From Brachionus manjavacas (Eukaryota; Rotifera; Eurotatoria; Ploima; Brachionidae), in the NCBI GenBank assembly GCA_019054805.1, contig JAHQIY010000039.1, forward strand, positions 248,001-312,000: a stretch of DNA of 64,000 nucleotides. Reading direction: 5' to 3'. How positions within the stretch are numbered: the stretch's first letter is position 1; each line of letters starts with the position of its first letter. The position numbers and the translations under genes are program-made. Under the pieces are notes generated by a model that saw only the letters and a program-made list of their open reading frames with translations, searched no databases and was not told where the DNA came from. Shown one piece after another: positions 1-64,000 of this stretch.

Positions 1-561
1 TACACAACAAATCTGATATATCCTGAAAGAATATTTCCGCATCGAATAAGCTATAATCAATCGATGAATATTTACAAATAATATTTTCCTCATTCTTAAT
101 AAAATTAATTTAAAATTTTTTTTTCTTCAAAAAAAACAAACTCGAATGTTTCCGTTCAAAAGCATATTTGACATCATCAATAGCTTAGCCATAGGGCTAG
201 CCTCTTCGAATTCAAGACATTCATATACACTCAGGGTCTGCGATTTTTTACGTGCCGATAAATGTCTAATCACATCTTCATAAATTTGGCTAAAATCCAC
301 ATTCAAGTATTCAGACAGTTTATTGGTATCCTCGTAGTTATTTATTTTACTCAAAACTCCTAATTTGAACGAATCTGTCTCAGATTCGTCCTCAGAACAT
401 GAGTTCCTCAGCCAAATACGAGCCAGAAAAGGTAGAATTTGTCTGCATTCTTTATCATCTAGGCTATTTAGGCGTTCTATTTGGAACGGGTCAATACAGT
501 AATCTATTAATTCTCTGCTAATTAAAAGCGGTGAATTTTCATTCATTCTAAAACTCAGCAT
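1..561 (-). CDS. INTS2: Integrator complex subunit 2, 5' end (partial)
   Basis: The N-terminal part of Integrator subunit 2, a helical-repeat scaffold of the nuclear complex that cleaves snRNA and other nascent Pol II transcripts. The gene runs off the left edge. Exon 1 is 561..142 (140 codons, ATG at 561; a second ATG at 546 is possible). A 53-nt intron (141..89, GT-AG, phase 0) leads to exon 2 at 88..1. Family resemblance lies in the segment CRQILPFLARIW, in NVDF followed by a charged helix, and in exon 2 residues ending DISDLLC, which match in order the LLPCLVRM, SVDF and EEAADVLC stretches of animal INTS2. Exon 2 was added from splice phase and this match. Its ATG lies only 100 bp downstream of the HEATR3 stop codon on the same strand. 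Confidence 0.75.
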
Positions 562-661
562 ATCAAAAAAATTAATTTAATTTAACTAAATTTTCAACTA
601 TGCTACTAGTTTTTTATTTTTTAAGCAGGCACAAAATTAATGGTTTTGGTTTTAGAAAAAT
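562..661 (-). promoter_or_regulatory. 100-bp HEATR3-INTS2 spacer, possible polyadenylation and trans-splice region
   Basis: This very short spacer separates the HEATR3 stop (662) from the INTS2 start (561), both on the minus strand. Read on the minus strand, an AATAAA motif overlaps the HEATR3 stop codon and a second lies near 622. Several pyrimidine-poor but AG-ended sites (for example the one before TTAAATTAAATT) precede the INTS2 ATG. There is little room for an independent promoter. Trans-splicing is an inference only. Confidence 0.35.
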
Positions 662-3600
662 TTATTTCAAATTTTTAATTTTGTACTCAACAAATGATTT
701 AAAATTATCTTTGACTGTTTTTATAATTATGCTATGATCTTTTTCAATTTTTTGTTTTTTTCCAACATTCTTGTACTAGAAAAAATAAATAAATTCTCGT
801 TTTTTAAGAAAAAAAATTTACTTGTAAATAAAAATTTTCGCTAAAATATTTAATTTTTTCTATAAAATTTAAGCTTTGTTCCAAGTCGAATAGATTGTCT
901 TCGCCAAACAAATCAACAATCATGTCCATCATTTCAGCGTTGAATCGCAGAGTGTCAATTTTTGATCGATCAGTTAAATCAAACGATGCTACTGTCAACT
1001 CGACGATTAAAGTTGCACAAATCTAAATAATAATGAATTATTAAAATAAACTTTAAAAAAAATTTAAACCCTACTTGAATTAGTTCTTTTCCATTTATCA
1101 AATTCGTATCTCTTTCCTTGATGGCAATCATGGTCAAAATTTTTCCAAGTCTGACACACAACTCAGTATTTTCTACCTTGAATTTGATTAATATCTCTTT
1201 TACTAGATTAACTATGCTCAGTTTGTGCTCATTATCAAGAACTTTTTGCTTTGATTCATTAAAATAAACAAAAAGGTTGTAAATAACCTCAATGAATTTG
1301 ATGGTCGTTTCATCCTTTTGGTTTAAGTCATTCGAAAGCAGAGATTCTAATTCTTGAACAGATTTTTTAGCCAAAAGCTCGAGTAAAACAAAAAGATTTT
1401 CTGTGTCAATGGATGAGTCCAAATTCAAGCTTTCTGATTCTTTGCTCAGGTACAAAGTATCGATCAGAAGCAAGTATGTTTTAAGAGCTTCATATCGAAT
1501 TAGCTTGACACTTTTGTAAATATGCTCGATTCGATCTGTTTCTTGTAGAAAATTTTCATTATCTTTGCTTATTGTTTTGACCAAAAGATTCATTATTTTG
1601 AGATTGGTCATTATTAGTCTTAGTTCGTTCAAATTTTTATTAGTAGGTTCATTTTTGTCAGCTTCAATATCCATTTCAGCTAAATTATTATTTTCATCCA
1701 TGTCATCATCACTACAATCGTCCCAACTCTCATAATCTTCATCATCTTGTCCATTGTCTAAAAGTTAATTATTTTCTTTAGGATTATTATTAAATGAGTA
1801 TTTATATTAATTATTAGGGTGTAAAAATAAATATTTTTGGGGTATTTATTTTTTGTCAAAATTATGGCAAAAGAAATAAAAACTGGGTACAGAAAAATTA
1901 TTGTTGAGTATTTTAAAAATGATTATTGAGTAGTGTAAAATTTGTTATTTATTAAAATTAGTCCTAAATCATTTTTTTATGTCTTATAATTCTAAAGTCT
2001 TTGGAAAAATCACTAAAATTTAACTTTTTTGAATAAATTTAATAAATTGAATATCTGATACTTTTTAATACACTCACAGGAGAGCCTAATTGATTTATTT
2101 CAATTTTAATTCATAAATTACTTTGGTGCTTAAATGTTCCAAAAAATTAAAAATTGGGTTAACTAAAATATAAATTTAAAATATAAACCGTTTGTTTAAT
2201 TAACTAAATTTTTAAAAATCAAAAGCTTCTAAAAGGTATATTTCTTTAAAAAAATAAAGCAAAAGACTTTTTTTTATTTTTCCTTCAAAAAAAATTATGG
2301 CCGCTTCTAGTCAAAGACAAAAGAGAAAAAATTCACAAAATGGAATAGGAAAAGAAATCTAGAAAATTTTTAAACTTTCCATTTTTTTTAACAAAAAATT
2401 ATATTCAATGGTTGGGTGTAGGCCTTTCTAAGAGGAAGAAAACAATGTGTTGTTTTGAGAGATGTAGAATCGGCGAAGAGTGAAGTTGTTACCAGTTCAG
2501 TACCTCAAGGTTCGGTGTTTGTGCCCTTTTTTTTGTGGTATATATATAAACGACTTACCGAAATGTCTGAATGATGTTTATAAGATGTATGCAGTTAACA
2601 AGTGTGGAGTTGAAAATACAAGAGGATATATATAATACAGTCGAATGGTGTAGAACTTGGTCGATGAGACTTAATGGGTTAAAGTGTAAAGTGATGTATT
2701 TTGGCAAGGAAAATCCAAAATAGGAGTTCTTAATTGAGGAAACCGGAAGTGAAATGGTACTGAAGGAAACTGAGAAAGAAAATGACTTAGGATTAATCAA
2801 AAAGATGGTAAATTTTTAGCGCAAGTGGAAGCTGGAGTGAATAGAGCCAGTTGGATGTCGGGGAGATTGAGGAAGATTTTTAAATATTTCGACGTTAATT
2901 TGTGCGAAAATTTGTAACCTACCTTTGTAAGAACACACTTAGAGTTCACGTCATAAGTATGGAACACTCTATCAAAAAAAAAATTAAAAAAAAAAGAAGG
3001 GGTTCAGGGGAGAGCAATAGGTAAGATTTTGGAATTAAAGAACATGGAATATGAAGATAGTTTGAATAAGTTGGGATATACAGACTTGGGTATAAGGAGA
3101 AAGAGGGGTGACCTTATACAGCTTTATAAAATAACATATATAAGAAGAAATAATAAAGGCAGGTCATACACACATCAGATCGTTGGAGATGACTGTAAAG
3201 GGTCTAACATTAGAGGGAAATTCCTTCCCTTTGCTTTGCTTTGCACCACTTGATCAAATCGCTTTCACACCAAAGTTTTGAAATTTAATTGAGCAGACAA
3301 TTGTTGTAGATAAATATTTAATTAATGTTTAATAACACAATTTGGCTAAATCCGATTAACGGGAACATTTTTTTTTACTTTTCTAACTTTTGAACATTCT
3401 TTTTCCACAACCCAAAAATAATTATTAATGGTTTGAATATTATTATTGTAAATTTATTTTGATAAAAAAGATATTAAATTTTATCATATTTATTCTGACT
3501 GGCAATTTTGAGATAACTTTGGGAATATTAAACTCAAGAGATTCAAAACAGCAAAGATTAAGACATCTGAACTTGATTTTGCCAGACTTGCTAACAATTT

Positions 3601-5564
3601 CCATATTTAACCTTTTTCTTTGTGTTAATTCTATTCTTAAAAAAAAAATAAAAAAATCAAAATTCGAATAAAAAATCTACAAAATTTTTAGTTTATGTTT
3701 TGATGCACAGCCAAATTTTTTTATTTTTTCAAATGTCAGCAAATGATATTTCTCAGCTAACAAGGTATTACATTTTTTAGCTCATTTAAAAAATTTAATT
3801 AAATCTTTTAGACCAATCTTGTCTTAAATATAGAAAAATTGCGATGTCAAAGAAATTAGAAGCTCAACTTTTGTCAATTAGACTTGATAAATGGAATCAA
3901 ATTATAAAAATATCATTATCTGAATTTTTTTCACGACAACTTCTGTTCATATAACTAATTTTTCAATTTATAAATAATTGTGATTTAAAATTTAATATTT
4001 TTTAAATTAATTTGGTTACTTCTATTTGAAAGAAAATTAATTAATTTAATAATGCGCTAAAAATTGATTATTTATATTTTAAAATAAAGACCTTTTTTTT
4101 AATAAAAAGATAAGTTAAAGCCCATTGCTAAAAAACATTTAATATTTAATAAATATTTAATGCTGCATAAATGGTATGAATTTGATTAAATGAACGGATT
4201 TAAAAAAATTACAAGAATTTTATTACCTTTGACAAAACAATTGATTAAATTTGTTAAAGCATCGAGTGCCAAAATTTTCGATTCACTTGATTTTTCTAGA
4301 CATTTAATAACTTTTTTTGTCTCATTTAAAGCATCTGGCTCGTTGGTTCTGGATGGATTTTGCGTAGAGCTGTTCAAATTTTCGTTCAAATTAAAGTCTA
4401 AAGCAAGAGCAATTAGTGATCCGTAATTTTTCACCAAATCAAGTAAACATTTGGTTTTGATAACAGAATCATTTTTGCTCAAAACCATTACATTTGTCAA
4501 GGATCCTTTGGAATATTTAAGTAATAAATAGCCTTCTTTTTTTCATGCGCTTACCTATTAGATATAATTTTGAATTTAAATTAAAATATTGATCCTGGCT
4601 CAGACCATCAGACGACAAATAATCACATGCATTTTGAAAAAAAATTTTCTCCACAAAAACATCGAGTAGAATCGGATTCAAATTTTCATTATTTGATATT
4701 AAATGAAAAATTTGAGCTAAAAAATAATTTTAAATTTTTTAAATACAAATTTGAGTTTAAATTAACCGATTGATTCAGTAAGTTCCGAATAGCGTCTGTC
4801 AATTCCCAAAAGGGCTTCTGTTAACCAGTCTATGTGATTTTGGGTGACGAAATTAGTCAAGCCCGATTTGATCTCACTTGGAAAAAAATTTAAATAAATT
4901 GAGAGAAAAAATTACATTTTTTTTAAACCATAAATTGGAGATGGTGTTGAATAAATTTGTCAATATTCCAGCTTCAGTTACTGAAAAATTGTCATTTGAT
5001 GATTTAAGTTTTGCCAAGATTGATGGGTCAAAGATAGATGAGAGGAGAAATTTTGAAAAGCTGCTGCTTTTCAGCAAATAACCTGCTTGTTCTTCGTCAC
5101 ACACACTCGAAACCAGTCTAGGAAAAATTTTACACAAATTTTGAAAGTTAAATTAGGTACTTTAGAATTTCGGTAAGCATCCATTGGGAATTTGGATTCT
5201 CACCAAGGTTCATGAACCGTTCGACCAGTTGATTTATATAGAATTGTTCATTAAAGATTAAAAGGTGGTTAAGATAAGGCAGAATGCTGCAGTTTTCCGC
5301 ACTTAAAAGTAGATAGTGTTTCAGAATCAAACAAATCTGATCGAATTCAACATTTTCTTTAACCATTAACTTAATTTCAAAATTTAGATGAGTTTTTTAA
5401 TGATTATCGAGGATCACTTTTTCCATGATAATTTTTATAGTTTCATCGACCGGTTTGTTTTGGTAATCGACAAGCAATTGCTGCCAATCACTACCAACAA
5501 GTTCAGTACTTAATTCTTCAGAATCAATTATGGATTTATGAGAAAACTTGTTAAATTTGACCAT
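662..5564 (-). CDS. HEATR3: HEAT repeat-containing protein 3 (Syo1-like), 9 exons
   Basis: A helical-repeat adaptor; in other animals HEATR3 (yeast Syo1) chaperones RPL5/RPL11 into the nucleus for 5S RNP assembly. Exons on the minus strand: 5564..5418, 5369..5161, 5117..4929, 4876..4767, 4716..4555, 4505..4227, 1757..1075, 1022..822, 775..662. Together they give 697 aa in frame, against about 680 in human. All splice sites are GT-AG. Eight introns are 43-52 nt except one of 2469 nt. The true ATG is at 5564 (MVKFNKFSHK, a basic N-terminus as in the family). An acidic block (SWDDCSDDD) begins near residue 366, where HEATR3 has its acidic loop. The C-terminal portion matches HEATR3 in order: the ELCVRLGKI repeat, GKELIQICATLIVEL, MMDMIVDLFGED and the last exon's VKDNFKSFVEYK. 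The last exon was added from splice phase. The N-terminal half is strongly diverged. The long intron carries a LINE remnant. Confidence 0.75.
2400..3253 (+). mobile_element. Degenerate non-LTR reverse transcriptase fragment in the HEATR3 long intron
   Basis: On the plus strand (antisense to HEATR3) three frames carry pieces of a LINE reverse transcriptase. These are SVPQGSV followed by YINDLP, then a thumb segment with EWCRTWSMRLN, then QVEAGVNRASWMSGRLRKIF, then SLNKLGYTDLGIRRKRGDL near the end. The pieces are in the expected order, but stops and frameshifts break them, and the YADD catalytic box is lost. It is a dead copy of a CR1/Jockey-like element. No clear tail or target duplication is visible. 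Confidence 0.7.
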
Positions 5565-6440
5565 TTTCGATTTCACGTGTTTAGTATTCAAATATTTATT
5601 AAATGTTTTCTTTTTATTTTGTTTTTTGTTTTTTCAAAAGTAAAAATATCATATATTAATTATCTTTGCAATTTTAAATTAACATTTTTCAAAAAATTGA
5701 AATTAGTTCAAAGGTATTTTAAAATTGAGTTTGTTTCAGAAATCAAAAAGGATCAAAATAAAGGAAAATTTTACTTTTTATTTAAGAATTATATCGGCTG
5801 ACACAATTTACAAGACACTTGTTAGATAAAAAATTTTCAAGATTTTCAATTTTTTTATTATAGATTTAATTTAAAGCGTAAAAAAATGTTTCTTAAGAAT
5901 CTAAATATCTGGTTTATTTTTATTTAATTTGTTTGAACGGCAAATGGCAAAATTCTTCTGATCTGGAAAAACTCATCTTTACAAAAAATTTACCAAAAAT
6001 TTTGAATAACTAAACTAAAAAATTCTAGAAAAATATAAATTGATTTTCATTTTTTTATCTTTTAAAAGAAGTACGTGATCTTCCGCTAAGTTTAAATCAG
6101 AAAAATAAATAAAAAATTTTGTCACGTCGACCAAAAATGCTGAAAAAAAAATGCCATATCAAAAGGATCTGGCTAAAAATTTGAGCAAATAAATTTTGAC
6201 CAAATACAAAAACAAGTTTAGTTTTTTTATGTTCTAGCTTGTAAAATGAATTGTTTAATTTATTTGAATCTCCAAACGATTCCAATAAATTAAACAAAAC
6301 CTTTTTTTAATTAAGTGTCAAATCTTTAATTATCTTAAAATCAGTTTATTAAATTGAAATACTAAACACCGAGTTTATAAAATACCATTAAATTTAGAAT
6401 AAACTGAACATCGCCAGAAATAGAACTAGAAAAACTGAAA
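5565..6440. promoter_or_regulatory. Divergent intergenic region between HEATR3 and TMEM26
   Basis: This 876-bp AT-rich spacer lies between the HEATR3 ATG (minus) and the TMEM26 ATG (plus), so it must hold both promoters unless they are shared. I see only A/T tracts, no recognisable element and no convincing coding frame. Confidence 0.4.
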
Positions 6441-7566
6441 ATGAACAAAAGCTTTGATTTTATTGAAAGTGGCGATTCAATTATAAGTTTTTATCTAAAA
6501 CCAAATGAAAAAATTGTTAAATTCATCGACATTGTTCTCAGCCAAGTTGTGCGATATATCTATATAGCTCAGGCGGGATTTTGCATCTATTACTTGGCAT
6601 CAATAATGAATAATGCATTATATCTTTTAATGGGACTTGGGTTATTAGTCATTTTAACAGATGGAATATGGATTGCTACAAGGCGAGATGGCAAGGAATA
6701 TACTTGGTATAACATGATAAACTTCAATTTAAATTTTAAACTAAAATTTTTTTAAAGGTTTTCAACTAGCAGTTTTATTTATTCTGTTATAATGATAACA
6801 ACAACATGGCATTTAGTTTTCATCAAATATAATTACAAGTTCCATAACTGCCCGAAAAATACCAATGCAACATTTTTGAGTAGAGCTTTCTGGTTTGAAG
6901 TAACATGAAAATTTACATAAAACACTATTAATCATAAGTATTAAAGGACTACTTTGATTTATGCTCATTTTTAGAGATAATGGTATCTGCATTTTTGATT
7001 ACTTGTGTCCTTGCTCGGTGGATTTTACCTATTAAAATCAAACTAAGAAGAGATGACCTATCGGCACTGCTTATATCATTCATGATTAATGGAACTGATA
7101 TTACCAAGTTCTTAGGATATCTTGACGAAAGCTACATTATTGTTGATTTGACATTTGTCTATTTAATTCTTGGTAATATTGAAATTTTTCCAAAGAAATT
7201 TAATTGAATATTAAAATATATGTTTAAGTGTTCTATTCATTGAGCGTTCTCCAATTTAGCTTTACCTTAACTGCTAGCAATAAAAGGAAAAAATCAAGCA
7301 AAAAAAGCTTTATCAATCTTTTATTCGGATCAGAGATCTGGGCTTTGATCATCATCTTAATAGTTCAAGAGATTCCATTTTTTGTCATTCGTCTAATGAT
7401 TCTAATTAAATACAAATCATTGGCAAAAAATTATTCTATTTATTTTTATGTGGTGAAGAATTTTGTACTTTGTGTTTTTGAAATTTACCGAATCATTATA
7501 ATTTATTTCGAATCTAGAAATAAATCTCAAGCAATTCAAGAGTCCAATGCTATTTATCATTTTTAA
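6441..7566 (+). CDS. TMEM26: Transmembrane protein 26, 4 exons
   Basis: A multipass membrane protein of the TMEM26 family, whose biochemical function is not established (mouse TMEM26 is used as a beige-adipocyte surface marker). Exons: 6441..6706, 6758..6899, 6977..7172, 7229..7566, giving 313 aa in frame with GT-AG introns of 51, 77 and 56 nt. Visible family features are an early hydrophobic pair of helices, the junction RRDGKEYTWFSTSSFIYS across intron 1, and the segment RWILPIKIKLRRDDLSALL (RWLLPIG...TRDQLSQLL in vertebrates). Later come GTDITKFLGY, VLQFSF and the C-terminal pair EIWALIIILIVQEIPFFVIR. About eight hydrophobic segments are present. It is shorter than human (368 aa) and lacks the long polar C-tail. 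AATAAA occurs about 15 bp after the stop. It lies 0.6 kb upstream of the exchanger gene on the same strand. Confidence 0.8.
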
Positions 7567-8152
7567 ATTTCAATATACAAATAAATAAATAAAAAATTTT
7601 CCCTTAAAACCTTTTTTAATCCACAATCATATCACCTAAAATTTAGCTATTTTTATGACAAAATTATTTTTCAATGTTTGAAAAACAAATAAACAAGTTC
7701 AAATATCAAAATATCATAGTTATATAAGTTTATTAAAAAATAGCAAAGAAATATCATTTTTTTATATTTCAAAAATTTATTAAATCTTTTAAAATTTGAT
7801 GTAGTTTTTTTAAAACTTTAGGTTATTTTATCAAAAGTTTATATTGAATGATTAAATAACCATAAACTTTTAAATTTGAAAATATTTTAAAAATTGTTAA
7901 TTTTTTTTTTAATCAAAGAAAAAATAACTTTGGATAAATTTTTTTTTTTTAATTTCATAATATCACTGGTATATTTATCATTATCTAAACGATCTATAAC
8001 CTTTAAAATTAAACATTTAAAAGTTAAATTTTTGTGCTTGTTATTTGATAATTTGGTGTCTCAAGTTAATGGCAAGTTTTTGTTTTTGAATAAAATTTAG
8101 CTCTTTTTAAAAATTGAAAATTAAGTAACAATTTTAAATTGCTGTGGTTATT
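7567..8152. promoter_or_regulatory. TMEM26-exchanger intergenic spacer
   Basis: A 586-bp AT-rich spacer. The left end has overlapping AATAAA motifs suited to TMEM26 3' end formation. The rest presumably includes the exchanger promoter; no specific motif is recognised. Short open frames here are A/T-biased and not credible as genes. Confidence 0.35.
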
Positions 8153-11100
8153 ATGTTGAATTTTTTCAAACGTTTCAAAGCATCGTTGTCGTTTTATCTT
8201 CTATTGAATGTTATTTGGTTATTTTCACGACAAGTTAGTTCAACTAGTTCAATTGAAATTTCTGGGGCTGATGATAAACCAGTTGAGCGCTATCAGGTTG
8301 CTAAGCTAAATTTTGACCATGTATCTGATGTATACGCAATCACACTCTGGATTTTACTTGGGAGCTTAGCCAAAATCGGTCAGTAAGAATAAAAAAAAAA
8401 AATTAAATTAATTTTATTCAAAGGTTTTCACATGTCCCATAAAGTTACCCAAAAATTTCCTGAAAGCTGTTTATTAATGATTCTTGGCTTGATTGTCGGC
8501 GCAATTTTATACGGGACAAAATTATCCAGCCAAAAAGCCTATGTGCTTAACTCGGATACATTTTTCCTTTTCTTGCTTCCTCCGATAATTCTAGAAGCAG
8601 GCTATTTCATGCCCAATCGTCCATTCTTCAACAATATTGGAACCATCTTGCTTTTTGCTATTTTAAACACTTTTTTCAATACTTTTTTAATTGGAACAAC
8701 TATTTGGGCATTTTCTTTTACACCCATTTACGGTGGCACTGAATTTGAAATGCTCCATTGCTTCCTCTTTGCTTCTCTCATATCTGCGGTCGACCCAGTT
8801 GCAGTTTTGGCCACATTTGTGGAAATACATGTCAACGATATGCTCTATATTATTGTGTTCGGGGAATCTCTTCTGAATGATGCAGTCTCTGTTGTAAGTA
8901 GTTGATAGTCATTAAAAAAAAAAACCTAAATAAATTTTCAAAAAGGTTCTTTATCGTTTGTTTGAAGCATTTGCCGACTTGGGCGCCGCCAATATCTTAC
9001 CAGTTGACGTGGTTTTAGGCGGAATCTCGTTTCTAATAGTTGCTGGTGGTGGTGTTTTCATTGGAATTGTTTTTGGTATAATTGCTTGTTTTACTACCAA
9101 ATTTACTTCAGAAGCTCCAATTTTGGAACCTTTAATCATTTTGATATATTCATATTTATCGTATTTAACAGCTGAATTATTTTCAACATCAGGAATTTTA
9201 GCGTAAGTTGTTTTTTCTTTAGTTATTTTCAAATCAAAAAACACAAAGAATAAGAGGTTGTAGACTTAAAAAAATAATTTCTCTGGTTTTTCTTTTTTGC
9301 TAACTTTAAATTAATGATGTGTGCAAAAAAGCCAAACAAGTTATCTACAGGTTTATAGGAAATTAAACATCATCTATGTTGGTTAAAAGTCAAAGTCAAG
9401 TAGTGGACTTTGACATCAATTTAATATTAAATTGTAATTTTTGTATGTTTTATTTCATCCAAACTTATTGATTTTAATTAGAGTTTTCCTCAAATTTTAA
9501 TTTATTTGAAAATTTAAATTTAAAAAAAATTTCAAAAAAATCATCTTAATTTTGTGTGGTTCGTATTTTTTCTTTTTTTTTATTTCCATTGAAAAAATTC
9601 ATCTTAAAATAACAAATTTTTCAAATTTTAAACTCAAATAAATTCAAACACTGTTCGCGATATCTTTAATCAAATGATAAACTTTTCAGAATCACTTTTT
9701 GTGGTATGTTTATGAAGCAATATGTAGAATTTAATATTGCCAAAAAATCCAATTCATCCATTGAATACATCCTTAAATTGGCCGCAAATACAACCGAAAC
9801 AATTATATTTATATTCATGGGTTTGAGCACAGTTTCAGATGAACACTCATGGAATACAGGATTTGTTCTGGTAACTCTATTCAGTTGTGCAATATATCGA
9901 ATAATTGGAGTGATAATATTCGCCAACTTGGCAAATAAATGGCGTTTAGTAAAACTCAAGAGTACTGATATGCTAATTATGAGTTATGGTGGCATAAGAG
10001 GTGCCGTTGCGTTTGCTCTAGCATTAATTCTAGACGAACATAAAATTCCGAGAAAAAAAGAGTTCGTAACTGCTACCATATCAGTTGTTTTTTTCACCGT
10101 TTTCATTCAAGTAATTTATTTTATAATTTCTTTAGATCTTTTTAATTTTAAATTTGAATTTAAAAAAATATTTTGAAAAATTTTTCAATTTTTTTAAGGG
10201 TAGCACAATAGGACCAATTGTTAAATATTTTGAAATTAAATGTAAGGAATTCGAAGAACCGACAATGATTGCAAAATTATCAAATAGAATGGTAGATTAT
10301 GTCATGAGTTGTTTAGAAGACTTTTCAGGAATATCTGGAAAGCATTCACTAAGAGACAAGTTATTTTATTACAGAAGTAAAAATTGTGTTTTTATTTTTT
10401 GATAAATAGAATTCGAACTTATGATCGAGACTTTATAAAGCCAATATTGCTTAGAGATAGAGGCCTGGCCAAAGACATTAAGCTAATGAGTACACTTCAA
10501 AAAATAAATGAGCTTAATGTGAACAGAATGGCTGAAAATCCGATTTTTGTGTTGCCTCCAAGTCATACATTTAATCAATTAGCCAATTTTGGTAGAACTT
10601 CACCTCGGATATTTATTGATTCTGAGTAAGAATTTTAAATTTTAATAAAAATAAAAAAAAATATTATTTTAGTCAATCTGATGTTTTTGTCCCTCAAATA
10701 CACATTTTAAAAACAGATTCATTTGACGGAACTAGTGATGACGAGGACTATAGCGATTTATTAGAAAACGCTATCACTGCTGATCAAACACGAACTGTGG
10801 TATATCAAATGGGTTTTTTTTTTGATAAATCAAAGATAATAAATTTTTTTAAAAAGAAACGATGTCGCAGACTTTCTCAATTCGAAGATGGCTTGGATGT
10901 TACTCAAAAGAAACTATTGACACGAAGTAAAAGTACGAGATCAAGAAATAAAACAAGAAGACAAAGTGTTGTAGAAAAAAATAAGATTTTTTTTAGACCG
11001 AGAGCAAAATCAATCTGTATGTTAAATTTGATTTAATTTAATTTTTTAATTAGTCTAAATAAAGCGAATGGATCTGCTATTAGAAAAAGAAGTCTTAAAT

Positions 11101-11298
11101 TAGACAGCGATTCAGTTTTCTTTCCAGATCCAAATACGTTTCTTCAACCTTGTTTCAATTTAAATCATGTAAGTTAAAATAATAATAAAAATTAATCATT
11201 TTCTTTTAATTTAATTAAAGGGTTATTCCGGTGATTATCAGAATGATTCGAATTCAAAAAAGACTTCACTGAACTATGATTTATCTGAAAAATTTTAG
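8153..11298 (+). CDS. SLC9A: Na+/H+ exchanger of the plasma-membrane SLC9A family, 10 exons
   Basis: An electroneutral Na+/H+ antiporter. Exons: 8153..8378, 8424..8893, 8946..9202, 9690..10110, 10199..10359, 10410..10625, 10673..10799, 10857..11020, 11054..11168, 11221..11298; 744 aa in frame. The start is the ATG at 8153, opening a signal-peptide-like hydrophobic segment. Exchanger motifs appear in order: WILLGSLAKIGFHMSHK near residue 70, FFLFLLPPIILEAGYF (122-137, the inhibitor-sensitive region of NHE1), SAVDPVAVLA (about 196), GESLLNDAVSVVLYR with the conserved Asn-Asp pair (227-228), and SYGGIRGAVAFAL. Ion-coordinating residues look intact. After HSLRDK the cytoplasmic tail becomes acidic, then Arg/Lys/Ser rich, as in regulated NHE1/2/3/5 members; the exact paralogue is not clear. 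The last three introns (57, 33 and 52 nt) are less certain than the rest. Several AATAAA motifs follow the stop. Confidence 0.85.
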
Positions 11299-11530
11299 CA
11301 TCTGTTAAAATCTATTTATTTTTTTCGTCAAAATTAATAAAAATTCTAATAAATAGAAAGAATAAATTGAATTAAATTTTTTTTATTGATAATTAACACA
11401 GGAAAAGTCCTGTATGCTGAAAATATCTTACTATTAATGTCAAGCATCAAAGAACATCGAGAAGAGCTTAATTTCTGCCAAAAATATGGAATAAAAACGA
11501 AATAAAAATTTAAATGCAGATAAATTGCAA
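11299..11530. other. Spacer with the exchanger 3' end signals
   Basis: AT-rich sequence downstream of the exchanger stop, with AATAAA motifs near 11336, 11349 and 11361. Nothing else is recognised. Confidence 0.3.
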
Positions 11531-11615
11531 TTTATTATTTATTATTAATTATAAGCTAAGGCCGATCGCCGACCACTTGCTCAGTTACCCGTAAAATAAG
11601 GGGCACTGTGTTTAG
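11531..11615 (-). repeat. Structured retroelement 3' end with ATT-repeat tail (copy 1)
   Basis: Read on the minus strand, an outer pair CTAA/TTAG encloses a C-rich/G-rich arm and a perfect arm GGTCG-GCGAT-CGGCC (one G-U pair). It is followed by TTAGCTTATAATTAATAATAA. The architecture matches the three other tails at 17202, 26020 and 46599, although the primary sequence differs. It lies downstream of the LINE fragment at 12119-12345, on the same strand. Confidence 0.5.
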
Positions 11616-11861
11616 TAAAAAAAAATATAAAAATTACAAAATTGAGTATAAAAGGTACCAAACAAAAAAAAGTAAAAAAAGTGCCATAGTTTCTAATTAC
11701 AATTTTAGGTATTCAATGATATAATAAAATTAGTTGTTAGACTTTTGATTGATAAGAGACTGTCGGATATGAAAACTAAGCTACATCAAATCTACAAATC
11801 TGGAAAATTAAGCCCGATATGTTATCTTTACTCCCTGTCTTATATTTCTCTGAGCTTTTAG

Positions 11862-12098
11862 ACTTTGACATCGTTTTTTTTATTTGAACGGTACTCAGTA
11901 ATGTTATTCAGCTTAACAAGTTTACATTTGTCCTGTAGTGACATGTTTTCCTCTTCCAATTCACTGGTAATTTCCAGGATTTCGCTAATGAAGTCATTCG
12001 GAATCGGTTGTTTTGCTAGCTCAATATTCATCTTCTTAGTGAGTTCATTCTCAATTAATCGATTGAAAAAGTCAACCGTAATGTTTTTGATGATTTAA
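11862..12098 (-). pseudogene. Orphan coding-like fragment, unrecognised
   Basis: The minus strand has an open frame of about 78 codons without an ATG at its head. It encodes an amphipathic, acidic and probably coiled-coil segment (for example ELTKKMNIELAKQPIPNDF and EITSELEEENMSLQDK). Residue usage looks like real protein, unlike the surrounding A/T-biased frames. It sits between a LINE reverse-transcriptase fragment and a LINE-type tail, so a transposon origin is likely. An exon of an unrecognised gene cannot be excluded. Confidence 0.35.
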
Positions 12099-12118
12099 TT
12101 CGTAGGCATGATAATCAA

Positions 12119-12345
12119 TTACAAGAATAAGCTTGTTGTACGACACCTCCTTGGTATAGTTAGTAGTCCTTTGATTATGTTGCCCTCTGTTCTTTTTATG
12201 TCATTCAGTGTGCTCGCATTTATGTTCATATTCTCACACCCATAAGTTAAAGCTGGCCTCACATAGGTCTTGTAAAGATGGGCCTTCATATTTGGATGCA
12301 TTTGATTTGTTACTATACCCAGAGTCTTAAGTTTTGACACTGGCT
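12119..12345 (-). mobile_element. LINE reverse transcriptase C-terminal fragment (minus)
   Basis: The minus strand encodes KLKTLGIVTNQMHPNMKAH, then YKTYVRPALTYGCENM and a connection segment ending LLTIPRRCRTT. This is the typical thumb/post-RT region of LINE polymerases (the 'YVRPALTYG' block). It is 5'-truncated and abuts a related fragment in opposite orientation. Confidence 0.65.
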
Positions 12346-12437
12346 AGGCTCTTCCTCTTGTTCCAATGTTTAATATTATTGTTTAAATCGCAATTTATAA
12401 TATTTGGAAGTAAAAAAAAACAGGGTATGAGCCAAAA

Positions 12438-12600
12438 ATGTAGAATGAAGAGATAAAAATGGTTGAGAAAATAAAATACCTTGGAGTATACCTTAACAGG
12501 AAGAATAATAAAAAAGACCAAAATGAAACTCGAATAAAATCGGCTTTTAATTCTATAGCATCAATTAATTATCTTCAAACCGATAATCAATACTTTAATG
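12438..12600 (+). mobile_element. LINE reverse transcriptase fragment (plus), inverted relative to its neighbour
   Basis: The plus strand encodes EKIKYLGVYLNRKNNKKDQ, then NETRIKSAFNSIASINYL. This is the 'YLGVxLN' block that lies just before the YVRPALTYG block in a LINE, yet it points the opposite way. The pair therefore records an inversion or two head-to-head insertions. Confidence 0.55.
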
Positions 12601-13860
12601 TGATACTAGAACGCCCAGGGGTTTTTTGAACCCCTTTTTGATTTTTAAAGTCAATAAAAGTTTTAAAAAAATTTTTTTTAATTTTTCTTTTATCTTTTAA
12701 TTTAAAGTATATTTTAAAAAAATTAGAAATTATAAAATAATCTTAAAAAAACAAAAAATATACATAAACGCCTAGAGAGTTTTTTTTAAACCCTTTTAAG
12801 AGATCAAATGTAAAGTTTTTTTTTAATTGTATATAAACATATTTTTTAAATAAATAAACAAAAAAAGATGTCAAAACGAGTTTCAGCATTACTTTCCTTG
12901 GAACAGCTTACTAAAGCTAATGATGCTGATTCAGGTGCTTCCAGTGAGTCTGATTATGAAAAGACTTTGGATCTGGAATGGACTTAATTGCACTTTCAGA
13001 TTTAACAATTGATGTATTCGATGATGAAAGTGTTGCCTAAGCCTCTTCTGATTGTTCAAATGATGAGCCAAAAGCATCTTGACAATCTTTAGATGAAGAA
13101 AATACATCAAAATCGAGTTTTATTTGGAAAAAAATTAAATGAAAATGATACTAGAATGCACAAATGCATTTGCGCAGACCTTTGACTGTAGTCTTTCCCT
13201 TTCAAAGGAGCACATTCTTTGTTTTATTGGAGTTTCATAATCATAATCACAAAAAAAATTCGGTTAAAAATTTAACTTAATCTACTCCATCAAAAAATTA
13301 TGTTCTAATGAAGAAAAAAAATGGCAGATTAGGTTATGTAATCAATTAATCTAATATTACCTGTATTGGCTGTAAAAATTATTGCTGAGGTCCATGTAGC
13401 AATTAACAAAAGACAACAGCTCTTTGAAAAAGTGTATTGAAGAAGGAAAAAGATTTTGACTCAATTTTTTTAGGTTTATCAAAAGAATGATTTTTGCTCA
13501 ATAAAACCTTCTTATTTCTTGGTCTTGAGAAAATGGGACAGAAGCTGATGAAAAATTGAAAGAAAAACTAGGATTATCAAAGAGACTGGCAAATAATGAT
13601 CTAACAAAAATTTTTTTTGAAGTTTTAGGAAAATGCGATAGTAAGACAACAAATTTAAGCAACAAATCCCATCCTAAAGAAGATAGCTGAGCATATAGAG
13701 TGTAATTAACCTGATTTTTAAGAAATGTCGAAAAAAACTAACAGTGGTAATAGAGACTCAAGAACATGCCTAGAAAATATTCAAATTGAAACTAATAGAA
13801 AAATGCTAGTGAAATTAATGAAAACAAAAAAAATGAATTTTTGAACCTCGGGGATAAAAG
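12600..13860 (+). mobile_element. Decayed DNA transposon, possibly piggyBac-like
   Basis: Two imperfect direct copies of a terminal-like motif lie near 12611 (CGCCCAGGGGTTTTTTGAA) and 12771 (CGCCTAGAGAGTTTTTTTT). The first contains the palindrome GGGGTT/AACCCC. An ATG frame at 12868 begins MSKRVSALLSLEQLTKAND and continues to the acidic SGASSESDYEK, resembling the Ser/Asp-rich N-terminus of piggyBac-type transposases. The frame then breaks, and scattered protein-like pieces follow in other frames to about 13860. No transposase catalytic motif or matching 3' terminus was found. Confidence 0.3.
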
Positions 13861-13899
13861 TGTTTATCCATCTTTGACTGTTAATTGACTTGAATCTGC

Positions 13900-15143
13900 T
13901 ATCTAACTCGACTTGATTGCCTTCTATACCGACTAGATTACTCGATTGACGAAATCTTAATATCTAAAAAGTAATTTTTTGTCTTAAACTCTTATTTTTT
14001 TATTTATTTTATTTTAATTTTTATTTTTTGTCATTGCCTACAATGCGTTCATAGAATAAAAAAATAAAAATTCAATATTAGCTAAAAAATATTCTGTTAA
14101 AAATTTATTTTAAATCAAATAACTAACAATTTAATATATTTATAATAGGGAATTATGGGTGTCGTGAAATTTAGTAAAAATTAAACAAAAATGTTTCTTT
14201 CTTGAAAAAGTGAAAGATTTCCTAAAAAATTTTTTTTTAATATTTTACACTACAAAGCTTCAATTAATAGCGTTTTAATTTTCTAAGGCGTTCTTCAAAG
14301 CTCAATTTTTCTTAATTCTTTTATTAGTTTTATTGTGCATCTTCTTTTATTCTATGTCATTTTTCTACTTTGGGTTCGAATGTCCATTTGATAAACAAAT
14401 TCAAGGCAGAAATTTGGATAAAAAATTTCAGGGGAAGAAATATCTTTTTTGCTGCTATTTTATCTCAAATATTATCAATCAAATTGAAAAAAAATATTTT
14501 CATTTTTTAATTTTTTAATTGTGCATAATATAGAAACCAAGCTATCATTTTATATCAATAATCATTTTAAAATTTCAGATTGTATTAATTTTCTACATGT
14601 TCTAATCAATTTTAAAAAATTAGAATAATCCGACCTGAAATTTTATTAACCTGAAAAAAATTTATCATCGGATGTAAAAACATTTTTGCACATAATGATA
14701 ATTAGATCGAGAATATTCAAAAAAATAATTATAATTTTTCAAAATAATTACGAATTTTAAATTTTGTGAAGCCTTCAAAAACATCCTACTCATTTGAACA
14801 AAATGAACAATTTCAACAATATTAAAATGGCCTAATTAGAACTTTTTATGAAAATGTGAAAGACAAGGTTACATGGTATAATCTTCAGAAGACAAAATAT
14901 TTGAAGCTTTCTTAACATTTCTAGGATTCTTCATATAGCTAGCTTTTACTTGCAAAAAAGCAAAGAACAAAAACTAAAAATTCAAATTATAATAACAAAA
15001 ATTCTCGATAATATTTCAATTTTTTTATTTAGCTTCTTTATGAGCTAAGATACTCTTAAATTTTTTTTATTTCTTTTCTGAATTTTCTTATCATCTTAAA
15101 TACTAGAACTTAATTTCAAATAAATGAGAACAAAATTTGAAAC
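13900..15143. other. AT-rich intergenic sequence upstream of TRPC4AP
   Basis: No gene or recognisable repeat is seen. It should contain the TRPC4AP promoter, but no motif stands out among A/T tracts. Confidence 0.3.
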
Positions 15144-18100
15144 ATGAGCTTTTTTGGTCAATCGCAGAACAATGGCGTATCCAGACAAACATCTGGTGGG
15201 TCATCATCAAGACGCCCAAGCATCGAAGACGCTCAGCCGTCTTCGTCCGGCACAGCGACAACCCCTAGCCGTCCAATAACCAGAAGTTTCCTCAAAAGTC
15301 AGCAAATGCAGCCTTCTACAAGCTCGCAGCCACCAGTAAACTCTTCCTTGACTTCACTGTCATCGCTGTCCTCCTCTACTTCTTCACTCAACTCAATGGA
15401 TACCACCCAATTTGAAAATAAACTGAACTCTTTTCAATCTGGTGAAACAGACAGTTTCTTGAACACACTGAATCAAGAGTCTTCTTTTGCCGATAAGTTC
15501 AAACCGATTGATTTATCCATAAAAAATAATGATAGCACCCATCAGAAGATTCTGATCGATGAGACACCAATGAACATCGTGAGTCTGATCGAAAGGACTC
15601 GGATGAACGGAAGAAACCACCGCAGCCTAATAAATGCAAGTTTTATTTTATTTCCAAAAAATTAATTAATTTTATTATCAGGAATTAATAATTTATTTTT
15701 CAGCTTCCAAATTCGACGCTGAGTTTTGTGACACAGCGCTTCAAAATGCATGACTATCCACTTTTGATAAAAAGACTGGATCAATCGAGCATCATTCAAA
15801 ATTTGCGCTATGGGTCGCCAGAGCTTGATGATTTAATTCTCATTCTTAGAGTTGGTTTTGAAAAAAAAAATTTTTTTTGGTCTTTTATTAAAAATTTTAT
15901 TAAGGACACTGAGTACAGATTGATAAATTACAATGCCAATGCGAATGATCCTGAAAATATGGGAGATGACGATAATCAGTCCAGGGAAGAGTTCGAAATT
16001 GAAACAATAAATATTGAGAGTGCCAGTGTGTTTAGGCAATTAGGAGGAATTGAAGTAAAATGAGTTTTTCTCACTTTTTTCTAAATTTTATTTTTTTTTT
16101 TTTGTTCAGATTTTGAAGAGAATTTTACTAATGGGTATTTTGACTTGTGAACAGCCGAGTGAAAAACAGAAATTCGGAAAATATGCCGCTAATAAAGAAT
16201 CGAATAAAATTGGATTTGAAAAGTGCTTTATTTTAAAGATCAAGTGCAAAGTTATTCACATTTTAAATCGCCTCATTTGCTTGGTATGTAAAGTTAACTA
16301 TTTAATTATTTATAGCGTATACCCTTGTAAATAAGCGCCCCCAAAATCGTGTCTGTACAGAAGAATTTAGGCCCTTAGATGATATAAAATTTTCTTCGGG
16401 GGACTTTTATTTGCAAGGGTATACGGTACTTGTACTTTTAGAGTAGAAAAATGCATTTTTATTTAAAGAATTTTTGATTTTAAATAGTAGATAATCTAAC
16501 TGCGACCCGAACAAGTCGAGATGAGCAGTTCTTTGCAATCACACCAGTTTCTGTACCATAAACCATTAATCAAGGCTTTTTCGCATGGCCTCTTCAATTA
16601 TAATTGTTTCCTTGAACATATCTGATTCCATTTACCAATTTAACAGTTTCGAGACCATTTATAATCTTAAAGAATTCAATAAAACCACTTCTTTTTCTGC
16701 TCGTATCTTGAGACATAATTTGCTCAATCTTTCTTCATATTCATGATTCTTCGAAGCTGAAATCAACGCTGTTCGTAGCTCTACGCTGTACTTTTTCTAA
16801 TTTCTTCTTATCTTCATTCAAATACAGATTCCAAACACAGACCACATATTCAATAAGAGGTCTAATCAATGAGGTATACTTTAGCTTAACTACATTAACG
16901 TCTAAAAATATTTGACTTTGCTCCATGATTATTAAAAATTTTGTAGTTAAACTGAGGATTTTTATTTCCAATATGCATAACTTTACATCTCTCTATGTTA
17001 AAATCAGTCAGAAAATAAAAAATTTATTCTTATTTTGAGAATTTTAATTTTAAATACTAGAAAATATACTTTATAAATTCTAGTTTTACCCAATTTTACG
17101 TAAATTCGTAAAATAACTTGAGTTGAAAAATGGTGCATCTACCGAATATTACAAATAAAGCGGTAATAGAAAAGACGGCCAAAGATATTTTTATCTTGGA
17201 AAATAATAATAATAATAATAATAATAAATAAGCTACGGCAAGCATGCTTGCGAAGACGTCTTACTAGGAAGACATCTATGGTAGCTAGATGCATTGAAAT
17301 TGTTATTAATAGTTTTCTATTTAAATATAGACAGATCTAAAAAAAAAACATAACACAATACAAAAAGTTGAATTTAACTAAGTTGGGAAACCGGTTATTA
17401 CAGAATTAATTTTGAATTTTTTCAATAAACGATTATGAAAAATTAAATTCTGATGTGAAAAATTTAAAAAATTTTTAGTACTCTTTTATTTAATTTTGTA
17501 CCAGTTTCGGGTCGGTTTTTATAATTTCTTTATTTTTTTTAATCTCTACTTGATTGATTCCAATGAAATTTGAGTTTTCCTTCATTCTTCCTTTTTTTTC
17601 AAGCTTACCAGGATAAAAAATAACGCATAAAAAGCTATGCTAAATTAAATTGATATTTTCAAACGAAAATTTAACTAAATTAAAATTTTAGTAATAATTG
17701 TATTCTAAATTATTCTTTCCCTTGTTTAAATTCATTCTCAGAAACTATTATCAAAATAAAATTAGTAATCTATAATTTAACAGTTCACTCTTTTCTAAAA
17801 TCAAAATTAAAAAACTTAAACTGGGAACACTCTCGAATCAACTTTTTGTGTTGACTGAGAGAGACGATAAAGCAGTACTTAGTCGTTTTGTCTCATTGGT
17901 TCCAGATTGGTAGAAGATTACATCAATTTAAAATTTTTTATCTATATAATTTTAAATCAAAATATAATTAATTAATTAATAAAGTTTCTTGTAACTTCTA
18001 AACTTCTTTTTCTGATAAAATAAATAATTAGCCCATAAGTAGAATATTGTGTTGCCCCCTTAGTTTTTTGCTAAAGGAAAGGTGAAAGTTTATGTCCATA

Positions 18101-21100
18101 TCTTTCAAGATGTGTCTGCAAGTTGTGTTTATTTTGTCTGCAAGTTTATTATGTTTATTAGTTTTGCCTTTCGAAATCTTTCTTGCAAGTCTTTTCAATT
18201 TAAGATGATCCTGTGACAAGATCTCACAAAAAAAATTATTTCATGTTTACTTTTTACCTAAACCATTCCATTAACTTTTTTTTTGGTCAAAAAAGGCAAA
18301 AATAGTAAAAAAATGACATTTTAAAAAAACTTTTTTAATCTTTCAAAAAAGATAAAAATTTACTCTGATTTAGCTTTGATCTATCTATTGATAGTGTTCA
18401 ACACTACTTTATTGTCTTTTTGTGGAATATAGTTAACTTTTTGCACTTGTTACTTTTCGTCAGAGAAATTCATCGATTTCTCTCAGCTCACCTTAAGTAT
18501 TGCATAAAAAAGAGATGAATTTTTTTTTTGACAATAATATCAGTTACATAAAAACCTTTAAAATTGATTAGAGTATTTAATCAGAATTCATTTATTTTTT
18601 GTAAATAAAATTCGTAACGTTTCTTTAATATTTTTTTTCCTTTTTTGACCAAAAGTAAAATAAATTAAATTTCAGATTTTTATTTTTCTCTCAATAAATT
18701 AAAGAAAAAAATTCCCAAAAATTGAAAAATTAAATTGTCACCATATTTGTCAAAAAATATCTCGAATTCGCCAAAAAAATTTCGATATCTTACCTCAAAT
18801 TATAACCATATTTTAGGTAAAAAAAGGTAAATTCATTGTATATAAAAGCAGTATTGTAAATGTTCTTAACATACTTTTGTCTAAGTTTTTCTAATAAGAT
18901 AAACCAAAGCTTTGATCGTCCCAGAAAATTTTAGAAATTTAAGAATTCCAATGATAATTTTTGAAGTTCCCTAAAGATTAGGGGAAGTGTTGCATTCTAC
19001 CCAGATTCTTAGCATTCAATTTTTCAACTAAACGAATGGTAAGATTTTTATTTCATGAATACATTTTTTATCCTAAATTTACATGGTATTTTTTAAGTAT
19101 AAATTGTATTTCTTTTAAGTTTTTTAATTATTATTCAGTTATTAATAATCTATTAATAATCTTCAAATTAGAAACGATTTTGCAGCTGTAGTAAGCGCCA
19201 GACATGTTTTTTTCTCAAACAGAGTAGTTCCGCATTGGAATAAGTTGCCAGAAAATGTGGTGAAATCTAAGTCAACCGCTAATTTTAAAATGGCTTTAGA
19301 TAAGTTCAATGGAATCGGCTGCTACAGCTCTACACGGCCATTTGGCGGTGATGGGCTTAGACAATCTACATGTTAGGTGTCGCAGCAAGAACTACTACTA
19401 CTACTTATTAATAATCTTTTAATTATTGAAAACAAATTTTGAGATCAATATTTAGATTTATTTTTTCCATGAAAAATTGATTTTGAAAATTATACTCACT
19501 TTTGATTATTGAAAGATTATTGATAAATGAATAAAAGTTAAGAAATTCAAAAAAAATTTAAGTGAATGAAAAGATTAAAAGTATTGCTGATATGTCATAA
19601 AAAATATTATTTTTACTTAAAAAAATACCATATAAAATTAAAGTAAAACATGTATTCGTGAAATAAAAATCTTTCCGAATATTAAATTTGAAAATTAATT
19701 AAAAATAGAAAATAAAAGGAAATTAATTTAACAGCAAACAAAATTCGGAATTTTTTTAGTAATATTGTCGCAATTATTGTGGAAAAAACAATTACATTTT
19801 ACACATTTAAAAAGCTTATTTTTAGTATTTTCCTCAAAGCCTAAATTTCATTTTTACAAAAAAATATTTTGGTGTAGTTTTCGATTAAACTTTTAAATTG
19901 TACTAAGCCATCTTCATCAAAATAACCACCCAAACTATATAATCCATAGTTGTTGATTTTAGCTAAAACTAGGAAATGAATTTACTAGAATGAACCATCA
20001 AGTCTTATTCTTTAATAAAAAAGTCTTATTCTTTAGTCAAACAAACTTTATTAAACATCCAAAAATTAAGAAAAAAAATTTGGATAGTTCCATTCAAAAA
20101 TTGCATTTTTCTAAATCTTTTCAAGATTCCCGAATTGGCTTTTTTTTTAGTGGTAAAATTTTAGTTTTATTTTTGTTTAAAATTAATTTTGTCTGTTTGT
20201 GGGTTATTTAGCCAAAAAAGTTTGAAAAACTTTTCGCCTCTTTTTCTTTTCATAAAATGTATTTTAATCTTATTTAAAAAAATTGATTAAAAAAAAAATA
20301 CTGATAGAAAAAAAAAATTTTTTTTCAAGCCTCATTTTGGTAAACAAACAGTCTACGATTTACTAATGTATGAGCCATCGCTGAAAAAAAATCACCCATT
20401 CGATGCCGATTACGACACCACTTTACTTCAATATCTATTTTCACTAGTAATGTTCAAAGAACCACGTCTGCAAGCGTGCCAGCTGATAGAGTCAATTTTA
20501 TTGCATATCCCAATGCTAAATTTGAATTCAATTCAAAATTTGAAGCTGATCCTAGAGTGTATAGATGACGAAGGCCTCTCCTGTATATGCAAAATATTTG
20601 CTGTCACTTTATCCAATTTGGACACAGCTGATAAGAAATACCTTGCCTCTGGACGGCGCTTGATTCAGCAAAGCACACAGCCGAATCCAAGCCAACTTTT
20701 TCAAATTGTTCAAAGTCCACAAAAACTAGACCCTTCGTCCAACTCGTCAATTCGCGATCAAAACCTCGAATTTCTGCTCAATGTTCCGACTCTTCTTCTT
20801 CGCCTAGTTAATTTAGTTCGCCGAAAGGACTACACGGTCCGGTTTCCTGGTGCCAATAACGAAATAGAACACTGGATTCGCTACATAGACGAAACGTTGT
20901 CTGACAGTGACGACAATGACTCTATGGACACAAGTCTATCCCACTTGGATAACCAGTTAAACCAGCCAGCTTTGCTTGCCACTGCAAAATTGAACAATTT
21001 TGTTTATGTCCTGTACACACTTAGTCTTCTGTTAATAGGCAAAGAAAAAAAAAGGGTCCAAAAGTCGCTGACCAAACTGCGCTTGGCTAGTGCTCTAAAC

Positions 21101-24100
21101 TCTCTGTTCGACCATTTGATTTGGAATTGTAGATGCGAGTACCCGAATGGCGGAAATGGTCAAGATGCGCCACTAAGGTCCCATATATGCCCTGAAGTGG
21201 CTGTTAAAATTCAATTTCTTAGACTAATTCACAGTTTTTGCGATCACTCCGAGTAAGCATTGTTTATTTTTTGAATAAAACTAGGTGATTTTTTAATTTT
21301 TATTTAGGTTCAAAAGGGTCGTATTGACCAAAGATGAAAGCGATGAAATTTTACATTACAACAGTAATCATATTTTAGTTCTTTTTTTTTTAATGATTTC
21401 TTAAAACTTAAAAATTACAGTTTTTATTCATACTAGGAAATCGAATTTCTGAGGCAAATTTAGAATATTTTTGGTAAATTTGATGAAAAAATCCTTTTTA
21501 CTTTTTTCGAAAAAATTTGGTTTAATTTAAAAGAAAATTTTAAAAAATATGAATCAGATTTTATCTGTTTTTTTGATAATTTATATTCCTATTTTTTATC
21601 AAAAAATGTTAAAAAACATTAAAATCTATTTTTTTTAGTTTTTTTTCTGAAATTAAAAAAAAAATTTCCAAATACAATAATTTTTTGGAGAATAAGTTTA
21701 GAATAAAATTTCACCAAATTTATTAAAAATATTTACAATTTACCATATAAATATATTAATCATAGAGTTTTGGGTTAAAATTTGGTGGATTTATCATACC
21801 TGACCATAAAAATAAAATATAAAATAATTTCTCTCAGGTTTAAAAAAAGGACCATAGTAAACTGTAACCACATAAATAGTAAATTATACCACTAATTTTT
21901 TTAAACAAGCACAAATTTAAATTTTCAATCACAGATTCAGTTATTTTCCACTAATCTAGCTTTTTCAAATAAAAAAATATATTTTTTTTTAAACTGCGTG
22001 TCACAAATTTTACATTTCTTGAGATTTTCGAATCTTTTATCATTATAATAGATAACAGCTGAACTGGTAGTTAGAATATCTAGATTTCATTACATTTCTT
22101 TAATTCTTCCTTTCTATATTTCTTTGACCATTTCATTTAAGTCTTCAAATTACTAGTGTAGATCGTAAGTGATCGCTTTACCTCGCATTCTAATTTTATC
22201 CAGGGATTTTAGTTCATCGGACAAAGCTTGATCAATATCGTCTAATGCTTGGTCAGTTGGACCCTCTAAAATTCTTTCTTTTGATAAGGTTTGGATCATT
22301 TAATTAAAAAAATATATATTTAAATATATATATATATATATATAAAATATTAATAAAAAATATATTATTTTTTATTTGAATAAATTTAGCAATATTTTTT
22401 TTATTTTTCTATTTTTTATTCTTCTTTTGATATTTTTTTATTAAGTTTATGATTATTGTAACAAAATATGGTTTAAAATAAAAATTATTGGTAAAATAAC
22501 TAGATTAGTGGAAAAAAACTGAATCGGTGATTGAAAATTTAGTTTGTGGTTGTTTAATTAAATTAGTGGTATAATTTGCTTTTTTTATGGTATTTATCAC
22601 TCTTTTTGTGGTTTGGTAATATTATCGCTCTAAAAAAAATTTCAAAGAATCTATTTAAATAATTTTTTTAAAATACTTAGCAGTAGAATAGCGTTTAAGC
22701 CAAATACTAAAAAATTTTCGAAAAATTAAATTAAAAATGAACATATTAAGATGAGAATAACAGTAAAAATTTATTTTTTTTTTGGCGGGAATGAATCAAA
22801 CAGAAAAACTTAGAAAATTAAAAAAACGAAGAATTTAATAACGTAGAAGCGTAGAAATTTTGCAATTATTTGAATTAAAATAAGTAAATTTTTCTTACAA
22901 AAATACAAAAATAGAATAAAGAGGAATTAATCAAAAAAAAATTGGCTTTTCAATTAAAATCCGTCATTTTTCTATATTTTTGATTTTTTACATTTAATAG
23001 ACGCCCTTTTTGGCATATAATCCATGATAAAAAATCTCTTTAAAATTACAGACCAGACAAAATATTATATGTACAATTTTGCCATTTTTACAGCATTTAA
23101 ACTTATTTACTTAATTATTTTTTACGGTAAATTATAAAATTTAACAAAATATGATTAAATGTTTATGGCATTTTTTATTATTTTTTCGCAAAAAAGTAAC
23201 GTAAAATTTAGCACTTATAAATAAGTTTCATTTAAATTTTTCAAAGAATTCAAGCAATTAAATTTTTCAAAATAAGGTACTCCTGAAATTTTCCACCAAA
23301 AAATTTATGAATACTTTAATTGAAAGTTTATTGAATTAAAAAAGATTATAAATTTTTCTTTACAGAGTTGAACCTCCTTCAGATAATAAAAAAATTAAAG
23401 TTTCTTACAAAGGAAATCAAGTGCGTGACAAAATTCTTAAAAAAATATTTAAAATATTTAAACTTATTAGGCCGTCAATTATTAAATTAATTCTTTTTTT
23501 AGGAGAAGCTCCATCATGTCTTCAAGTAAACGAATCATTGCTTAAAATAGATAATCGAGTTAGATGCTCAAAATTGAATGAAGGACTTTTGAGCAAAATT
23601 GTGAACGTGATTAAGAAGGAACCATTTTCAGCATCGTTCAGATTTTGGCTTATTCGAGCCATAGAGAGCTTTCTTCGCGGAGGAACCTCGTTTGCTGAGC
23701 AAATATTCTTGATCAATCGCGGTGTAGTTGAGGACACTATTCAAAATATTCTTGCCGTAAATTTCACTCGACCAAAAGAAGTCATCCAGAGCTGTTTTGA
23801 CATGCTTGGTGAATTGGTGAAATTCAATGTAAAAGCATTTGAAATTATCAATAGTCAACTAGTTGAAAATGAAAATGTAAAAATTTAAATCAAAAAATCA
23901 ATTTTTTTATTTTTTATTTCTTTAGTTTAATCTATTAATCACTATGATAAACCAAAACCTAATTGATTCAAACATGTTTTTGAGATCAATATTTTTGAGC
24001 ATTGATTTTATTGAGCAGAATGCTGATGTTCTAAAATTTAAAATATCGTCAAACAAAGTGCTGAATTATTTTGATCTGTTTGAGCGACGAATTTTGTTTC

Positions 24101-24585
24101 TGTCGCGCATGATGACCATCATTAATATACTAAATTTATCACAAGAAAACATAAGTTGTTTGAATACTACTTTGATAGTGCTAATGATAGCTCATAAGCG
24201 TCAATCGTTGCCCAAGTATTTGAAGGCCTTGAAGTCAAAATCACTGGAGATCATGCTCTCTAATGATTTCATACACGTGAATAGAGACTCATCTATAAGC
24301 AATAATCCAGGTGAATCGAATACGTCCAGTCAGTCCCCGGACTTTATGCTCAATTTTAAAGATTTGCTTCTTTTCTGGCAGTCACATTATTTACAAAAAG
24401 ACAAGGACTGTGCCGGTCTGGAACAAAACAGCAAAATTGAGTTCAGTTTTTGGAAAAAAATTGTCGAGCTTCTGCTCGACCCTAACCCTAAAAACGAATG
24501 CTCACTCTATTTTTATCTAAATAATGATTATTTGAATATGAACAGTAATAGGAAGAACAGAATTGACGACTATAGATCTGATTGA
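15144..24585 (+). CDS. TRPC4AP: TRPC4-associated protein (TRUSS/TRPC4AP), 9 exons
   Basis: A substrate-recognition adaptor of the CUL4-DDB1 ubiquitin ligase in mammals, also described as a scaffold for TRPC4 and TNF receptor 1. Exons: 15144..15635, 15704..15850, 15905..16054, 16110..16283, 20330..21252, 21308..21363, 23368..23424, 23503..23876, 23926..24585; 1010 aa in frame, against 797 in human. The first 130 residues are Ser/Thr-rich and probably disordered, an extension over the human protein. Family blocks in order are VFRQLGGIEILKRIL, CKIFAVTLSNLDTADK, FDHLIWN, VAVKIQFLRLIHSFCDH, VIKKEPFSASFRFW, IESFLRGGTSFAEQ, SCFDMLGELVKFN, LIDSNMFLRS, ENISCLNTTLIVLM and LLFWQSHYLQKDKDC. Intron 1 is modelled as GC-AG, and introns 2 and 7 are multiples of three without stops. 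A 56-nt and a 57-nt exon flank a 2.0 kb intron. Introns 4 (4.0 kb) and 6 host repeats. Confidence 0.85.
16316..16425. mobile_element. 110-bp MITE in TRPC4AP intron 4
   Basis: Terminal inverted repeats of about 27 bp bound it: CGTATACCCTTGTAAATAAG then CGCCCCC on the left, and on the right the inverse of CGTATACCCTTGCAAATAAA then AGTCCCCC. The core is about 55 bp with no coding capacity. TA dinucleotides next to TACCC at both ends would fit a TA target duplication, but the superfamily is not certain. Confidence 0.65.
16490..17000 (-). mobile_element. LINE reverse transcriptase C-terminal fragment
   Basis: The minus strand encodes VVKLKYTSLIRPLIEYVVC, then VWNLYLNEDKKKLEKVQRRA, the conserved 'LIRPxLEY...VQRRAT' block. 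Downstream stop-broken pieces include VNGIRYVQGNNYN. It is 5'-truncated and inactive, and lies antisense in a TRPC4AP intron. Confidence 0.65.
17202..17286 (-). repeat. Structured retroelement 3' end with ATT-repeat tail (copy 2)
   Basis: On the minus strand the outer helix AGCTAC/GTAGCT encloses a fully paired nine-bp arm (AGATGTCTT/AAGACGTCT, one G-U) and a second arm GCAAGC/GCTTGC. It ends in TTATTTATTATT repeats. The same architecture occurs at 11531, 26020 and 46599. No reverse transcriptase body is attached directly. Confidence 0.65.
18028..18240 (-). pseudogene. Orphan coding-like fragment in a TRPC4AP intron, unrecognised
   Basis: The minus strand has an open frame encoding QDHLKLKRLARKISKGKTNK, then HNKLADKINTTCRHILKDM and DINFHLSFSKKLRGQ. 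It is basic and protein-like, with no ATG at its head. It may be a transposon-derived piece; I do not recognise the family. Confidence 0.3.
19164..19405 (+). mobile_element. 5'-truncated LINE 3' end with CTA-repeat tail and 13-bp target duplication
   Basis: It encodes the extreme C-terminus of a LINE protein (ARHVFFSNRVVPHWNKLPEN, then STANFKMALDKFNGIGCY) to a TAG, followed about 15 bp later by (CTA)n. The 13-mer TATTAATAATCTT occurs immediately before (19151-19163) and immediately after (19406-19418), a target-site duplication that fits target-primed reverse transcription. A close copy in inverted orientation lies at 26541-26944. Confidence 0.85.
21867..22591. mobile_element. 725-bp element with about 92-bp inverted repeats in TRPC4AP intron 6
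   Basis: The left arm 21867..21959 and right arm 22500..22591 are inverted copies with about 85-90% identity by eye. Both inner ends carry CTAGATTAGTGGAAAA and the arms share TTAGTGGTATAATTT. The core includes a TA microsatellite near 22318-22342. On the minus strand near 22160-22305 there is a short ATG frame with LSKERILEGPTDQALDDIDQ, then ALSDELKSLDKIRMRGKA. It is probably a non-autonomous DNA transposon with long inverted repeats. The encoded segment is not recognised. Confidence 0.6.
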
Positions 24586-25379
24586 TAATTTGAGTCTATT
24601 TTTATTTCTTGTTTTACTTTTGATTCTTTTTTTAACCTAAAATTTAGCTTTAAAATTTTTTAAATTCAAATAAGCTTTAACCATTTTTTAGCTTTGCATT
24701 AAAGATTTGAAGATAATTTTTGAATATTTTTTTCTTTTTGAATATTTTTATTTATTATTTTATTGTGTAATTTTTAAATATTATCAATTAAAAATTTGAC
24801 CAGACATTTGAGAAACATTAAACTAAAAATAGACTAATTTATTTTTAAATTTTATTCAATAAAAAAGAGTATAATGTAAAAAGCATATTTTTACTTAATT
24901 TTTCAAAATTTTGCTCCAAGCCTCTTGAAAAGAAAAAAATGAAATTTTGCGTAAATTTTGGTAAATTCACGATATTTTACTGTTTTTAAATTCTCATTTA
25001 CAAAATTCCAAAAAAATTTACGTATAATCAATTATAATCAATATAAATTTTAATTTCTGTGGTGTATTTTTTCGTCTTTTAAAAAAAAATCAAATAAAAA
25101 TAAAGTAACTTAAAATAATTTAACAGCTTTAAAGCAAAAAAGTCAAGAAATTAAAATTTAAGACTTTGATTAATTAGAAAATTTTTGTAAAAAAAGTTAT
25201 CCAGATATTATTCTACTTACTGTTCGAGTAAGTTTTAACATTTATTTGCACAAGCCTAATAAGTCAATTCCACCAAGTACAAAAGCTAAGTCTTCAGACT
25301 TTTTCGTTGTATTTCCAAATGTGTGAAAAAAAAGTAAAATTTTCATTTAATTTAATATCATAATAATGAGTTTGTATTA
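24586..25379. other. TRPC4AP downstream spacer
   Basis: AT-rich sequence after the TRPC4AP stop, with an AATAAA near 24859. Nothing else is supported. Confidence 0.3.
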
Positions 25380-25429
25380 GTTAATATAGAAAACAAATAC
25401 ACCAAAAGTTAACTCTTAGAAAATCTAGA

Positions 25430-25690
25430 GAGTAATGGAATAAAAAGTATATGAGCCAGCACAGCTGATATATCTGAAGAAGACTCTAGAACCGTTGAAG
25501 ACTCTAAAACCCTTGAAGAAATCGCCATGTTGTGTAAAGCAACTACTTTCTTAAACAAGCTTGAAATGGAAGGCGTAAAGCTAGACAACAATCTAATCAA
25601 ATATATCAAAAAAATATTCAGCAAAAGCAATCAAGATAGTTTTCAAAAAGACCTATTTAAATTGGCAATGAAGCAATATTTAATTAAAAT
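25430..25690 (+). pseudogene. Orphan coding-like fragment, unrecognised
   Basis: The plus strand carries a frame encoding ASTADISEEDSRTVEDSKTL, then EEIAMLCKATTFLNKLEMEG and KLDNNLIKYIKKIFSK before the composition becomes A/T-biased. It looks like a helical protein segment. No start, stop or splice context makes it a gene. A transposon ORF or old pseudogene is most likely. Confidence 0.3.
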
Positions 25691-26019
25691 ACTTTTTAAT
25701 CTTTTTATTCACCTAATGTCACTTTTGTAAAAATTTGGTTTTTGAAAATCTATTTAATGTGTAAAATCTACAACCTATGGATGTATCTTATTTGACGGTA
25801 CACCCAAAACAGTGGTCGGTTGAGCAGCCTTTTATTATTAATTAAATAAATATACGTCTTCTGATCTTGTACACAAACTACCGTTCCATAGGCACCACAA
25901 ACAATTTTATTATTTATTCGTTCTATTTTTTTATTCTTGCAAAAATTATTTAACTTTTTTTTAACCCTAAAATTTTTATTGTATATTTCTATCAGTGTTT
26001 TATCTCATTATGTGCAACG

Positions 26020-26105
26020 AGCTACCATAGGCGACCTCTCATGTAGGACGCCTCCGCAAGCTAGTCTTGCTGTAGCTTTTTTATAATAATAATAATAATA
26101 AATAA
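26020..26105 (+). repeat. Structured retroelement 3' end with ATA-repeat tail (copy 3)
   Basis: On the plus strand the outer helix AGCTAC/GTAGCT encloses an arm AGGCGACCT/AGGACGCCT (eight of nine pairs) and an arm GCAAG-CTAGT-CTTGC, followed by TTTTTTATAATAATAAT. Compared with copy 2, paired positions have changed together. No coding sequence is joined to it. Confidence 0.65.
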
Positions 26106-26540
26106 ATTAATAAAAGGATAACATAACTAACTTTAATATTTAAATTTTACGCTTTTAAAATTGTTTTTATACTATAATATCTAAATTTTTTTAGAACTTA
26201 GAAATAAAATTGATATAAAAAAACTTGATAATAGAAAAAAAAATTGAAGAAAAAAAATATTCAAATTCACTCAAGTTTTAATGAAATATCTATTTAATTG
26301 TTTAATCAATATATATGAACAATTATTTTTAATGAGAATTTTTCAAAATAATAATTAAAATATATCAATTAATTAAAAAATCAAAATAAATTTTTCTTTT
26401 TTTATTTATTATTTCAGCAGCGGATCTACGGGTAGAAAAGGTTCCACCAAAGCTTCTTTTGTTTTGTGGCTAAGATAAAACATCCTCAAGTATTTTAAAA
26501 TTAATGAAATAGAAAATTATTACCTTTTTTTATCTTAAAT

Positions 26541-26944
26541 AAGTAGTAGTAGTAGTAGTAGTAGAAGTTCTTGCTGCGACACCTAACATGTAGATTGTCT
26601 AAGCCCATCACCGTCAAATGGCCGTGTAGAGCTGTAGCAGCCGATTCCATTGAACTTATCTAAAGCCATTTTAAAATTAGCGGTTGACTTGGATTTCACC
26701 ACGTTTTCTGGCAACTTGTTCCAATGCGGAACTACTCTGTTTGAGAAAAATACATGTCTGGCATTTACTGCAGCCGCAAAATCGTTTCTAATTTGAGCTG
26801 GGAAACTTTCTCTCTGGACTCTGATGCTAATTCCTCTTAACGCCCCGGCTGGTCCCTTGTTTTCTGATTTATTCACTAGATTCTTGACCAAGCTTACCTT
26901 TTCTATTCCATTCACTAGTTTGTACATTTCAATCAAGTCCCTAA
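26541..26944 (-). mobile_element. 5'-truncated LINE 3' end with CTA-repeat tail
   Basis: The minus strand encodes RDLIEMYKLVNGIEKVSLVK through RESFPAQIRNDFAAAVNARH and the same C-terminus as the copy at 19164, then a stop and (CTA)n (seen as TAG repeats on the plus strand at 26544-26564). The coding frame is intact over about 120 codons, so the copy is fairly young. TAAATAA occurs at both ends and could be a short target duplication. Confidence 0.8.
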
Positions 26945-27304
26945 ATAACAAGATATTTTATATTTAATTTGATTTCTTTCTTTTTTTTTAAATAAGATAG
27001 AGCTTTAGATTGGTACAGATGAACAAATTAATAAATAATAATTAAGTAACAATTTATGTTTTTGTGGATCAATTTATAATTCTTTGGTAAGCGGCGGTGA
27101 AGTTTTTTAAAAAAAAGCTAAACGAAATATTTTTAAATTAAAAATATGAATTAGTAATTTTGAAAATTTTTGGTTTAAAAATCAAAAAAAATTATTTAAA
27201 AAAGGCTTATATTTTCAAAGCTATCTAATTTATTTTTTATTGTATCTAATAAAAACTTAATTAGTAACTGATATTTTTTTTACAGTATCAAAAAATAATT
27301 CAAT

Positions 27305-27828
27305 TTAATATCTAATTGACAAATATAATCAAGCTCGCAAATTCTGGATGACTACTATTCATTTAGAATGGTCTCAAAGTGAATGCACATGCCCATATTG
27401 GAGAAAAAATAAAATTTGCAAACACATTTTGGTTCTTGCTTGTCGTTATCGAGGATTGGAATGGCATAGAAACGCAAAAGATGTTCCTTTGGGTGAAAAT
27501 AGGAAACGCGGTAAACCAGTAACAACAACAAAAAGTTTTAATGATTCAACCAACCGAGTAACAAATAAGAGATTACGTGCGAAATCAAAAGAAATTACCA
27601 GAAGCTCTTGTAAATTCAATTTTGAGTCAAGTTGATGTGATGGAAGAAATTGAGGCTCAAGAAGCAGAAATGGAAATTCAAAATGAAGTTGAAGTTGAAA
27701 AAAATTTTAATGAAAATATAGCTCAGTCTGAGATTCCAAAAAAGAAAAGAGGAAAACCCACTGGATCAAAAAACAAGCCGAAATCAATTCAAGATCAACC
27801 TCAAAACAAAAGAACAAAAAAAAATTAA
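27305..27828 (+). pseudogene. SWIM zinc-finger protein fragment, probably transposase-derived, frameshifted
   Basis: An open frame from about 27309 contains WSQSECTCPYWRKNKICKHI, a SWIM-type zinc finger (CxCx(n)CxH) of the kind found near the C-terminus of MULE transposases and in some host proteins. Near 27575-27610 the frame shifts to one encoding LPEALVNSILSQVDVMEEIE, then a Glu-rich stretch and a basic KKKRGKPTGSKNKP AT-hook-like tail to a TAA at 27826. No upstream transposase core is seen. A frameshifted remnant is favoured over a host gene. Confidence 0.5.
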
Positions 27829-28831
27829 TATTTTCTTTTTCTTAATTTTTCTTCCTTTTTTGTAATAGATACAACAAAAATTTTTTTAGATACTTAGATA
27901 AAATAATTAGATACTAAAAAAAAATATTTATTCACTATATCTAGATAGCTTATTATTTAGATAAAATAAAAAAAGAATTAGATACAATGAAAAAATAACA
28001 GTCTTTAAAAAATTTTGATCAAAACATAACTAAAGAATTAGAATAATATCATACTAATTATTGAATTTAAGGTATTTTATGAAAAAATTAAATAGATTTT
28101 ATTCTAATTTGATATCTATTTTTACTTTCATCACCCAAATGGTGTTTTTTGAAATAAATAATAATAATAATAAATATTAATTAGGCTTATTGAGATTTCA
28201 ATAAGGATAGAAATACTATTTATTAAAAAAAATGAACTAGAATCTTCTCATATAACTGTGCACAAAAAAAAATTGGAGAAAAAATTATTTTTTAGTTTTT
28301 ATTTTTAAATAAAATTTTGATTAAAAAAATATTAAATTTAACATTTTATTTTTCATTTATTAAATTAGTTAACAATTATAATTAATTGATAAATTAAAGA
28401 ATAAAACAACCAAAAAGCCTTATATCCCTTCACATGAATAAAATGAAAAAGGTACTTGAAAATAAATTTAAAAAAAATTTTAACTTGAGAAGTTAATCAG
28501 GTTTAAATAATCATATTTTATAAAATGAACTAGTTGAAAGTAAAATTAAGATTGTACACATTTTTAATTGAATAGAAATAAAAAAGAAAAAAAAACAGCA
28601 TAAATATTAAAAATTTAGGGGATTTATTGAATTTCAAAGATAATTAGGTACTTCGTCGTGAACGCATTTAAATTCTGCTAAATTAGGCTTAATACTTTCG
28701 CCTCGGACTTATCCAAAAATGGACAATTTTTGCCAAATTTGAACTCTACTCCAGTCAAACTTTTCGGTTTGTTTTTTTCAAATGGATCAAATGATTTAAA
28801 GTTCTGGGAACATACCACAAATGCTTCTTGA

Positions 28832-31800
28832 TTATTTCAACATTTGCAAAAACCAAATGGCTAGTGATATGTTGAATAGTATGATAAACAAAAATAGCCT
28901 ATTTCGTAGAAACACATCCTTGAAAAAAAAACAAAAAAAAACAAGAAAAAAATTAATTTATTAATTTAATGAAAAAAAAAATTAAAAATAAAAGCCAAAC
29001 GCACTTTGATCCAACTAAAAAAATCATCATCACTATCGGTTTGCACACAGCAATCAGAGGTTTTTTTAAAAAACATGCCAATTGTGTCATTCTTGAAAGT
29101 ATAAATCACTCAAACAAAAGCAAAGCCCAAAAAACAAAAAAGACAAATTTTTCTCACCTTTAGCATATTCTTGAGCCTGAGAGTGCGATTGGACTCTAGT
29201 TCACGATTTTTGCGTATTTGCTCGCGTCTCAGCGAACTTAGCCGATTTGCTTCCTCACGACTCATTACTTGACCATACAAAAAAAATTACCAACTTTTGC
29301 CCTAAAAATTTTGGAATAAAAAAAAATACTTTTGCTCGCCAGCTTTGAGCTCAAATAGGCAGGTATGGATGGCATGCTGACTCGCTTTGAGTTCGATTGC
29401 GAATTAGACGTAAGGCTACTAACTGATTCGAGTACTATTTTGCGTGGCAATTGCGGTGTTTCATCGTATTCGTAGTGGGCTTTAGGTCGGCGCGATTCTG
29501 GGTTGTCATCTTCGATTTTGTTCTCAGGATCAGCGCCGAGCTTGTTTTGTTCTAAAGCTGAATTGGATTTTTCTGTAACCCGTTTGCGTATGCCATTCTC
29601 AATGATGTATATGTCCTGATTTTTGTCATTCAGCTGGGATGAACTGTGAGCTACTTCGTCTTCTTTAAACGATTTGGATTTGACTATGCTTGGCAAGGAC
29701 TTGCGCCTAGGCAATTGAACCGGCGGCATTGAGGAGTCCAAAAGAGTGGTGTCGTTTTTTTTGTCTGAATTTGGCGATATGTTATTCAGATGGTTTCTTT
29801 GGATGAGGAGGTCGTGTGTTCCGTGTGCACTATTCGTATATACACTGCTGCCAAGGCCGCTTTCTTGTCCGCTTGAATGGTTCGAGTACTGCTGTTGACG
29901 CATGATGAGCAATTGTTGTTGCTGCTGTGGCGACAGATTCATCATGTTTAGGTCGCCTTGATTCGGCATGCTACTCAATTCCTCGATGCTGTTGTCGATT
30001 ACATTCTGAGTTCGCTTTAGGGTGTTGCGTTTGGGGTTGTTGCGATGAAATAGCTCGTTGTTTTGCTGGTTTACATTGTTCATTAGCTCCATGTTAAACG
30101 AATTGGATTGAGCTTGCTTTAGCAAATTCATTCTGTCGTAGTAGGCTGATGTGGCATCGTCAAAGCTGTAGTTTTGTTGAAACATGCTCTTATTTGGATA
30201 TCCGTGTGGCGTTTGCTGCATATTATGCGCCATTGCGGAGTGCGGATCTAGCTGGTTCATGTTTATCACTTTGATATTAAACCAAAATTATTTTTTTTAT
30301 TTTGAATTATATATATTTAAATAGATAATTTTTTATTTTTTTTTACAATCAAATTAATGCCTATTTGGCTGAAATTAATATTTAATAAATAAAATTAACT
30401 GCTTGTTACAATCAATTAAGCAAAATTTTTGAAAAATTACAAATTTAATATAATTTTAATAAATAAAATTAACTGCTTGTTACAATCAATTAAGCAAAAT
30501 TTTTGAAAAATTACAAATTTAATATAATTTTTTTTTGTTAATTCACCTGAAAAAGAGACCGACAAGTTTATTGATTAAAAAAAAATTTGCATCATTGAGT
30601 GCTAAAGGGCACTTGGTGCAATGTGTCTGGCTTAAGAATTATTTTAGGCTATCATTTATTTTTTTTATTTATTTAATTAAAGTTTAAGTCTCATCGGCGA
30701 ATTGAAATACAATAATATAGAAAAAGGATAAAAAAATTAATAGACAATTAAATAAAAGCATAAATCGAGTCATTATTCAATGATTTTAAAAAAAAAACCC
30801 ATTTACCTTGAGAGACCTTTTCACGGAATTTAGCAATTTTTTTTTGTATTCGGCGCAAAAAAAATGTGTTTGGCAGTGATTTGTGTTAAAAAGCTTTTGG
30901 TTTATCAGTAAACAGTTATCTCAATAAAATTTTTATTTTTTATAGTTAATTTAAAGTTCCATTGGCAGTATTTTTAAAAAATCTTTAAATAATTAGGAGG
31001 TAAGTGCAATTGTGAGTCTAATGGTCAGATAGAAAACAATTTCTTTGTTAATTTTTTTAACTAATATTTTTATTTATTTTTCTATATAATTATTAAAAAT
31101 AAGAATATATATGGTTTGATTTTTTGGGTTTAAATTACAAAATGTATCTACTGTTGAAATAACATTGCAAAAGTGACATATTTCAAATATTTTTTCAGTT
31201 TGAGATAAAAAAAAATTTTAATTGAATATTACAATCATTTTCATAATTAAAATTAAACTTTTGGTGAATTAGAATGAGTTTGATTTTTAATTTGAAAAAT
31301 TTAGAAAATTTGAATATTCTTTTTTAAAACTTTATACTTTTTTAATTTAGAAATATAAATTTAATCATTGAGTTAAATGATTGATATTAAATCATTGATA
31401 ATTTTTTTATAAAATAAATCAATTTTCTTTTTTTTTAAATCTTAGGTGAAACTAGAGAACCCATTTTTTTGGTAATGATGTGGACAAATAGCAGATAAAA
31501 TCATTTCTTTTTTATAATTTAAAAAAAAAATCCAAGTGTTAAAAAAGTAAGCTTAATAACTAATTTTGATTTTTTTTTTGAAATAGCTTTTCTTGGCTCT
31601 GTAAGAAAACAAACAAAAATATAATTAATTAGGAAAATTCTTTTTTCAAAGTTAAAAAAATTTTAAGACTCTTAAACAGATCTTTCAAATACAATAAAAA
31701 TTCTTTAACTTGATATCAGTGTAAAAATACCTAAAAGAGTTTCATTACTCAAAGACTTTGAGTCAAAGTCTTTTTAATAAAAATAGAATTTAAAAAAAAA

Positions 31801-34222
31801 ACAGAATTTTTAACAATAAAAATTTTTTGACTGCATTATTGTAATTTTCAATTGTAAATTTCTTTGATAATTGCGTAAAACCTTGCAAATTAACCTATCG
31901 GGTTCTGATGTAAAATGGTTGAGTTGATAAAAATTTTTTTTATTTTTTTTGTAAAAGCATTAAATTTTACTCAGTATAATTTCAAAATTCTTTATTTAAT
32001 TTAATGAGCTTTTAATATTTTGATTTTTAAAATTATACAAAATAGTTGAAACAATAAAAAATAATGGAAACTAAACAAGCTTATAGAGCAATTTTTGTAC
32101 ACATCATTAACAAAAAAATAGGTTCTCAATTTTTACCTAAGATTTTAAAAACATTGAAAATTGATTTATTTTATAAAAAAATCATCAATGATTTTATAAA
32201 AAAAAAATTCAAAATTTTTTTCTAAATTTTTCAAATTAAAATAAAATTAAAAAAATATTTAAATTTTAACATTGGATAGATTTTTTAATTCCAGAAAAAG
32301 AGAAAAAAAATCCACTTACATTCGTTATTAAGCTTGAGATCAATAGAAGGATGTTGTTGCTGAATTAAACTTGGATCGTAATAGATCTGGTTGATATTGG
32401 TGGTGGAAAGAGCGGGACGAAAAGATGGCGGTGTAGACGTATGAGGCGAGAAGTTGGTATGAGGCGGATGCTGTCGATTTGCGGTGTGCTCTTGTGCAGG
32501 TGCACGCACAGACTCGGAGTTGAGTTGATGCATTTTTCGGTAGTCACTGGGCGACATGTTGCTCAAAGTTGGATTGGTGTTGGCGTTGACTGGGTCGGCA
32601 ATGGCGAGCACTTGCGGCTGGTAGTTGAACCCGTTTCCCATCCGATCTATTTCGAACTGAATGTCGGCCAGCTTTTTGAGTTCACCTGGTTGCACAAAAT
32701 CGGGCGCCACCTCTCTGGCTTTGACGCGCGCAAACTCCGAATCGGCAATGGCTTTTTTGGCCTCGATTTCGGACGCGAACGCCTTCGTTCTGGCATTGAC
32801 CGCTCTTGCGAGCGCAATGTCAGCGCGCTGCTGAGCTATTTGAGCGGCCTTGAGCGCAGCATTCACAGCCGCGTCTATCTTCTGTCTCAGCTTGTTCGAT
32901 CTGAGCATCATGAGCTTGCCGGCCTTCTTTTTATCAGTGGTGAGAACGTTGTTGCGGTACTTGCCCTCTTCTTTGGTGCCGTCCTTGAATGTGGTCACGC
33001 CGTATCCATTTTTTTTGTTGTTAAACCACTCGCCTTCGTACTTGAGGCCGTCGGAGCGCTCCGCAATGCCGAAGCCGGTCCGCTTGTCCTGCTTCCACTC
33101 GCCCATGTACACCTCGATGCAGTTGACGTCGGTGATTTCGTCCTGGCTGATGAAACTGTGCGCGTCGTCGTCGCACAGCGTCTGATGGTTCATGTGCGCG
33201 GCCATGGACGGCGAATTGAGTCCGAGGAGGCCGGCAGGCGCGGTCCGGTTCGAGGCCCGCGAGTCCACGCTGTTGTTGCTGGATGTGGACCGAAAGGAGC
33301 TTTTTTTTTGAGCGCGGCCCGACGAAGTGGTCAACACGTTCAAGTTGGCCGCCTGCGAGCCACTGTTGCCACTGTTGACCGCGTTCGCCTCGTCTATGTC
33401 GCCCACGCTCTTCTGCTTCTTCAGCTTGGTCATTATTGTCTTGCGCAGGCTCACGCGTCTGTCCTGTGCACTGCCACTGCCATTTCCACTGCCGTTGTTG
33501 GCGCTCTGGCCATGCAGCGAGTTGCGTCTGCGTCGGAACATGGCGTTGATGGCGCTGGTCATGCGATTGGCGCTGCTGGTGCTCTGGTTGAGCGTGAGGG
33601 CGGCGTGGTCATGGGGCTCGAGGCGGGCGCGAAGCACAAAGCCGCCGCGGTTCTCGTCGAAGCGCCGGTCGCGCTCCCGCTGAATCCTCTCGTCGTCGTC
33701 CTCGCTGCGCAGCGAAGTCAGCGAGTCTTTGATGTCCTTGGAGCGGTAGCGGGACGCGATCGCATACGACACGCTCTTGCGGATGCCGTAGCCGTTGCGC
33801 ATGCCCTGGCTCATCTGGCCGAAGAAGGTGCCGCCGTCGGCGTACGTCTCGCTGCCGTAGCCGTCCTGCAGCCCGTTGGCCCATGTGCCCTCGTACTTGG
33901 CGCCGCTCAGCTCGCTCATGCGCACTCCGTACCGGCCCTTGAAGCCCTGCGACCACTCGCCTTTGTACACCCAGCGTTGCTTTTTTTCGACGCCGAGACC
34001 GTGCCGCTTGCCGCTCATCCACTGGCCCAGGAAGCAGTTGCCACTCGGCCACATGTAAACGCCGCTCACCTCGTAACCGTACTGCCACATGCCCGAGAAC
34101 TCGCCCATCGACTTGGGCCCGGTGCACACGCCGAAGCCGTGCGCTTTGCCGTCCTCCCAGCCGCCGCAGTACGTGCCGCCGTCCTCAAAGTCAAATCTGC
34201 CCGCGAACGTTGTTGTCGTCAT
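28832..34222 (-). CDS. JPH: Junctophilin, 5 exons, complete with C-terminal anchor
   Basis: A structural protein tethering endoplasmic/sarcoplasmic reticulum to the plasma membrane at junctional complexes in excitable cells. Exons (minus): 34222..32320, 30268..29330, 29267..29158, 29091..29005, 28918..28832; 1041 aa in frame, all GT-AG. Residues 13-155 hold the first MORN block (for example [38 protein letters not shown]). A Ser-rich joining region follows, then the last two MORN repeats near 370-415 ([24 protein letters not shown]). An Ala-rich helix is at about 445-505. A long Gln/Asn/Ser-rich divergent region follows, then the basic [18 protein letters not shown]. The final 87-nt exon encodes [20 protein letters not shown], the tail membrane anchor. 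Exons 4 and 5 were found from splice phase. Exon 1 is strikingly GC-rich against its surroundings, and intron 1 is 2.05 kb. Confidence 0.9.
30381..30530. repeat. Perfect 74-bp tandem duplication in junctophilin intron 1
   Basis: The unit containing AACTGCTTGTTACAATCAAT occurs twice with a 74-bp offset and no difference that I can see, in sequence whose neighbours are otherwise diverged. It is a recent duplication or an assembly artefact. Confidence 0.85.
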
Positions 34223-35059
34223 CGTTTTTAGCTTCTGCCACAGCCACTAACAAGCAGCTACAATTTTTGTTCAATGTCAGGCTACGGTGGACTTTAGGCT
34301 TTAGTTTGCAGTGACAAATGGTGATGATGATGATGATGCTGTTATATAATGAGATGGCACTGCTGTTGATGGTTGTTGCAGAGTTTTGCTTGAAGTCTTT
34401 CGTGAAGAGTTGCTTGGAGTGATTGATTAGAATTTTGTTTGTGAGCTAATAGGCACGAATTGATTGCGTTCGGTAGTGTCTTCAAATGGTTTAAGATCAT
34501 TATATGTCATTTCATTGCATTTAGGTACAATTTTGAGTTGGTACAAAGTGCACAATCTGTGATCTTTACTGATACTTTAAATCTGTGTTTAGAATATAAA
34601 AATTATTTTTTTTTTAATTAGTTTATTTGTAGGCAGCCAAAGTTGTGTCATTCCACAACTTTGACCAGAGTTATTTTTAAGTCACAAGTCTTTGCTCAAG
34701 TTTAAATCATTTAATAGATTCAGACATCTTTGTTTTAAAATAAATCTATATTAATTTATTTTAGCGTATTATTTATTTATTTATTGAATCGATTTGAATT
34801 TGAAGCCCCTTAACTGAGAAGTAAAAAGAAGAAAAAGAAAAATTACAAAGATATAAAAAAAATGTGAGTTCAACAAAACTTGATGAATTTTTTTTATACT
34901 GAATTAGTTGATTTAAAAGAATAGTGAATTATTCAGATAATAATAAGAAATTTTTCGAAGAAAAAAATGCTCAAAAAATTCTTAAGCTAAAAAAATTATA
35001 ATTGATCACCAACTTCAACCTGCCGTCATTAATTTACTCGTAGAACAAAAAACGCCAGA
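34223..35059. promoter_or_regulatory. Junctophilin 5' flank
   Basis: This region is upstream of the junctophilin ATG (minus strand). It is less AT-rich than the general background up to about 34.5 kb and includes a short GAT repeat near 34319-34338. Presumed 5' UTR and promoter; no specific motif is recognised. Confidence 0.4.
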
Positions 35060-35240
35060 GAAAAAACTCCACATTTTTTTTTACAAACAAAATAGTTAAT
35101 GTTTGGAAGAGACCAGATAAAGATATAATAAACTCTAAAAATATTAATGATTTTAAAAGCAAAATTGACAAAATTAATTTAAATTAATATTCATGGGCTT
35201 AGCACATTATAGCTTTTTATTATTATTATTTGTTACAAGC
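35060..35240 (+). mobile_element. LINE 3' end fragment with TTA-repeat tail
   Basis: The plus strand encodes KIVNVWKRPDKDIINSKNIN, then DFKSKIDKI, the usual LINE C-terminus ('VxNxWNxLPxxIVxSxxxxxFKxxLD'). It is followed by GCTTAGCACATTATAGC and (TTA)n. The tail resembles the structured tails elsewhere but its hairpins are degraded. Confidence 0.6.
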
Positions 35241-35381
35241 AAATTTAATCCCAGTAAAATTCAAAATCGAAATTTTCTGAAATATAAGAAAAAAAATATA
35301 AAAATATAATATCACTTTTTTGGGTGAGTGAAGTTAAGAGCAATTTAGCGGAATAATTATATTTTTGAATGTACTATAAAT

Positions 35382-35502
35382 AAAGATAAAGTTGTTTAAC
35401 GTGAAAACAGAATTAATTTAAATTCAGCCTCTGAAAAAACTCGGTCCTTTCTATGAAAGCAGATTTAGCATATCTGTTTTCGCCTTAAACAACTTTATCT
35501 TT
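35382..35502. mobile_element. 121-bp MITE-like inverted-repeat element
   Basis: Terminal inverted repeats of 30 bp (AAAGATAAAGTTGTTTAACG..., with GAAAACAGA inside) differ at only two positions. The core is about 60 bp and non-coding. Confidence 0.7.
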
Positions 35503-38500
35503 AATCACAGGGCTCTATATTGTTTTTTATTATTCAACTTTCAACTTATTCAATTATTGATTGTTAAATAACCTTTCTTGAAAATTCAAACAATTTTAAA
35601 TTATAATTATCAATTAGATATCTCTAGATAAAATTAAGCATCTAAACTTTACTTCCAAATAAAGGTAAACATACCAAATAAAGATACTATAAAAGATTAA
35701 AAATAATTTTTTTATGGAACAAAAATTATTATTTAAAAAAAAAATACTGAAACTAGGGCTATTTTTTACTAAAAAATAAGAAAATTAATAAAAAATTGTC
35801 ACATTTAATTAAAACATACTCATTTTTAATTTATTCAAAACAAATAAAGTAAAAAAAAAATAAAACTTGAAAATAAAAACAAAAAATTATTATTTCTCAT
35901 TTTATTTTCTTCAAATCTCATAATCTTTGAATAAAAAAATTCAATTATATATATTTATAACTACATTCTAAAAAATGTTTACTTAATAATTTAGATATTT
36001 AGATTTTGGAAGAAAAAATGAAAAATTCATTTCTTTTAGTTCTTAATCCAGGGTCTTTTATCATTATTTACTATATTTACTATTTTTAGTACCAGGAATG
36101 CCTTTTTTTTTATTAATATAAAAATATTTTTTATCAATTATGAGTGAAACTTAAATTTAAATTTCATGTTCAAAACATGAGGGACTTTAAGCTTGTTCTT
36201 AGTCCCTCGGTGTTTTTTCTGTACCTAGCTAATGCTTCTTTCGATTTCAAAATAAAAATCAAAAAAGAAAGAAAAGTTAAATTGAAATAATTATTTAATA
36301 GTAAGGCATAATAAAAATAAAATCAGTCATAATACAAAAGAGGAATTGAAATTAATAAATAATAAAAGTTAATATCATCTGAAAGTCAATATTTGGAAGC
36401 TTTTTAATAAAAAAAGGATAATTTTTAGTTATTTTTATAAGAACAATACAAATTTTGTTTTTTTGCTTTATGCATCAATTTTCAAAATTTACTCTATTTT
36501 TATTATTAGGTTCAATATCAATAGATAAAATTATACCTTACATCAGTAATTTTGTCTTTGTTATGCATGTAAATGACATAGGTAATAATCATAAGATAAT
36601 GCATTAAAAAAATTGATTAATAAAGAATACAATAAGGAAGATTTTTATTTTTTTATTAATTAATTCCCATTTATAACACTAAAAAATTGAGAAATTGAAA
36701 ATAGTGATCTTGAATAATTAATTGTAAATAATGACTTATTAGATAGTCAATAATTAATCAGTTTTTTTCAGAAATTCTACTCAAAAGCACGTTTCTTAAA
36801 AATTAAAATTTCCAATTTATAGTACCATAATAACAAATTTTATCACTATTCTGCAAAATTGCTCCTGTTTCATTGCTCTTATCTTCAGTCTCCTCATTGT
36901 GCATCACTTTTTCTAAAATGAATTCACTTTAATTCATTTAACACTAAAATTTTTATTTTGGCTGAATTAGATTAGTTAATTTTTTATAAACGATAAGTCA
37001 AACTGTTGGGAAATTTTATCCTCAAAGGTATCGAATATTTAAACAGCTATTTAGTGATCAGCCCGATTTAAATTTCTATAAAAACTAATAGAAAAAAGTA
37101 AATAGATTTATGTATCATTTTGTTATGTTCCTTTGCACTAAATTTGACAAAAGTCTATTCTGTTGTACTAAAATTCTAATGTAACTAGTTATAAAGACAT
37201 AAATGCTTTTAATTTAAAAAAAAAATTCACATAATTCCAGAAGAAAAAAAAGACGATCACAGTTCCTAAATGAGTTGAAAGTGTTAGTTTACTTTTATAG
37301 TTTTGCCATTTTTTGCTAAAGAAAATATCTAAAATTCAATAAGAGTTTACTTTTATTTTTTATTCTTAAATTCTAAATCTTATTTTGGATTTTTTTGAAC
37401 CTTGTTCTAAACAAGTCCAGTTGTATCAAGTTAATAAACGATAAATAATCTAAATAAATCACCTTTCCTACTCTAAAAAAATGAAAAATTTTTTTTGTAA
37501 ATTATTTTTAAAACTAATAATCACTTCTTTTTTTTCATTTGTAACCCTCAATAAAGATCATGATCAATGCTAAATTGATTTAAACAAATTTATTCGGCAA
37601 GATTCCTGATAAAATTTTCAACAGTGAAATAACATGAGCTAAATAGAGAAATTAATCAGTTTGAATGACAAATATTTAATGTTATTAAATTAATTAATCG
37701 ATATTTTTTATTTTATTTATTTATGTAAAATAAGATATCAGAATACTTTTGTAAAATTGGCTAAAAAAATTTAATTTTTCAATGAATAGTCAGATTTCTG
37801 ACTAAATTATGATTAAAATAATTTTTTTTTTGATAATTATTTAATAAGTTTACTAGGATAAAAATACGATCTTTTAAAATTTGATGATAAAACTTCGTTC
37901 TGCTCCAAGACCGAATTCTAGATGACGGAATCGAATTAAGCTACGTCCCATTGACGAATTTCAAATTAAAAAATTATCTTAAAAGAAGAAATACAAATTA
38001 AAAAATTAAGAGAAAAAATCGAATTAGAAATAAAAAATAAAATTCGAGTCATTTGTTCGCAAAGTACTCAATTAAAAATATTTTTATAGAAAGAACGATT
38101 AAGTTGATCCTCAGAAATTAAACGATAAAGTGCAGTTATTTTCCTAATATTGTTCTATTTAATGCTCACTTAATCTCGAAACTCTATGTAAGCAACAATG
38201 TTATTTTGGCATTTTTTTGTCTTTTAAAGCACATTTGCAAAATTGCGTAATTCTGCGTAAAATTTCATACTAACTTTAAAAAAACCGCCATTAAAGGAAA
38301 AAAATCCGATTTTGCATACGTCTAGCTTAAATACTGAGCTAATAGTTCATAACTTAAAAAAATGACGAAGAGAGGTGTACTAGGTAGAAGTTATACCAAT
38401 AAATAGAAGAAAAGGTAAGATCACTTTCTCTAAATGTGTACCTTTTATATATTCAGGTATTGCTGAAAATACAAGTATTAAATTTTATGCTCTGTTATAA

Positions 38501-41500
38501 AAATCTAAAATATTATGAGATTTTTGTGAAAAAAATTTATAGATAAAAGTGATTTAAGGTTTTCCAGGGAGCTTGACAATCGAAAATCGTTTTATTATTT
38601 TCCTAATTTTCATTTTCAAGATCTGAGATTGAAAATCACTTCTTTCATAAATACTGAGGAGACTTTGCATTCCGAGGACCTTAAAAAACTGTTTTAAAAA
38701 TGTCATTTTTCGAATTTTTTTTACTCTTTAAAGATTTATCTAAAAAAATTTTTTTGTAAAACATGAATCATGGTGAAAGAAGTTTTGATTCTCAGAGTAA
38801 TTTTAAAAAATTAAAACTAAAAAACTTTTTCTGCTATCTAAACCTTTTTGTTTTATTCCTTATTTATTATGCAACATTAATTAGATTTATTTTTGGCTCC
38901 TATTAATTGATGCGCCTTGAATTTAACCAACACATGACAAAAATTATGTAATTTTGTTTGATTTTAAATTCATGTAAGAGCTTAAGTGGCTTACAATTAA
39001 AACTTAATGTAGACTCGAGTACATTTTGCTAATTATACAATAAAAAAAATGAAAGAAAAATAATTAAATTTTTATTTTGCTGCTTCTGAATCTTCACTTT
39101 GGCTTTCTTTTTTCTATTAAGAATTCTGTTAGCTTTACACAAAATCAAACGAGAAGAAATTGAAATTATTATGATTATTTAAAACTAATTTTGAAATATT
39201 TATCAATAAAATCTTCCGAATTAGTTTTATGTTTTTTTTTATTTATTAGCATATGAATAAATAATAATAATTTGAAATATCGAAATAGCGCCAATAGAGG
39301 CTGAAGATGAGCTGGGTTACGTAAGTTTTAATCATAAGAAGCGCGTTTAAATACCAGCCAAATCGCTGCCAGCTCTATTCGAATAAAAAATTTCAATCAA
39401 ACACATTAAATTTGGCTGATTAAATATTTGTCCAAGATCTTACAAGATCTTTTATTTTGACTAGAATCAAAAAATTAAAAAATCACCTGCTGTTTGTTGG
39501 TTTGCATTAAAAGTCAATGGGAAACCATTTGAATAAATGTGCTGTGAATTTTTTTCAAAATGCTCTTCTTCTTTATTGTAAATTCTAAAATATTTAAAAA
39601 ATACTGATTATTAGAAATATGTCCCTAAAGAGTCAATCTTGATTCTTCCGATAATTCAATCCAGTCTAGATTTGGGCGTTAATTAGTTTTTATAAGTTTT
39701 TTTTATTTCATATTATTTGAATTCCGATGCAACTTTTTAACATTGTTCCTGAAATCTCGAACTACTTAAAGCTCTGATAAGCTGACTATGCTGAAATGAA
39801 ATAAATTCTGATAAAAAAAAAGAATGATTAAAATTTTGTTGAAATATTCTCAACAACTTTGCGAAAACATTGTATTCTTAAATTAGAACACATATAAATC
39901 ATGTAGCTCTATTTGGCCAAATACTTCCAAAATAAAGTCTAGATTACTGAAAATATTATAAAGCAATTAATTTTCAATTCTTATCTAAACAACATCTTTT
40001 GTCTGATCTATTTTGAATGTGGTCAGATAAGTATATTCTGAAATTTATAATTATTTTTAAAAAAAAAATCAAAAATACTTAGTTAATTTTTGAAAATTAG
40101 TAAAAAATATTAAACTTAAAAAATACAAAATTATCTTTTTTTTTACAAACTCTTTTAATAAAAACTAATTTCGATTGTTTTTGAAAAAACTGTTTTCCAT
40201 GATATATGATCACGTGAAACTGCCGAAAAGTCTCATTTTTAATAGAAAAAAAATGTTCTGTTTGAATAGCTTTAAGACAAAATAAATGTCTTAGCGATTA
40301 TTATCTTAAATAAAATTAAGTCTAAAAAGTTTAAAATAAATAAACTGAAAGGAGAAATTAAAAAAAATTAATTTCTCAGCACAGGGGGACCCGTGTATCT
40401 TATAAAAGCCTATGAAATATTAATAAATCAGATCATGAATAATTTATAATCGAATTGATTGAGCAAGAAAAGCCTTCTTGTTCTCATCAAGCATTCTCAG
40501 GCTCTGTGGCCATGATTAATTTAGAATAGAGTGGAAACAAAGACTAAAAGCTTGCATAAAATAGAGCAAAGCGATGTTTTTCATTTATCCACATAATTAT
40601 CTAGTTTTCTTATTTGGCATGTAGGTGAACGAACAAAATGGATTCTAATTGGATTAAGGATTACTGGCATCATCAGAGTGATTGCTATGCGATTTGAACG
40701 CTATTTCAACTCATTGCAATTCCTAATTGATATTCATAATAATTGCAATATCTAATACCTAGTGAGAATCGGCGAACTTTATATATCTTGAAATTGAAGA
40801 GTTTTAATTTTTTTGAAATAAACCAAAAAGATCGATTAATGCAATTTCTATTCTAGAACAATAGAACTAAATTTAGGTTATTTGAACTAATTTTGAGCTA
40901 TTTATATACCATGGTTCTAGTTACACATGATTATTGAACAGATGGCAAAGACTAAAATAATTTAGCAATTGCTTGGAAATTAGGTGTAAAATGTGCCGAT
41001 GAAATTCCAAGCTCAATTGCAGTAATGCAACATATGTGTGCTCGAAATGGCCGGCAAGACCTCCTACAAAAAAAAACTATTCTTGAATTTTCTATTTTTC
41101 TGTAGCTGAAAATACTGGTTTACGCAATGCCATTAATCAAAACGGATTTTTTATTTTTGGCGAAAAAGAATCAATATTTTCAGGAAATCGTATCGGCATA
41201 CCTTGATTTTCAATATATCATGTTTAGCAGCTCATTAATACAAATAATTATCAAATTAGAAAATATTTTGCACGCAGCACAACCTTGGCTAGAACCAAAC
41301 CAATTACTAATGCTATTAAAATTTATTTTAATTGCACTTTGGTGGCTTTGTTGCACAAAATTGCTCAAATTCACACTAGTAGGAAACCTTGCGAGCAAGT
41401 CGAATCTTTGAGCAAAAATTAAGCCTTGTCAAATCGACAATCTAATTCACTTCGGAGATTGATTTTGAAATTAAGCAAAAGAGAAATTATGAAAGTTTTT

Positions 41501-44500
41501 CTTTTTTTGATAATAATTAAAATTTGAGCCTTCGAGCTTTTTTATGACAGTTAAAGGAATAAACAAAAAGTGGCAAGGATGGATGGTGATAAAAGATTAT
41601 GCAATTACATTGCCAATAAATCGATAGAAAACAACCGATTAGGCATCTTGATGAACTTGTTAGGAAAACTTTTGTTATTTCCATTATAAAACAGAATTAC
41701 TTTGGCTAATTTGTTTCTTGAAATCATAAATAAATTTAATAAAATTTTATTTCAATCGAAAGGAATTGTTGTTGTTTCTTTTTTCTTTTCTTTTTTTTTT
41801 ATTTCACTTTTACTTAATTCTATAATCATAAATTATGTTGCTTCGTGAAGTAACAATAAAATACTGGAACCAGACTTTAATTGAACTTTTTTTGAAATTT
41901 TTAAATTTTCCTAGCTTTCCAGTTCAACGATAATTTTTATTCGGAAAAAAACTTAATTCCAAAAACTAAAGTTGTAATGTGCGATGATCGAAAAAAATTA
42001 TAATTTTAAATAAATTTACTTTAATTAATTTTATTTGAAATTTTTTGAACAAATTGAACTTTTTGACTCTAATACGCAGCAACAAGAACACAAAAACAAT
42101 TTCTTGGTTTTGTTTTAATTAGAAAGTCCAGTCGAACAAACTTTAGATTATTAGAAATTATTTTATTATGAAGATCAATTCAGGCGATGACAAATTTTGT
42201 TATTTTTATCATTTTTTTCAAAAATTACGCCAAATTCTGCAATGACAAAAAATTTAAAAATATAAATTTAAAAAATATAATATTTCTACTAAACTTTTTT
42301 ATAAAATTGATTAAGAAGAAGTTGTGGAAAAAAAATGAAATTTTAGCTCGATTTTTTTGTAATTTAAGCTTTAAAAAAATCCATTACCTGATCCGGTTAA
42401 TCAAAAAATTTCCTAATCAGTTTTTCAATTTATTTTATTGACTCTAATCAAAATGAACATGAGCCAACATAGAAATTTTTTTTTACTCAAATGATCAATT
42501 AAATGGTTTATTTGATTTTTAAAGATAATTAAACTTAATTTAATTTTATTAATTTTTTAATTTTTTTTCTGCCTTAAATTTAAATTTATTTATATTTAAA
42601 TAAATGAATTTTATTGTCAATGAATAGCTAATTTTTATTTTCGTTTGCCCGAATGGCTGGCTGAACCCCTTCTTGAATGTAAATGCTACAAAATTTTTGC
42701 TTTATTACACTAATTTTTTAATCTAATTAAAGCTAAAAAAAATATTAAACAACTTTTACCCATTGACTTATTAAATTTTTTTACTGATTAATTGTTTTAA
42801 ACGAAAGCTATTCCTTAACGACGACCATCTACAACTTATATTTAAAGATAAAAAAATTTAAATTCTAATCAAAAATAAATAGTTTTCTTAACATTTTTTT
42901 TTATTTTAATGATTTAACTCTTGTATTTAAAATGAAATAATTTTTTTTCAAAGAGAGATCAATGATCGTCCAAAACTGATCTAAATTATTCAATAATTGA
43001 ATTTTAATACTGAAAGTTGAAATTTGGTAAGAAAAAAGTTTTCTTAAATTATTTATTTTTCTTCCTCAATGCTGACACGGCGAGCAAATTGTCTTAATTT
43101 TTTTATTCAACAAATTAAAGGAAAAATTTCAAACCGTCATTTAAAAATTAAACAGGGTCGGGGGTAGAGTCCTGGTTCAGATTAGAGAACTATTAGTTAA
43201 AATTAAAAATTAATAATCAAACTTTTTTAACTAATTAAAATCTTTAGTTTAATTATCCAAATGACTATTTTATTTATTTTAATTTTTTTCTCAAAAAGAG
43301 ATCTATAATCGTTCAAAACTGATCTAAATTGTTTTTTAATTAAATTTTAGCACAGAGACTGAAAATTTGGTAAGAAAAAAATAGATACAAAATTTTAATT
43401 GAAAGGTCTATAATTCGCCGGGATTTTTCTGTTCTTCAATTACCTTAGAGCAATAAACTAATGGTTGTGAAATTGTTTGTTGTTTCACAAAGCTAAATCT
43501 TTAATCTGAGTGAATATCGAGCCAAAATCTATTATTGATATTTTCATCTAAAGCTATTAAAAGCTGTAGCGGTTTGTTTTGATTAATACCGACTAGCAAC
43601 AAAAAACTATCTTTATTTCATTAACCATTCTGGTTTGTCTTATCCAAAAACAGAGTTTTAATTGAACCCTTTTTTGGATATAAACTAATCTAAATCATTT
43701 TTGAAATTCCATGAACAGAATAAAATTAGAATAAAAAAATACTTGAAAACAAAAATTCACTTTGAAGATTAAGAACGAATTGTCAACAAACTCTAAAAAC
43801 GTGAGTCTATTTTGGCAATTTTTAATAAATGATTAATAAATTGAGCCTAATGAATGAGTCGATTGCATTTCCACATTGGATGACAAGCGCTTTCATGAAT
43901 TATCAGTCAAACGACTTCAATTTTCACTTTTTTTAATATCATTTATTTAACTTGCATTATAACACAAAAAATCAATAAGGAAAGCTAAACACGTAGAGAA
44001 ATTTATTGAAAATTTGTTGCGGGCCCCTGTTGTTAAACAAAGAAGTTAATTGATCAAACAAACACTCTGCTAGCATAATTGCAAAACGTTTTTGTGATAT
44101 TAGATATTTAATCAAATATTTAAATAAATTGATAAAGATTTGTTTGATTAGCATTTAATATAACATATTTGTACAGAGCCTTAAGGGTTTAAACTGGCAA
44201 GTCGTTTTCTTTTTTCTCTTTTCTCTTTCCATTCAGGAGATTGCTTTAACTTGGGCTAAACGCCTCTTATTTCATAATGTTAAACAAGAATGCCAGATTT
44301 ATTATCTAAATGATAATTTATTCCAATGCTTTGGCAAAAACTTAAATTTATTGTTATTGCTTTTGTTTGCCCGCGTTTGCATTCAAATCAATCAAGGCAC
44401 TGAATTATCGGAATCTTAATTTTGTTGACAGATTTATAATTGAATTTGCTTCTTACATTTGTTGGCGACAATTGTTTTTTAAAGCTCGATTAGACTTGAT

Positions 44501-45850
44501 TTAGCTTTTGTGTGAGAATTTTCGATTGTTTCATTTAAATTGATCGAACGTATGTTTTTTAGAGAAAAAACAAAACAAATTTTTTTTTAAGAAGAAGAAC
44601 TATTTTTATTAAATCTATTTTGAGAAACAAAAAAATTAAATTTTAAATGTTTGTTTTATTTTATTTTTTGTAGTTATTGAAGGCATATAAATTTCAAACC
44701 AACGAGAGTTCAAAATTTGGATAAAAATTTTACTTTTTTTTTTTCTCAATCTAACAATCGTTAAGACTTAGATCATTAGGGTTAATAAATTATAAACAGA
44801 TAAAGCAATAAATATCTAGCAAGCTCGCTATTCAACACAACAGCAGCCATTTGAGCCAAGTAGTTGCAAAGCATAAGCCAATGCATAAATAAATTATTAG
44901 AGCTCTTTATTTGTTTAGATAGAATAGTAAGCTTGAAAATGGAGCTCAGATGCAATCTCTACGGAGGAATCAAATTTGGGCATTAGCAATACATTGAAGA
45001 ATGCCGTTCGAGTTGTTTGCGAATGTTATCTGCTCAAGTCTAATGATGCTTTTACTCTATTGCTTCAACTAAGAGCATAATATTTGGTGCTTTTTCTACT
45101 ATCAGCCTTGGATTAAAGATAAAGAAATAAATTAATATGGTTGCGTAAGAATAGTTAAAAAAATTTTTTTGAATCTAATGTTTTCTTAAGCAAATTAGCT
45201 TACAATTAATCTATTGATGTGGAATATTATTTCAAGGTATTGGATTAGCTTGTTGAAAAGTGATACTTAAAATTGAAGATATTTTCCTGTGTGCTTTTTT
45301 TTGTTTTTTGGCGGATTATGCAGCAGCGTGTTAGATCTCTTATCAAGCAATTATTTCGATAAGGATTGTTTCTGTGAAAGCAATTAATCATTTTTTTGCT
45401 GTATTTTCTGTTCTTTGTTTAAAATTTCAATTAGGCTTGTTAATTAAAAGAAATTCATTATTCCGTCAAGGCCTTTAATTATATTTTATTTGCAGTGCTA
45501 TTTATCTTATGGGTGCCTTCTAAGCAATCTTATTTTCTTCTTATATTCTGTTTATTTATTCGTTTCTCATTCATTTGTATAAATTAATCAAGAAACTCAT
45601 CGATCAATTCCTAATGAAATAATTAACGACTTTTATTCTTAACTAGTCTGTTTAATTAAGAAAATAAACATTTTGTGTTTATTTAAAATTTTTTTAAAAA
45701 AAGCTTATTTCATTATTTTTATTAAGATTTTAATCTATTAAGTCTTGACCATTTGATCATGACCTTGAACTTCAAGTTGCCTATAAATAATCATTAGTTT
45801 TTTCTTCAACTTGAACATTTGAATCAAAGATAAGTACGAAAATAATTATT
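35503..45850. other. Ten-kilobase gene-poor AT-rich region
   Basis: I find no conserved exon, RNA gene or well-formed transposon here. Notable small items are a hairpin GAGGGACT/AGTCCCTC near 36179-36210 and a diverged duplication at 42.9-43.4 kb (listed separately). Open frames of 60-95 codons here (for example near 41127-41411 and 42187-42441) have A/T-driven composition and no recognisable motif. Confidence 0.4.
42940..43385. repeat. Diverged direct repeat, about 95 bp, offset about 340 bp
   Basis: Segments starting near 42947 and 43290 share GAGATC...AAACTGATCTAAATT and AAATTTGGTAAGAAAAAA in the same order and orientation, with moderate divergence. It is an old duplication or two copies of an unrecognised repeat. 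Confidence 0.5.
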
Positions 45851-45862
45851 TAACTTTATGTT

Positions 45863-46598
45863 TTAATGAAAATTTATTGAAAAATAACATAAATGAAAAT
45901 ATAGTAATAAATAAAAATAAGAAAATTGAATAAACTGAAAAAAAAACTTTTCTAAACTTTTTGAAAAAAATAAAGTATCCATTTTATTTAAAAATCCATT
46001 TAACGTTGTTTTTTCAACTTCTCTTGGCAACTTGTTGCACTCATTCACGACTCAATTTGTAAAGAAGTTCAATATTGTAAATCCAATTCTGGCTAACTGT
46101 TTTTCAAAAACATAACTGTGACTTTTAGAAAAACCAATTCCATTCAAACTTATAAAAGTTTTACAATCGTTGCAAAAAATTGTTTAATTAAATCTCTTCT
46201 TACTTTTCTTTTTTTCAAGCGTAGTAAGTTTAAACTTTCTAAGAGGTTCTTCATATCTCAAGTTTCTCGATTCTCCAATTAGTTAAGTGGCCTTATTTGG
46301 ACACCTTCTATGCTTTTGTGTCTTTCTTTAACATCGGATTCCAAACTTGAACTGCAAACTCTAAATGAGGTATAACCAATGTAGTATACACTTTCTGGAA
46401 TGTTTCCATGTCACAATATATAAAATTCCGTTTGATGGGACCTAAGTTTTGATTAGCTTCCTTAATGACTGTCGAGCTGAATTTTTCAAATCGCTAAAAA
46501 TTGCTCTTAAGTTTCTTTTCTGAATTGACACCTTTAGTTTGCTTCGCGAATCGCCCTAGTAGAACTTGCCTTTTTGATTTTTAGTACCCAAGTGATAT
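45863..46598 (-). mobile_element. LINE copy A, C-terminal half, decayed
   Basis: The minus strand reads through RT/thumb pieces (VIKEANQNLGPIKRNFIYCD, then TTLVIPHLEFAVQVWNPMLK) to the terminal segment VVNECNKLPREVEKTTLNGF. Several stops and frameshifts interrupt it. The first about 190 bp of this copy (46408-46598) recur inverted at 49488-49699. Confidence 0.7.
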
Positions 46599-46678
46599 AA
46601 TAATAATAATAAAAAAAAAATAATAAGCTACAGCAAGTAGGCTTGCGGAGACAACTTACTACGGAAGCCGTGGTAGCT
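46599..46678 (-). repeat. Structured retroelement 3' end with TTA-repeat tail (copy 4), joined to LINE copy B
   Basis: On the minus strand, about 85 nt after the LINE B frame ends, the outer helix AGCTAC/GTAGCT encloses an arm ACGGCTT/AAGTTGT (two G-U pairs) and an arm GCAAG-CCTA-CTTGC, then TTATTATT and A/T repeats. This is the only copy joined to a reverse transcriptase body, so it identifies the class of element that owns the structure. Confidence 0.7.
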
Positions 46679-48060
46679 GCTTTACATTGACCTTAGAGAA
46701 TAATTGTTGTTTAGATCTCTTTGATACTGGAGTTGAGACAGCGCTGCTGTCTCGGCGGTAATTAAGGAATCAAGGCCTAGTAATACCGGAGCGCTGGACC
46801 CGATGTCCGCTGGAATACTTCCAAGCGTTGAAACTGTTCTTGAAATCGCTGTAGCTGAAGTTACGGATTCTCAGAACAAGTTTTGTTGCTCTTCTTTGCA
46901 CTTTCTTAAGAATGTTGCTGTCCTTGGCATGGTGGGGGCACCAAACCACTGCTGCATACTCCAAATGGGGCCTGACATATGCGCAGTATAGTGTTTGAAG
47001 GTGGCGTTGGTGCACAATTTAAACGTTTGTCTTAGCTGTCCAAGGATGGCGATGGCCTTATTAGATTAGGCTTTGATATGTCTGGAGAACTTGAGATTGC
47101 TTGCGAAGGTGATTCCCAGATCTTTTTCAATACCAGTTTGATTGAGTACTGACCTTATCACACCCATGCAGAGGTCTTTGTCCGAGTACTTTTTCTGACC
47201 GGATCTGCTGAATTTCATTTCTTTAGATTTTTCGGTATTGAACAGCATCTGCCAAGTTAGGGACCACTCAGTTAGTGCCTCAAGATACTTTTGAAGCAAT
47301 TCCAGGTCATTAACATTGCGGATGGTTGCAATGAGCTTGCTATCATCCACGAAAAGCTTGATGACGTGGTTTACTTTATCAGGCATGTCGTTGATGTAGA
47401 TAAAAACAAGAGCGTTCCTAGAACACTGCTTTTGGGGACTCCACTAGTAACTTTTATCCAGTCCTACACATACTGTCCTATTGCAACTCCTGCTTCCGAT
47501 CTAGTCGGAAGCCATAAGCAGTCACTCTATTACAGAGGAATCGGGGCACACTTTATCAAAAGCTTTGGCAAAATCCAAGAAAACCACCAGCACATTCCAG
47601 CAGTTATCGATACCTTCACTGATCCTGTCTACTGTTTCCTGGAAGTTGGTCATTGTCGATTTGTTTAGGACAAAACCATGCTGCTCAGGTTCATTTAGTT
47701 TATTGCTGAAGAGGTGTTCGATCAAGACGTCTCTTATGATTCGTTCCAAAATCTTACATGGCAGTGCAGTTAGCGAAACTGGCCTTTAATTGCTTACCAG
47801 ACTTCTGCTACCTTTATTAAATATAGGCGTAACATGGGCTCGTTTCCACAAATCGACCCTGTCGTGTTTTGCCAAGAATCGAGCATACCGTATGGGTCCG
47901 ATTCTTGTTCTGAGGATGTCCAAAAATTCGTGGATCGTCGCTAAATTGAGCGATGATGGATAGCATCGAATCGAGCACATGAAGTCTTGAGGTCTGTTAT
48001 AGATATTGCCCATCAATTGATCGAGTCTGGCGTCATCGATTCTGTTGAACTTGTCGCCTA
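46679..48060 (-). mobile_element. LINE copy B, reverse transcriptase with FVDD box, decayed
   Basis: On the minus strand a non-LTR reverse transcriptase runs in the order KRAHVTPIFNKGS, PCKILERIIRDVL, EPEQHGFVLNKST, VVFLDFAKAFDKV, YINDMP, KLFVDDSKLIATI (the catalytic YxDD box as FVDD), EKDLGITFASNLKFSRHI and [16 protein letters not shown]. Stop codons and at least two frameshifts separate the pieces, so this copy is not active. It lacks the upstream endonuclease and ORF1. It is flanked by LINE A fragments of opposite orientation. Confidence 0.8.
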
Positions 48061-48560
48061 TAGTTTTGTTCCGACGTCTTGTTCCATACTACGTGCTGAT
48101 CACTTTAATACTGAATAGTGAAGCTATTTACACAATGTAAAAATCAGTCCACGTGGTTTTCATTATTTCCAAAAAGTGTCAATTGGATTGCAATGACGTA
48201 ACGTGGATGTGTCCCTTGTCCTGCAATTTTCAAACCCAACAACAATTAAAGATTCGGTCTTGGTCTTGTTGTCTTTTCACTAGATGATAGACGTCTCGTC
48301 CATACGTTCCTAGTCTTACTGAATTTCAATTGATTTTTTAAATTCTTTTTCCACGTGAATCACTAAAATTATAGTCGATTCGCCAAATCAGATCACCATT
48401 ATCTGGTTTTCTACACGTGTATTCAGTCTTGCACAACTTCTTTGATTGTAAGACGTCTCGTCGCTGCGTCCCTAGTATTTACAAATCAACTCGCTGCTTC
48501 AGCAAACTAACCTACACTACCACCTGAGTTCTTTCCGTGTCGTGAGTTCGTTCCGAATGC
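48061..48560. repeat. Non-coding segment with three copies of a GACGTCT motif
   Basis: GACGTCTTGTTCC (48073), AGACGTCTCGTCC (48289) and AGACGTCTCGTCG (48451) each lie in a related context ending in ...CGT and CCTAGT. The segment is GC-richer than its surroundings and lies just upstream of LINE copy B. It may be its 5' UTR or a separate repeat. Confidence 0.35.
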
Positions 48561-48964
48561 TTAATGTTAATAAACTGTTCAGCCAATTGGGCATCACTGT
48601 AATAATTCTGGGTCTGCTGGTAGGCTTTTACTCTCCATTCAGACTTCTCAAGTCCTATTTTGGACAAGAGGGTTTCGGATCAAACACAATAAGGTTTTTT
48701 AATAACTTTATTGGGACACGAGGTCCAATTCCAAAACCAAATATTTATAACTGAAAAATAATACAAAACAAAAAAAATATGAAAATACACAAAACAAACA
48801 ATTGTCTAACAAATAACTAAAAACATATATATATAAAATGCATTTGTTAATGCAAGCTTCTAGATATAAAAAAACAAGCTTCTTTTTTGAGACGTCTACA
48901 ATGGTGATTTTTACTACCCAGTTATTAAATAGATCGATCTTTGATTCAGAAAAAAAAGGCTGCA
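48561..48964. other. Spacer between LINE B and the diverged satellite unit
   Basis: No gene or recognisable repeat. Sequence becomes strongly AT-rich after 48690. Confidence 0.3.
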
Positions 48965-49230
48965 AATTGAGCAGTGAAATGGTAAAATACCTTCTTGAGG
49001 ACGTAACCTCCAGATAAATTTTTAAAAACTCTTCCCTTTGTCTTTTACAGATCAAATTTACATCAAAGATTCGAATGGTTATGCACGTTAGAAAATAACA
49101 AGTGATTACTAGTTAATGAGTTTACAAAGCGTTGCAGAATGGTAAATTTTTTAGCTACGATAATGATTAATAGCTCAAATTCAAAAGCGCAAAAATTTCT
49201 ACTTGATAAATTATACAGGAAAACAAAATT
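48965..49230. repeat. Isolated diverged monomer of the 337-bp satellite
   Basis: It aligns in order with the array monomer: CTTTTACAGATCAAA, AAAGATTCGAA, GTGATTAC, GCAGAATGGTAAATTTTTTA, CTACGATAATGATTAATAG and GCGCAAAA. Divergence is perhaps 15-25% by eye, and the hairpin half of the monomer is scarcely recognisable. It is separated from the array by 1.2 kb of inserted elements. Confidence 0.75.
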
Positions 49231-49299
49231 TAAGACTAATGGACAATATTTTCTTTTAGAAAATTATCTTAAAATAACATTTTTTCCTCTTACTCTTAA

Positions 49300-50310
49300 A
49301 CCTCTTCGAATATTTCGATTATTCGATTATTATTATCTTAAACTGATACCTTCGAAATCTTATCGAATATTTCGATTATTCAATTATTTGAATTAATTAA
49401 TGTTTAATTTTTTTAGAACAAAAAAATTTTATTAAGAGAAAAATTATCTTATTTTTATTATTATCTTATTTTTTTATTATTATTATTTTTTTTTTTATTA
49501 TTATTATTATATCACTTGGGTACTAAAAATCAAAAAGGCAAGTTCTACTAGGGCGATTCGCGAAGCAAACTAAAGGTGTCAATTCAGAAAAGAAACTTAA
49601 GAGCAATTTTTAGCGATTTGAAAAATTCAGCTCGACAGTCATTAAGGAAGCTAATCTAAACTTAGGTCCCATCAAAAGGGATTTTTTATATTGTGACATC
49701 TATTTTTTTTAATTTAGTTCGTGTTTAGAATTTCTTCCATTCGGCTTTTATTCATTGTTTCAAATAAACAAAAAAAATAAAAAACAAAATGGTTCTTTGT
49801 AAAATGTTTGCTGCATTGTTTACGTCCTGAAACTTGATTGAATGTTTGCTCACAAACTGGCTATTCAATCCTTTCAACTCTTCGTGGTTTGATATGTTAT
49901 GAAATTTATGACATTTACTTCTTAAATTTCTATTCATGACGCATTATGTTTACCATTAAAAAAATTTAACTTTTTTGGAAAAAAAGAAAAATGAAGGAAA
50001 CAAATTTTGTCTGATGAATTTTTTATCGAATGATGTCTGAAATTTTTAGAGCACTCCTCCAGAAACTCTATTAAAATTTCAATTGTAACCGGGATTAAAT
50101 ATTTTGGTACACGAAGCTTCATAATTTCATTATCGAATGATTTAAATATTCGGATAGGTTTAAAAAAAAATATTTTTTATTTTTAAATAATCGAATAATT
50201 GATATATTCGAAATGGTTTAAAAAAAAAAAATTTGATTGTTGAATAATCAAATAATTGAAATATTCGAAAACGAGAATGGAGACTTAATGAACGAAAAAT
50301 CGAAATTTTC
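49300..50310. mobile_element. Inverted-repeat element with TTCGAATATTTCGATTATT termini
   Basis: The left end has two copies of CGAATATTTCGATTATTC (49316, 49361) and the right end has two inverted relatives (near 50186-50206 and 50241-50268), like sub-terminal repeats of a DNA transposon. Between them, minus-strand frames encode KCHKFHNISNHEELKGLNSQ (49.75-49.94 kb) and KLRVPKYLIPVTIEILIEFL (49.93-50.12 kb), possible transposase remnants that I do not recognise. A LINE A fragment is nested inside. Confidence 0.4.
49488..49699 (+). mobile_element. Inverted copy of the LINE A 5' segment
   Basis: This is an almost perfect reverse complement of 46408-46610, including the adjoining ATT repeat. It carries the same reverse-transcriptase remnant (AAATTCAGCTCGACAGTCAT and on). 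Identity is close to 99% over the first 180 bp and falls off near 49680-49699. Confidence 0.85.
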
Positions 50311-50409
50311 GAAAGTATTTCGTAGGGAAAATTTCTTACAGAATAATTTCAAAATTATTATTTTATTTCAAAATAATATTAAGATTATTCTAATTGTCCA
50401 TTTTTGAAA

Positions 50410-53400
50410 ATTAAAAGACAGGAACTATAAAAACTTCGTATTAGCAAAAAACCCATTTTTTGACGTTTTTCAAAAAGGTTTTTTGCAATGAATTTTTCAA
50501 ATTATGGAAAACCGAAGTTACCACTAGATAGATCTTGAAATTTTCTTGACTTTGGCTTTTACAGTTCAAAAAAAGGTCAAAGATTCGAAAAGTTATGCGC
50601 ATGCGAAACTTGCAAGTGATTACCAATAACTGAGTTTTCAAATCACTGCAGAATGGTCAATTTTTTAGCTACGATAATAGTTAATAGCTCAAATTCAAGA
50701 GCGCAAAAAGTTCTACATGATACAATTTACAGGAGTCCAAAAAGTTAAAAGGACAAGAAATTAGGCGACTTCGAAAAAGAGCAAAAAACCCATTTTTTGA
50801 CGTTTTTCAAAAAGGTTTTTTGCAATGAATTTTTCAAATTATGGAAAACCGAAGTTACCACTAGATAGATCTTGAAATTTTCTTGACTTTGGCTTTTTCA
50901 GATTAAAAAAAAATAAAAGATTCGAAAAGTAATGCGCATGCGAAACTTGCAAGTGATTACCAATCACTGAGTTTTCAAATCACTGCAGAATGGTCAATTT
51001 TTTAGCTACGATAATAGTTAATAGCTCAAATTCAAGAGCGCAAAAAGTTCTACATGATACAATTAACAGGTGTCCAAAAAATTAAAAAGACAAGAAATTA
51101 GGCGACTTCGAAAAAGAGCAAAAAACCCATTTTTTGACGTTTTTCAAAAAGGTTTTTTGCAATGAATTTTTCAAATTATGGAAAACCGAAGTTACCACTA
51201 GATAGATCTTGAAATTTTCTTGACTTTGGCTTTTACAGATCAAAAAAAGGTCAAAGATTCGAAAAGTTATGCGCATGCGAAACTTGCAAGTGATTACCAA
51301 TAACTGAGTTTTCAAATCACTGCAGAATGGTCAATTTTTTAGCTACGATAATGATTAATAGCTGAAATTCAAGAGCGCAAAAAGTTCTACATGATACAAT
51401 TTACAGAAGTCCAAAAAATTAAAAGTACAAGAATTTAGGCGACTTCGAAAAAGAGCAAAAAAAACATTTTTTGACGTTTTTCAAAATGGTTTTTTGCAAT
51501 GAATTTTTAAAATTATTGAAACCGAAGTTACCACTAGATAGATCTTGAAATTTTCCTGACTTTGGTTTTACAGATCAAAAAAAGGTCAAAGATTCGAAAA
51601 GTTATGCGCATGCGAAACTTGCAAGTGATTACCAATCACTGAGTTTTCAAATCACTGCAGAATGGTCAATTTTTTAGCTACGATAATAGTTAATAGCTCA
51701 AATTCAAGAGCGCAAAAAGTTCTACATGATACAATTTACAGGAGTCCAAAAAGTTAAAAGGACAAGAAATTAGGCGACTTCGAAAAAGAGCAAAAAACCC
51801 ATTTTTTGACGTTTTTCAAAAAGGTTTTTTGCAATGAATTTTTCAAATTATGGAAAACCGAAGTTACCACTAGATAGATCTTGAAATTTTCTTGACTTTG
51901 GCTTTTACAGATCAAAAAAAGGTCAAAGATTCGAAAAGTTATGCGCATGCGAAACTTGCAAGTGATTACCAATAACTGAGTTTTCAAATCACTGCAGAAT
52001 GGTCAATTTTTTAGCTACGATAATGATTAATAGCTCAAATTCAAGAGCGCAAAAAGTTCTACATGATACAATTTACAGGAGTCCAAAAAGTTAAAAGGAC
52101 AAGAAATTAGGCGACTTCGAAAAAGAGCAAAAAACCCATTTTTTGACGTTTTTCAAAAAGGTTTTTTGCAATGAATTTTTCAAATTATGGAAAACCGAAG
52201 TTAACACTAGATAGATCTTGAAATTTTCTTGACTTTGGCTTTTACAGATCAAATAAAGGTCAAAGATTCGAAAAGTTATGCGCATGCGAAACTTGCAAGT
52301 GATTACCAATAACTGAGTTTTCAAATCACTGCAGAATGGTCAATTTTTTAGCTACGATAATGATTAATAGCTCAAATTCAAGAGCGCAAAAAGTTCTACA
52401 TGATACAATTTACAATTTTCCAAAAAGTTAAAAGGACAAGAAATTAGGCGACTTCGAAAAAGAGCAAAAAACCCATTTTTTGACGTTTTTCAAAAAGGTT
52501 TTTTGCAATGAATTTTTCAAATTATGGAAAACCGAAGTTACCACTAGATAGATCTTGAAATTTTCTTGACTTTGGCTTTTACAGATCAAAAAAAGGTCAA
52601 AGATTCGAAAAGTTATGCGCATGCGAAACTTGCAAGTGATTACCAATAACTGAGTTTTCAAATCACTGCAGAATGGTCAATTTTTTAGCTACGATAATGA
52701 TTAATAGCTCAAATTCAAGAGCGCAAAAAGTTCTACATGATACAATTTACAGGAGTCCAAAAAGTTAAAAGGACAAGAAATTAGGCGACTTCGAAAAAGA
52801 GCAAAAAACCCATTTTTTGACGTTTTTCAAAAAGGTTTTTTGCAATGAATTTTTCAAATTATGGAAAACCGAAGTTACCACTAGATAGATCTTGAAATTT
52901 TCTTGACTTTGGCTTTTACAGATCAAAAAAAGGTCAAAGATTCGAAAAGTTATGCGCATGCGAAACTTGCAAGTGATTACCAATAACTGAGTTTTCAAAT
53001 CACTGCAGAATGGTCAATTTTTTAGCTACGATAATGATTAATAGCTCAAATTCAAGAGCGCAAAAAGTTCTACATGATACAATTTACAGGAGTCCAAAAA
53101 GTTAAAAGGACAAGAAATTAGGCGACTTCGAAAAAGAGCAAAAAACCCATTTTTTGACGTTTTTCAAAAAGGTTTTTTGCAATGAATTTTTCAAATTATG
53201 GAAAACCGAAGTTACCACTAGATAGATCTTGAAATTTTCTTGACTTTGGCTTTTACAGATCAAAAAAAGGTCAAAGATTCGAAAAGTTATGCGCATGCGA
53301 AACTTGCAAGTGATTACCAATAACTGAGTTTTCAAATCACTGCAGAATGGTCAATTTTTTAGCTACGATAATGATTAATAGCTCAAATTCAAGAGCGCAA

Positions 53401-56400
53401 AAAGTTCTACATGATACAATTTACAGGAGTCCAAAAAGTTAAAAGGACAAGAAATTAGGCGACTTCGAAAAAGAGCAAAAAACCCATTTTTTGACGTTTT
53501 TCAAAAAGGTTTTTTGCAATGAATTTTTCAAATTATGGAAAACCGAAGTTACCACTAGATAGATCTTGAAATTTTCTTGACTTTGGCTTTTACAGATCAA
53601 AATAGGTCAAAGATTCGAAAAGTAATGCGCATGCGAAACTTGCAAGTGATTACCAATAACTGAGTTTTCAAATCACTGCAGAATGGTCAATTTTTTAGCT
53701 ACGATAATGATTAATAGCTCAAATTCAAGAGCGCAAAAAGTTCTACATGATACAATTTACAGGAGTCCAAAAAGTTAAAAGGACAAGAAATTAGGCGACT
53801 TCGAAAAAGAGCAAAAAACCCATTTTTTGACGTTTTTCAAAAAGGTTTTTGCAATGAATTTTTCAAATTATGGAAAACCGAAGTTACCACTAGATAGATC
53901 TTGAAATTTTCTTGACTTTGGCTTTTACAGATCAAAAAAAGGTCAAAGATTCGAAAAGTTATGCGCATGCGAAACTTGCAAGTGATTACCAATAACTGAG
54001 TTTTCAAATCACTGCAGAATGGTCAATTTTTTAGCTACGATAATGATTAATAGCTCAAATTCAAGAGCGCAAAAAGTTCTACATGATACAATTTACAGGA
54101 GTCCAAAAAGTTAAAAGGACAAGAAATTAGGCGACTTCGAAAAAGAGCAAAAAACCCATTTTTTGACGTTTTTCAAAAAGGTTTTTTGCAATGAATTTTT
54201 CAAATTATGGAAAACCGAAGTTACCACTAGATAGATCTTGAAATTTTCTTGACTTTGGCTTTTACAGATCAAAATAGGTCAAAGATTCGAAAAGTTATGC
54301 GCATGCGAAACTTGCAAGTGATTACCAATAACTGAGTTTTCAAATCACTGCAGAATGGTCAATTTTTTAGCTACGATAATGATTAATAGCTCAAATTCAA
54401 GAGCGCAAAAAGTTCTACATGATACAATTTACAGGAGTCCAAAAAGTTAAAAGGACAAGAAATTAGGCGACTTCGAAAAAGAGCAAAAAACCCATTTTTT
54501 GACGTTTTTCAAAAAGGTTTTTGCAATGAATTTTTCAAATTATGGAAAACCGAAGTTACCACTAGATAGATCTTGAAATTTTCTTGACTTTGGCTTTTAC
54601 AGATCAAAAAAAGGTCAAAGATTCGAAAAGTTATGCGCATGCGAAACTTGCAAGTGATTACCAATAACTGAGTTTTCAAATCACTGCAGAATGGTCAATT
54701 TTTTAGCTACGATAATGATTAATAGCTCAAATTCAAGAGCGCAAAAAGTTCTACATGATACAATTTACAGGAGTCCAAAAAGTTAAAAGGACAAGAAATT
54801 AGGCGACTTCGAAAAAGAGCAAAAAACCCATTTTTTGACGTTTTTCAAAAAGGTTTTTTGCAATGAATTTTTCAAATTATGGAAAACCGAAGTTACCACT
54901 AGATAGATCTTGAAATTTTCTTGACTTTGGCTTTTACAGATCAAAAAAAGGTCAAAGATTCGAAAAGTAATGCGCATGCGAAACTTGCAAGTGATTACCA
55001 ATAACTGAGTTTTCAAATCACTGCAGAATGGTCAATTTTTTAGCTACGATAATGATTAATAGCTCAAATTCAAGAGCGCAAAAAGTTCTACATGATACAA
55101 TTTACAGGAGTCCAAAAAGTTAAAAGGACAAGAAATTAGGCGACTTCGAAAAAGAGCAAAAAACCCATTTTTTGACGTTTTTCAAAAAGGTTTTTTGCAA
55201 TGAATTTTTCAAATTATGGAAAACCGAAGTTACCACTAGATAGATCTTGAAATTTTCTTGACTTTGGCTTTTACAGATCAAAATAGGTCAAAGATTCGAA
55301 AAGTTATGCGCATGCGAAACTTGCAAGTGATTACCAATAACTGAGTTTTCAAATCACTGCAGAATGGTCAATTTTTTAGCTACGATAATGATTAATAGCT
55401 CAAATTCAAGAGCGCAAAAAGTTCTACATGATACAATTTACAGGAGTCCAAAAAGTTAAAAGGACAAGAAATTAGGCGACTTCGAAAAAGAGCAAAAAAC
55501 CCATTTTTTGACGTTTTTCAAAAAGGTTTTTTGCAATGAATTTTTCAAATTATGGAAAACCGAAGTTACCACTAGATAGATCTTGAAATTTTCTTGACTT
55601 TGGCTTTTACAGATCAAAAAAAGGTCAAAGATTCGAAAAGTTATGCGCATGCGAAACTTGCAAGTGATTACCAATAACTGAGTTTTCAAATCACTGCAGA
55701 ATGGTCAATTTTTTAGCTACGATAATGATTAATAGCTCAAATTCAAGAGCGCAAAAAGTTCTACATGATACAATTTACAGGAGTCCAAAAAGTTAAAAGG
55801 ACAAGAAATTAGGCGACTTCGAAAAAGAGCAAAAAACCCATTTTTTGACGTTTTTCAAAAAGGTTTTTTGCAATGAATTTTTCAAATTATGGAAAACCGA
55901 AGTTACCACTAGATAGATCTTGAAATTTTCTTGACTTTGGCTTTTACAGATCAAAAAAAGGTCAAAGATTCGAAAAGTTATGCGCATGCGAAACTTGCAA
56001 GTGATTACCAATAACTGAGTTTTCAAATCACTGCAGAATGGTCAATTTTTTAGCTACGATAATGATTAATAGCTCAAATTCAAGAGCGCAAAAAGTTCTA
56101 CATGATACAATTTACAGGAGTCCAAAAAGTTAAAAGGACAAGAAATTAGGCGACTTCGAAAAAGAGCAAAAAACCCATTTTTTGACGTTTTTCAAAAAGG
56201 TTTTTTGCAATGAATTTTTCAAATTATGGAAAACCGAAGTTACCACTAGATAGATCTTGAAATTTTCTTGACTTTGGCTTTTACAGATCAAAAAAAGGTC
56301 AAAGATTCGAAAAGTTATGCGCATGCGAAACTTGCAAGTGATTACCAATAACTGAGTTTTCAAATCACTGCAGAATGGTCAATTTTTTAGCTACGATAAT

Positions 56401-59400
56401 GATTAATAGCTCAAATTCAAGAGCGCAAAAAGTTCTACATGATACAATTTACAGGAGTCCAAAAAGTTAAAAGGACAAGAAATTAGGCGACTTCGAAAAA
56501 GAGCAAAAAACCCATTTTTTGACGTTTTTCAAAAAGGTTTTTTGCAATGAATTTTTCAAATTATGGAAAACCGAAGTTACCACTAGATAGATCTTGAAAT
56601 TTTCTTGACTTTGGCTTTTACAGATCAAAAAAAGGTCAAAGATTCGAAAAGTTATGCGCATGCGAAACTTGCAAGTGATTACCAATAACTGAGTTTTCAA
56701 ATCACTGCAGAATGGTCAATTTTTTAGCTACGATAATGATTAATAGCTCAAATTCAAGAGCGCAAAAAGTTCTACATGATACAATTTACAGGAGTCCAAA
56801 AAGTTAAAAGGACAAGAAATTAGGCGACTTCGAAAAAGAGCAAAAAACCCATTTTTTGACGTTTTTCAAAAAGGTTTTTTGCAATGAATTTTTCAAATTA
56901 TGGAAAACCGAAGTTACCACTAGATAGATCTTGAAATTTTCTTGACTTTGGCTTTTACAGATCAAAAAAAGGTCAAAGATTCGAAAAGTTATGCGCATGC
57001 GAAACTTGCAAGTGATTACCAATAACTGAGTTTTCAAATCACTGCAGAATGGTCAATTTTTTAGCTACGATAATGATTAATAGCTCAAATTCAAGAGCGC
57101 AAAAAGTTCTACATGATACAATTTACAGGAGTCCAAAAAGTTAAAAGGACAAGAAATTAGGCGACTTCGAAAAAGAGCAAAAAACCCATTTTTTGACGTT
57201 TTTCAAAAAGGTTTTTTGCAATGAATTTTTCAAATTATGGAAAACCGAAGTTACCACTAGATAGATCTTGAAATTTTCTTGACTTTGGCTTTTACAGATC
57301 AAAAAAAGGTCAAAGATTCGAAAAGTAATGCGCATGCGAAACTTGCAAGTGATTACCAATAACTGAGTTTTCAAATCACTGCAGAATGGTCAATTTTTTA
57401 GCTACGATAATGATTAATAGCTCAAATTCAAGAGCGCAAAAAGTTCTACATGATACAATTTACAGGAGTCCAAAAAGTTAAAAGGACAAGAAATTAGGCG
57501 ACTTCGAAAAAGAGCAAAAAACCCATTTTTTGACGTTTTTCAAAAAGGTTTTTTGCAATGAATTTTTCAAATTATGGAAAACCGAAGTTACCACTAGATA
57601 GATCTTGAAATTTTCTTGACTTTGGCTTTTACAGATCAAAAAAAGGTCAAAGATTCGAAAAGTTATGCGCATGCGAAACTTGCAAGTGATTACCAATAAC
57701 TGAGTTTTCAAATCACTGCAGAATGGTCAATTTTTTAGCTACGATAATGATTAATAGCTCAAATTCAAGAGCGCAAAAAGTTCTACATGATACAATTTAC
57801 AGGAGTCCAAAAAGTTAAAAGGACAAGAAATTAGGCGACTTCGAAAAAGAGCAAAAAACCCATTTTTTGACGTTTTTCAAAAAGGTTTTTTGCAATGAAT
57901 TTTTCAAATTATGGAAAACCGAAGTTACCACTAGATAGATCTTGAAATTTTCTTGACTTTGGCTTTTACAGATCAAAATAGGTCAAAGATTCGAAAAGTT
58001 ATGCGCATGCGAAACTTGCAAGTGATTACCAATAACTGAGTTTTCAAATCACTGCAGAATGGTCAATTTTTTAGCTACGATAATGATTAATAGCTCAAAT
58101 TCAAGAGCGCAAAAAGTTCTACATGATACAATTTACAGGAGTCCAAAAAGTTAAAAGGACAAGAAATTAGGCGACTTCGAAAAAGAGCAAAAAACCCATT
58201 TTTTGACGTTTTTCAAAAAGGTTTTTTGCAATGAATTTTTCAAATTATGGAAAACCGAAGTTACCACTAGATAGATCTTGAAATTTTCTTGACTTTGGCT
58301 TTTACAGATCAAAATAGGTCAAAGATTCGAAAAGTTATGCGCATGCGAAACTTGCAAGTGATTACCAATAACTGAGTTTTCAAATCACTGCAGAATGGTC
58401 AATTTTTTAGCTACGATAATGATTAATAGCTCAAATTCAAGAGCGCAAAAAGTTCTACATGATACAATTTACAGGAGTCCAAAAAGTTAAAAGGACAAGA
58501 AATTAGGCGACTTCGAAAAAGAGCAAAAAACCCATTTTTTGACGTTTTTCAAAAAGGTTTTTTGCAATGAATTTTTCAAATTATGGAAAACCGAAGTTAC
58601 CACTAGATAGATCTTGAAATTTTCTTGACTTTGGCTTTTACAGATCAAAAAAAGGTCAAAGATTCGAAAAGTTATGCGCATGCGAAACTTGCAAGTGATT
58701 ACCAATAACTGAGTTTTCAAATCACTGCAGAATGGTCAATTTTTTAGCTACGATAATGATTAATAGCTCAAATTCAAGAGCGCAAAAAGTTCTACATGAT
58801 ACAATTTACAGGAGTCCAAAAAGTTAAAAGGACAAGAAATTAGGCGACTTCGAAAAAGAGCAAAAAACCCATTTTTTGACGTTTTTCAAAAAGGTTTTTT
58901 GCAATGAATTTTTCAAATTATGGAAAACCGAAGTTACCACTAGATAGATCTTGAAATTTTCTTGACTTTGGCTTTTACAGATCAAAAAAAGGTCAAAGAT
59001 TCGAAAAGTTATGCGCATGCGAAACTTGCAAGTGATTACCAATAACTGAGTTTTCAAATCACTGCAGAATGGTCAATTTTTTAGCTACGATAATGATTAA
59101 TAGCTCAAATTCAAGAGCGCAAAAAGTTCTACATGATACAATTTACAGGAGTCCAAAAAGTTAAAAGGACAAGAAATTAGGCGACTTCGAAAAAGAGCAA
59201 AAAACCCATTTTTTGACGTTTTTCAAAAAGGTTTTTTGCAATGAATTTTTCAAATTATGGAAAACCGAAGTTACCACTAGATAGATCTTGAAATTTTCTT
59301 GACTTTGGCTTTTACAGATCAAAAAAGGTCAAAGATTCGAAAAGTTATGCGCATGCGAAACTTGCAAGTGATTACCAATAACTGAGTTTTCAAATCACTG

Positions 59401-62400
59401 CAGAATGGTCAATTTTTTAGCTACGATAATGATTAATAGCTCAAATTCAAGAGCGCAAAAAGTTCTACATGATACAATTTACAGGAGTCCAAAAAGTTAA
59501 AAGGACAAGAAATTAGGCGACTTCGAAAAAGAGCAAAAAACCCATTTTTTGACGTTTTTCAAAAAGGTTTTTTGCAATGAATTTTTCAAATTATGGAAAA
59601 CCGAAGTTACCACTAGATAGATCTTGAAATTTTCTTGACTTTGGCTTTTACAGATCAAAAAAAGGTCAAAGATTCGAAAAGTTATGCGCATGCGAAACTT
59701 GCAAGTGATTACCAATAACTGAGTTTTCAAATCACTGCAGAATGGTCAATTTTTTAGCTACGATAATGATTAATAGCTCAAATTCAAGAGCGCAAAAAGT
59801 TCTACATGATACAATTTACAGGAGTCCAAAAAGTTAAAAGGACAAGAAATTAGGCGACTTCGAAAAAGAGCAAAAAACCCATTTTTTGACGTTTTTCAAA
59901 AAGGTTTTTTGCAATGAATTTTTCAAATTATGGAAAACCGAAGTTACCACTAGATAGATCTTGAAATTTTCTTGACTTTGGCTTTTACAGATCAAAAAAA
60001 GGTCAAAGATTCGAAAAGTTATGCGCATGCGAAACTTGCAAGTGATTACCAATAACTGAGTTTTCAAATCACTGCAGAATGGTCAATTTTTTAGCTACGA
60101 TAATGATTAATAGCTCAAATTCAAGAGCGCAAAAAGTTCTACATGATACAATTTACAGGAGTCCAAAAAGTTAAAAGGACAAGAAATTAGGCGACTTCGA
60201 AAAAGAGCAAAAAACCCATTTTTTGACGTTTTTCAAAAAGGTTTTTTGCAATGAATTTTTCAAATTATGGAAAACCGAAGTTACCACTAGATAGATCTTG
60301 AAATTTTCTTGACTTTGGCTTTTACAGATCAAAAAAAGGTCAAAGATTCGAAAAGTTATGCGCATGCGAAACTTGCAAGTGATTACCAATAACTGAGTTT
60401 TCAAATCACTGCAGAATGGTCAATTTTTTAGCTACGATAATGATTAATAGCTCAAATTCAAGAGCGCAAAAAGTTCTACATGATACAATTTACAGGAGTC
60501 CAAAAAATTTAAAGGACAAGAAATTAGGCGACTTCGAAAAAGAGCAAAAAACCCATTTTTTGACGTTTTTCAAAAAGGTTTTTTGCAATGAATTTTTCAA
60601 ATTATGGAAAACCGAAGTTACCACTAGATAGATCTTGAAATTTTCTTGACTTTGGCTTTTACAGATCAAAAAAAGTCAAAGATTCGAAAAGTTATGCGCA
60701 TGCGAAACTTGCAAGTGATTACCAATAACTGAGTTTTCAAATCACTGCAGAATGGTCAATTTTTTAGCTACGATAATGATTAATAGCTCAAATTCAAGAG
60801 CGCAAAAAGTTCTACATGATACAATTTACAGGAGTCCAAAAAGTTAAAAGGACAAGAAATTAGGCGACTTCGAAAAAGAGCAAAAAACCCATTTTTTGAC
60901 GTTTTTCAAAAAGGTTTTTTGCAATGAATTTTTCAAATTATGGAAAACCGAAGTTACCACTAGATAGATCTTGAAATTTTCTTGACTTTGGCTTTTACAG
61001 ATCAAAAAAAGGTCAAAGATTCGAAAAGTTATGCGCATGCGAAACTTGCAAGTGATTACCAATAACTGAGTTTTCAAATCACTGCAGAATGGTCAATTTT
61101 TTAGCTACGATAATGATTAATAGCTCAAATTCAAGAGCGCAAAAAGTTCTACATGATACAATTTACAGGAGTCCAAAAAGTTAAAAGGACAAGAAATTAG
61201 GCGACTTCGAAAAAGAGCAAAAAACCCATTTTTTGACGTTTTTCAAAAAGGTTTTTTGCAATGAATTTTTCAAATTATGGAAAACCGAAGTTACCACTAG
61301 ATAGATCTTGAAATTTTCTTGACTTTGGCTTTTACAGATCAAAAAAAGGTCAAAGATTCGAAAAGTTATGCGCATGCGAAACTTGCAAGTGATTACCAAT
61401 AACTGAGTTTTCAAATCACTGCAGAATGGTCAATTTTTTAGCTACGATAATGATTAATAGCTCAAATTCAAGAGCGCAAAAAGTTCTACATGATACAATT
61501 TACAGGAGTCCAAAAAGTTAAAAGGACAAGAAATTAGGCGACTTCGAAAAAGAGCAAAAAACCCATTTTTTGACGTTTTTCAAAAAGGTTTTTTGCAATG
61601 AATTTTTCAAATTATGGAAAACCGAAGTTACCACTAGATAGATCTTGAAATTTTCTTGACTTTGGCTTTTACAGATCAAAAAAAGGTCAAAGATTCGAAA
61701 AGTTATGCGCATGCGAAACTTGCAAGTGATTACCAATAACTGAGTTTTCAAATCACTGCAGAATGGTCAATTTTTTAGCTACGATAATGATTAATAGCTC
61801 AAATTCAAGAGCGCAAAAAGTTCTACATGATACAATTTACAGGAGTCCAAAAAGTTAAAAGGACAAGAAATTAGGCGACTTCGAAAAAGAGCAAAAAACC
61901 CATTTTTTGACGTTTTTCAAAAAGGTTTTTTGCAATGAATTTTTCAAATTATGGAAAACCGAAGTTACCACTAGATAGATCTTGAAATTTTCTTGACTTT
62001 GGCTTTTACAGATCAAAATAGGTCAAAGATTCGAAAAGTTATGCGCATGCGAAACTTGCAAGTGATTACCAATAACTGAGTTTTCAAATCACTGCAGAAT
62101 GGTCAATTTTTTAGCTACGATAATGATTAATAGCTCAAATTCAAGAGCGCAAAAAGTTCTACATGATACAATTTACAGGAGTCCAAAAAGTTAAAAGGAC
62201 AAGAAATTAGGCGACTTCGAAAAAGAGCAAAAAACCCATTTTTTGACGTTTTTCAAAAAGGTTTTTTGCAATGAATTTTTCAAATTATGGAAAACCGAAG
62301 TTACCACTAGATAGATCTTGAAATTTTCTTGACTTTGGCTTTTACAGATCAAAAAAAGGTCAAAGATTCGAAAAGTTATGCGCATGCGAAACTTGCAAGT

Positions 62401-64000
62401 GATTACCAATAACTGAGTTTTCAAATCACTGCAGAATGGTCAATTTTTTAGCTACGATAATGATTAATAGCTCAAATTCAAGAGCGCAAAAAGTTCTACA
62501 TGATACAATTTACAGGAGTCCAAAAAGTTAAAAGGACAAGAAATTAGGCGACTTCGAAAAAGAGCAAAAAACCCATTTTTTGACGTTTTTCAAAAAGGTT
62601 TTTTGCAATGAATTTTTCAAATTATGGAAAACCGAAGTTACCACTAGATAGATCTTGAAATTTTCTTGACTTTGGCTTTTACAGATCAAAAAAAGGTCAA
62701 AGATTCGAAAAGTTATGCGCATGCGAAACTTGCAAGTGATTACCAATAACTGAGTTTTCAAATCACTGCAGAATGGTCAATTTTTTAGCTACGATAATGA
62801 TTAATAGCTCAAATTCAAGAGCGCAAAAAGTTCTACATGATACAATTTACAGGAGTCCAAAAAGTTAAAAGGACAAGAAATTAGGCGACTTCGAAAAAGA
62901 GCAAAAAACCCATTTTTTGACGTTTTTCAAAAAGGTTTTTTGCAATGAATTTTTCAAATTATGGAAAACCGAAGTTACCACTAGATAGATCTTGAAATTT
63001 TCTTGACTTTGGCTTTTACAGATCAAAAAAAGGTCAAAGATTCGAAAAGTTATGCGCATGCGAAACTTGCAAGTGATTACCAATAACTGAGTTTTCAAAT
63101 CACTGCAGAATGGTCAATTTTTTAGCTACGATAATGATTAATAGCTCAAATTCAAGAGCGCAAAAAGTTCTACATGATACAATTTACAGGAGTCCAAAAA
63201 GTTAAAAGGACAAGAAATTAGGCGACTTCGAAAAAGAGCAAAAAACCCATTTTTTGACGTTTTTCAAAAAGGTTTTTTGCAATGAATTTTTCAAATTATG
63301 GAAAACCGAAGTTACCACTAGATAGATCTTGAAATTTTCTTGACTTTGGCTTTTACAGATCAAAATAGGTCAAAGATTCGAAAAGTAATGCGCATGCGAA
63401 ACTTGCAAGTGATTACCAATAACTGAGTTTTCAAATCACTGCAGAATGGTCAATTTTTTAGCTACGATAATGATTAATAGCTCAAATTCAAGAACGCAAA
63501 AAGTTCTACATGATACAATTTACAGGAGTCCAAAAAAATTTAAAGGACAAGAAATTAGGCGACTTCGAAAAAGAGCAAAAAACCCATTTTTTGACGTTTT
63601 TCAAAAAGGTTTTTTGCAATGAATTTTTCAAATTATGGAAAACCGAAGTTACCACTAGATAGATCTTGAAATTTTCTTGACTTTGGCTTTTACAGATCAA
63701 AAAAAGGTCAAAGATTCGAAAAGTTATGCGCATGCGAAACTTGCAAGTGATTACCAATAACTGAGTTTTCAAATCACTGCAGAATGGTCAATTTTTTAGC
63801 TACGATAATGATTAATAGCTCAAATTCAAGAGCGCAAAAAGTTCTACATGATACAATTTACAGGAGTCCAAAAAGTTAAAAGGACAAGAAATTAGGCGAC
63901 TTCGAAAAAGAGCAAAAAACCCATTTTTTGACGTTTTTCAAAAAGGTTTTTTGCAATGAATTTTTCAAATTATGGAAAACCGAAGTTACCACTAGATAGA
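50410..64000. repeat. 337-bp satellite array, about 40 monomers, continuing past the window
   Basis: Head-to-tail monomers of 336-337 bp fill this region and run off the right edge. The first four units (50410-51750) differ from each other and from the rest at many sites; from about 52430 on most units are identical or differ by one or two bases. Each unit has a nested inverted repeat, GCAAAAAACC ... TTTTTG ... CAAAAA ... GGTTTTTTGC, and a GC-containing spot TATGCGCATGCGAAACTTGC. A 77-codon open frame on the minus strand recurs in most units but opens with TTG rather than ATG, and single-base indels break it in several units, so it is probably not a gene. No CENP-B-box-like motif is seen. Confidence 0.95.

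Follow-up and report, generated by a model that had tools for sequence, protein, structure and literature searches.

A branched three-way-junction fold before the tandem-repeat tail of diverse LINE lineages in the rotifer Brachionus manjavacas

Do the AT-rich repeat tails found along one contig of the rotifer Brachionus manjavacas share a folded RNA element and, if so, to which retroelements does this element belong? The window, i.e., the whole 64,000-nt stretch of DNA that was analysed, contains four such tails, for which a sequence-only reading had claimed the same fold, an outer helix around two hairpins, common to several LINE lineages or borrowed by a SINE family. We compared the copies in the window with the genome (114.17 Mb in 61 contigs, GC content 29%), using covariance models, folding of single sequences with shuffled and real-sequence controls, and a set of 3' ends picked by similarity of the reverse transcriptase (RT). 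The coordinates are given in Table 1.

Table 1. Retroelement 3' ends in the window, with positions counted from its first nucleotide.
Feature	Position	Strand	Detail or basis
Copy 2, three-way-junction fold	17230..17285	(-)	outer helix GCTAC/GTAGC
Copy 2, arms	17230..17285	(-)	arm 1 AGATGTCTT/AAGACGTCT; arm 2 GCAAG/CTTGC
Copy 2, tandem (ATT)n tail	17202..17229	(-)	sequence and DNA pattern search
Copy 2, entire 5'-truncated copy	17230..17300	(-)	71 nt, 98.6% to the 3' ends of L030/L031/L042
Copy 3, three-way-junction fold	26021..26078	(+)	arm 1 AGGCGACCT/AGGACGCCT, one A-A mismatch
Copy 3, AT-rich (ATA/AAT)n tail	26079..26105	(+)	sequence
Copy 3, 5'-truncated LINE 3' end bearing it	25854..26078	(+)	ORF2 end and 3' UTR
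Copy 4, decayed three-way-junction fold	46625..46677	(-)	matches of models R1 and R2
Copy 4, tandem ATT tail	46599..46624	(-)	sequence and DNA pattern search
Copy 4, broken LINE ORF2 remnant joined to it	46682..48088	(-)	RT, several frames
Copy 1 (non-member), 3' end of another LINE family	11531..11615	(-)	models R1/R2, own repeat family

Folded alone, copies 2 and 3 both form an outer helix with two hairpins, at -20.2 kcal/mol (0 of 200 shuffles as good) and -22.3 kcal/mol (4 of 200 shuffles as good), respectively. For copy 4 folded alone, the three-way junction is not the minimum-energy fold (-15.8 kcal/mol, 23 of 200 shuffles as good), and model R1 places a gap of 4 nt in the first junction/arm when aligning this copy; in L053, a relative of copy 4, the three-way junction is the minimum-energy fold, yet it takes up 0.17 of the ensemble. 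Model R1, a covariance model built from 28 copies that included the three in the window, scored copies 2, 3 and 4 at 78.1, 74.8 and 52.3 bits, and the next match in the window, on the opposite strand of copy 2, reached 14.4 bits. Model R2, built from an alignment of RT-selected tails alone (A3, see below), ranked the same three copies at the top with 45.3, 43.1 and 24.5 bits, followed by a match of 14.1 bits; it is not fully independent, the rows of A3 having been found with R1, and L083 in A3 has the GCTAC outer helix in common with the window copies. Copies 2, 3 and 4 are one LINE tail family, in which copy 4 is decayed. They lie before AT-rich tandem repeats where the earlier reading had placed them, and the joining of copy 4 to a LINE RT is borne out by a Pfam RVT_1 match (E 1.7e-8) at 47522-47785 in the ORF2 remnant. 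In the first arm, two pairs change on both sides between copies 2 and 3 (A-T to G-C and T-A to C-G), not the three that had been counted, one changes on one side (T-G to C-G), and a single pair is lost (T-A to A-A), as had been noted.

Several other features of the window were observed. A second RT-like fragment, read by eye, lies immediately downstream of copy 4 at 46340-46460 (-). Repeats of a 337-bp unit form a satellite at 50443-54000 (10.6 copies, 97% matches) that reaches the end of the stretch scanned, and several of its units contain an 82-aa open frame. A 620-aa open frame at 32369-34231 (+) is antisense to a 653-aa ORF at 32285-34246, which we take to be a MORN-repeat, junctophilin-like protein.

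Copy 1, by contrast, does not belong with the other three. It was missed by models R1 and R2 even with filters off, and the outer helix CTAA/TTAG, with which it had been thought to replace that of the others, is absent from the minimum-energy fold of its sister L060 at four lengths. It has a repeat family of its own, with 20 matches, 12 other copies spanning most of the query at 89-95%; this family, aligned over 12 loci including copy 1, retains the hairpins CAGTG..CACTG and GGTCG/CGGCC, and its loci L059-L061 gave no tail match with model R2. Copy 1 had been grouped with the others because it also ends in an AT-rich repeat. At 11531-11900 (-), the LINE family of copy 1 ends in two conserved hairpins of its own and an AT-rich tail, possibly another type of structured tail.

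The pattern GCTACC-gap-CGCAAGC-gap-GTAGCTT matched the genome 313 times (168 forward and 145 reverse, at least one tail, L023/L024, being counted twice), and the reversed pattern 0 times. These GCTAC copies split into subfamilies by arm 1, and the length of the tail repeat differs between copies. Among 29 of the 313 that were compared, likeness upstream of the tail extends over varying lengths, and therefore they are read as 5'-truncated LINE copies; nucleotide identity upstream is about 63-74% between subfamilies. One element, L039, has upstream of its tail an ORF1-like frame (no Pfam match), an endonuclease (Exo_endo_phos, 5.7e-9) and an RT (RVT_1, 3.1e-31), and the solved chains most similar to this RT are mostly R2 and LINE-1 proteins. 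From the style of their motifs, these LINEs are presumably CR1/L2-like. In L039 the APE-type endonuclease occurs together with the RT, the combination expected of LINEs of the Jockey superfamily (CR1/L2-like), whose clades are listed in PMC4120745. A TCTGC-type pattern gave 25 genome matches (reversal 0), and one scan of viral contigs with six peptide patterns found no relatives there.

Given 27 further loci of the GCTAC group, model R2 recovered every one (29.3 to 52 bits); it also found L079, which lies outside A3, at 21.9 bits. At L005:2693-2759 a further decayed fold stands before an ATT tail (24.5 bits with model R2); the three-way junction is not the minimum-energy fold there. Comparison with Rfam gave no family at the gathering score within the window. 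With E up to 10, 12 loci gave 4 matches, none of them to a retroelement family and none to UnaL2 (RF00436); a genome search with RF00436 also gave no match, but its control gave a signal in 0 of 14 genomes. A Vault RNA (RF00006; 52.8 bits, E 1.2e-9) at L019:106-203 (-) has a LINE tail copy about 1.3 kb away.

An important distinction of the following set is that its members were picked by RT similarity. The RT P0001 gave 76 matches in the genome, from 69 scored candidates of 6549, and 16 stretches (L071-L086) were picked at 36-51% identity, all identities being measured against one query RT and the 3'-end positions being judged from RT coordinates. A predicted fold is present at the 3' end in 13 of the 16, with RT identity of 36-46%. 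The remaining three are L081 (51%), whose stretch stops short of the tail and, by eye, matches L071 as far as it goes, and L084 (47%) and L086 (51%), with neither tail nor fold at the places guessed from RT coordinates. The 13 represent ten lineages (L071, L072/73/74, L075/85, L076, L077, L078, L079, L080, L082, L083), so that the claim of a three-way-junction tail common to several LINE lineages stands, with strong covariation between them (see below). Model R1 scores of the 13 tails range from 6.7 to 43.6 bits; therefore, in most of them, structure rather than letters carries the likeness. The branched element is about 50-68 nt long, with an outer helix of 5-7 bp around two hairpins and junction strands of about 3/2/1 nt. 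The fold stands directly before, or within a few nt of, a tandem repeat that is specific to the lineage (ATT, AAT, ACT/CTA, ACTAT or CATATT); this repeat is clear in 11 of the 13 loci, the other two being L072 and L074, which have only about one CATATT unit, compared to several in their sister L073.

In the RT-selected loci, the fold lies 3' of ORF2. For example, the exact pattern of the L077-type tail has 159 genome matches (reversal 0), and within the genome portion spanned by the 100 listed places of this type, it follows 391-395 nt downstream on the same strand in 18 of 22 RT rows (38-41% identity) and lies on the opposite strand in 0 of those 22; the four rows without it include L078 and L082, each with its own version of the fold. 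In six of the 14 element types that were read, the ORF2 stop codon is inside the fold (the offset in L078 was worked out by hand), and therefore these six have no separate 3' UTR before the fold. The stop precedes the fold by 7 nt in L076, 48 nt in L042, 66 nt in L083, about 68 nt in L079 (by hand), 76 nt in L085, 134 nt in L045, 392 nt in L039 and 479 nt in L040, and in the L075 element type its position differs between sisters.

The fold, its 3' position, its covariation and a largely conserved junction are shown here. That one fold persists while its letters are mostly exchanged pair by pair suggests that it serves as the mark by which a LINE enzyme selects its own RNA for copying. Our preferred reading, which we consider quite probable, is that of a branched, stringent-type tail of diverse APE-type LINEs, read by the LINE's own ORF2 protein. 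The alternative that survives best, although we think it improbable, would have the fold serve the stability, processing or export of LINE RNAs without poly(A), and not act as a site of RT recognition. Structured 3' ends can protect RNA, and both the location at the very 3' end and the six element types with the stop codon inside agree with this role. However, the fold adjoins a tandem repeat of variable length, where reverse transcription is expected to start, and in relatives that have been studied, structures of this kind serve, or have been proposed to serve, in recognition by the RT (PMC4176376, PMC8665684). The two roles are also compatible with each other.

A second alternative explains the fold by common descent of the sequence, without selection on structure; the covariation would then be exaggerated by relatedness and by the fitting of the alignment. 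It can point to the choice and fitting of A3 by a model, to the relatedness of the lineages, and to the partly kept CATAG letters. Against it stands, first, the fold itself, which is seen in single sequences, free of any alignment, in comparison to both shuffles and real-sequence controls. Folded without constraints, the last 75 nt had the terminal three-way junction as minimum-energy structure in 14 of 16 tails. This test left out L072 and L074 as equal to L073, L085 as equal to L075, and the GCTAC-group tails L045, L046, L044 and L058, three of which (L045, L044 and L058) were already without a three-way junction at 75 nt. Shuffles of the 16 tails gave this fold in 17-56 per 1000; for the RT-selected lineages alone, the fraction was 8 of 10, with 17-45 per 1000 in shuffles. 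Among real sequences, a three-way junction was found in 84 of 4000 random 75-mers of the window, and in 1 of 49 upstream windows of the same loci. When all 23 tails are counted, 16 have the fold at 75 nt and 21 at one length at least from 58 to 80 nt; L044 and L058 have it at no length in this range, and in L073 and L077 it emerges only after flank trimming. The fold accounts for at least 0.74 of the ensemble in 12 of the 16 tails, and for only 0.02-0.17 in L077, L050, L053 and L073. Folding energies range from z -4.7 to -0.3, with values little below the shuffles in L075 (-0.3), L039 (-0.8) and L050 (-0.9). Of the 21 folding tails, 15 have junction strands of exactly 3/2/1 nt, and the other six have 3/1/1 (twice), 3/3/1, 4/2/2, 3/2/0 and 4/3/1. 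With two hairpins closed by a third helix, the element is not a single stem-loop of the UnaL2/ZfL2 type.

For covariation between lineages, we used A3, which has 10 rows from 9 lineages (L075 and L085 are one lineage) and was given no L072, L074 or L079. In this alignment, 17 of 19 pairs changed on both sides vs 10.7 in shuffles, with 54 two-sided cells vs 16.9, 95.0% of cells paired, and a covariation score of 0.764 vs 0.286 (sd 0.038) in shuffles and 0.198 or less in slid versions, all of which figures lean upward because the rows were picked and fitted by model R1. Within the GCTAC group (alignment A2), 94.8% of cells pair vs 91.2% in shuffles, and two-sided change is confined to arm 1, in 5 of 19 pairs (3.3 in shuffles, 23 of 500 shuffles as high), with 32 two-sided cells vs 10.5; further pair types do not exceed the shuffles (11 vs 11.7). 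The outer helix and arm 2 of A2 are nearly invariant because the search pattern fixed much of both. RNAalifold, run on A2, predicted arm 2 alone, with no outer helix or arm 1; the pair counts on alignments used given structures, and the minimum-energy fold tests are unaffected by this outcome, being alignment-free. A further alignment, A4, has three opposite-strand or partial matches inside and was used for no count.

The second point against common descent alone is that helix letters are replaced while the pairs are kept. With one tail per lineage (11 tails; L039 for the GCTAC group, and L009:2318-2373, found by R1, for L075/L085), the inner four pairs of the outer helix are paired in 44 of 44 cells, compared to a mean of 30.6 upon reassignment of strands among tails (0 of 100000 as high), and arm 1 and arm 2 are paired in 53 of 55 and 44 of 44 cells (0 of 20000 as high, each). 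It should be noted that these helices come from minimum-energy folds, with the length chosen per tail, and are complementary by construction; therefore, the strand shuffles show only that the strands are lineage-specific. Junction letters, in contrast, are mostly kept across lineages while helix letters swap in pairs: the first junction strand reads CAU or UAU in eight of the 11 tails (CCAU in L078, UAA in L076, CAC in L080), nine of the 11 have one U or C as the third strand, and arm 1 opens with an A-U pair in 10 of 10 rows of A3 and in 11 of 11 tails.

The third point is the difference between private and source-level changes. Comparison of six subfamily arms (15 pairwise comparisons, not independent) gave 36 differing positions that are still paired, 25 of them through two-sided change, and 11 that are not. 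Conversely, changes private to single copies broke 32 pairs and kept 16, 0 of which were kept via two-sided change; this count covers 75 of 100 listed places (313 matches overall), the 25 left-out copies having other lengths or spacing and including the subfamilies of copies 3 and 4. Because subfamily differences mostly keep pairs and private changes mostly break them, inserted copies seem to decay freely, while the source lineages appear to have kept the fold. With these three points, we regard common descent without structural selection as very improbable. Covariation and a link to retroelement 3' ends, on which the sequence-only reading had staked its claim, were thus tested in part: the copies covary, and the tails lie 3' of RT genes.

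That the short copies are a SINE family borrowing the LINE tail, the other possibility raised for this locus, is scarcely credible, judged from the subfamily of copy 3. In five copies of the copy 3 subfamily, likeness ends about 185-220 nt upstream of the tail end, and a genome search gave a shared start at query base 155; this apparent common 5' edge arises because the query itself ends there. All five other copies of the subfamily that were read continue into ORF2, four of them (L087, L088, L090, L091) far into the C-terminal coding sequence and the fifth (L089) into the last ORF2 codons, and start points vary among copies. Judged from their sequences, the short copies of this subfamily are truncated LINEs and not a SINE. 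In some copies of the subfamily (e.g., C5:2453309-2453641), two matching segments of the 3' UTR are separated by about 100-115 additional nt, possibly an insertion or deletion that marks a sub-lineage.

The preferred reading, a tail read by the ORF2 protein, can be compared to four known systems. (i) UnaL2, ZfL2-1 and ZfL2-2, stringent-type elements of the L2 clade, are likewise LINEs with endonuclease and RT, a structured 3' tail and a short repeat, and their stems are exchangeable between elements if the loop is kept (PMC4176376); the repeat unit of UnaL2 is described in PMC3747384. Their tail is a stem-loop, in which the stem is read in general and the loop specifically, whereas the rotifer tail is a closed three-way junction with near-fixed junction lengths and variable loops. 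(ii) Bird CR1 elements have a 3' inverted repeat right before an octamer microsatellite whose unit varies by family; the structure is a hairpin, a proposed RT site, and the description of it in PMC8665684, as far as available, contains no closed branched junction. (iii) The 3' UTR of the R2 retrotransposon is also a branched 3' RNA, of which the protein reads one stem and the adjoining junction strand (PMC10499050). However, it has 248 nt and at least 11 modelled stems, with about 40 nt resolved, and belongs to a site-specific, RLE-type element, compared to about 50-68 nt, an APE-type element and a tandem-repeat tail in the rotifer. (iv) The hairpin of plant L1 and SINE elements has compensated stem changes as well, with some loop and flank letters kept, but it is a single hairpin and belongs to the L1 clade (PMC3747384). 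We found no description of a three-way-junction LINE tail in the titles and abstract starts of the open-licence literature that was searched, and the available text of a paper on Brachionus repeats (PMC6555955) describes no LINE tail structure.

Stringent-type LINEs require the 3' structure, and in zebrafish L2 elements ORF2 binds the 3' stem-loop via the region between endonuclease and RT (PMC4176376). By analogy with zebrafish L2, CR1 and the R2 retrotransposon, we infer that ORF2 reads the junction. In the LINE RNA, the ORF2 protein would bind the fold through junction letters and helix geometry, not through helix sequence, and binding would position the adjacent repeat in the RT, where target-primed reverse transcription would begin on it. 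A lineage could in this way exchange its helices pair by pair while its own protein continued to read the tail. A bolder step is that termination of translation on the tail helps cis-preference. In the six element types with the stop codon inside the fold, the ribosome finishing ORF2 would stop on the recognition tail, and termination would pass its own RNA to the newly made enzyme, an inherent route to cis-preference; if so, evolution of the fold and of the final ORF2 codons would be constrained twice over. The broader version, in which the fold is a clade-wide module retained through deep LINE divergence and read by its junction core, with termination on the tail aiding cis-preference, is offered tentatively and is in our estimate rather unlikely.

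How LINE enzymes pick their own RNA has been worked out for few elements. One near-fixed architecture with about ten natural sets of helices in one genome is a ready-made mutational series, and swaps of tails between lineages could tell whether the protein reads the junction, the helix or the loop. Through its structure, the fold also allows genuine LINE 3' ends to be located, and a cis-preference model becomes testable because the stop codon lies within the tail.
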